A program made the position numbers and the translations under genes. DNA of 33,600 nucleotides from Sulfurovum sp. (GTDB lineage: Bacteria > Campylobacterota > Campylobacteria > Campylobacterales > Sulfurovaceae). Numbering within the stretch: position 1 is the first letter of the stretch; each line of letters opens with the position of its first letter. Location of the stretch: contig JAQVHV010000011.1 of the NCBI GenBank assembly GCA_028696055.1, positions 1-33,600 on the forward strand, written 5' to 3'. This document shows, one piece after another, positions 1 to 33,600 of this stretch. The notes beneath the pieces were generated by a model. The model saw nothing but the letters and a program-made list of their open reading frames with translations, ran no database searches and had not been told where the DNA came from.

Positions 1-229
1 ATTTGATTATTTTCGGGTAATCCGTCGCATTTGATGGTGTGATAATCATATGGAAATGATCCGGCATGATTATTATCTCATTAATATCAAAATGATAGTA
101 TTTCTTTGTTTGTCGAAAACTCTCTCGTAACAAATCAATATTGTCAATCAATATTGGACGTCGTTCATATGTCACAACGGTGATAAAATAGCTATATCCA
201 TCCAAAAACATTCTTTTATAATTTGCCAT
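1..229 (-). CDS. REP-associated tyrosine transposase (RAYT, IS200-like Y1 family), 5' part
   Basis: The minus strand from an ATG at 229 is open for 76 codons and runs off the left edge. The protein starts MANYKRMFLDGYSYFITVVT and reaches the motif MPDHFHMII at about residues 55-63. HFH (residues 58-60) is the metal-binding HUH motif of Y1 single-strand transposases, and the order 'YFITVVT...RRPIL...MPDHFHMI...YPKIIK' is that of the RAYT group. The catalytic Tyr would lie beyond the edge. RAYTs are known to act on REP palindromes, and a REP pair lies just upstream (298-370), as expected. Whether the gene is intact cannot be told. Confidence 0.88.
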   Translation of the reverse strand, partial: MANYKRMFLDGYSYFITVVTYERRPILIDNIDLLRESFRQTKKYYHFDINEIIIMPDHFHMIITPSNATDYPKIIK

Positions 230-297
230 GTTTGATTGTAGCCGATCATCACAAGCAATAACAAAAAATGTGGCATTTTGCAATGTTTATTTTGAAT

Positions 298-370
298 TGG
301 TGGGTTGGTGAACCCACCCTACGGCATAACAATGTTTTGGGTTTCGTAGGGTGGGATTGCTATCCCACCA
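298..370. repeat. Inverted pair of REP hairpins next to the RAYT gene
   Basis: Two related palindromes face each other. The first has arms GGTGGGTT (299-306) and AACCCACC (311-318), followed by CTACG. The second, in opposite orientation, is preceded by CGTAG and has arms GGTGGGAT (350-357) and ATCCCACC (362-369). Both have 8-bp perfect stems and 4-nt loops, and 21 bp separate the units (324-344). This is the layout of a REP/BIME unit. It lies between the RAYT start and the 3' end of lpd, so it may also shape the operon's transcript end. Confidence 0.85.
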
Positions 371-415
371 TTTGTATGACAATATGCAAAAACGCCGGAA
401 CAAAAAAACCTCACA

Positions 416-1762
416 TCAAAAATTTCGTATGATCTCCGAAATGGTAGGGTGGGCATAGATCATCCCGGCAAGCTCTTTTAGTGTCACTTTTCTCTCTACT
501 GCCGCGCTCAACAGATGTATGATCTCCACCGCTTCAACTCCCACAACGGATGCCCCCAGAACTGTTTCCTCCCGAGAAGACAGGATGAGTTTCATAAATC
601 CTGCATCATCACCCACTATTTTTGCTTTGGCATTCGCTTTGAAATAGGCTTTTTTGACCTCAATGTCTAGCCCCTGGCTTTTGGCTTCTTTTTCACTCAA
701 ACCGCAGGTTGCTATTTGAGGATCAGAAAAAACAGTAGAGGGTGTGACATGGGTATTTGTCATTGCTTCGCCTGTAATGATGTTGTGCGAGGCTACCCTT
801 CCCTCGGTATAGGCCGTATGGGCATACCCGAATGTATCGATGCAATCACCGACGGCATAGATATGCTCCTGGCTCGTTTGAAATGACTGATCGACCTCGA
901 TATATCCTTTATCGCTTTGCCTGATCCCGGCATTTTCCAGTTGCAAACCGTCTGTATAGGGTATGCGGCCTGTCGCACTAAGCACCAGATCACACTCGAT
1001 ATGCTCCTCGTTCTCTGCGCTTATAGCCAGTTTTACCCTCTCCCCCTCCGCTTGTACCTCTGAAACTGAAGCCGAAAACAGGACATTGATAGAGCGCTTT
1101 TTAAATGCACGCAGCAAAGCCTTGGATACATCTTCATCCTCGCTTGAAAGCAGCCGGGTGCCGCGTACAACCATCGTCACTTCTACTCCAAAAGCGCTGA
1201 AAAAGCTTGCAAACTCACATCCGATCAATCCGCCTCCCACTATCACGATGGATCCCGGAAGGGCCTGCAGTTCGAACACTTCACGGCTGGAAATGATATG
1301 CTTGCCGTCTATAGGCAGTATCGGGAGATCCTGAGGCCTCGAGCCTGTTGCGATGATGCAGTGGTCAAACGCTATCGTCTCATCCGATACACTGAGATGA
1401 TGACTATCGATAAACGATGCGCTCCCATAAAGCATCTCGACGCCGGCCTGTTCAAGCAGCCATGAGACACCTGCACGAAGTTCGTCTTTGAGTGATGTGG
1501 TATGCATGGCAAGCGCTTTGATATCCAGCCCTTTCATCTCCAGCTCAAGTCCGCGGCTAGCAAAATAGGAAGCTTTTGAAGCACACTCTGCATACTGCAG
1601 ATAGTTCTTGGTCGAAACGCATCCTTCATTGAGGCATACCCCGCCGATATGTTCTTTGCTTTTGTCTATCAGCAGTGTCTTGATCCCTGCTTTCGCCAAC
1701 TCCAGTGCCGCTTCATATCCGGCAGGACCTGCACCTATCACGACTGTTTGAACCTGTTTCAT
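416..1762 (-). CDS. lpd: Dihydrolipoamide dehydrogenase (E3)
   Basis: This cytoplasmic flavoprotein (448 aa) reoxidises the dihydrolipoyl arm of E2 and passes electrons to NAD+. The FAD motif GAGPAG is at residues 10-15. The redox disulfide is C43/C48 in GGVCLNEGCVSTK, a variant of the usual CLNxGCIPSK. The NAD-binding motif VIVGGGLIGCEFAS is near residue 175. A second FAD motif 'YAVGDC' is present, and the C-terminal YAHPTISE holds the His/Glu pair that acts across the dimer. The protein ends right after that motif, so it is somewhat shorter than typical E3 (about 470 aa). It is the last gene of the operon, and its ATG overlaps the lipA stop (ATGA, 1759-1762). Confidence 0.93.
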   Translation of the reverse strand: MKQVQTVVIGAGPAGYEAALELAKAGIKTLLIDKSKEHIGGVCLNEGCVSTKNYLQYAECASKASYFASRGLELEMKGLDIKALAMHTTSLKDELRAGVSWLLEQAGVEMLYGSASFIDSHHLSVSDETIAFDHCIIATGSRPQDLPILPIDGKHIISSREVFELQALPGSIVIVGGGLIGCEFASFFSAFGVEVTMVVRGTRLLSSEDEDVSKALLRAFKKRSINVLFSASVSEVQAEGERVKLAISAENEEHIECDLVLSATGRIPYTDGLQLENAGIRQSDKGYIEVDQSFQTSQEHIYAVGDCIDTFGYAHTAYTEGRVASHNIITGEAMTNTHVTPSTVFSDPQIATCGLSEKEAKSQGLDIEVKKAYFKANAKAKIVGDDAGFMKLILSSREETVLGASVVGVEAVEIIHLLSAAVERKVTLKELAGMIYAHPTISEIIRNF

Positions 1763-2616
1763 GATTCCTCCAAATATTCATGCGCCATATAACTGCTGCG
1801 TGTATATGGCGAACTCTTGATGTACCCGAACCCCATCTCAAGTCCGACTCTGCGGAAAAACGCAAACCGTTCGGGCTTTACAAACTCAACCACTGCTGCA
1901 TGGTGCAAGGAGGGAGAGAGATATTGTCCTATGCTTAAAAAACGGCAGTCCACTTTTAAAAGGTCCTCCATGAGTTGTATCACCTCCTCATCCCGTTCGC
2001 CTAGCCCCAGCATCATGCCGCTCTTTGTCGTACACAAAGGATTGAACTCCAAAAGTTTACGCAAAACACGGAGCGAACGCTCATAGTTCGAACCTTTGCG
2101 TACATGATAGAGTCTGGGTACGGTCTCAAGGTTGTGCCCGATGATCTTCGCACCGCTCAGCGCGATGGACTCCAGCGCCTGATCATTCTCCTGCATATCC
2201 GGGATCAACAGTTCCACAACGATCGAATCATCCAGAGTCCTGATCGCATGCACTGTTTTGCAAAAGTGCTCCGCACCTCCATCTTCGAGGTCGTCCCTGG
2301 TCGGTGAAGTGATGACGACATGTTTGAGCCCAAGCTTCAAGACCGCATCGGCTATTTTATCAGGTTCCAAAGGATCGGGGGGCATCGGTTTGGCTCTGCT
2401 TACGGCACAAAAACTGCAGGCGCGCGTACACTCTGTCCCCAGGATCATAAAAGTCGCTACCTTTTGCGAAAAACACTCGCTGATATTGGGGCAGAGCGCC
2501 TCTTCGCAGATCGTATGGATATTCCCCTCCCCCAGCAGATTTTTCATCGCCTGATGGCTGCTTGGCGTGATCTTTTTGCGGAGCCATTCGGGTTTAGGAG
2601 CAAAGATTTTCGGCAT
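1759..2616 (-). CDS. lipA: Lipoyl synthase (radical SAM)
   Basis: LipA inserts two sulfurs into the octanoyl chain on E2 domains. The protein has 285 aa from the ATG at 2616. This start (MPKIFAPKPEW) was chosen because a GGTGGA ribosome site lies 7 nt upstream; an in-frame start 12 codons earlier lies deeper in the preceding gene. Auxiliary-cluster cysteines are C37, C42 and C48 (CEEALCPNISEC). The radical-SAM cluster is C63, C67 and C70 (CTRACSFC). The C-terminal RSSYMA gives the Ser ligand typical of LipA. It overlaps the upstream acyl transferase gene by 23 bp and lpd by 4 bp, so it should be translated together with the dehydrogenase genes. Confidence 0.94.
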   Translation of the reverse strand: MPKIFAPKPEWLRKKITPSSHQAMKNLLGEGNIHTICEEALCPNISECFSQKVATFMILGTECTRACSFCAVSRAKPMPPDPLEPDKIADAVLKLGLKHVVITSPTRDDLEDGGAEHFCKTVHAIRTLDDSIVVELLIPDMQENDQALESIALSGAKIIGHNLETVPRLYHVRKGSNYERSLRVLRKLLEFNPLCTTKSGMMLGLGERDEEVIQLMEDLLKVDCRFLSIGQYLSPSLHHAAVVEFVKPERFAFFRRVGLEMGFGYIKSSPYTRSSYMAHEYLEES

Positions 2617-3376
2617 ATAGATTCCACCCTTCCTGCGTATATTTCTTTTCAAAAAGTTCTATGGCATTTTGTTCTTCATTTTGACTCAATGCGCTCGGGA
2701 CAACCTCTGCTCCGAAGGTTTCGCAAAATGTCTCTATCAGCAGTGCTGTAAGCGTCCCGTGGGATATCTCCACCCCGCAATTCTGAAGAGATGCAGCAGA
2801 TTTCATGCCGGACTCCTCTAAAAATATCGAATCAAATGCCGCTTCATTCAGGCATATCGGTATACTCCCGTGCTGGAACAGAACATTGCGTGTATAGCGC
2901 TGGGCATTGCCTCCCATTTTTTTGCCCTCTATGGCGATATCATAGGGTTCGCATCCGGCCAGACAGATATTGGAGTGTTTCTGCTCCATCCCCAGGGCTT
3001 GGACAAAATGCGCCTTTAGACCCAGTTTTTCATACGAACGCAGCAGAAACGTGCACCAATAGCGGTAATTTGCCTTCACCCCCTCTTGGCATGAATTCCG
3101 CGGAAGAGTGAGAGAATAGGAGAGGTCACTGCCGTGCGCCAGAATACCGCCGCCGCTCATACGGCGGACACAGCCGATATTATGCTTTTTCAACTGCCCG
3201 ATATCCACACTCTTTTCCAGAGCCGAAAAGCGCCCCAGGCTGATCGTCTTCTCCCAGCGGTAAAGATGCAGGACCGGCATATCTTCCCGGGTATAGCAAT
3301 TCAACAGTGCTTCATCCACGGCCATATTCCACGCTCCCTCTCCCAGCCCGGTATCGATCAGTCGCCATCGCTTCAT
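2594..3376 (-). CDS. Lipoate-protein ligase / octanoyltransferase (LipM-like)
   Basis: This 260-aa cytoplasmic enzyme belongs to the BPL/LplA/LipB fold. Visible motifs are RRMSGGGILAHGSDLSYS (71-88), the acyl-binding block, and IAIEGKKMGGNAQR (147-160) with the family's conserved lysine. C138 lies seven residues before the Tyr of 'EPYDI', the place where Bacillus-type LipM carries its catalytic Cys. That favours an octanoyl-ACP:protein transferase over an ATP-dependent lipoate ligase, but this comes from a by-eye alignment. A transferase would fit its neighbours: ACP upstream as octanoyl carrier and LipA downstream to add sulfur. It starts 39 bp after the ACP gene, with a GAGAGAG ribosome site. 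Confidence 0.82.
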   Translation of the reverse strand: MKRWRLIDTGLGEGAWNMAVDEALLNCYTREDMPVLHLYRWEKTISLGRFSALEKSVDIGQLKKHNIGCVRRMSGGGILAHGSDLSYSLTLPRNSCQEGVKANYRYWCTFLLRSYEKLGLKAHFVQALGMEQKHSNICLAGCEPYDIAIEGKKMGGNAQRYTRNVLFQHGSIPICLNEAAFDSIFLEESGMKSAASLQNCGVEISHGTLTALLIETFCETFGAEVVPSALSQNEEQNAIELFEKKYTQEGWNLYAENLCS

Positions 3377-3415
3377 ATCTCTCTCATCCCGTTCTTGTTC
3401 TGTTGCAGATCATCT

Positions 3416-3667
3416 TCAGCGCTTTTCCAAGTGTGTGACAAAATAGTCCACCATATGGTTGAGCGTATCGACTTTGCCATAATCGGCTTCCGGCACCTCT
3501 ACGCCGATCGCTTTATTGAGCGCGGTAAGTATGCGCAAAAAATCAAACGAATCTATCTCAAGCGAACGCTGGATATGCGCATCGGGATCGATATCCCCTT
3601 CAGTCATCTCCGGCGCGATCTCCAGGATCTCTCTGATGATGATCTCTTTTATCTCTTCGGCACTCAT
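3416..3667 (-). CDS. Acyl carrier protein of the dehydrogenase operon
   Basis: This 83-aa acidic protein has an ACP fold pattern. The 4'-phosphopantetheine attachment site is expected at S40 in LEIDSFDFLRI, a DSF variant of the usual DSL. Helices before and after it follow the acyl-carrier layout, including the acidic recognition helix. Its start codon overlaps the E2 stop (ATGA, 3664-3667), so it is tightly coupled to E2. Its place between E2 and the lipoyl-transferase/LipA genes suggests it carries the octanoyl group used to lipoylate E2. That role is inferred. It is unlikely to be the main fatty-acid ACP, because no fab genes are next to it. Confidence 0.85.
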   Translation of the reverse strand: MSAEEIKEIIIREILEIAPEMTEGDIDPDAHIQRSLEIDSFDFLRILTALNKAIGVEVPEADYGKVDTLNHMVDYFVTHLEKR

Positions 3668-4833
3668 AGCAACTCCTCTGGTCTCTGCAAAATCTGGTCG
3701 AGTTTATTCAAAAACTCTCCTCCTGTCCGTCCGTCTGTCGCGCGGTGGTCGCCCGCGAGTGTCGCCTGCATCACCTTGCGCACACTGAGCGCATCCCCCT
3801 CGGCCCACGGTGTATCCATGATGCGTCCGAATCCCACCAACGCTACCTGAGGGGGATAGATGACACCATAGACACGATCCACGCCAAGATCGCCTAGGTT
3901 TGTAATAGTGATCGTCTGCTGTGTGATCTCGCTGCTGCGGAGTTTGCCCGAACGCGTACGGGTCACAAGATCGCTAAACGAACGCATCGTGGCATCCAGA
4001 TCCATATGCTCCGCATTCAAAAGTGCGGGGGTGATGAGCCCCTCTTTGCGAAGTGCGATAGCGATACCGGGATTGACAGCCTCGCTCAAATGCAGTGTAT
4101 CATCCATCCAAAAACCGTTCAGCTGCGGTACCTCCCGGAGTGTACGCACAACGGCACGTATCAACAGGGCTGCCGGCAGGATACGATCTTCGATGGTTCT
4201 GTTTCGATTTTGTTCTTCAAGCCAACGCAAGGCTGATGTCATATTGATAGAGGTGCTCAGGTAGTAATGCGGTATCTCGGCATTGGAACGGCTCATCGCT
4301 TTGGCAATCGCCTGCCTCATGCCGCTCATTGCCGGGGTGACTGATCTCTTTTGGGATTCGACCTGTGCAAGATGGATGGGTTTGTCACCTTCGGCCAAAG
4401 TCGAAAGCTCTATGCCCGACTCTTTTGCCTTTTTGCGGGCAAGAGGAGAGGATTTGACCCTTTGGGTTTCTACGGGTTCATCAGGTTCATCAGGTTCATC
4501 AGATACCGGCGGAATCGGAATGGATAGCGGCTCTGTTTCTTTGGTCTCTGCAGCCATATCGAAGCCGGTAGGTTCTTCTTCCGCTGCGCTACTTTCATCC
4601 ACACTGCGGATAATGGCCAAAGGGGTTCCGACTTTCGCTTCGGTCTCTTCAGTGACTAAGATCTTTTCGACGATACCCTCCTCAAATACCTCTATTTCGA
4701 TCACCCCTTTGCTTGTCTCCACTTCCGCGATCACATCCCCTTTTTTGACCCTGTCCCCCTCTTTTACTTTCCACTCCATAAGCACCGCGGATTGCATATC
4801 TGCGCCCAGGCTCGGCATGACAAATGTACTCAT
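3664..4833 (-). CDS. pdhC: Dihydrolipoamide acyltransferase (E2) of a pyruvate-type dehydrogenase complex
   Basis: This 389-aa protein forms the core of the complex and transfers the acyl group from lipoyl-lysine to CoA. The N-terminal lipoyl domain (about 1-77) has its lysine at K42 in VETSKGVIE. An acidic linker (about 85-125) includes [10 protein letters not shown] peripheral-subunit-binding segment follows ([19 protein letters not shown], about 128-146). The catalytic acetyltransferase domain ends with DHRATDG, giving H363 and D367 of the HxxxDG motif. There is one lipoyl domain. The lipoyl region reads MPSLGADM, as in some acetoin-dehydrogenase-type E2s, so the exact oxoacid is not certain. 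The start overlaps the E1-beta stop by 4 bp. Confidence 0.9.
4475..4501. repeat. Three tandem 9-bp repeats inside the E2 linker
   Basis: GGTTCATCA occurs three times in a row (4475-4483, 4484-4492, 4493-4501). On the coding strand this gives the acidic, proline-rich run of DEP triplets. Expansion or loss of one unit stays in frame, so the flexible arm between the lipoyl and binding domains could vary in length between strains. Confidence 0.85.
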
Positions 4834-5813
4834 AGTTCCTCCATCAGTTTGTGCCCGGCGGCTACGATTTTTTCTACCTGAGGCAAGGCTGCCTGCTCAA
4901 GATGGTTGGCATAGGGAAACGGGACTTCGGCCGAACAGACCCTCTGCATGGGAGCATCCAGTTCGTAAAAAGCCTGCTCGTTGATACGTGCCATGATCTC
5001 CGCTGAGATACTGCCCGACTTCCACCCCTCGTCTACGATCAATACTCGATGGGTTTTGCTGACAGAAGCCATGATCGTCGCATCATCCAGGGGACGCAGC
5101 GAACGCAGATCTATCACTTCGGCCTCTATCCCCTCTTTGGAAAGTATTTCGGCTGCTTCGAGTGACTTGAAGAGGCTGATACCGTAGGTAATGATGCTGA
5201 TATCCTTTCCCGGACGACGCACCGAAGCTTTGCCGATTTCCAGCGGCGCGATCTCTCTATCCAACTCCCCTTTGCTGTTATACAAAAGTGCATGCTCAAA
5301 GATCAGCACAGGATCCGGATCTTTGAGTGCAAGATGCAGCATATCATACGCATCCTGCACCGTTGCGGGAGTAAGTATCTTGAGCCCGGGGACGTGGGCA
5401 TACCACCCTTCCAGAGAATGTGAGTGCTGAGACCCAAGCTGGTTGCCGCCTCCGGTTGCCATGCGGATCACAAGCGGGACATTGAACTGCCCGCCTGACA
5501 TATAGAGCATCGTTGCTGCCGTGTTGACTATCTGATCAAGCGCCAATAAACTGAAATTGACCGTCATGATCTCCACAATCGGCCGCATACCGTTCAGTGC
5601 AGCGCCTATACCGGCCCCCGTGAAACCCGATTCGCTCAGCGGGGTATCGATGATCCGTTCGCCTCCGAATTGCTTCAGAAGCCCCTTGCTTACCGCGTAA
5701 CTGCCGCCATACTTTCCTACATCCTCCCCCATCAGAAAGACGCGTTCATCATGCTCCATCGCTTCGCGTATCGCTGCCCGCACCGCTTCGCGGTAAGTGA
5801 TTGTCTCGCTCAT
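4830..5813 (-). CDS. pdhB: Pyruvate-type dehydrogenase E1 component, beta subunit
   Basis: This 327-aa transketolase-like protein pairs with E1-alpha in an alpha2beta2 thiamine-diphosphate enzyme that decarboxylates the 2-oxoacid and acylates the lipoyl arm. Family signatures include [29 protein letters not shown] at the N-terminus, ending in the conserved Glu region that activates the cofactor. Others are [23 protein letters not shown] and the C-terminal block [36 protein letters not shown]. Its length is normal for the family. It overlaps E1-alpha upstream and E2 downstream by 4 bp each, implying fixed stoichiometry through coupled translation. Confidence 0.93.
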
Positions 5814-6784
5814 TGCCGTACCTCCGTAGAATATACGAATTTTTCCAGATCTGCAATCTCCTCCAGTGTGCCGTTCTTGGCAAACGCTACGGCTTCCTCG
5901 ATCACTGAAGCGACCTCTTTTTCAAGCGTATCTTCGCCCAGTTGTGAGCCCGGAGCTGCAGTTTCAAGTTTGTTTTTCAATACGATCAAAGGGTCTTTTT
6001 GCTTCCATTGTTCCACCTCTGTTTTGTCTCGGTAAAGTTCCGCATCAAACATCGAATGCGCCCGAAAACGGTATGTAAGGCACTCGATAAACACGGGATA
6101 GCCGTCTTTTTTGATCTGTGCTATGGCATCTTTGGCGGATGCCGCTACGGCAAATACATCCATCCCGTCTACCTGGCTTGCAGAGATATTGTAGGCTGAA
6201 GCTTTTTTTGCGATATTTTGTTCGGACTCTGAACATTCCAGAGCAGTCCCCATCGCATAGCGGTTGTTTTCGCATACAAAGAGTATCGGCAGTTCCCACA
6301 AGGCAGCCAAATTGAGCGACTCATGAAATTCTCCTTCTGCTACAGCCCCTTCTCCGAAGAAACAGACAGTGACACGATCCCGTTTCATCCTCTTATCCGC
6401 AAGTGCCATGCCTACAGCCAGCGGCAACCCTCCTGCCACGATCGCAAGACCGCCGTAAAAACGTGTTTTGGCATCAAAAAAATGCATAGAACCTCCCCGT
6501 CCGCGAGAACACCCCTCAACTTTTCCAAGCAGCTCAGCCATGATAGCCTTGGCCGGTATCCCGCGCGCAAGAGCGTGACCGTGCTCCCGGTACGTAGCGA
6601 TCACGGCATCCTCTGCGCCGGCTGCATCCATGACCCCTACCGCAATGGCCTCCTCTCCGATATAGAGATGTAAAAAACCACGGATGAACTCATGGCTGTA
6701 GAGCTCCATGCACTTCTCTTCGAAACGCCGGATAAGCAGCATTTGGCGATAGTAAGACCTGGCTTGATTGATATCGATCTGCAT
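5810..6784 (-). CDS. pdhA: Pyruvate-type dehydrogenase E1 component, alpha subunit
   Basis: This 324-aa subunit binds thiamine diphosphate. The catalytic-loop motif [11 protein letters not shown] is at 65-75. [18 protein letters not shown] (95-112) is typical of E1-alpha. The cofactor motif runs from residue 144 to NN at 173-174. It begins GEG (144-146) where most family members have GDG; the codons are GGA GAA GGG, so the change is real in this sequence. A Glu could still bind the metal, and the rest of the motif (NLAALWELP) is intact. An AAGGAG ribosome site lies 7 nt before the ATG. It lies 11 bp after the acetyl-CoA synthetase gene. Acetoin dehydrogenase E1 is the main alternative. Confidence 0.91.
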
Positions 6785-6795
6785 CTTTGTACTCC

Positions 6796-8547
6796 TTAAT
6801 GTTCCAATGTCGAGATATCGCCTTCAGGCAAACCCATCTCGCGGGCTTTCAGAAGCCTGCGCATGATCTTTCCGCTTCTGGTCTTGGGCAGGTCGGATTG
6901 AAATTCGATCTCTTTGGGGGCCACTGCAGCACCGAGTTTTTGCCGTCCAAAACCGATCAGTTCTTTTCTGAGCTCTTCGCTTGGCTTGAAACCGGCTTTT
7001 AATGCGATAAAGGCTTTGACCACCTCTCCTGCGACGGGATCCGGCTTGCCTATGACCCCTGCTTCGGCTACGGCGGGGTGTTCCATGAGCGTACTCTCAA
7101 CCTCAAACGGACCAACCATATGGCCAGAAGTCTTGATAATATCATCAGCACGTCCGATAAACCAAAAATAGCCGTATTCATCCTTATAGGCCAAATCCCC
7201 GGTGAGATACCACCCATTGATAAAACTCTTTTGATAGCGCTCCTCTTCGTGCAGATATCCCCGGAACATGGAGGGCCATCCCGGCTTGATGGCAAGTTCG
7301 CCTTTCTGTCCCGTTTTTGCCATCTCAAAAACGCCGCTGCTGCTGTCATGATTGATGATGACTGCTTCAACCCCCAGGAGCGGAAGCCCCATGGAGCCAA
7401 GCTGTATCGGCTGGGATGCAAAATTGGCGATCATAATGCCGCCGGTCTCAGTCTGCCACCAGTTGTCATGGATAGGCAGTCCGAGTTTTTCCACTCCCCA
7501 GACAACCGCTTCAGGATTGAGCGGCTCGCCGACACTGTGCACCAGCCGCAGGTTTGCAAGATCATATTCCCTGAGAGGATCAAGCTCCAGACGCATCAGT
7601 CGCCTTATAGCCGTAGGGGCCGTATACCAGATCGTTACCTTTTCGTTTTGGAGTATCTCATACCATCTTTTCGCATCAAACTCCGCCTCATTGACGATAT
7701 TGGTGATGCCGTGAAGCCAGGGGGCAATGATCCCGTAAGAAGTGCCGGTCACCCATCCCGGATCGGCCGTACACCAGTAGATATCATCAGGGTGCATGTC
7801 GAGAACATACTTCCCGCTCATCCAGTGCATATAGATGGCTTTGTGGACATGTACAACACCTTTTGGCATCCCCGTCGTACCGCTGGTGAAATGAAGGATA
7901 GACATATCTTCCGGATCGGTGGGTGCGATCTCAAACAGATCGGAGGCCTGTGCCATCAGAGCGCTCAAAGAACGTATCTTTCCGCTCTCGTCCTCCGGGG
8001 CATCGATCAGTATGACGGTTTGAAGCTCCGGGAGTTCATCCAGCAGGGGGCGTACTTTTTTTTCAAAGATGGCTCTGGTCGTCAACAGTGCTTTTGCATC
8101 CCCCTTTTTCATACGCTGCAAGATGGGTTCCGGGCCGAATTGCGCAAACAGAGGGCATAGCACGCTGCAGTTTTTAAAAATCCCTATAGCAGCGATGTAG
8201 AATTCGGGAAGGCGTGTCGTAAGGGTAAAAACACGGTCGCCTTTACCCACCCCTAGTGACTGGAGCACATTGGCAAACCTGGCGCTCTCCTGCTTCATCT
8301 GGGCAAAGGTATATTCACGCCTCTCACCGTCGGCTCCCAGCCACACCAATGCGTTTTTTTCAGCCAAAGCCCCATTGGCGTGACGGTCTATGGCCTCATG
8401 GGCGATATTGAGCCCGCCTGAGGGCAACCCCTGAAATTGCAAAGCGACATCTTCCCACTTGAAAGCATGATACGCTTTTTCATAATCCATCAAATTGGGA
8501 CGCACCGAAACGTTCTCGGGCGCTTTTTTGATCCACTCTGTTTTCAT
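6796..8547 (-). CDS. acsA: Acetyl-CoA synthetase (AMP-forming, AcsA-like)
   Basis: This cytoplasmic enzyme turns acetate, ATP and CoA into acetyl-CoA. From the ATG at 8547 it has 583 aa. This start has an AAAGG site at good spacing; an earlier in-frame ATG exists 25 codons upstream, but that extension is unlike the family. The P-loop [10 protein letters not shown] is at 221-230. The Trp-Trp of [10 protein letters not shown] is at 363-364; a Trp here closes the pocket to acetate or propionate in known Acs. The C-terminal [11 protein letters not shown] has the catalytic, acetylation-prone K560. It is the first gene of the dehydrogenase operon. Propionate is an alternative substrate. Confidence 0.9.
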
Positions 8548-8643
8548 TGACAGCCTTTGAGAAATCATTTTCCGATATGACCAACTTTGCTGACCATACA
8601 TAAGCATTTTATAACAAAACAATATCTTTAAAAATTATCGCGA

Positions 8644-8690
8644 TAAATTGATTGTAACAAAAAAAAGATGATTCGCGCAAAAAAATATCA
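8644..8690 (-). promoter_or_regulatory. Candidate promoter of the acsA-pdh-lip operon
   Basis: On the minus strand a TACAAT -10 box (8656-8651) follows alternating T-runs spaced about a helix turn apart. That is the promoter style known in Campylobacter and Helicobacter, where the -35 box is weak. Start of transcription would be near 8644, giving a leader of about 97 nt. TATCGCGATA at about 8636-8645 is a short palindrome at that start. No terminator-like hairpin is seen between here and the gene. Confidence 0.45.
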
Positions 8691-8735
8691 AAAATCAGAC
8701 AAAGAAGTAAGATACGGAAGGTATAAGATCCTGCC

Positions 8736-8819
8736 TTAATAGTGCGAAGAGTTGATCATGGAGATCTCCCAGCATTTTTGGAGGTTCCCTCTATAAATGA
8801 GTTGATGTATATTTGCCAT
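8736..8819 (-). CDS. Possible 27-aa small protein or leader peptide
   Basis: A 27-codon frame begins MANIHQLIYR at an ATG (8819) with an AAGGGG ribosome site 7 nt upstream, and ends at TAA (8736). A TATAAT box on the same strand (8891-8886), with TTAAGT 17 bp before it, would place a transcript start about 55 nt upstream. It lies 188 bp before acsA on the same strand. I do not recognise the sequence. It could be a leader peptide, a stand-alone small protein, or a remnant of a lost gene. Support is the ribosome site and promoter only. Confidence 0.35.
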   Translation of the reverse strand: MANIHQLIYRGNLQKCWEISMINSSHY

Positions 8820-8885
8820 TACTTCACCCCTTTCTGTCAGTAATGATTGACTGGGTATCAGCCGTCATAAAACTTTTACGATCAT

Positions 8886-8914
8886 ATTATATATATTAGT
8901 TGGTTCAAACTTAA
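8886..8914 (-). promoter_or_regulatory. Candidate minus-strand promoter ahead of the 27-aa frame
   Basis: Minus-strand TTAAGT (8914-8909), a 17-bp gap and TATAAT (8891-8886) form a reasonable sigma-70 promoter. It points toward the small frame and the acsA operon, so it may be a second, distal operon promoter. Confidence 0.4.
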
Positions 8915-8976
8915 AAAAGAATATCCCCCGGTTAAATTTAAACCATTGATTGGTGGTTTGAATGGGTATTTCAAGG

Positions 8977-9005
8977 TTGACTATTTGGTTTTATCAACAT
9001 ATACT
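8977..9005 (+). promoter_or_regulatory. Sigma-70 promoter left in front of the antiporter pseudogene
   Basis: TTGACT (8977-8982), a 17-bp spacer and TATACT (9000-9005) make the best -35/-10 pair seen in the window. An AAGGAGG ribosome site follows at 9018-9024. It points into the decayed antiporter gene. It may still drive the RCK remnant and the universal-stress gene. Confidence 0.65.
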
Positions 9006-9027
9006 ATTCCAAAAACGAAGGAGGCTT

Positions 9028-9944
9028 TTGGGAAAGTTCGGCACTGATCACGCTGATACACACATCGCCCTTTTATGAACTGACCGCGCTCATGGTGCTG
9101 GCAGCGATATTCGGCTCTGTCGGCATGCTGCTGCGCCAGCCGATGATCGTCAGTTTCATCGCGGTCGGGATACTGGCCCGCCCTTCGGTACTTGACATCG
9201 TCCACTCAGAAGAGATCATCAGCCTGCTGGCTCGCCCTGCTGCTCTTTTTGGTAGGACTCAAGCTTGACCTGCACCTTATCCGTACACTTGACTTAGCAT
9301 CGTCTCGCTTGCAACAGGGCTTGGACAGGTATTTTTAACCGCTGTTATCGGCTTTTTGATCGTACAGGCTTTTTTGTCGTACTGAGCATGATGGTACTCT
9401 CTGCGTACCGATACAGTGGATATTTGAATGGCATTCTCCCTTTCGTGAAGCGCTGAATGATCATAGTATAAACCAGTCACGCTCTTATGATATAATACTC
9501 TTCGGTGCCGGGAGATATAGCAGTGCGCTTGCCTGGGCGCTCAAAGCTGCCGGCAAGCATATTTTGATCGTTGATTTCAATCCTGAAGAGGTGATACACC
9601 GCCAGAAACTCGGCTTCGATGCTATCTACGGCGATGCGGGAGACCAGGAGTTTATTGCGACACTGCCGCTTGCCGGAAGCGAGTGCGTGATCCTTGCCAT
9701 GTCACAACCCACCCCGTACTTCAGCAAAGAAGACCAGCGTTTTGTGCTCATAGATACACTTAAGAAGTCCGGCTATCAAGGCAAGATCGCCGTCACTGTA
9801 CAACAGTATGATGTCGATGACCAGGAGATACAGAAACGGCTGATAGAGCATGGTGCACATATGGTATTTCTACCGTATAGAGATGCTGCCAAAAATGCGG
9901 TCGAACAACTTGAAAAACAAATAAGCAAAAGGAAAATCTCATGA
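9028..9944 (+). pseudogene. Decayed CPA2 cation/proton antiporter with surviving RCK (TrkA-N) domain
   Basis: Antiporter sequence is spread over several frames. 9029-9240 encodes the first helices (YELTALMVLAAIFGSVG, MIVSFIAVGILARPSVLDI). A frameshift then leads to LFLVGLKLDLHLIRTL (from 9243). Further shifts give SLATGLGQVFLTAVIGFLIVQ (about 9300-9365) and FFVVLSMMVLSAY (about 9370-9405). The frame from about 9405 to 9944 is clean and encodes a Rossmann-type RCK domain (DIILFGAGRYSSALAWALKA). Most membrane helices are missing: about 300 codons remain where a full protein has over 500. The promoter and ribosome site are kept, and the first shift falls right after the probable start. The RCK end overlaps the next gene by 4 bp. 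Confidence 0.85.
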
Positions 9945-10879
9945 AACACTACCAAAACATTCTCTATCTAATGAATCCATCCGTTGAAGGGACAGACGGG
10001 TTGAAACAGGCACTCAGCATAGCGCGCAACAGCAGCGCTCCCCTGCACTTGCTGATGCACTATCCTGCACTCCCCAAAGAGCTGCAGGCACAGCAGGAAA
10101 CATTTGAGGCTTTTTTGTCGGAGCGCATGGAGGCTTCTTTGAAAAACGCGCAAGAGGCGCTGGGGGGAGAAGCGTTTGAGCCGACCCGCGAGGTGATGAT
10201 GGCTGACTCCTCACCCGTCGTGACGATCACACGCTATGTGCTGCGACACGAATATGACCTGCTCGTCAAAGAAGCCGAAGATACCGGCGGCGAGAGTGGT
10301 TTCAAAGCACTTGATATGAGCCTGCTGCGCAAATGCCCCAGCGCCCTCTATCTCGCGCGACCCATTACCCATCCACGAGAAAATATCCGTGTGGCGGTGG
10401 CGGTCGATCCTATCACGGAGAGTGAGGATGCGCGTGATCTGAACATCCGGCTTTTGCAGGATTCACGAAGTATGGCCGACAGCTGCAGCGGGGTGCTCGA
10501 TATCGTCTCTTGCTGGGAGTACCCCTACGAGGAGTATCTTCGCCACAATCCTTGGCTGAAAGTAACAGAGAAAGATCTTTCGGTCGCAGTGACAAGTATC
10601 CGGGAAGAACACCGTGCTGCACTCGACGCGCTTATCGCAGATGCAGGTATCGCTGGTGAAAACCGCGTTCACCACCTGAGAGGTGAAGCTGCAGAACTGC
10701 TTGGCAAATTTGTCCGGGACGAAAAGGTGGATATCATGGTGATGGGGACTGTTGCCCGCACAGGAATAGCCGGGTTTGTCATCGGCAATACCGCTGAGAA
10801 CGTTTTTGAAAAACTCAACTGCTCCCTGCTGGCACTCAAGCCCGCCGGATATGTCTCGCCGATCAAGGCATATGATTGA
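9941..10879 (+). CDS. Tandem universal-stress protein (UspE-like)
   Basis: This 312-aa soluble protein has two Usp domains (about 1-145 and 150-305). The second ends with the nucleotide-binding pattern MVMGTVARTGIAGFVIGNTAENV, the G-x2-G-x9-G-[ST] type. The first half lacks a clear copy of that loop, as is common in tandem Usps. Its ATG overlaps the stop of the antiporter's RCK part (ATGA, 9941-9944), so it once formed an operon with the antiporter. Its frame is intact although the antiporter is broken, which suggests it still has a use. Its partner or ligand cannot be told. Confidence 0.85.
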   Translation: MKHYQNILYLMNPSVEGTDGLKQALSIARNSSAPLHLLMHYPALPKELQAQQETFEAFLSERMEASLKNAQEALGGEAFEPTREVMMADSSPVVTITRYVLRHEYDLLVKEAEDTGGESGFKALDMSLLRKCPSALYLARPITHPRENIRVAVAVDPITESEDARDLNIRLLQDSRSMADSCSGVLDIVSCWEYPYEEYLRHNPWLKVTEKDLSVAVTSIREEHRAALDALIADAGIAGENRVHHLRGEAAELLGKFVRDEKVDIMVMGTVARTGIAGFVIGNTAENVFEKLNCSLLALKPAGYVSPIKAYD

Positions 10880-10923
10880 TCTCTGTCGTTACGGATTCGA
10901 AACTTATAAACAAAAGGACTAAC

Positions 10924-11178
10924 TTGAAAAAACACTATTTGATCATCGCAGCTTTGATCCTGTTATTGAACGGATGCAGCAAAATTACGAAAGAAAACTA
11001 CGACAAGATTGAAAACGGTATGTCCTATGAGGCAGTTGTCAAACTTCTGGGTGAGCCTGAGGGGTGTGCAGAAACACTGGGCATCAGTAACTGCGAATGG
11101 AAAAATAAGGATGCGAGGATCATGATCACCTTTATTTCAAACAAGGCGACGATAAAAATTGCAGAAGGCCTCAAATAG
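10924..11178 (+). CDS. Small outer-membrane-type lipoprotein, SmpA/OmlA-like fold
   Basis: The TTG at 10924 is taken as start because AAAGGA lies 5 nt upstream and the protein then begins directly with a lipoprotein signal. An ATG at 10876 would add 16 odd residues before it. The 84-aa product has a basic-hydrophobic signal with lipobox LLNGC. It then has YDKIENGMSYEAVVKLLGEPEG, the BamE/SmpA-like pattern of DUF3862-type proteins, and a C-W pair. It is probably a small envelope lipoprotein. It has no clear link to the stress gene 44 bp upstream beyond likely co-transcription. Confidence 0.75.
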   Translation: MKKHYLIIAALILLLNGCSKITKENYDKIENGMSYEAVVKLLGEPEGCAETLGISNCEWKNKDARIMITFISNKATIKIAEGLK

Positions 11179-11211
11179 GACCGTCTGCAACGCCGTAAAA
11201 GTAACCCTGTT

Positions 11212-11724
11212 TTATGAACAGCAGTCGCCTGATACGGATGAACAGCAAAGGGAATCACTCCCTTTTGGTGTACAGGAAGGTGCCTCAGCAAATGCACCAT
11301 GCGAGGGGATACAACATCCATCCTCGGTATCTTTCCCGTCTACACCAAAGAGTTCTATATCATCCATAGAGTGATAATTTTCCCAGATCAGACCAGTAGG
11401 ATCTGTCACCCAGTACTTGTTCGATGCTTTATAGCAGCATAGAGCACCCTCCTCTTCCTTGCCTTTCACTCCTGCTGCTTCAAAACCGTGTTGCGCTTCA
11501 AGCAGTGCTTCATCACTTCCATACTGTATACCAAAATGATTGAGCCCTTTTTCATATCCTCTTGTTGAGATAGCAAAATTAAGCGACAGGTCGTCGACCA
11601 GCCATTGTGCATAATCCTCTTTGACTTTTGTCGCCTCCGTACCAAATTGCAGGTTGTAAAAAGCCATACTCTCTTCCAAATCCTCAACCGAGATATGTAT
11701 ATGCACCCTTCTTTTTTTATCCAT
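11212..11724 (-). CDS. ArsI/CadI-family vicinal-oxygen-chelate metalloenzyme
   Basis: This 170-aa protein has a glyoxalase/dioxygenase fold. His8 or His10, His63 and Glu115 are the likely metal ligands. The vicinal pair C96-C97 in GALCCYKASNKYWVTDPTG matches the ArsI pattern, in which the pair binds trivalent organoarsenic and the Fe(II) centre cleaves the C-As bond. The related CadI is a cadmium-induced protein. The C-terminal tail (about 135-170) carries seven more cysteines, mostly in CC pairs, a metal-binding look. No arsR, arsB or arsM is in the window. It is divergent from a sigma-factor gene 114 bp away. AAGGA at 6 nt supports the start. Arsenic versus cadmium cannot be decided here. 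Confidence 0.82.
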   Translation of the reverse strand: MDKKRRVHIHISVEDLEESMAFYNLQFGTEATKVKEDYAQWLVDDLSLNFAISTRGYEKGLNHFGIQYGSDEALLEAQHGFEAAGVKGKEEEGALCCYKASNKYWVTDPTGLIWENYHSMDDIELFGVDGKDTEDGCCIPSHGAFAEAPSCTPKGSDSLCCSSVSGDCCS

Positions 11725-11838
11725 TTTGTATCCTTTTTATAAAATTTATATATACTAAGACGGCAATGAAGTAAAAAAGGTTGCAACTTTTTTTAAAAAA
11801 AATCGTCTTATTCAAAAAAAGAGCTTCAAGGAGTGAAA

Positions 11839-12381
11839 ATGGAAGATAGAGATACGAATGATTTTTCAGCATTATATGAAACGTTCAGAAAACCGTTATT
11901 TAAATTTATTCAATACAAGGTATCCGATAGACATCATGCAGAAGAGATCCTCAATGATGTTTTTCTGAAAGCCTATACTTCGATCGATAACTTGGAAGAA
12001 AAAAGGAGCCTGAAAAGCTGGCTCTATACGATTGCATCCAACAGGATCATTGACTATTACAGAAAAAAACGACCTGTTACAATGGAGATCGAAGATGAAA
12101 CAGTGATGGATGAAGAGAAGAGAGATTCTGTTTATAATGATTTTGACTGCTGTTTGAATGATTTTTTAAATCAACTGCCGCCATCCAATGCAGAAGCGCT
12201 TAAAGCAGTCTATTTTGACGAGATGACCCAACAGGAGTATGCAGAAAAAAATGCACTGAATCTTTCTACTGTCAAGTCCCACCTTCACAGAGGAAAAAAA
12301 TCACTGAAAGACTTTTTTGAGCAGTGCTGCAGTTTCGAGAAAGACAAACATGATCATATTATCGACTTTCATAAAAAATAG
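11839..12381 (+). CDS. ECF-type RNA polymerase sigma factor, SigZ-like
   Basis: The ATG at 11839 is preferred because AAGGAG (11828-11833) is 5 nt upstream; a GTG at 11833 overlaps that site. The protein has 180 aa. Region 2 includes YKVSDRHHAEEILNDVFLKAYTSIDNLEEKRSLKSWLYTIASNRIIDYYRKKRP, and region 4 includes MTQQEYAEKNALNLSTVKSHLHRGKKSLKDFF. A tail with CC followed by KHDHIIDF resembles the Cys-containing C-terminus of SigZ-type factors, which may sense metal or redox state. No anti-sigma gene is adjacent. The ArsI/CadI-family gene, divergent from it, is a plausible target, but I find no repeated promoter motif to prove it. Confidence 0.85.
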   Translation: MEDRDTNDFSALYETFRKPLFKFIQYKVSDRHHAEEILNDVFLKAYTSIDNLEEKRSLKSWLYTIASNRIIDYYRKKRPVTMEIEDETVMDEEKRDSVYNDFDCCLNDFLNQLPPSNAEALKAVYFDEMTQQEYAEKNALNLSTVKSHLHRGKKSLKDFFEQCCSFEKDKHDHIIDFHKK

Positions 12382-12479
12382 CGAACAGAGAGATCAGACG
12401 CTATCAAAAACTCCCTCATGCTATAGTATTGCTATGCGGATATGGTAGCCTTCTATTCTCTATAAAGAAGGAGAAGAAA

Positions 12480-12860
12480 TTGAAAGAGATCAAATTTCCA
12501 TTTTTGGAACATACCGGTGCAACACTGAAAAATTTTGAAAAAGGCAGTGCGGAGGTTGAGCTGCACACCAAACCCCACCACCTTCAGCATCTGGGATTTA
12601 TCCACGGAGGGGTGATATCCACACTGATGGATAATACCGGATGGTATGCTGCGATGTCGAACCTGGATGAAGGGTATACCGCTGTGACCATGGAGATAAA
12701 GATCAACTATCTCAAACCTGCTTCAGGAAAGTATCTCATCGCAAAAGCGGAGGTAAAAAGACAGGGAAGGACAACGGCTTTTGTCACGATAGAACTTCTC
12801 TGCGAAGAGAAACTTGTGGCCTATGCCACCGGGACCTATGCCATCCTGGAAGAGAAATAG
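12480..12860 (+). CDS. PaaI-family hotdog thioesterase
   Basis: The TTG at 12480 is chosen as start: AAGGAG (12468-12473) lies 6 nt before it. An ATG at 12429 would add 17 residues without a ribosome site. The 126-aa product has the hotdog motif HLGFIHGGVISTLMDNTGWYAA, where HGG and the following Asp form the acyl-CoA thioesterase site. The pattern NYLKPASGKYLIAKAEVKRQGRTTAFVTIEL is typical of PaaI/YbgC-like enzymes. It probably hydrolyses a small or aromatic acyl-CoA. The sigma gene ends 98 bp upstream. Confidence 0.85.
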   Translation: MKEIKFPFLEHTGATLKNFEKGSAEVELHTKPHHLQHLGFIHGGVISTLMDNTGWYAAMSNLDEGYTAVTMEIKINYLKPASGKYLIAKAEVKRQGRTTAFVTIELLCEEKLVAYATGTYAILEEK

Positions 12861-12934
12861 ACAAAAGATGCCGGTGGCGGCTTCTTTGATGTAAGCGCCC
12901 GAACGTCTATTAAGCCTCGGGACAGCAGAGAGGA

Positions 12935-13387
12935 CTACTTGAACGTCATCAACGCATATCCCTCATTCTGGTACATGATCGCCTCGATGAAACTGTTGTC
13001 GGAAACCGCTACAAAAGGGAGAAGGTCATTTTCATCGATCACATGTGACTGCAGCGACATCGAACAGGCGATCACCTTGACATTTTTGCGCTTGCCAAGT
13101 GCCACTAGCCATTTCTGAGCCTCCTTAATATTGGCGATATCCTTATCATCCACGACTTCGTCAAAGGTTTTGGCTGCCATCGGTACACAGTTTCCATGCA
13201 GCGTCAGCACGACCGAAGCAGTATCTCCCTGCGCCTCTATCATATCTATCGTTTTGCCTACCAGCCACATACGGCTCTTGATATACCCTGAGTTTTCCGA
13301 ACTGCAGTCAAAGAGTGCCTTATACTCTTTTGCCTGCACTGTGACGATGGTCACTGCCGAAAACAATAACGCGAGAAAAAGCTTCAT
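12935..13387 (-). CDS. Exported DsrE/DsrF-like protein
   Basis: This 150-aa protein has a signal peptide (MKLFLALLFSAVTIVTVQA, cleavage after A19), so it should be periplasmic. The mature part has a DsrE-like alpha/beta layout. It has three cysteines: C28, C67 (HGNC) and C108 (VKVIACSMS). C108 sits where DsrE-type proteins have their sulfur-carrying Cys. Periplasmic relatives are common in sulfur-metabolising bacteria. It overlaps the AhpD-like gene upstream by 4 bp (13384-13387), so the two are co-translated. A sulfur-handling role is inferred from the family only. Confidence 0.75.
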   Translation of the reverse strand: MKLFLALLFSAVTIVTVQAKEYKALFDCSSENSGYIKSRMWLVGKTIDMIEAQGDTASVVLTLHGNCVPMAAKTFDEVVDDKDIANIKEAQKWLVALGKRKNVKVIACSMSLQSHVIDENDLLPFVAVSDNSFIEAIMYQNEGYALMTFK

Positions 13388-13920
13388 CCCTGCTCCCCCA
13401 GTCCAAAGACATTGGAAAGCGTATTGATATAGTTGAAGTATCCCGTGATCGCAACCGCTTCGATGATCTGTGTATCACTCCATCCCATCGCTTTGAGCGC
13501 ATCGATCTCCTCTTTGAGGATCTTGTAGTTATCCTTGCGGGATGCCTTGATGCAGAAGTTGAGCAGCGCTTTCTCTTTCTCCTCTGCATGCATCGACTCC
13601 ACACCCTGCAGTATCTCTTCGATCTGTGTCTCTGAAAGCCCAAGTATCTTAGCGATATTTTTATGGACATCCACACACATCCTGCATCCGTTCTCCTTGG
13701 AGATAAGCAGCGCGATCGCCTCTTTGACAGTGTAGCTCAGTGTCGTTTCATCCAGCAGATACTTCTGGATCATCTCATCCGTGGCAAAATAGATCTTCTC
13801 ATCGATCGCAAGAAGTTTAAAGATATCTCCCAGTTTCCCCGTTTTCTCCAGAATCGGTCTCGCCTTCTCCTGGATCGCAGGAGTCATATCCTCAAATTCC
13901 GGCAGAGTTATATGTGCCAT
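13384..13920 (-). CDS. AhpD-like / carboxymuconolactone decarboxylase-family peroxidase-related protein
   Basis: This 178-aa all-helical protein has the AhpD redox motif CRMCVDVH (C79, C82, H86) preceded by E67. That is the E-x11-CxxC-x3-H proton-relay pattern of alkylhydroperoxidases. AAAGGA five nt before the ATG supports the start. It is divergent from a MerR-family regulator, and the shared promoter holds a dyad (13935-13952) found again at 14706-14723. With its DsrE-like partner it may defend against peroxides or handle reactive thiols. The physiological reductant is unknown. Confidence 0.82.
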   Translation of the reverse strand: MAHITLPEFEDMTPAIQEKARPILEKTGKLGDIFKLLAIDEKIYFATDEMIQKYLLDETTLSYTVKEAIALLISKENGCRMCVDVHKNIAKILGLSETQIEEILQGVESMHAEEKEKALLNFCIKASRKDNYKILKEEIDALKAMGWSDTQIIEAVAITGYFNYINTLSNVFGLGEQG

Positions 13921-13934
13921 GATTATCCTTTAAT

Positions 13935-13973
13935 GTAGAGTTAAACTTAACGTTTTTAATTATAGGGTATAAT
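13935..13973. promoter_or_regulatory. Divergent promoter with candidate MerR operator
   Basis: The 18-bp site at 13935-13952, read on the minus strand, contains GTTAAGTTTAAC, an imperfect dyad. Plus-strand TATAAT (13968-13973) fits a start for the MerR gene. Minus-strand TATAAT (13964-13959) fits the AhpD/DsrE pair; the operator would then sit at its transcription start, where a bound protein would block initiation. The same motif, 14 of 18 positions identical, recurs at 14706-14723. Confidence 0.6.
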
Positions 13974-14002
13974 CCTTAAATATATACGTCAAAAGGAAAA
14001 TC

Positions 14003-14680
14003 GTGGAATACAAGATATCTGAGCTGGTGAGAAAAAGCGGCGTTCCCAAATCAACGATCCTCTTCTATATCAAAGAAGGGCTGCTCCCCGAAGCCAATAA
14101 ACTCAAGCCCAATGTACATCGATACAGCGACAGTCATCTGGAACTTTTGCACTATATCGGCTATATGAAGGAACACTTTGGCAGTACCAATGAACAGCTC
14201 AAGGATATCCTGCAGTTTAAGGACCAATCCTTTTCCACCTCCTCTGGCATGATCGTACCTTTGATGAATACACTAAGCGCTATCCCCTCCGATGCCAAAC
14301 ACTATACAAAAGCCGAGTTTATCGAACACTTTCGTGTGGAAGAGAGCCTTTTGGATCAGCTGATGGAAGACGAGATCATTCTGCCGCTCAATGCAGATGA
14401 CTTTACCGAAAAAGAGGCCTCTATCATCAAGCTCATCGGCTATTTTCAGGAGGTCGGCATAGAGTATGAGATCCTGAAAATGTATGTCTTTCATGCCAAA
14501 GCACTGAGCCTTCTTGAACACCAGATACAGTCAAAACTTTGCGATATACGCAATGAAAAGAACTTCTCTACCCTATGGAAAATCGTCTTTGAGACACTCT
14601 TCAACGCAAAAACCTATATCTTCAACAGACAGACCTACAAAGCATACTTTTCCGTACTGAAAAAAGAGCTCTTAAAATAA
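14003..14680 (+). CDS. MerR-family transcriptional regulator
   Basis: This 225-aa protein starts at a GTG with AAAGGA upstream. The N-terminal winged helix-turn-helix (EYKISELVRKSGVPKSTILFYIKEGLLPEA... through the LLHYIGYMK helix) is typical MerR, with DNA-reading residues in about 1-70. The C-terminal 140 residues are helical and lack the Cys clusters of metal- or redox-sensing MerR proteins (only one Cys is seen). It probably senses an organic ligand or a partner protein. It is divergent from the AhpD/DsrE pair and upstream of a secreted-protein gene. Both flanking promoters carry the same dyad. Confidence 0.85.
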   Translation: MEYKISELVRKSGVPKSTILFYIKEGLLPEANKLKPNVHRYSDSHLELLHYIGYMKEHFGSTNEQLKDILQFKDQSFSTSSGMIVPLMNTLSAIPSDAKHYTKAEFIEHFRVEESLLDQLMEDEIILPLNADDFTEKEASIIKLIGYFQEVGIEYEILKMYVFHAKALSLLEHQIQSKLCDIRNEKNFSTLWKIVFETLFNAKTYIFNRQTYKAYFSVLKKELLK

Positions 14681-14705
14681 CTCTAAGAGAATACCACTAC
14701 AATAA

Positions 14706-14723
14706 TGTAAAGTTTAACTTTAT
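14706..14723 (+). promoter_or_regulatory. Second copy of the candidate MerR operator
   Basis: TGTAAAGTTTAACTTTAT contains a perfect 15-bp palindrome TAAAGTT-T-AACTTTA (14708-14722). It matches the minus-strand site at 13935-13952 at 14 of 18 positions (consensus YGTWAAGTTTAACTYTAY). It lies 24 bp before the ATG of the secreted-protein gene at 14748, right for an operator. Confidence 0.6.
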
Positions 14724-14747
14724 ATTATTGACTATAAAAGGCTAATC

Positions 14748-15077
14748 ATGAAAAAAATGATCACTATCCTCTCCACCTCCCTGCTGATACTCACGCTATC
14801 TCCGTCTCCAAGTTCGGCAAGTGCCGCTTTGGGTAAAAAAATCTATAAAAAGAGGTTCCATAAAACATGCGGATTCAGCAGTGTCAGATTTGCAAGGAAC
14901 CATACTCAGGGTGAGTGGGAAGCGATCTATGAAGCAGGAAATCTGCCAAAAGAGGCACAAACGATCTGTCCGCAACTGGATATTTCTGCACTTGAAAATG
15001 ATATCTGGGACGATCTCTATCAGTATGTCACAAAATATGCACTGGACGGTCTCGCACCGAACGGATGTACCGACTAG
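14748..15077 (+). CDS. Small secreted protein of unknown function, cytochrome-like but without a heme motif
   Basis: This 109-aa protein has a signal peptide (about 1-25, ending SSASA) and an AAAGG ribosome site. The mature part begins LGKKIYKKRFHKTCGF, which recalls the N-terminal helix of small c-type cytochromes (GKKIY...CxxCH), but there is no CxxCH, only C41. Two more cysteines are C74 (TICP) and C107. HTQGEWEAI is another cytochrome-like stretch. It may be a heme-less relative that uses disulfides, or something unrelated. The candidate MerR operator just upstream ties it to the AhpD/DsrE pair. Confidence 0.65.
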   Translation: MKKMITILSTSLLILTLSPSPSSASAALGKKIYKKRFHKTCGFSSVRFARNHTQGEWEAIYEAGNLPKEAQTICPQLDISALENDIWDDLYQYVTKYALDGLAPNGCTD

Positions 15078-15319
15078 ATCTATAAAATAATCCATCCACT
15101 TACGGAAGAGACGTTGAAAGAACGCATTTTTTGCAGTAAGTGGAGACTTTATCGTAGTGTATCCTGTGGGTAGTCCCATCCAAAATCGACACTTTTGTCA
15201 CTTTCAAACCTTACATGACAGCATTTCATGAAATTTGAGACATACATGTCCTCATCCGCGGCTAAAGCCTCCGGTTCCGTAAGTTTTTTCGTACTCTTGG
15301 AAGGATGAAATATCTGGCC
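15078..15319. other. Intergenic region with a long inverted repeat and an in-frame continuation of the MoxR frame
   Basis: TCCACTTAC (15095-15103) and GTAAGTGGA (15136-15144) form a 9-bp perfect inverted repeat with a 32-nt loop, perhaps a weak terminator for the secreted-protein gene. On the minus strand, the frame of the MoxR gene stays open for 56 codons after its TAG (15320-15322), to a TAA at 15149. It contains protein-like sequence such as NFMKCCHVRFESDKSVDFGWD. No ribosome site for a separate gene was found. It may be a decayed 3' extension or chance. Confidence 0.4.
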
Positions 15320-16324
15320 CTACGCAAGCAGGTAGGCAAACTTGCCCACCCAGTCGCTCCAGGCATCCGAGCCTTCTACATCCATCCCGTGAAACTGCAT
15401 ATCTTTCACCAGCATGATGGCAAACTCCCCGGGAAGTTTCATCGAAAAATCAAGGACATTGCTGATCGCCTCATCACTGCCGTTCTCTCTCAGGGCATTC
15501 ACAAGTCCTATGGAGAGCGCCATCAGTACTTTGTGATCCTCTTTCTCTATCTCGGTCAGTGAACCGTCCAGTATCGCGGAGAGATCCGGAAGCTCCTGCA
15601 TCACCTTCTTGAATGAGAGATACCCGATCGCCGCTTCGCGCCCCACGGCACCGCTGATACTATCTAATATCAAGTCGTTTTCGATACCTGATTTGACGAT
15701 ACTGTCCACATACTCCCAGGACCGTGGTGTCGCAAAGCTCTTCTCATTGGTCTGGGGATCGAAGGTAAAGAGCATCGACTTGTCATACGCCAGGTAGGCG
15801 ATGATCGAGGTTTCAACCCCGGCTTTATAGGCCCAGGCTTTCCAGTCATCAAAGTCCACCTCCATCTCAAAGTGCACGAAACGGTTCGCCAGGGGAGCCG
15901 GCATTTTATAGACGACTCCCCTGTCATTTTCACGGTTACCCGCTGCGACGATGCTCCACCCCTCAGGCAGTTCATACTCCCCTACCCGTCTGTCAAGGAT
16001 CAGCTGGTAGGCTGAAGCCTGGACCGCGGGAGGTGCGGTGTTGATCTCATCCAGGAACAGAATTCCCCTGGAGTCTTTCTTTTTGGGAAGGAAGCTCGGC
16101 TTTGCCCAGACACCCTCCTGGTTTTCGGCATCAAAGAAAGGGATACCCTTTAGATCGGTCGGGTCAAGCAGGCTCAGACGCAGGTCCAAGAACTCCAGAT
16201 CTTTTGCTTCCGAGATCTGCTTGACGATCGAGGACTTCCCTATCCCCGGTGCTCCCCAGATAAAGACAGGAAGCTTACGCTCGATCAGGCTGCTGACGAC
16301 CTTTGAGATATTGGATGATTTCAT
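15320..16324 (-). CDS. MoxR-family AAA+ ATPase
   Basis: This 334-aa protein starts at the ATG at 16324, 8 nt after GAAGGAG; nine upstream codons are not needed. Walker A is GAPGIGKSS (about 25-33). Walker B is GILFLDEIN, sensor 1 is SIVAAGNREND, and ANRF provides the arginine-finger region. The C-terminal half is a helical lid plus extra domain. MoxR ATPases usually remodel or mature protein complexes together with a von Willebrand factor A protein. Here the upstream partner is a helical-repeat protein, and no VWA gene is in the window. A hairpin (16340-16360) separates the two genes. Confidence 0.85.
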   Translation of the reverse strand: MKSSNISKVVSSLIERKLPVFIWGAPGIGKSSIVKQISEAKDLEFLDLRLSLLDPTDLKGIPFFDAENQEGVWAKPSFLPKKKDSRGILFLDEINTAPPAVQASAYQLILDRRVGEYELPEGWSIVAAGNRENDRGVVYKMPAPLANRFVHFEMEVDFDDWKAWAYKAGVETSIIAYLAYDKSMLFTFDPQTNEKSFATPRSWEYVDSIVKSGIENDLILDSISGAVGREAAIGYLSFKKVMQELPDLSAILDGSLTEIEKEDHKVLMALSIGLVNALRENGSDEAISNVLDFSMKLPGEFAIMLVKDMQFHGMDVEGSDAWSDWVGKFAYLLA

Positions 16325-16339
16325 ATTTTTTTCTCCTTC

Positions 16340-16360
16340 AAAAGAAGCCAAGCTTCTTTT
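16340..16360 (-). terminator. Perfect hairpin between the solenoid gene and the MoxR gene
   Basis: AAAAGAAGC (16340-16348) and GCTTCTTTT (16352-16360) form a 9-bp perfect stem with a 3-nt loop. In the minus-strand transcript it ends in UUUU, then GAAGGAG, the MoxR ribosome site. It could be a partial terminator that lowers MoxR relative to its partner, or it could hide the ribosome site. Confidence 0.4.
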
Positions 16361-16400
16361 AAATTCCTCTCACTCAAGCTTCGTCTTTGACTCAGATATT

Positions 16401-17783
16401 TCATATCACTACCTTGGTTGTATTGTGGTGTTCGATAAAGACCTCGTTTTGGGTCAATGCATTACGCAGCCTGGTATCGATCTTGAGCACATCAAGTATC
16501 TCGATAGGGGTAGAAGGATTCGCTGCAAGCCCTTTGTTGATCTCCAGCTCGTCACGCCCGTAGAGCTCGCGCAGTATCGTTTCCGGCGTATTGGGGTTGG
16601 AAGCGACCTGGTGCATCATATTCCGATCGCTTTTATCATTTGCATAGAACCCTTCAATGATCTCTACAGGCAAGATTGGATTTCCCGCCAGAGGATAGAA
16701 AGTAGTGCTGATCTGTTTGGCATAGAGTACCTGGAGGGCAGCTGCAGAGATACTTCTGTTCCCTGCGAGTTTTTCAAGCAGTATGATATTTCCGCTCTCT
16801 AAAAGCTCCTCTATGACCGCTGTGTCGATCTGCAGGTTTTTCCCCATTTCGGCAAGCAGCTCCGGGTCCGTGATCTTCCCGGCAACCATCCTGTAACGCT
16901 CCGTACTGATCGGCTGATACCAGAGCAGAAGCTTTACGACATCCTTCTCTTTCTCCAGCAGCATTTCAAAGAGCGCATCATCGATCGCTTCATTCGCCGC
17001 CAATGCTTCATGGATCGATTTTTCCTCTCTGAGTGAAAACTTTGTGAGCTGCTCCAATGGTACAACCGGATTGGCGGCCAGATACATATCGACCTTCAGG
17101 TTTCTCAGGCTCAGCAGACGTTTGATCACTTCACCATCGATATGCCTGCTGGTTGCGATCACTTCGTAGAGAGATGTTGTTCTATGCTCTTTCTGCTTGA
17201 ACTCATAGTTCGGAAAACCGATCAGCGCATGCAGGAGCCTGGGATCGGTTGCTTCGCGTACGAGGCGCTTGAGCGTCAGCGTGGAGTAGAGCTGGTCACG
17301 CTCTGCGGGTGTAATATCGATATATCTGGTCAACGTGGCGATCACGACAGAGCGGTCATCATTGTTGTCCTCCTCCTCTTCATGCCACTGATACATCTCA
17401 AGGAGTTTGACAAAAAGGGCATCGCTGATATCGGGATTTTGTATCATCCGCAGTACCCGTGCCTGATCATTGGAAAGCTTGATCGCCATCAGCAGTTCGT
17501 CATCGTTGATCCCGTCGGAGAGGAGCTGCTCAAACTCTTCCAGTCTGTATGCCGGGATCTTGCACGCATAAGCATCCTCCGAGATCATCTCCTCCACGGG
17601 GTTGAGGCTGTGGTGCTCTACCGTAGCGACGACATCCTCTTCTATCCCTTTCACTCTTGCCACTTTGTATTTTTTTAAAAATCTCTCTACCTCTTGCGTC
17701 GTAAATATACCCTCTTTGCCCAAAAAGAGTATCTTCTTGCCTTCGGCTTCTTCCAGTAATGCTTTTAAATCCTGCTTTTTCAT
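16401..17783 (-). CDS. Alpha-solenoid protein with LRV-like repeats, partner of the MoxR gene
   Basis: This 460-aa cytoplasmic protein has no signal peptide or membrane helix. The second half is built of repeats of the form A-x-N-P-x-x-P-x-x-x-L-x-x-L. Copies include LAANPVVPLEQL, LAANEAIDDALFEML, LAGNRSISAAALQVL, LAGNPILPVEIIEGF, VASNPNTPETILREL and LAANPSTPIEILDVL. This is the leucine-rich-repeat-variant type, a binding scaffold. The first 70 residues (KKILFLGKEGIFTTQEVERFLKKY) may be a separate alpha/beta domain, perhaps BRCT-like; this is a guess. It is 76 bp upstream of the MoxR gene on the same strand, so the two probably work together. The start is the ATG right after an extended -10 box. 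Confidence 0.7.
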   Translation of the reverse strand: MKKQDLKALLEEAEGKKILFLGKEGIFTTQEVERFLKKYKVARVKGIEEDVVATVEHHSLNPVEEMISEDAYACKIPAYRLEEFEQLLSDGINDDELLMAIKLSNDQARVLRMIQNPDISDALFVKLLEMYQWHEEEEDNNDDRSVVIATLTRYIDITPAERDQLYSTLTLKRLVREATDPRLLHALIGFPNYEFKQKEHRTTSLYEVIATSRHIDGEVIKRLLSLRNLKVDMYLAANPVVPLEQLTKFSLREEKSIHEALAANEAIDDALFEMLLEKEKDVVKLLLWYQPISTERYRMVAGKITDPELLAEMGKNLQIDTAVIEELLESGNIILLEKLAGNRSISAAALQVLYAKQISTTFYPLAGNPILPVEIIEGFYANDKSDRNMMHQVASNPNTPETILRELYGRDELEINKGLAANPSTPIEILDVLKIDTRLRNALTQNEVFIEHHNTTKVVI

Positions 17784-17789
17784 ACGTTT

Positions 17790-17798
17790 ACTATAGCA
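17790..17798 (-). promoter_or_regulatory. Extended -10 promoter for a leaderless transcript (solenoid gene)
   Basis: Minus-strand TGCTATAGT ends 6 nt before the ATG (17783). Transcription would start at or within a base or two of the start codon, and no ribosome site is present. A clear -35 box is not seen. Confidence 0.45.
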
Positions 17799-17817
17799 TA
17801 CCACTGTTTAATAGGAG

Positions 17818-18528
17818 TTAATATGTCCTATTTGTCTTCAGGCGCTGCAGGTAAATGGCTACAGATATCCCTGCAGAGCCCAATATCATCAACATCACCA
17901 TCATCTGGTAACGTACGGCAATGAGGGGGTCTACGCCTGAGAGTATCTGCCCGGTCATCATCCCGGGAAGAGAGACAAGCCCCACGGCAAAGAGCGCATT
18001 GATGATGGGGATCAATGACGCCTTGTAGGCCGTTGCCCTCGCCTCGATAAAGTCAATCTCTCTCCCCATTTCGCTCTCAAAACGCTCTGCAGCGATACTC
18101 ACCGCGTTCATTGAATTGGCGAAGATCATACCGGCCAAAGGTATCATCACTTTGGGATCATACCACGGCTCCGGATCCAAAACCCCTGCTATCACCAGTA
18201 CCAGTGTCAGCAACCCTCCGGCAACGATGGAAAGAAAGACGTTAAGATAGAGTTTTGTCTCCGTTTTCTGCAGGGGACGCAGTGCGATGATACTGGCGGC
18301 TATCAACATGACCGAAAGCACAAGGATCACGAGATAGGGTGAGTCTGCCTGAAAGATGTATGTCAAGGCGTAGCCGATCAGGATCAGCTGTACCAACATC
18401 CTGAAAAGCGCATAGAAGAGTGTAACGCTGTCTTTGACCCAGCGTATATAGATAGCTATAACAACGCTCACCGGGATCATCATCCACAAGAGGTCCAGCA
18501 GCGAAATTTCATAGAGAGAGGTATTCAT
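17818..18528 (-). CDS. FetB/YbbM-family (UPF0014) ABC transporter permease
   Basis: This inner-membrane protein of 236 aa has about seven hydrophobic helices. The conserved block IPLAGMIFANSMNAVSIAAERF and the loop LIPIINALFAVGLVSLPGMMTGQILSGVDPLIAVRYQ match FetB of Escherichia coli, which works with the ATPase FetA in iron export. The ATG at 18528 is chosen because AAGGAG lies 8 nt upstream; a GTG at 18537 overlaps that site. No FetA-type ATPase gene is beside it, so the partner must be elsewhere or the protein works with another ATPase. It follows comF by 5 bp and so is in the sirtuin-comF operon. Substrate is unproven. Confidence 0.82.
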   Translation of the reverse strand: MNTSLYEISLLDLLWMMIPVSVVIAIYIRWVKDSVTLFYALFRMLVQLILIGYALTYIFQADSPYLVILVLSVMLIAASIIALRPLQKTETKLYLNVFLSIVAGGLLTLVLVIAGVLDPEPWYDPKVMIPLAGMIFANSMNAVSIAAERFESEMGREIDFIEARATAYKASLIPIINALFAVGLVSLPGMMTGQILSGVDPLIAVRYQMMVMLMILGSAGISVAIYLQRLKTNRTY

Positions 18529-18533
18529 GTAGA

Positions 18534-19109
18534 TCACTCCTTGGCATCAGCCAGTGTAAGGGCGAAGAGCACATTGACACCATGCTGTAACAGTACATTT
18601 TGCGCTTCCTGCAACGTGATACCCGTCGTGACCGTATCATCGACGAGTATCACATCGATACCGCTTTTGCCGGTATACCTGAAGTCCCTAGGATGGTTCA
18701 GCCGAAACTGCAGGTCTTTGCCCGAATAGCTGACCCTGTTTTTGGCCAGAAGTTTCCCGTGCATTACTTTCGTCTTCTGGGTCCGCATCGCATGCGCAAG
18801 CAGTGCCGTATGGGAGTAACCGCTGCCGACATACTCATCGACACCCACGATATAGACATCGCTCTCCAGCGACTCTGAAAACTCCTTGATAAAAGGTTTC
18901 ATTGTCATCCCGGCAAGCCTCTTGTAGATACGGTACCCCTCAGGCTTGTGTTTGGTATGCAGCAGTGACGCTATCGCAGCGTAGGGATAGAAACTGATCA
19001 CATCAAGCGTACCGATTTTGCGTGTGTGAATCTGTGGAGCAAAGAGTCTCTCCCTACAATCGCTGCAGATGATCTGAAAACTCGGTTTTGTACAGGCATA
19101 ACAGCGCAT
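18534..19109 (-). CDS. comF: ComF-family phosphoribosyltransferase-like protein
   Basis: This 191-aa protein has an N-terminal zinc finger (C3, C6, C15, C18) and a phosphoribosyltransferase domain with the PRPP motif VILVDDTVTTGITL near residue 160. In competent bacteria ComF supports uptake of transforming single-stranded DNA; the biochemical role is not settled. It is short for the family but complete. Its ATG shares one base with the stop of the sirtuin gene (TGATG), so the two are translationally coupled. Confidence 0.85.
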   Translation of the reverse strand: MRCYACTKPSFQIICSDCRERLFAPQIHTRKIGTLDVISFYPYAAIASLLHTKHKPEGYRIYKRLAGMTMKPFIKEFSESLESDVYIVGVDEYVGSGYSHTALLAHAMRTQKTKVMHGKLLAKNRVSYSGKDLQFRLNHPRDFRYTGKSGIDVILVDDTVTTGITLQEAQNVLLQHGVNVLFALTLADAKE

Positions 19110-19930
19110 CAGGGTATCACCTTCTCCAGTGCTTCAAGGGCACCCAGCGGAAGTTCGATCCGGGCACCGAAACTCTCTCTGGGATTGATACGGATCAGCG
19201 GAACGGAAAAATCTTTTGCAACCCTTTCAGAGGTATTTCGGACCGTCGGTACCGCTGTCCCCGCCCCTATCTCCACGATCGCGAGTTTCGCACCTTCAGC
19301 AGCAAGCTTCTCTATCCATATTTTCAGCCTCTCCCTCTGTGCATCGGTGCGGTTATGGTTCCATCCCCAGTCATTGAACATCAGGATATTGGGCCTCGCC
19401 ATGCCTCCGCAGTCAGGGCAACTTGGCAGCGGGTCTTGTGCCTGGAACCCTTCTCCCACCGCTACGGTGGTACCGTCCGCGCTCCAGATCTTCTCTCGGC
19501 AATCATCCAGACACTGGAGATGGTGGATGGAACCGTGACACTCCATAATGCGCTCTTCGCTGAAACCCGCTTTCCGGAACTGGCCATCCACATTGGAGGT
19601 AAAAACGAAAGAGCCATATTTTTTAGTATTAGAAAGTGCAAGCAGTCGTCTGAACCCCTCATGGGGCACGGTATCGCGGTAGAGATGCAGCCTGTGCCCG
19701 TAAAATGCCCAGGCAAGTCTCGGATCGGATTCGAACCACCGTGGGTTTGCCATCTCTTCAAAACGGAGATCCAGCTCCCTAGCCTTAGGGTAGGCCCTCC
19801 AGAACCCCTCTGTCCCACGGAAATCAGGCAGCCCACTGTCCACTCCCATCCCTGCACCCGCGGTGATAAAAAGTGCATCGGCATCCATTAACAGTGCTCT
19901 GGCTTCCCGGATATTTTCCTCTATCTTCAT
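19109..19930 (-). CDS. Sir2-family NAD-dependent protein deacylase
   Basis: This 273-aa protein has the sirtuin motifs GAGMGVDSGLPDFRG (25-39), TSNVDGQF (111-118, the TxNxD element), the catalytic His in CHGS (H132), and the zinc cysteines C140, C144, C171 and C174. It removes acyl groups from lysines using NAD+. The acsA product in this window is of the class that sirtuins activate by deacetylating the lysine in PKTRSGK, a known pairing. The start is the ATG at 19930: a TGCTATAAT box ends 7 nt before it, so an upstream ATG 9 codons earlier would lie inside the promoter. Confidence 0.88.
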   Translation of the reverse strand: MKIEENIREARALLMDADALFITAGAGMGVDSGLPDFRGTEGFWRAYPKARELDLRFEEMANPRWFESDPRLAWAFYGHRLHLYRDTVPHEGFRRLLALSNTKKYGSFVFTSNVDGQFRKAGFSEERIMECHGSIHHLQCLDDCREKIWSADGTTVAVGEGFQAQDPLPSCPDCGGMARPNILMFNDWGWNHNRTDAQRERLKIWIEKLAAEGAKLAIVEIGAGTAVPTVRNTSERVAKDFSVPLIRINPRESFGARIELPLGALEALEKVIP

Positions 19931-19937
19931 AAGAGTG

Positions 19938-19946
19938 ATTATAGCA
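19938..19946 (-). promoter_or_regulatory. Extended -10 promoter for a leaderless sirtuin transcript
   Basis: Minus-strand TGCTATAAT ends 7 nt before the ATG. The expected transcription start falls on or next to the start codon. No Shine-Dalgarno site is between them. Confidence 0.55.
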
Positions 19947-20025
19947 TACCTCCGCATAGGGTATTTTGCTTCAAAAGTACAGTCGATCCGCAGAGAAGTA
20001 GAAAATATTTACCAATATCAACCTG

Positions 20026-22425
20026 CTACCTGCTGCCTGCTTTACCCGCATACTCTTTCGCCTTTTTAGAAAGCGCTCTGAGGCGTGCCAGGACTTTCCC
20101 GTTGACCGACTCGGCAGGGTACTCTCCTTTATCATTCTTTTCACCGGCTTTGACTCCGGTCAGGATCTCAACACCTTCATCGATCGTTTTCACCGCATAG
20201 ATGGAAAACTTGCCCTCTTCGGCAGCCTTAAGGACTTCACTTTTCAGCATCAGATGTTTTGCATTGGCCTCCGGGATGAGAACCCCATACGAAGCTTTGG
20301 GATCATGATGCATACAGACATCAAAAAAACCTTCGATCTTCTCGTTGACCCCGCCTACCGGCTGCACTTCACCAAACTGGTTGACTGAACCTGTTACGGC
20401 GATATTTTGGCGGATCGGAAGCCCGGAAAGCGATGATATCAAAGCATAAAGTTCCGTCGATGAAGCACTATCTCCCTCAACCATACTGTAGGTCTGCTCA
20501 AATACTAGCGATGCAACGATACTCATAGGCAGATCAGAAGCATAGCGTGACCCAAGATAGGAACTCAGTATCATCACCCCTTTAGCGTGGATCGGGCCCC
20601 CCAGCTCGACTTTGCGTTGGATATCGATGATCTCTCCTTTGCCCATGCGTGTCGTGGCAGTAATGCGTGACGGGATACCGAACGCATGCCCGCCCAGCGA
20701 GATGAATGAAAGCGCATTGATCTGCCCCACTTTGCTGCCGCTCACATCGATCATGATCGTTCCCTCGTCGATCTGTTCATAGAGCTTCATCTGGACACGG
20801 TTTACCCTTGCCTTCTGTGAGGCAAGGGTCTGTTCGATATCTTCGGGTTCTATCACCTTATGTGCACTCTTTTTCGCCCAGTAGTCCGCTTCTTTTAGCA
20901 GGTCAGCCAGCGTATGCAGGTGCGTCGAGAGTTTATAGGCATCGGAAACATCCCGTGAGCATTGTTCGATCACCCGCGCAGTCGCCTGAGGTGTCAATGC
21001 AAGCAATGCATGTTTTTTGGCTATCGTACCGATCATACGGGCATACAAAAGATGATTTTCTTCACTCCTCTTGATCTCATCTTCAAAGTCAGCAGTCACC
21101 TTGAAGAGCTCTTTGAAATCAGGATCGTAATGATAGAGTAAATAATAGAGATATCTCTCCCCAACCAATATTACCTTGATATCCAACGGTATCGGCTCGG
21201 GTTCAAGTGTTGTAGTACTCACAAATGCATATTGCATCGCAAGCGATTCAATCCTGAGCTCCTTGGCACGAAGTACTCTTTTGAGTTCCTCATACGCATA
21301 AGGCTTCATAAGTAGTTTTCTCACATCAAGCACCAGGTAACCGCCGTTAGCCCTATGCAGCGCACCGGGTTTGACCATCGTAAAGTTGGTCACAAGCGCG
21401 CCCATATGAGAGGCATGTTCGATACGTCCTATAAGATTTTGATGAACGGGATTATCCTCATAGATCACCGGTGCGGTATCTTCCTCCTCATGAGAGATAA
21501 AAAGGTTGACCTTATAGCGCTCAAACGGCGAGGTGTAAAACTCCATCATGAAAGAAGGCAGCCCCATCTCCTCAGGTTTGACCAGAAAATCCTGTACATG
21601 CCTGACAATATCTTTTTCCATTTCATTAAGATAGTTTTTGATCTTCTCATGCTCTTCATATCTCTGGCGCACTTCATCGATGATCGAATGGACTGCATCT
21701 TTGGTGATCTTTTTATTGAGTGACTTCAGCTCTTTCTGGTGTACTTTATTGAGCTCGGTGACTTTACGCAGTGCCTCTTTGACCAAGCCCTCGAATTCGG
21801 ACATATTATCGGCGATCTTCTCTTTTTTATCTCCCTTGATGGCCTTGAACTCTTCAGGAGAAAGGACCTTGCCGTCGATAACCGGTACAAAGGTGATGCG
21901 ACTGGATGAGGAGATGTTCATCTGTACCTCATGCCTGACCGCTTCATCCTGAAGATGCCTGAAGATCTCTGTCTGTTCATCCATAAACTTTTGATTGAGT
22001 GCTTCACGTTCATTGATGTAAGCGCTGCTTTCAAACACTGCCGGCAGTACGGTTTTAAGAAGTTCTATCAGTTCTTCAATATTGTCTCTGAAAAGCAATG
22101 CTTTTCCCGGAGGAAGTTTGATCGCCAGAGGAAAGCGCTGATCTTTGAAGTTGTTGACATAACACCAGTCGCTGGGCGCAGACTCCTGTCCGGCCTTCTG
22201 TTCCAGATACCCCATCACTACCGAATGTTTACCACACCCGGAAGGCCCCATAGCAAAGATATTATACCCGTCCTGAGCAATATTGGTACCAAAGTCTATC
22301 GCATCGAGTGCCCGTTCCTGCCCCAGGGGCTGTTCCAATATATCCAGCTCATCAGTAGTGCCAAAATCAAACAGCGAGCTGTCACACCTGTGGTAGAGTA
22401 CCGATACATCCAATGGGTTTAACAT
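20026..22425 (-). CDS. Lon-family ATP-dependent protease (LonB/YcbZ-like, AAA plus S16 peptidase)
   Basis: This 799-aa protein lacks the N-terminal Lon domain of classical LonA. Walker A is GPSGCGKHS (60-68). ANGGYLVLDVRKLL looks like Walker B after a long insertion (about 140-330) with coiled-coil character. The peptidase domain has S653 in EGDSASS and K696 in GGVNEKIEG. The 43-residue gap is the same as in Escherichia coli Lon, so the Ser-Lys dyad is complete. The ATG at 22425 has GAGGAG 6 nt upstream and is preferred to an ATG 10 codons earlier that abuts the -10 box. It degrades misfolded or regulatory proteins; specific targets are unknown. Confidence 0.9.
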   Translation of the reverse strand: MLNPLDVSVLYHRCDSSLFDFGTTDELDILEQPLGQERALDAIDFGTNIAQDGYNIFAMGPSGCGKHSVVMGYLEQKAGQESAPSDWCYVNNFKDQRFPLAIKLPPGKALLFRDNIEELIELLKTVLPAVFESSAYINEREALNQKFMDEQTEIFRHLQDEAVRHEVQMNISSSSRITFVPVIDGKVLSPEEFKAIKGDKKEKIADNMSEFEGLVKEALRKVTELNKVHQKELKSLNKKITKDAVHSIIDEVRQRYEEHEKIKNYLNEMEKDIVRHVQDFLVKPEEMGLPSFMMEFYTSPFERYKVNLFISHEEEDTAPVIYEDNPVHQNLIGRIEHASHMGALVTNFTMVKPGALHRANGGYLVLDVRKLLMKPYAYEELKRVLRAKELRIESLAMQYAFVSTTTLEPEPIPLDIKVILVGERYLYYLLYHYDPDFKELFKVTADFEDEIKRSEENHLLYARMIGTIAKKHALLALTPQATARVIEQCSRDVSDAYKLSTHLHTLADLLKEADYWAKKSAHKVIEPEDIEQTLASQKARVNRVQMKLYEQIDEGTIMIDVSGSKVGQINALSFISLGGHAFGIPSRITATTRMGKGEIIDIQRKVELGGPIHAKGVMILSSYLGSRYASDLPMSIVASLVFEQTYSMVEGDSASSTELYALISSLSGLPIRQNIAVTGSVNQFGEVQPVGGVNEKIEGFFDVCMHHDPKASYGVLIPEANAKHLMLKSEVLKAAEEGKFSIYAVKTIDEGVEILTGVKAGEKNDKGEYPAESVNGKVLARLRALSKKAKEYAGKAGSR

Positions 22426-22455
22426 CTCTCTCTCCTCAAAAGCGGTTTCTGCCAT

Positions 22456-22483
22456 AGTATAGCAAAAAGATAAAGCATTGCAA
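22456..22483 (-). promoter_or_regulatory. Sigma-70 promoter of the Lon-family gene
   Basis: On the minus strand TTGCAA (22483-22478), a 16-bp spacer and TGCTATACT (22464-22456) form an extended -10 promoter. Transcription would start near 22449, about 24 nt before the chosen ATG, which leaves room for the GAGGAG site. This supports the later start codon. Confidence 0.6.
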
Positions 22484-22507
22484 GCTGTATCTTTCAGTAT
22501 GTTCTTC

Positions 22508-22852
22508 TTAGACTTTCAACCCGTAGATATCTTTAGTCACTGCAATACAGTAGACTTGATAAATCTGCAGAGGGTTCTGCCGTACCGTCACCTCCATGCC
22601 CAAATCCTCGGCAATTTTCTTCAGGGCACTTACCGTATCCTCCCCCATCGTGGTAAACTCAACCAGCATATCACCCCTGTATCCTGCATAGCTTCTTACA
22701 TCAATGATATCAAGATCAAGCGCTCTGCGGATCATCGCTCTGCGGCTCTCATCCATCGTGTATTCCGACGTGGGAAGTTTGGAATACGATTTTCTGTTCG
22801 ACTCCCAGATATAGTCATTGGAGTTTTTTTTCTTCGCATCATCACTCTTCAT
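22508..22852 (-). CDS. Conserved-looking small protein of unknown function
   Basis: This 114-aa protein is soluble by composition, without signal or membrane helix. It has a charged N-terminus (MKSDDAKKKNSNDY) and an alpha/beta C-terminal part with a repeated hydrophobic pattern (DIIDVRSYAGYRGDMLVEFTTMGEDTVSALKKIAEDLGMEVTV). That could form a small ferredoxin-like fold. AAGGA lies 8 nt before the ATG, and the frame fills the gap between the Lon gene and the methyltransferase gene on the same strand. I do not recognise the family. A real gene is likely from its ribosome site and codon pattern. Confidence 0.65.
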   Translation of the reverse strand: MKSDDAKKKNSNDYIWESNRKSYSKLPTSEYTMDESRRAMIRRALDLDIIDVRSYAGYRGDMLVEFTTMGEDTVSALKKIAEDLGMEVTVRQNPLQIYQVYCIAVTKDIYGLKV

Positions 22853-22918
22853 CTTTTAGATCCTTATTTTATTTTTATCTTTAAGTATAACAAAAACTTA
22901 GAAAATACTGAAATAAAC

Positions 22919-23563
22919 TCAGGCTTCATTTTTTCTGATCACCACCATATTTTTCCCGTTGTCCGCCACCAGTGTGCATCCGTACATCCCGCACAGTATG
23001 CTGAAGGTCCGAGGGGTGAAAAAGACGATATGGGTGGGGTCAAGATGGTAGTACCACTTCTTGAACGCCTCGATATCATTGGGATGGAACTGTGTCTGAA
23101 GTGCCAGATACCCACCCTCTTCGAGCATCTCCAGGAGCTGTGCAAAGATGGCTTTTGGGTCGTGAAGATGTTCAAAAACTTCGGTGGAGACTATCAGCTC
23201 ATATTTTTTACTATCATAAAGGTTTTCGGGATGGTATACCGGGTCATAATAATCGGATCCGATCCCCTCTTCTTTGAGCATTTCGGCCAGAAGCGAACTT
23301 CTCCCGCAGCCAAAATCAAGGGCGCTTCTGGGAGTGCCGACCACAGGCAGCACAAAATCAAGAAAACGTCGGAAGTAAGCCCGGTACCCCTCATCCTCGG
23401 GATCATTTTCATGCAGGTCATAGCGCGCTTTTTGTTCAGAAATAGGCTTGAAGTGTTCCTGTGACTTGCTGATACATTGACAATGGGGGCAATAGTAGTA
23501 CGCTATCGTACTCTTTTCATCAATAAATTTTTTTGTATCATGATTACAGATAAGACAGCTCAT
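22919..23563 (-). CDS. SAM-dependent methyltransferase with N-terminal zinc-finger-like motif
   Basis: The 214-aa product begins MSCLICNHDTKKF; two CxxC pairs (CLIC, about 3-6, and CPHCQC, about 25-30) suggest a small zinc ribbon. The class I methyltransferase fold follows: motif I ALDFGCGRSSLLAEML, then DYYDP and ELIVSTEVFEHLHDP, and the pattern GGYLALQTQF. It resembles methyltransferases of the type-11/23 group that act on diverse small molecules or sugars. The ATG at 23563 is chosen over one two codons earlier, which overlaps the AAGGA site. Substrate unknown. Confidence 0.78.
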   Translation of the reverse strand: MSCLICNHDTKKFIDEKSTIAYYYCPHCQCISKSQEHFKPISEQKARYDLHENDPEDEGYRAYFRRFLDFVLPVVGTPRSALDFGCGRSSLLAEMLKEEGIGSDYYDPVYHPENLYDSKKYELIVSTEVFEHLHDPKAIFAQLLEMLEEGGYLALQTQFHPNDIEAFKKWYYHLDPTHIVFFTPRTFSILCGMYGCTLVADNGKNMVVIRKNEA

Positions 23564-23627
23564 TTTCATCCTTTTTAAACGTATGCTATGTTACTATTAA
23601 CCCAGTTAAATTAAGGATAAAGTCAAG

Positions 23628-24728
23628 ATGAAAAGACGGGATTTTCTCACCGCTACCGCTGTCGGTGCCACAGCGATCGTACTACAGGGATGCCACAGGG
23701 CAGAAGAAGAGACGCCAAAGGACAAAGCGGTCAATGTCAACAAAGGCAAAAAGGTTACGCTCAAACTGGCAACCTCCTGGCCTGCGCACTTCCCTATCAT
23801 GGGTACGGGGGTTGACCGGTTTGCAGCACGGTGTGGTGAGATGAGCGGGGGAACGCTTGAGATCAAAGTCTTTGCGAAGAATATCCTGGTCCCTGCCCTG
23901 CAGGTGTTTGATGCGACCAGCGCCGCACAGATCGATGCGTTTCATTCGGGTGTCTACTACTGGAAAGGCAAAAACCCTGCTTTCTCTATCTTCGGCGGCA
24001 TGCCGCTTGGGTTGACCAGCGAAGAGATGATCACCTGGATGAAGTTCGGCGGGGGATATGATCTGTGGCGCGAACTCTACGGCAGGTTCAATCTCTACCC
24101 GCTGGTGGGAGGAACGACCGGCCCCCAGATGGGCGGATGGTTCAAAAAAGAGATCACTTCGCTCGAAGACCTCAAGGGCCTCAAGATGCGTATCCCGGGC
24201 CTGGGGGGAGAGATCATGCAGCGTCTCGGCGTCAACCCTGTGCTGCTTCCCGCAGGTGAGATATTTACCTCGCTGGAGCGCGGTACGATCGATGCTACCG
24301 AATGGGTGGGACCGGCGCTGGATAAGATGATGGGATTTGACAAGGCCGCCCCCTACTACTATACAGGATGGCATGAGCCCGGTTCGATCCTGGAGGTGAC
24401 ATTCAACAAGGCAAGATGGGAGAAGCTTAGTTCTGAACATCAGGCGATCATCACGGCTGCAACCGAAGAGATGACGGCACAAATGCTTCAGGAGTTCCGA
24501 TACGAGAATGCCAAAGCATTCCGGGACCTTCCCGAACATGTGCAGATCAGAACATTCCCCGCAGAGGTAATAGAAGCTGCCACAGCAGCCCTAAAAGAGG
24601 TTCTCTCAGAACAGAGTGTAAAAAACGAGGACTTCAAACGGGTTCTGGAGAGTTATCAAGCCTTCTACAGACTCAATCAGCCCTGGGATGAGATCAGTAC
24701 GAAAAACTTCCTCGATATCAGGGGATAA
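23628..24728 (+). CDS. TRAP transporter solute-binding protein (DctP/TakP-like), Tat lipoprotein
   Basis: This 366-aa protein begins MKRRDFLTATAVGATAIVLQGC. It combines a twin-arginine signal (RRDFL) with a lipobox (LQGC), so it should be folded in the cytoplasm, exported by Tat and lipid-anchored. The mature part has TRAP-binding-protein signatures: LKLATSWPAHFPIMGTGVDRFA, VFAKNILVPALQVFDATSAAQIDAFH and GTIDATEWVGPALDKMMGF...YYYTGWHEPGS. The last is the TakP type, which binds 2-oxoacids such as pyruvate. No DctQ or DctM membrane genes are next to it. The ligand is inferred from family resemblance. Confidence 0.85.
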   Translation: MKRRDFLTATAVGATAIVLQGCHRAEEETPKDKAVNVNKGKKVTLKLATSWPAHFPIMGTGVDRFAARCGEMSGGTLEIKVFAKNILVPALQVFDATSAAQIDAFHSGVYYWKGKNPAFSIFGGMPLGLTSEEMITWMKFGGGYDLWRELYGRFNLYPLVGGTTGPQMGGWFKKEITSLEDLKGLKMRIPGLGGEIMQRLGVNPVLLPAGEIFTSLERGTIDATEWVGPALDKMMGFDKAAPYYYTGWHEPGSILEVTFNKARWEKLSSEHQAIITAATEEMTAQMLQEFRYENAKAFRDLPEHVQIRTFPAEVIEAATAALKEVLSEQSVKNEDFKRVLESYQAFYRLNQPWDEISTKNFLDIRG

Positions 24729-24733
24729 GCTGC

Positions 24734-25489
24734 CTACAAAAAAGCCAGCAGGGAAGCCGTCACCGCGACATTGAGCGACTCCACGCCTCTTTGCATCGGG
24801 ATCATGATACGTGCATCGCTCAGCTTTTCAACACTCTGACTCACCCCTTCGCTCTCGTTGCCGAGGACAAAAACCGTCCTCTCCGTATAGTGCATTGCTT
24901 TATAGCTCTCATTGGCATGCGAAGAGAGCATATAGACCTTGGCTCCGTGTCTTTGAAAATTTTTCAGCGTTTCAGCCAGGTTGCCTGTCTTGATGATCGG
25001 CATCTTAAAGAGCGTACCGACACTTGCTTTGATCACCAGAGGAGAGATCTGCGCCGCACCCTTGGTCGGAAGAAGTATCGCATCGATGTTTCCCGCAGCA
25101 CAGGAGCGGATGATCATACCGAGGTTTTGAGGATTGGTCACACCGTCCAGGGCGATGATACGGTAACTTCGGCTCGTTTTGAAAAAATGCTCCTCATCGC
25201 CGAAGTGTTCCAACACGATATCAAGCGCTACCCCCTGATCCTGCTTTGCATTCTTGGAGATGCGCGAGAGTGAGGCCTTGTCATGATACCTGGTTTCGAT
25301 CCCTCTTGCGTCAGCGATCTTCTTCATCTTCTCGATCTGTTCATTGGGTTTGTTGGATTGGGAGAGATGAAGTTTGTGGATAGTGACGGCGTCATCTTCA
25401 AGTGCCTCCATCACGGCATTGCGCCCGTAGATGGTCAGCACTTTGTCAAAAAAGGCTTTTTTTGCCAAATATTCTGGAGAATCTTTCAA
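24734..25489 (-). CDS. TrmH/SpoU-family RNA 2'-O-methyltransferase (RlmB-like)
   Basis: This 251-aa protein has an N-terminal substrate-binding domain (IYGRNAVMEALEDD) and a trefoil-knot domain. The three knot motifs are present: ALDGVTNPQNLGMIIRSC, LPTKGAAQISPLVIKASVGTLFKMPI and VFVLGNESEGVSQSV...IPMQRGVESLNVAVTASL. This fits RlmB, which methylates G2251 of 23S rRNA. The start is uncertain: a TTG at 25489 directly follows the fabI stop (TAA TTG), while a GTG further in lies closer to the usual family start. It is adjacent to fabI and probably co-transcribed. Confidence 0.88.
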   Translation of the reverse strand: MKDSPEYLAKKAFFDKVLTIYGRNAVMEALEDDAVTIHKLHLSQSNKPNEQIEKMKKIADARGIETRYHDKASLSRISKNAKQDQGVALDIVLEHFGDEEHFFKTSRSYRIIALDGVTNPQNLGMIIRSCAAGNIDAILLPTKGAAQISPLVIKASVGTLFKMPIIKTGNLAETLKNFQRHGAKVYMLSSHANESYKAMHYTERTVFVLGNESEGVSQSVEKLSDARIMIPMQRGVESLNVAVTASLLAFL

Positions 25490-26314
25490 TTAGGCGTTTC
25501 CGTCCCAAGCGATCTTTGGTCTGCCATTCTCATCAAACTCGACAGCAGGCATCCCCATGATGTTAAATCCGGCATCCACATAGTGGATCTCCCCTGTCAC
25601 ACCCGAGCTCAGGTCTGAGAGCAGGTACATACCCGAGTTTCCTACCTGATCGATCGTCACGTTCTGCTTGAGCGGTGAGTGAGCCTGGTTCCATTTGAGC
25701 ATGAAACTGAAGTCACCGATCCCTGCTGCCGCCAATGTTTTGATCGGTCCTGCGGAGATCGCATTGACTCTGATTCCGTCTTTCCCCAGGTCTTCCGCAA
25801 GGTATTTTGTCGTCATTTCAAGCGCTGCTTTTGCTACCCCCATCAAGTTGTAGTTCGGGATATACTTCACACCGCCATAGTAGCTGAGTGTCAAGACAGA
25901 TGCGTTTTCTGAAAGGATAGGTTTTAACTCTCTTACGACTTCGATCAGTGAATAGACCGAGATATCCATCGCAATATCAAATGCCTCTTTTGAGATATCA
26001 CAGAAACGTCCGCTTAGTCCCTCTTTTGGAGCAAATGCGATAGAGTGTACGATAAAGTCGATCTTTCCGAAATCTTTTTCAAGTGATTCTCTAAGAGCAA
26101 CGATCTCTTCAGGCTTGCTCACGTCACACGGATAGAATCTTCCATTACATCCAAGCTCCTCTGCTACTGGCGCCAGCTTCTGCTCAAATCTCTCATTAAG
26201 AAAAGTGATTGCCATCTCGGCACCCTGATCCTGACACGCTTTCGCTATACCATACGCAATAGACTTCTTATTTGCGATGCCGAGAACGACACCTTTTTTG
26301 CCTTTCATTATCAT
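25490..26314 (-). CDS. fabI: Enoyl-[acyl-carrier-protein] reductase (NADH)
   Basis: FabI carries out the last reduction of fatty-acid elongation. The 274-aa protein starts at the ATG at 26314, 7 nt after GGAG; an in-frame ATG 23 codons earlier has no ribosome site. The active site is Y145 and Y155-x6-K162 (YNLMGVAK), with SAGPIKTLAA and the nucleotide-binding start GIANKKSIAYGIA. The residue matching Escherichia coli Gly93, in HSIAFAP, is Ala, as in Helicobacter-like FabI. Length and sequence style match Campylobacterota FabI. The gene is transcribed away from the asparaginase-like gene. Confidence 0.94.
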   Translation of the reverse strand: MIMKGKKGVVLGIANKKSIAYGIAKACQDQGAEMAITFLNERFEQKLAPVAEELGCNGRFYPCDVSKPEEIVALRESLEKDFGKIDFIVHSIAFAPKEGLSGRFCDISKEAFDIAMDISVYSLIEVVRELKPILSENASVLTLSYYGGVKYIPNYNLMGVAKAALEMTTKYLAEDLGKDGIRVNAISAGPIKTLAAAGIGDFSFMLKWNQAHSPLKQNVTIDQVGNSGMYLLSDLSSGVTGEIHYVDAGFNIMGMPAVEFDENGRPKIAWDGNA

Positions 26315-26401
26315 ACAAAATCTCCGGATTAAAAAATTGTCGTATTTTATCATATTTGGAGTAAAATGCCGGATAAATAGCATGATGAAAGTTGTAAAGA
26401 T

Positions 26402-26896
26402 ATGAAAAATCTATTGATAATCAACACTGGGGGCACATTTAATAAGAAGTATGATCCTATCAAGGGAACACTGGAGGTAGTCCAGGACAATACAATCGTG
26501 GATGAGATAGTAAAAAAATGGCTGTGTGAGTTCGAGGTACTCAGTATCATCGAAAAGGACAGTCTTGATATGACTACCCAGGACAGGATGGAGCTGTTGG
26601 CTACGATCAATATGAGCAACTATGATGACTTCATCGTCATACATGGTACCGATACAATGGATATCACTGCCGAGTACCTTGCGGATGCAGAGACAGAAAA
26701 GCGTATCGTTCTTACCGGTGCGATGGTCCCTTACTCGATAGACCCTACCGAAGCAACGGCAAACCTCGCCTCAGCGATCGGATACCTGCAGAGACAGGAC
26801 AATGAGGGTGTCTATATCGCAATGAACGGGGTATTTGGGAGTTATGAAAAGGTAAAAAAAGATAGAGAAAAAGGGAAGTTTATCTTTCGTTCTTGA
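26402..26896 (+). CDS. Short asparaginase-type protein, N-terminal domain only
   Basis: This 164-aa cytoplasmic protein matches the N-terminal domain of type I/II asparaginases. LLIINTGGTFNKK holds the catalytic Thr of TGGT, and FIVIHGTDTMDITAEYL holds the second catalytic block (HGTDT). The C-terminal domain of the usual 330-aa enzyme is absent, and the frame ends cleanly, with no remnant after it. It may be a natural single-domain member that acts on another amide, or a shortened enzyme. The ribosome site is weak. It is divergent from fabI with 87 bp between. Confidence 0.8.
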   Translation: MKNLLIINTGGTFNKKYDPIKGTLEVVQDNTIVDEIVKKWLCEFEVLSIIEKDSLDMTTQDRMELLATINMSNYDDFIVIHGTDTMDITAEYLADAETEKRIVLTGAMVPYSIDPTEATANLASAIGYLQRQDNEGVYIAMNGVFGSYEKVKKDREKGKFIFRS

Positions 26897-26922
26897 TGCT
26901 AAGCGCTGAACGCTTAACACTT

Positions 26923-27957
26923 TCACTTATGATTATCGAGTGTAGGCGGCAGAGCGTTTCCGCTTGCCTGCATGTCGAGCGCTTCCGGATACTTTTTGTA
27001 GTGTTCTCTCACTCTATTTGCGAGTTCTTGTTTGACCTCTACAGTTACGGGGGATGGGGATGCATCAGGAAGTACCTCGATGATCGCCTGAAGCAGTTCA
27101 TCCTGCGGTTTTGGCATCTTCTCTATCCAGCTTTGAAGCAGTGTTCTGTCCACATGGGAGGGAAGCGACCCCATAATTCCGATATCATTTTGGTCATGGA
27201 TCAACAGTCCCGCGGTCGTACCGCGGTCCAGTGTAAGGACCTGGAAAAGATAGAGGGTATGATAGCGGAGCTGTTGGGCTTTCTCTTGGGCATCATATGT
27301 TCTATAGTAGCCCAACGCCTGAAGCACGATACCGATATAGGTATCGATCACGCTCTCTGCAAATCTTTTCGCAAATGCCAGATCCTGGTCAAAGTGGCCG
27401 GTATTGAAGTTTTCCAGATAGAAGTGGCTCACCCCTCTTGTTCGGTCCAGTACCGGGATATCAAAATATTTATCTCCCTGTTCTGTACCCTCTTCATAGT
27501 GTTCGCCCGAAACCCTCTCCAGCATCCTGTCAAACTCCCTTTGCGCAACGCGGTCGGTCAAAGAGGGGTTGAGATCCGCCATAATGCGCCAGTACCCGGT
27601 TCCCTTTTTCATCTGCGTCCATGAGATATGCATATGCATCGAAGGAGCATGAGGATTTTGCGGATGAATGATCGTAGAGAGCGCGGTTGAAGAGCCAAGC
27701 TTTTTGGTTTCATCGTCATCATAATGTACCTGAGAGATATTGACCGATCCCCGGTTGAATACCAGTTCGTCTTTTGTCTCATAACGCACACCGCCTCCGT
27801 GTCTTCCTTCATCTCTCAACCACTCTACGGCTTCACAGCCGATGTCTCGGCCGAATGTATGACTGAGGTCATCCAGCTTTTTTACAAAATAGCTCTGGAT
27901 ATCTTCAACCAGCTGTTTGGCTATTTTTGCTTCAATAGAGTGTGCAGGGTTCACCAT
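26923..27957 (-). CDS. hemF: Oxygen-dependent coproporphyrinogen III oxidase
   Basis: HemF oxidatively decarboxylates coproporphyrinogen III in heme synthesis, using O2. The ATG at 27957 gives 344 aa. It has AAGGA 5 nt upstream and lies behind a TGTTATACT box (27996-27988). The ATG 14 codons earlier sits inside that promoter palindrome. Family signatures are GRHGGGVRYE, FNRGSVNISQVHY, LSTIIHPQNPHAPSMHMHISW, GYWRIMADLNPSL and the C-terminal ...LDRGTTAGLL. The sequence departs from the enterobacterial type (ADLNP for ADLTP), and the protein is longer at the C-terminus. Using the O2-dependent enzyme fits an aerobic or microaerobic life. Confidence 0.88.
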   Translation of the reverse strand: MVNPAHSIEAKIAKQLVEDIQSYFVKKLDDLSHTFGRDIGCEAVEWLRDEGRHGGGVRYETKDELVFNRGSVNISQVHYDDDETKKLGSSTALSTIIHPQNPHAPSMHMHISWTQMKKGTGYWRIMADLNPSLTDRVAQREFDRMLERVSGEHYEEGTEQGDKYFDIPVLDRTRGVSHFYLENFNTGHFDQDLAFAKRFAESVIDTYIGIVLQALGYYRTYDAQEKAQQLRYHTLYLFQVLTLDRGTTAGLLIHDQNDIGIMGSLPSHVDRTLLQSWIEKMPKPQDELLQAIIEVLPDASPSPVTVEVKQELANRVREHYKKYPEALDMQASGNALPPTLDNHK

Positions 27958-27987
27958 CCATTTCCTTTTTTGTTCAATCTGTTCGGG

Positions 27988-28012
27988 AGTATAACACATA
28001 CTATGTTATACT
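27988..28012. promoter_or_regulatory. Perfect 9-7-9 palindrome made of two back-to-back extended -10 boxes
   Basis: AGTATAACA (27988-27996) and TGTTATACT (28004-28012) are exact inverted copies with a 7-bp spacer. Each outward-facing arm is an extended -10 box TGTTATACT: the left one for hemF (minus), the right one for the lipoprotein gene (plus). It could be simply a symmetric divergent promoter, or an operator for a dimeric regulator that would shut both genes. Confidence 0.55.
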
Positions 28013-28053
28013 TGAGAAATTCAATAGATGAAAAAAACATTAGGAGTTGACAG

Positions 28054-28404
28054 ATGAAACAGTACCTACTCTTTGCCATCCTGTCCGGATATCTTCTGAC
28101 AGGATGCAGCGCGACAAAAGATCCAGTGCCGCAACAGCCGCTCTATAAAGTCGCCGAGTCTAAAAAAACCCAAATTTACCAAACGACAATGGGAAAACTG
28201 GCACTCAGCACCAGAGAGGATCCAAGATACCAGAGAATCGCACTGGAAACGGCAGAAAACAAGGCGTGGTTCAAAGCATGGACCTACAAACTCTGGAATA
28301 GAGAGATCACAAAAAGAGAGTTTGTCGCAGAAGGAGTCAAACAATATCCCGAACGTCGATATGAATTTGAATTTGTCGCTGAAGGGCTCAATCTTCAGCA
28401 GTAG
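28054..28404 (+). CDS. Small lipoprotein of unknown function
   Basis: This 116-aa protein has a lipoprotein signal MKQYLLFAILSGYLLTGCS (lipobox LTGC, Cys18). The mature part is charged and mostly helical (KKTQIYQTTMGKLALSTREDPRYQRIAL...), without further cysteines or membrane helices. I do not recognise the family. It shares a divergent promoter with hemF, and its last 17 bp overlap the end of queC on the other strand. Confidence 0.75.
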   Translation: MKQYLLFAILSGYLLTGCSATKDPVPQQPLYKVAESKKTQIYQTTMGKLALSTREDPRYQRIALETAENKAWFKAWTYKLWNREITKREFVAEGVKQYPERRYEFEFVAEGLNLQQ

Positions 28405-29080
28405 TCTCATCCGCATAGGCAATAGGGTCTTTGACCCCTGCTTTTGCAAATCCTCTTAACCTTAACCTGCAACTGTCACATACCCCGCATGCCACATCTT
28501 CGTTCTGATAGCAGCTCCATGTATACTGTAACGGAACATTACGCTTGAGTGCCTCTGCAACGATCTGGGCCTTGCTCATTGCCACCAATGGCATCTTGAT
28601 CTCTAGATCTGTCTCCTCTTTTGTACCAAGATTGATCGCACGTTCCATCTGTTTGATATAACTGGCACGACAATCGGGATATCCAGAACTGTCCTCTTCT
28701 ACCACTCCGATATAGAGAGCATTGGCGCCATGTTTTTCCGCGACCGCTGCAGCGATGGAGAGGAAAATACCATTCCTGAACGGGACATAGGTCACAGGTA
28801 CCCCCTCTTCCAGCCCTCCTGTGGGTACCTCTATACGTTTATCGGTGAGCGCCGAAGCACCGATCTGTTCAAAAAAATCCAGATCAAGCTCATAAGACGC
28901 TACCGCCTCCAGTGTCTCTGCGATCTTCCTAAAAGACTCCAGTTCCTTCTTCTGGGTGCGTTGTCCGTAGTTGAAGTGCAATGCGATGATCTCATACCCT
29001 TCATCTTTGGCGATCTTTGCGCTGAGTGCACTGTCCATACCGCCGGAGATAATACATACTGCTTTGTGGGTCATACTCAT
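28388..29080 (-). CDS. queC: 7-cyano-7-deazaguanine synthase
   Basis: QueC makes preQ0 from 7-carboxy-7-deazaguanine with ATP and ammonia, on the way to queuosine. The 230-aa protein begins MSMTHKAV at 29080, with AAGGA 5-6 nt upstream. An in-frame ATG at 29134 would add 18 residues, but that extension is encoded by the end of a MITE-like repeat and is rejected. The PP-loop SGGMDS is at 12-17. The zinc-binding cysteines lie in the C-terminal SCYQNEDVACGVCDSC. Other typical parts are YGQRTQKKEL and YVPFRNGIFLSIA. It overlaps the lipoprotein gene's 3' end tail-to-tail. Confidence 0.93.
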   Translation of the reverse strand: MSMTHKAVCIISGGMDSALSAKIAKDEGYEIIALHFNYGQRTQKKELESFRKIAETLEAVASYELDLDFFEQIGASALTDKRIEVPTGGLEEGVPVTYVPFRNGIFLSIAAAVAEKHGANALYIGVVEEDSSGYPDCRASYIKQMERAINLGTKEETDLEIKMPLVAMSKAQIVAEALKRNVPLQYTWSCYQNEDVACGVCDSCRLRLRGFAKAGVKDPIAYADETTAED

Positions 29081-29103
29081 ACCATTCCTTCTGCCTAAAT
29101 AAA

Positions 29104-29373
29104 AGGGTGCTTCTAAAAACCCTATGGCGACCATAGAAGGTACAGTTGGGGTAAGATTTAGTGAGAGATTTTCGAAAGCCTAGCCGTAGCTAAGTCAAGA
29201 AAATATCTCGCTGAAGATTGCTCCAAATTTACCTTCCCTTTGGGCTTCATGAGCTTCGCCTTATGCTGCGTTGTGTCTCCTTGACTATACTTCAGCATAG
29301 CCTGTGTCGGCACGCCTTGCCTAAGACGAAGCTCAAGAAGCTATGGCCACCATAGGGTTTTTAGAAGTACCCT
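29104..29373. mobile_element. MITE-like element with 33-bp terminal inverted repeats
   Basis: The left end (29104-29136) and right end (29341-29373) are inverted copies that match at 30 of 33 positions, including CTTCTAAAAACCCTATGG. Each inner end holds its own small palindrome, CTATGG-N3-CCATAG. The 204-bp interior has no long reading frame but nested inverted repeats: GAGCTTCGCCTTA pairs with TAAGACGAAGCTC (12 of 13), ATGCTG with CAGCAT, and GAGAGATTTTC with GAAAATATCTC (one base out). AT-rich flanks (AAA on both sides) may be a short target duplication. It lies between queC and ybeY, and its left end reaches into the longest queC frame. The transposase would act in trans. Confidence 0.8.
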
Positions 29374-29408
29374 AAAGTATTTTACCAATATTTGGGTAAA
29401 CTTCGGGC

Positions 29409-29834
29409 ATGATAGAACTAGACAATCAAACAGAACTGGATGTGGATATAGAGGCGCTGGAGAAGATCGCTTCACTGCTTACCGATGCTCCCATCGAACT
29501 CATCATTACAGACAATGAGACGATCCGGGAACTCAATGCCCGCTACAGAGAAAAAGACAAACCGACTGACGTCCTGAGTTTCCCCCTGGAGCAGGCGATA
29601 CCCGGTATGCCTCTGGGGTCGATTGTGATCTCTGAAACATATGTCAGAGAGAAGGCTGTGGAGTTCGGGCATACACCGGATGATGAGCTTACACTGCTCT
29701 TCATCCACGGTTTGCTTCATCTCCTGGGTTATGACCATGAGGTCGATAATGGCGAGATGCGGGCAAAAGAACAGGAGTTCATCGAGCAATTCCATCTGCC
29801 CAAAAGTTTGATCGTAAGAACGACAATAGAATAA
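29409..29834 (+). CDS. ybeY: Endoribonuclease YbeY
   Basis: YbeY is a metal-dependent RNase for 16S rRNA 3'-end maturation and ribosome quality control. The 141-aa protein has the zinc motif HGLLHLLGYDH (H-x3-H-x5-H), the RYREKDKPTDVLSFPLE block, and GSIVISETYV before it. Its length is normal. The MITE-like element ends 35 bp upstream of the ATG, so a promoter or ribosome site could be supplied or disrupted by it; no strong Shine-Dalgarno site is seen. Confidence 0.93.
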   Translation: MIELDNQTELDVDIEALEKIASLLTDAPIELIITDNETIRELNARYREKDKPTDVLSFPLEQAIPGMPLGSIVISETYVREKAVEFGHTPDDELTLLFIHGLLHLLGYDHEVDNGEMRAKEQEFIEQFHLPKSLIVRTTIE

Positions 29835-29882
29835 ACGAAACCGGTTTCACAAAAGCCGTCTGCTGACAAGCATTAAAATGCA

Positions 29883-30041
29883 GTGCAAGCGAAGCACTTC
29901 TAGGCTAAAGCCTGATGCAAGCTTTTCACTAAATGAAAAACTGTGAAATGCTGAGTCGTAGGATTTGTCTAACGGACTTATACAGGAAATCACTAAATGA
30001 TTTCTCGTACAACCGCGTGGGTCGGGACTCTGTTCCGATCC
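29883..30041 (+). other. Highly structured intergenic region before the exchanger gene
   Basis: Five hairpins lie in a row. GTGC/GCAC is at 29883-29897. AGGCT/AGCCT is at 29902-29913. TTTTCA/TGAAAA with loop CTAAA is at 29923-29939. GAAATCA/TGATTTC with the same loop CTAAA is at 29986-30004. A 10-bp stem with UCU loop and two G-U pairs is at 30019-30041. The last ends 28 nt before the exchanger's GTG. I see no reading frame here. It may be a repeat unit, a small RNA or a 5' leader structure; no known riboswitch class was recognised. Confidence 0.55.
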
Positions 30042-30068
30042 AAATCAGCATAAAAAAGGAAAATTACC

Positions 30069-31004
30069 GTGGAATTTCTGATATTTATCATCGCTATGGG
30101 TGCACTGATATGGGGTGCTGACAAGATCGTGGAACAGAGCGAAAAGATTGCGATCCGCCTCAATATCTCTGAGTTTGTGATCGGGGCGACGCTGGTTGCA
30201 TTGGGGACAAGCCTTCCTGAGATGGCAGCGAGCATGGCAGCGAGTGCCAACCACCATCCCGAAATTGCCATCTCCAATGTCATTGGTAGTAATATACTCA
30301 ATATTACCCTGGTTCTGGCGATCATCTTTCTGATCGTCAAAGAATTCAATCCTGACCGTGACTTCTTTGCCAAAGACAGCATCTGGGCCCTGCTGCCTAT
30401 CATGATCTTCCTGCTTATGTCCGTGGACGGTGTGATCTCACGTTTTGATGCGGCACTGCTTCTGCTCCTGATGGTCTCTTATGTGATGTTTCTCCTTCAT
30501 GATGCCAAAGGTCTGGGAAGCGAAGAGGTGGATGAGTTGGCAAGGAAAGAGTTCAGATGGCTCTCTACAATCGTATGGCTGGCAGCAGGCTTTATACTTG
30601 TTGTCACAGGCGCACACTTTGCCGTTGACAGCGCTTCGAGTATCGCAGAAGGGTTTGGTGTGAGCGAATGGGTGATCGGTATCGTGATGATCTCGTTTGG
30701 TACTTCTCTCCCCGAACTCGTCGTCTCTGTCTCCGCAGCAATGAAAAACAAAGTGGAGATGGCGATCGGCAACATCATCGGATCCAACCTTGCCAACACA
30801 AGCGTAGTACTCGGTGCAGCAGCAATGGTACGGCCTATGGATTTCGCGATGGGCAGCTATGTCTTTGATATCTCGACGATGGTGGTGGCTACACTGATGC
30901 TTGTCTTCATCGCAGCCAACAGGCTCTACAGCAAACCTGCCGGCATCAGCCTCGTGATCGTTCTGGGGCTTTTCCTCAACAATACCCTCCAAAGCATCGC
31001 CTGA
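30069..31004 (+). CDS. CaxA/YrbG-family calcium:cation exchanger
   Basis: This 311-aa membrane protein has about 10 hydrophobic helices and the two inverted alpha repeats of the CaCA family. The first is FVIGATLVALGTSLPEMAASM...AISNVIGSNILNI. The second is WVIGIVMISFGTSLPELVVSV...AIGNIIGSNLANT. The GTSLPE acidic residues bind the ion. Such proteins exchange Ca2+ for Na+ or H+, and in bacteria the ion preference is often untested. The start is a GTG at 30069, with AAAGGAAA upstream. A structured region precedes it and a hairpin follows the stop. Confidence 0.88.
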   Translation: MEFLIFIIAMGALIWGADKIVEQSEKIAIRLNISEFVIGATLVALGTSLPEMAASMAASANHHPEIAISNVIGSNILNITLVLAIIFLIVKEFNPDRDFFAKDSIWALLPIMIFLLMSVDGVISRFDAALLLLLMVSYVMFLLHDAKGLGSEEVDELARKEFRWLSTIVWLAAGFILVVTGAHFAVDSASSIAEGFGVSEWVIGIVMISFGTSLPELVVSVSAAMKNKVEMAIGNIIGSNLANTSVVLGAAAMVRPMDFAMGSYVFDISTMVVATLMLVFIAANRLYSKPAGISLVIVLGLFLNNTLQSIA

Positions 31005-31016
31005 TATTTCCGTTCC

Positions 31017-31039
31017 TTTCGGCCCTAAAAAGGCCGAAA
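31017..31039 (+). terminator. Hairpin after the exchanger gene, possible terminator
   Basis: TTTCGGCC (31017-31024) and GGCCGAAA (31032-31039) form an 8-bp perfect GC-rich stem with a 7-nt loop, 13 bp after the stop codon. There is no run of U after it on the plus strand. It may act as a weak terminator or protect the mRNA end. Confidence 0.5.
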
Positions 31040-31097
31040 ATAAATAATATTCTCTTTGTTAATTATCTGTTAAATATTGTCTTGTATTATGCTTATA

Positions 31098-31156
31098 GAG
31101 TTTGAGTTCGAGACTATCCTCCCCCTTTTCCCCCTTTACAGTCTCAGCTCAAACTC
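31098..31156 (+). other. Long hairpin with a C/U-rich loop, candidate small RNA element
   Basis: The arms GAGTTTGAG plus GAGACT (31098-31115) pair with AGTCTC plus CTCAAACTC (31140-31156), with only a small internal mismatch. The 24-nt loop (31116-31139) is pyrimidine-rich and contains CCCCC, TTTT and CCCCC, including CCTCCCCC, which could pair with ribosome-binding sites or G-runs. It lies in the 345-bp gap between the exchanger and antiporter genes, which holds no reading frame. If read on the plus strand the loop is C-rich, if on the minus strand G-rich. There is no clear U-tract on either side. Confidence 0.5.
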
Positions 31157-31349
31157 AAAAATACTGCAACTTATCATTCTGCCAATCAAAAACAAAATTT
31201 GTAACTAGATAACAAACCATAAAGTTCAATGCGATAGAATTTATTGTCCCTGATAAACTTACGGCATTGTTTTAATCATTAGAGAAAAGTGGATCTCTTA
31301 TCCCCGAGTCAAAGGGAATTGGGAGGCTTTTGCATCTTGCTGTTTCTCT

Positions 31350-32960
31350 TTAGCTGTTTGCAAAAGAAGGCGTGATCAGTTCGCTGACACTGTTGCTTGC
31401 GAGCTCATTTTCGATCACGATCCTGTTGATGCCAAGCTCCCTGATCGCTTCTTTTCCGGCACTGGTGTGAATTTTGACGATGATCTTATGCGTATCCACA
31501 TACCGCTTCAGTATCTCGCAGACATTGTAAAGCTTTTTGGGATTGTCGATGGCGACAATAATGTTCTTGGCATGGGCGATGTTGATACTTTTGAGTATCT
31601 CTTTGCTTGTTGCATTTCCGAATACGATCGGTTCCTTATCTTTTATGGCACGCTGATAGGTCTCTATATTGTTGTCTACCGCAACATAGATCTGTCCGTT
31701 ATCCCGCAGAGACTTTGCGATATTCCGGCCGAACTCCCCAAAACCCAAAATCACTGTATGGTCTTTGACGCTCATAGACTCCACAGAAAACTCTCCCTCC
31801 TGATCTTTTTGCAAGATAAAATCGGTGATCCATGAGAGATTTTTCAAAATGATTGGCGTAAGAATCATCGACAACACGATCGTCGCGATCATCACCTGTC
31901 CGTACGGCGGTCCGATAAGTCCGTTGGAGCGTGCCAGTTCCAGCAGCGCCAGAGAGAACTCCCCTACCTGTACCAGGCTCAAGGCTGTTTTGATACTCAC
32001 TCTTTTGCTTTCACTGAAAGAGGTCACCGCAAAGACGATCAGAAACTTCAGTACCATAATGGCTGCCAAGAGCATCAGCACAATATGAATGTATTGGAAA
32101 ATGATATCAAAATGTATCTGCATTCCCACAGTAATAAAAAAGACCCCAAGCAGCAAATCTCTAAAGGGGATCAGGTCAGCTTCAGCCTGATGCTTGTATT
32201 TGGTCTCGGCGATCAGTGTCCCGGCGATAAATGCGCCAAGTGAATAGGAAAATCCTAAAGCATGTGCAAAATAGGAGGCGCCTATCGCAAGAAAAAGTAT
32301 CGTTCCCACAAAAAGCTCATCGGAGTTTGTCTTGATGATCTCATCAAAAAAGGGCTCAAGAAGATATTTCCCGATCAACCACAACAAGGTGAGTAGCGCA
32401 ACAGCACTGATAAGCATACGGATCAGAAGGGAGCCGATATCGCTGTTGCTGCTGCTCAGAAATCCGATCACAAGAAGGATCGGGATCACCGCGATATCCT
32501 GCATGATCAATATCCCCAGACTTCTCTGTCCATACCGTTTGTTGATCTCGCCTGTTTCGTTGAACGTTTTCAAGACAATGGCGGTAGAGGAGAGTGCAAT
32601 GGCAAGAGAGATGATGAAAGCGACCTGCTGCTCGATATCGAACAGATAATATGCCAATAGATAGACCGTCAGTGCAGTCAGGACTATCTGCAGGCTTCCG
32701 GTGAGAAATACTTCGTTTTTCATCTTTTTAAGATGACTTATCGAGAACTCCAACCCGATCGTAAACATCAAAAAAACCACCCCAAACTCTGCAACCTCCT
32801 GCAGATCATGATTGTTGTTTACAGCACCATGGATGCCAAAGACATAGGTAATCACTGTACCGGTCATGATATAGCCTATGATCGTAGGCAGCTGAAATTT
32901 CTTTAGAATGATATTTAATACCAGGGAGGTAAACAATGCAAAGACGATAAACGTAAGCAT
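31350..32960 (-). CDS. KefB/CPA2-family cation:proton antiporter with RCK domain
   Basis: This 536-aa inner-membrane protein has 11-13 helices with CPA2 signatures (LPTIIGYIMTGTVI, FGVVFLMFTIGLEFS, ALSSTAIVLKTFNETGEIN, LGAFIAGTLIAETKYKHQAEADLIPFRDLLLGVFFITVGM). An RCK (TrkA-N) domain follows, beginning DHTVILGFGEFGRNIAKSL, for nucleotide or thiol control. It exchanges K+ or Na+ for H+. The ATG at 32960 is chosen because AAGGA lies upstream and the protein then starts in the first helix; an in-frame start 19 codons earlier is less likely. It is a different subfamily from the decayed antiporter at 9.0-9.9 kb and could back it up. Confidence 0.9.
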   Translation of the reverse strand: MLTFIVFALFTSLVLNIILKKFQLPTIIGYIMTGTVITYVFGIHGAVNNNHDLQEVAEFGVVFLMFTIGLEFSISHLKKMKNEVFLTGSLQIVLTALTVYLLAYYLFDIEQQVAFIISLAIALSSTAIVLKTFNETGEINKRYGQRSLGILIMQDIAVIPILLVIGFLSSSNSDIGSLLIRMLISAVALLTLLWLIGKYLLEPFFDEIIKTNSDELFVGTILFLAIGASYFAHALGFSYSLGAFIAGTLIAETKYKHQAEADLIPFRDLLLGVFFITVGMQIHFDIIFQYIHIVLMLLAAIMVLKFLIVFAVTSFSESKRVSIKTALSLVQVGEFSLALLELARSNGLIGPPYGQVMIATIVLSMILTPIILKNLSWITDFILQKDQEGEFSVESMSVKDHTVILGFGEFGRNIAKSLRDNGQIYVAVDNNIETYQRAIKDKEPIVFGNATSKEILKSINIAHAKNIIVAIDNPKKLYNVCEILKRYVDTHKIIVKIHTSAGKEAIRELGINRIVIENELASNSVSELITPSFANS

Positions 32961-33046
32961 ACCTGCACTTCCTTTTCTTAGACAAAATAACACTATCAAA
33001 AGGCTCGAAACCGGCAAAAGCCCTGTTTTTCTATTAGTGTAAGCGT

Positions 33047-33052
33047 ATTATA
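33047..33052 (-). promoter_or_regulatory. -10 box of the KefB-like antiporter gene
   Basis: Minus-strand TATAAT (33052-33047) gives a transcript start near 33040 and a leader of about 80 nt. No good -35 box is seen. Confidence 0.45.
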
Positions 33053-33172
33053 CTGAGATTGGTTTGACTTTCTCTATCTGTAGCCGGAGTGTAGAGTGAT
33101 ATGAGTCGTAAAAATCTGTGTATGGGATGAATGGTTGTGCGGATATATTTGTTTGACTATTGAAGGTTTACT

Positions 33173-33204
33173 CTGCATTCACGATCAACAGATCGTGAAT
33201 GCAG
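33173..33204 (-). terminator. Perfect 14-bp hairpin after the TOBE-protein gene
   Basis: CTGCATTCACGATC (33173-33186) and GATCGTGAATGCAG (33191-33204) are exact inverted copies with loop AACA. It lies 35 bp past the stop of the TOBE gene and upstream of the KefB-like gene. There is no U-run on the minus strand after it. A T-rich stretch (TATTTTCTTTTAT) follows on the plus strand instead. It may be a terminator that works without a U-tract, or a palindromic binding site or repeat. Confidence 0.45.
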
Positions 33205-33238
33205 TAGAAGCGTATTTTCTTTTATAATTTTTGAAATA

Positions 33239-33600
33239 CTACTTCGCGATCATAATGTCGCTTGACTTGATGATCACGACTGCTTTTTTGCCGGACTCGA
33301 CCCCCAGCTCTTCTGCTACCTCGTTGGTAACAATGCTCATAATATGTTCTCCTCCTTCAAGTACCAGAGTAACTTCTGTGCTGACCATACCCTTTACTAC
33401 GTTTTCAATCGTACCTTCCAGCTGGTTGCGGGCACTGATGCCGTCGATATGCGCAGCGGAAAGCATCACGTGTGACGCCTTGAAAAGAGCCGTTACGGTA
33501 TCTCCCTCTTTCAGAGACATCTCTTTTGCACTCTCTGAAGTGATCACTGAGCTCAGCTTGGCCCCTTTGGATGTCAAAAGCGTGATTCTCTCATTGACCA
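33239..33600 (-). CDS. TOBE/Mop-domain molybdate-binding protein, C-terminal part (ModE-like)
   Basis: At least 119 codons on the minus strand are open and run off the right edge, so the N-terminus is missing. Two TOBE (Mop) domains are seen in tandem: SSVITSESAKEMSLKEGDTVTALFKASHVMLS and, after the linker ARNQLEGTIENVVKGMVSTEV, a second ending NEVAEELGVESGKKAVVIIKSSDIMIAK. Such di-Mop units bind molybdate or tungstate. They occur at the C-terminus of the regulator ModE or as stand-alone molybdopterin-binding proteins. A TTG inside the frame (33577) is possible as start, but the sequence before it (VNERITLL) looks like the same protein. Confidence 0.82.
   Translation of the reverse strand, partial: VNERITLLTSKGAKLSSVITSESAKEMSLKEGDTVTALFKASHVMLSAAHIDGISARNQLEGTIENVVKGMVSTEVTLVLEGGEHIMSIVTNEVAEELGVESGKKAVVIIKSSDIMIAK

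Follow-up and report, generated by a model that had tools for sequence, protein, structure and literature searches.

We analysed a window of 33,600 nucleotides from a Sulfurovum sp. contig, in which a strongly folding element lies between the divergent genes queC and ybeY. A repeat search of the window gave terminal inverted repeats at 29104-29136 and 29341-29373 (33 nt, 91% complementary, 30/33) separated by 204 nt, with a second inverted repeat nested in the element at 29244-29266 / 29319-29341. The folding energy of the 270 nt is -131.3 kcal/mol, against -72.9 +/- 4.7 for shuffled sequences (z -12.4, 0/200 shuffles as low), and the opposite strand folds about equally (z -11.6). These values agree with an earlier note on this DNA, which had described 33-bp inverted repeats (30/33) around a non-coding 204-bp core with nested hairpins. 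No plausible reading frame lies within the element, and its ends carry terminator-like patterns of a stem and T-run in both directions. Comparison with the rest of the family places the true ends at GGG...CCC, 29105-29372, one base inside the repeat calls, and the covariance model of the interior module (R1) matches at 29140-29342 with 174 bits (E 5.8e-34). The parts of the element are as follows.

29105-29372, + strand: complete element, 268 bp, end class a, GGG...CCC, arm A first (family boundaries, target site duplications)
29105-29136, + strand: left terminal inverted repeat, GGGTGCTTCTAAAAACCCTATGGCGACCATAG (inverted repeat; family consensus GGGCACCTCTAAAAACCC)
29341-29372, - strand: right terminal inverted repeat (inverted repeat; family consensus)
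29101-29104, no strand: left flank AAAA, putative 4-bp target duplication (sequence; family duplication length of 4)
29373-29376, no strand: right flank TAAA, putative 4-bp target duplication (sequence; family duplication length of 4)
29137-29235, + strand: arm A of the module (fold, consensus structure, covariation, alignment of 38 modules)
29155-29156 and 29216-29217, + strand: conserved GA/GA internal loop of arm A (consensus structure)
29180-29193, + strand: apical core hairpin of arm A, CTAGCCGTAGCTAA, intact in the window copy (exact core; alignment)
29236-29244, + strand: junction mini-hairpin CCC-TTT-GGG between the arms (kept in nearly all copies)
29244-29341, + strand: arm B of the module (nested inverted repeat; consensus structure)
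29285-29300, + strand: apical hairpin of arm B, degenerate in the window copy, CTATACTTCAGCATAG replacing TTAGCTACGGCTAG (alignment)

The window copy has no second core within 3 mismatches at the usual spacing. Its flanks match at 3/4 bases (AAAA versus TAAA), and TAAA is the commonest target site duplication (TSD) in the family.

In three close relatives (L035, L036, L037), metagenome-assembled genomes named Sulfurovum, Campylobacterales or Epsilonproteobacteria, queC and ybeY are adjacent and the gap holds no element. These relatives encode a YbeY 92-93% identical to that of the window and share the order lipoprotein-queC-ybeY, with about 60 bp between the start codons. The window junction reads gcctaaataaaa-[element]-taaagtatttt, versus gcctaaatatgcaagtatttt and similar sequences at the empty sites, which the earlier note had proposed to look for. 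Because these three genomes keep queC and ybeY together without it, the window element is an insertion into the ~60-bp gap of the divergent pair. The native queC start (ATG at 29080-29078 or 29074-29072) is intact and falls outside the element, as does its Shine-Dalgarno-like AGAAGGA, and both match the empty-site relatives. The extended queC frame of the ORF caller begins at an ATG at 29134, inside the element, which bears out the suggestion that the left end enlarges the apparent queC frame. Since the divergent genes share the gap, the element would separate any promoters located in that gap; a simple promoter scan of the gap detected nothing.

Searches with the window element as query found copies in 26 of the 78 genomes of the genus, and the core motif as query found them in 36/78. 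We collected 83 copies with both ends of the window type, which we call class a (ends GGGCACCTCTAAAAACC, terminal inverted repeat consensus GGGCACCTCTAAAAACCC). Exact 4-bp TSDs flush with GGG/CCC were present in 48 of these copies, with one mismatch in 19 more, while shifting the frame by 1-9 bases gave 0-5 exact matches. The targets resemble TTAA, and 70 of the 83 copies are exactly 265-266 bp long. An exact class a TSD is also present in 12 of another 25 copies, which come mostly from other genera. By simple ORF calling, none of 79 copies interrupts a called gene: 44 are flanked by tandem genes, 25 by divergent and 10 by convergent ones. Their orientation towards the flanking genes shows no bias (15 versus 12). 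Both results speak more for a mobile element than for a fixed host RNA. Shorter derivatives were also found, comprising stem-only forms of 50-59 bp with intact TSDs (L188, L204 with 50-55 bp, and L397) and a one-arm form (L187).

Solitary class a ends of about 18-30 bp, with no partner end, occur at L189-L203 in genomes G001, G002 and G004. A gene starts within ~60 bp downstream of several of them (e.g., L189, L190, L193, L199), as if elements had been deleted up to, or used by, the 5' region of the gene. When the stretches next to solitary class a ends in these three genomes were searched for a transposase, no convincing partner end emerged, except for a diverged full-length copy at L202.

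A candidate source of transposase was found through a 924-bp copy in G004, which has class a ends, a TSD of ATAT and a decayed reading frame. Relatives of this frame in G021 and G061 are IS5-family members (NCBIfam NF033581; Pfam DUF772 and DDE_Tnp_1). In the sister genome G061 the transposase gene is bracketed by a left end GGGCACCTCTAAAAACCC after ATCA and a right end GGGTTATTAGAGGTGCCC before ATCA; this insertion sequence (IS) is split over two contigs, and the ends bracket the two gene parts. We take the G061 element as the putative autonomous partner of class a, whose terminal repeats and TSDs are identical in kind to those of that IS, as expected of an IS5-derived miniature inverted-repeat transposable element (MITE). 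No match to DDE_Tnp_1 (PF01609) was found in the window's own genome (G000, assembly 87% complete) or in G001, which holds two dozen copies. Because neither has such a gene, the partner must have been lost from both genomes or lie in unassembled sequence. A transposase in the same genome is not strictly defining, and its absence lowers the present-day mobility of the element, not its past origin. Comparing the ends with IS elements, as the note had proposed, led to a transposase in the sister genome and to none in the window's own assembly. In the decayed G004 copy, an IS200-like Y1 transposase fragment (PF01797) is nested at L185:727-924 (G004:C1:1293626-1293823).

Together, the empty sites, the TSDs and an IS5-family element with matching ends uphold the earlier view of a non-autonomous inverted-repeat element moved in trans, and trans movement of class a by a DDE transposase is well supported. 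The idea that it could be the end of a larger IS has to be given up, as the element is complete, with both ends and a full module, and there is no transposase nearby. The R1 model finds three copies in the genome, namely the window element, C65 and C146. The note had proposed a family within this genome, where the element in fact has only two relatives, one of them diverged (C65, 69% identity to the window element and conserved in place in G015) and the other with different ends (C146). Close relatives have one or two copies each, none of them at queC-ybeY.

Across the phylum, R1 (E <= 1e-6) matched 61 of the 397 sampled genomes in 20/68 genera, all Campylobacterales and mostly with full-length matches. 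A copy on a 395-kb plasmid of Sulfurovum mangrovi (NZ_CP087125.1:95719-95919), between the malate dehydrogenase and isocitrate dehydrogenase genes, indicates a possible route of spread. Carriage by phages was rejected, as phage records gave no match.

The interior of ~203 nt is one conserved module, in which two arms of ~100 nt are capped by inverted copies of CTAGCCGTAGCTAA, spaced 105-111 nt apart in all pairs extracted. Within the outer stem of terminal repeats follow arm A (GA/GA loop, CTAGCCGTAGCTAA), a CCC-NNN-GGG mini-hairpin and arm B, which keeps the motifs TATGC...GTTA / TGCCTNG and is capped by the inverse hairpin TTAGCTACGGCTAG. In an alignment of 38 divergent modules spanning the main end types (A2), compensatory change on both sides is seen at 59 of the 71 base pairs, and 96.1% of cells are paired. 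Double-change cells number 512, against 118 +/- 9 in shuffled and 79-123 in slid controls, and 20 columns are invariant at a mean identity of 72%. The consensus structure built from 25 class a representatives comprises 107 pairs, and double-sided changes affect 81 of them (one row, L147, is mis-oriented, which weakens the signal). The positions of internal loops and bulges are shared by all end classes. At <2% divergence, just 5 of the 276 pairs that differ have changed on both sides, against 76% at >30%. Because doubles are rare at low divergence and mount with it, pair change is stepwise, not simultaneous; slow correction between arms is still compatible with these counts. The earlier note had named a fixed structured RNA as the alternative to mobility. 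That alternative is partly true, since the core covaries and is conserved order-wide, although the window copy is not fixed in place; what the note overlooked is that this covarying module occurs with several kinds of terminal repeat.

The same module is bordered by end classes a, b, c and d and by rarer types e-j. Class b ends (AGACTTCTTGCAAAAC) have 3-bp TSDs, exact in 15/26 copies; class c ends (TYACCGCACCAACTA) have a target duplication that is apparently TA (6/9, rows counted by eye); class d ends are (T)GAACCCTCTGAATAAC. Since the a, b and d ends are weakly alike, the end classes are not all independent; for most other pairs the similarity does not exceed that of shuffles. On a tree built from 91 modules, end class has to change 16 times (minimum 9), and the well-supported branches force at least 4 changes for class a and at least 3 for class b. 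Host families are intermixed on this tree, where the window copy clusters with copies from a different family (f18). Because of these switches and this intermixing, module and ends are not travelling as one fixed unit, and elements have probably moved between families. No autonomous class b IS was found in 20 regions inward of class b ends, which held MITEs, a stem-only copy and host genes only. In genome G318 many draft contigs (C1, C13, C16, C21, C25, C27 and others) have their start or a break some 80-95 bp away from a class b end; because of these breaks, the class b copy number there is probably high and under-assembled.

We consider it likely that the window element is a complete, non-autonomous MITE-like element that was moved in trans by an IS5-family transposase and carries a fold under selection. 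The DDE transposase would have cut and joined the terminal repeats at the queC-ybeY gap, and the insertion would leave a 4-bp AT-rich target duplication. The middle keeps its exact two-armed fold while the ends differ by transposon type, which suggests that selection acts to preserve the fold itself. The unit that selection acts on may be the module, as a selfish nucleic-acid fold aiding the propagation or persistence of the element as RNA or as single-stranded, hairpin or cruciform DNA, with ends swapped to exploit whichever transposase is available. More tentatively, and at somewhat less than even chances, the two-armed module would itself be the selfish unit, a protein-free nucleic-acid parasite folding as RNA or single-stranded DNA, which has repeatedly gained the ends of different transposases (with 4-bp, 3-bp and apparently TA target duplications) and spread between Campylobacterales families.

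Three other explanations have to be weighed against a selected, mobile fold. We regard as doubtful, though deserving of attention, that one strand of the module is transcribed into a structured non-coding RNA, which acts in the cell and merely rides on transposon ends. The covariation over 38 modules, the GA/GA loop and the near-invariant wobble (U.G) pairs on the A-first strand (A2 columns 19-88, 27-80, 143-187, 159-172) are what such an RNA would have, and that strand gives the lower individual folding energy for 21 of the 25 representatives. Against it, the reverse strand has the better consensus energy over 79 copies, copies show no orientation bias towards flanking genes, and the module is absent from most genomes. 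Variable pairs have no excess of GU over AC on the A-first strand (84 versus 96 in the 25 representatives, 125 versus 232 in the 79 copies); selection on one strand was rejected as a reading of these intermediates, since their signal was inconsistent and its sign varied with the sequence set. A known Rfam family was likewise rejected, with no covariance-model match in gathering or relaxed mode.

Rather improbable, in our view, is an ordinary MITE in which only the terminal repeats matter and the double changes in a passive interior come from quasi-palindrome correction by template switching. Palindromes are known to undergo such correction during replication, from one hairpin arm to the other; strand-neutral counts of the 25 representatives give GU and AC mismatches at similar frequency; and the stem-only derivatives with intact TSDs indicate that the arms are not strictly needed for insertion. 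Correction would, however, erase the loops and bulges that are kept across all end classes, and a passive interior sits poorly with the 20 invariant columns, the constant spacing of 105-111, a module that outlasts changes of its ends and double changes that mount with divergence (the last being compatible with slow correction). A fixed cis-regulatory structure of queC/ybeY is hardly credible. The element does sit in the shared ~60-bp promoter gap with terminator-like patterns at both ends, but the site is empty in three close relatives, on which ground a fixed regulatory RNA of these genes was rejected, and the element's relatives adjoin unrelated genes.

As a class, the element is a MITE, and class a qualifies as an IS5-derived one. 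It is like IS5-family-derived MITEs in its terminal repeats, its 4-bp AT-rich TSD, its noncoding and intergenic nature and the partner transposase in a related genome; it differs from them in that the interior is a conserved, covarying two-armed module, not an IS remnant, and in that the family also has other terminal repeats and TSD lengths. ERIC, NEMIS (Correia) and RUP are structured bacterial MITEs (PMC3733652). They too are small, intergenic, strongly folding and transcribable elements with inverted repeats. To our knowledge each of these families is tied to one terminal repeat, whereas here the interior is conserved and the ends switch. Short GTAG and CGTC REP elements were reported from Sulfurovum NBC37-1; these are hairpins of 20-40 bp with an unpaired GTAG or CGTC tag, and the CGTC stems begin with AT and have a CCA tail (PMC3733652). 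REP and BIME elements are also palindromic, intergenic, multi-copy and paired in inverted orientation, but the element here is 268 bp with terminal inverted repeats and the family has 3-4 bp TSDs, and the putative class a partner is a DDE transposase, not a RAYT. Identity with the GTAG/CGTC REPs was rejected because size, tag and transposase differ and the module alignment does not fit those REP features. No earlier description of the family was found in the open-access literature, where absence is no proof of novelty; it is a widespread and apparently undescribed family in Campylobacterales, and we know of no earlier case of several end types sharing one covarying module.

Bacterial MITEs are usually viewed as two transposase-binding ends around arbitrary filler. 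Here the conserved part is the filler, with a precise fold and constant spacing that survive changes of ends. Should the module itself be under selection, it would be a protein-free passenger exploiting several transposase families, and the copy-rich strains make the role of its fold testable. Annotators gain a covariance model for an order-wide repeat that is absent from Rfam and distorts gene starts, as with queC here.

Another gap of the window, 29836-30068 downstream of ybeY, also folds well (z -4.9). It is a mosaic whose segments are found individually at five or six further sites in the genome (C58, C28, C127, C27, C118, C30), and is apparently another intergenic repeat family, distinct from the queC-ybeY element.
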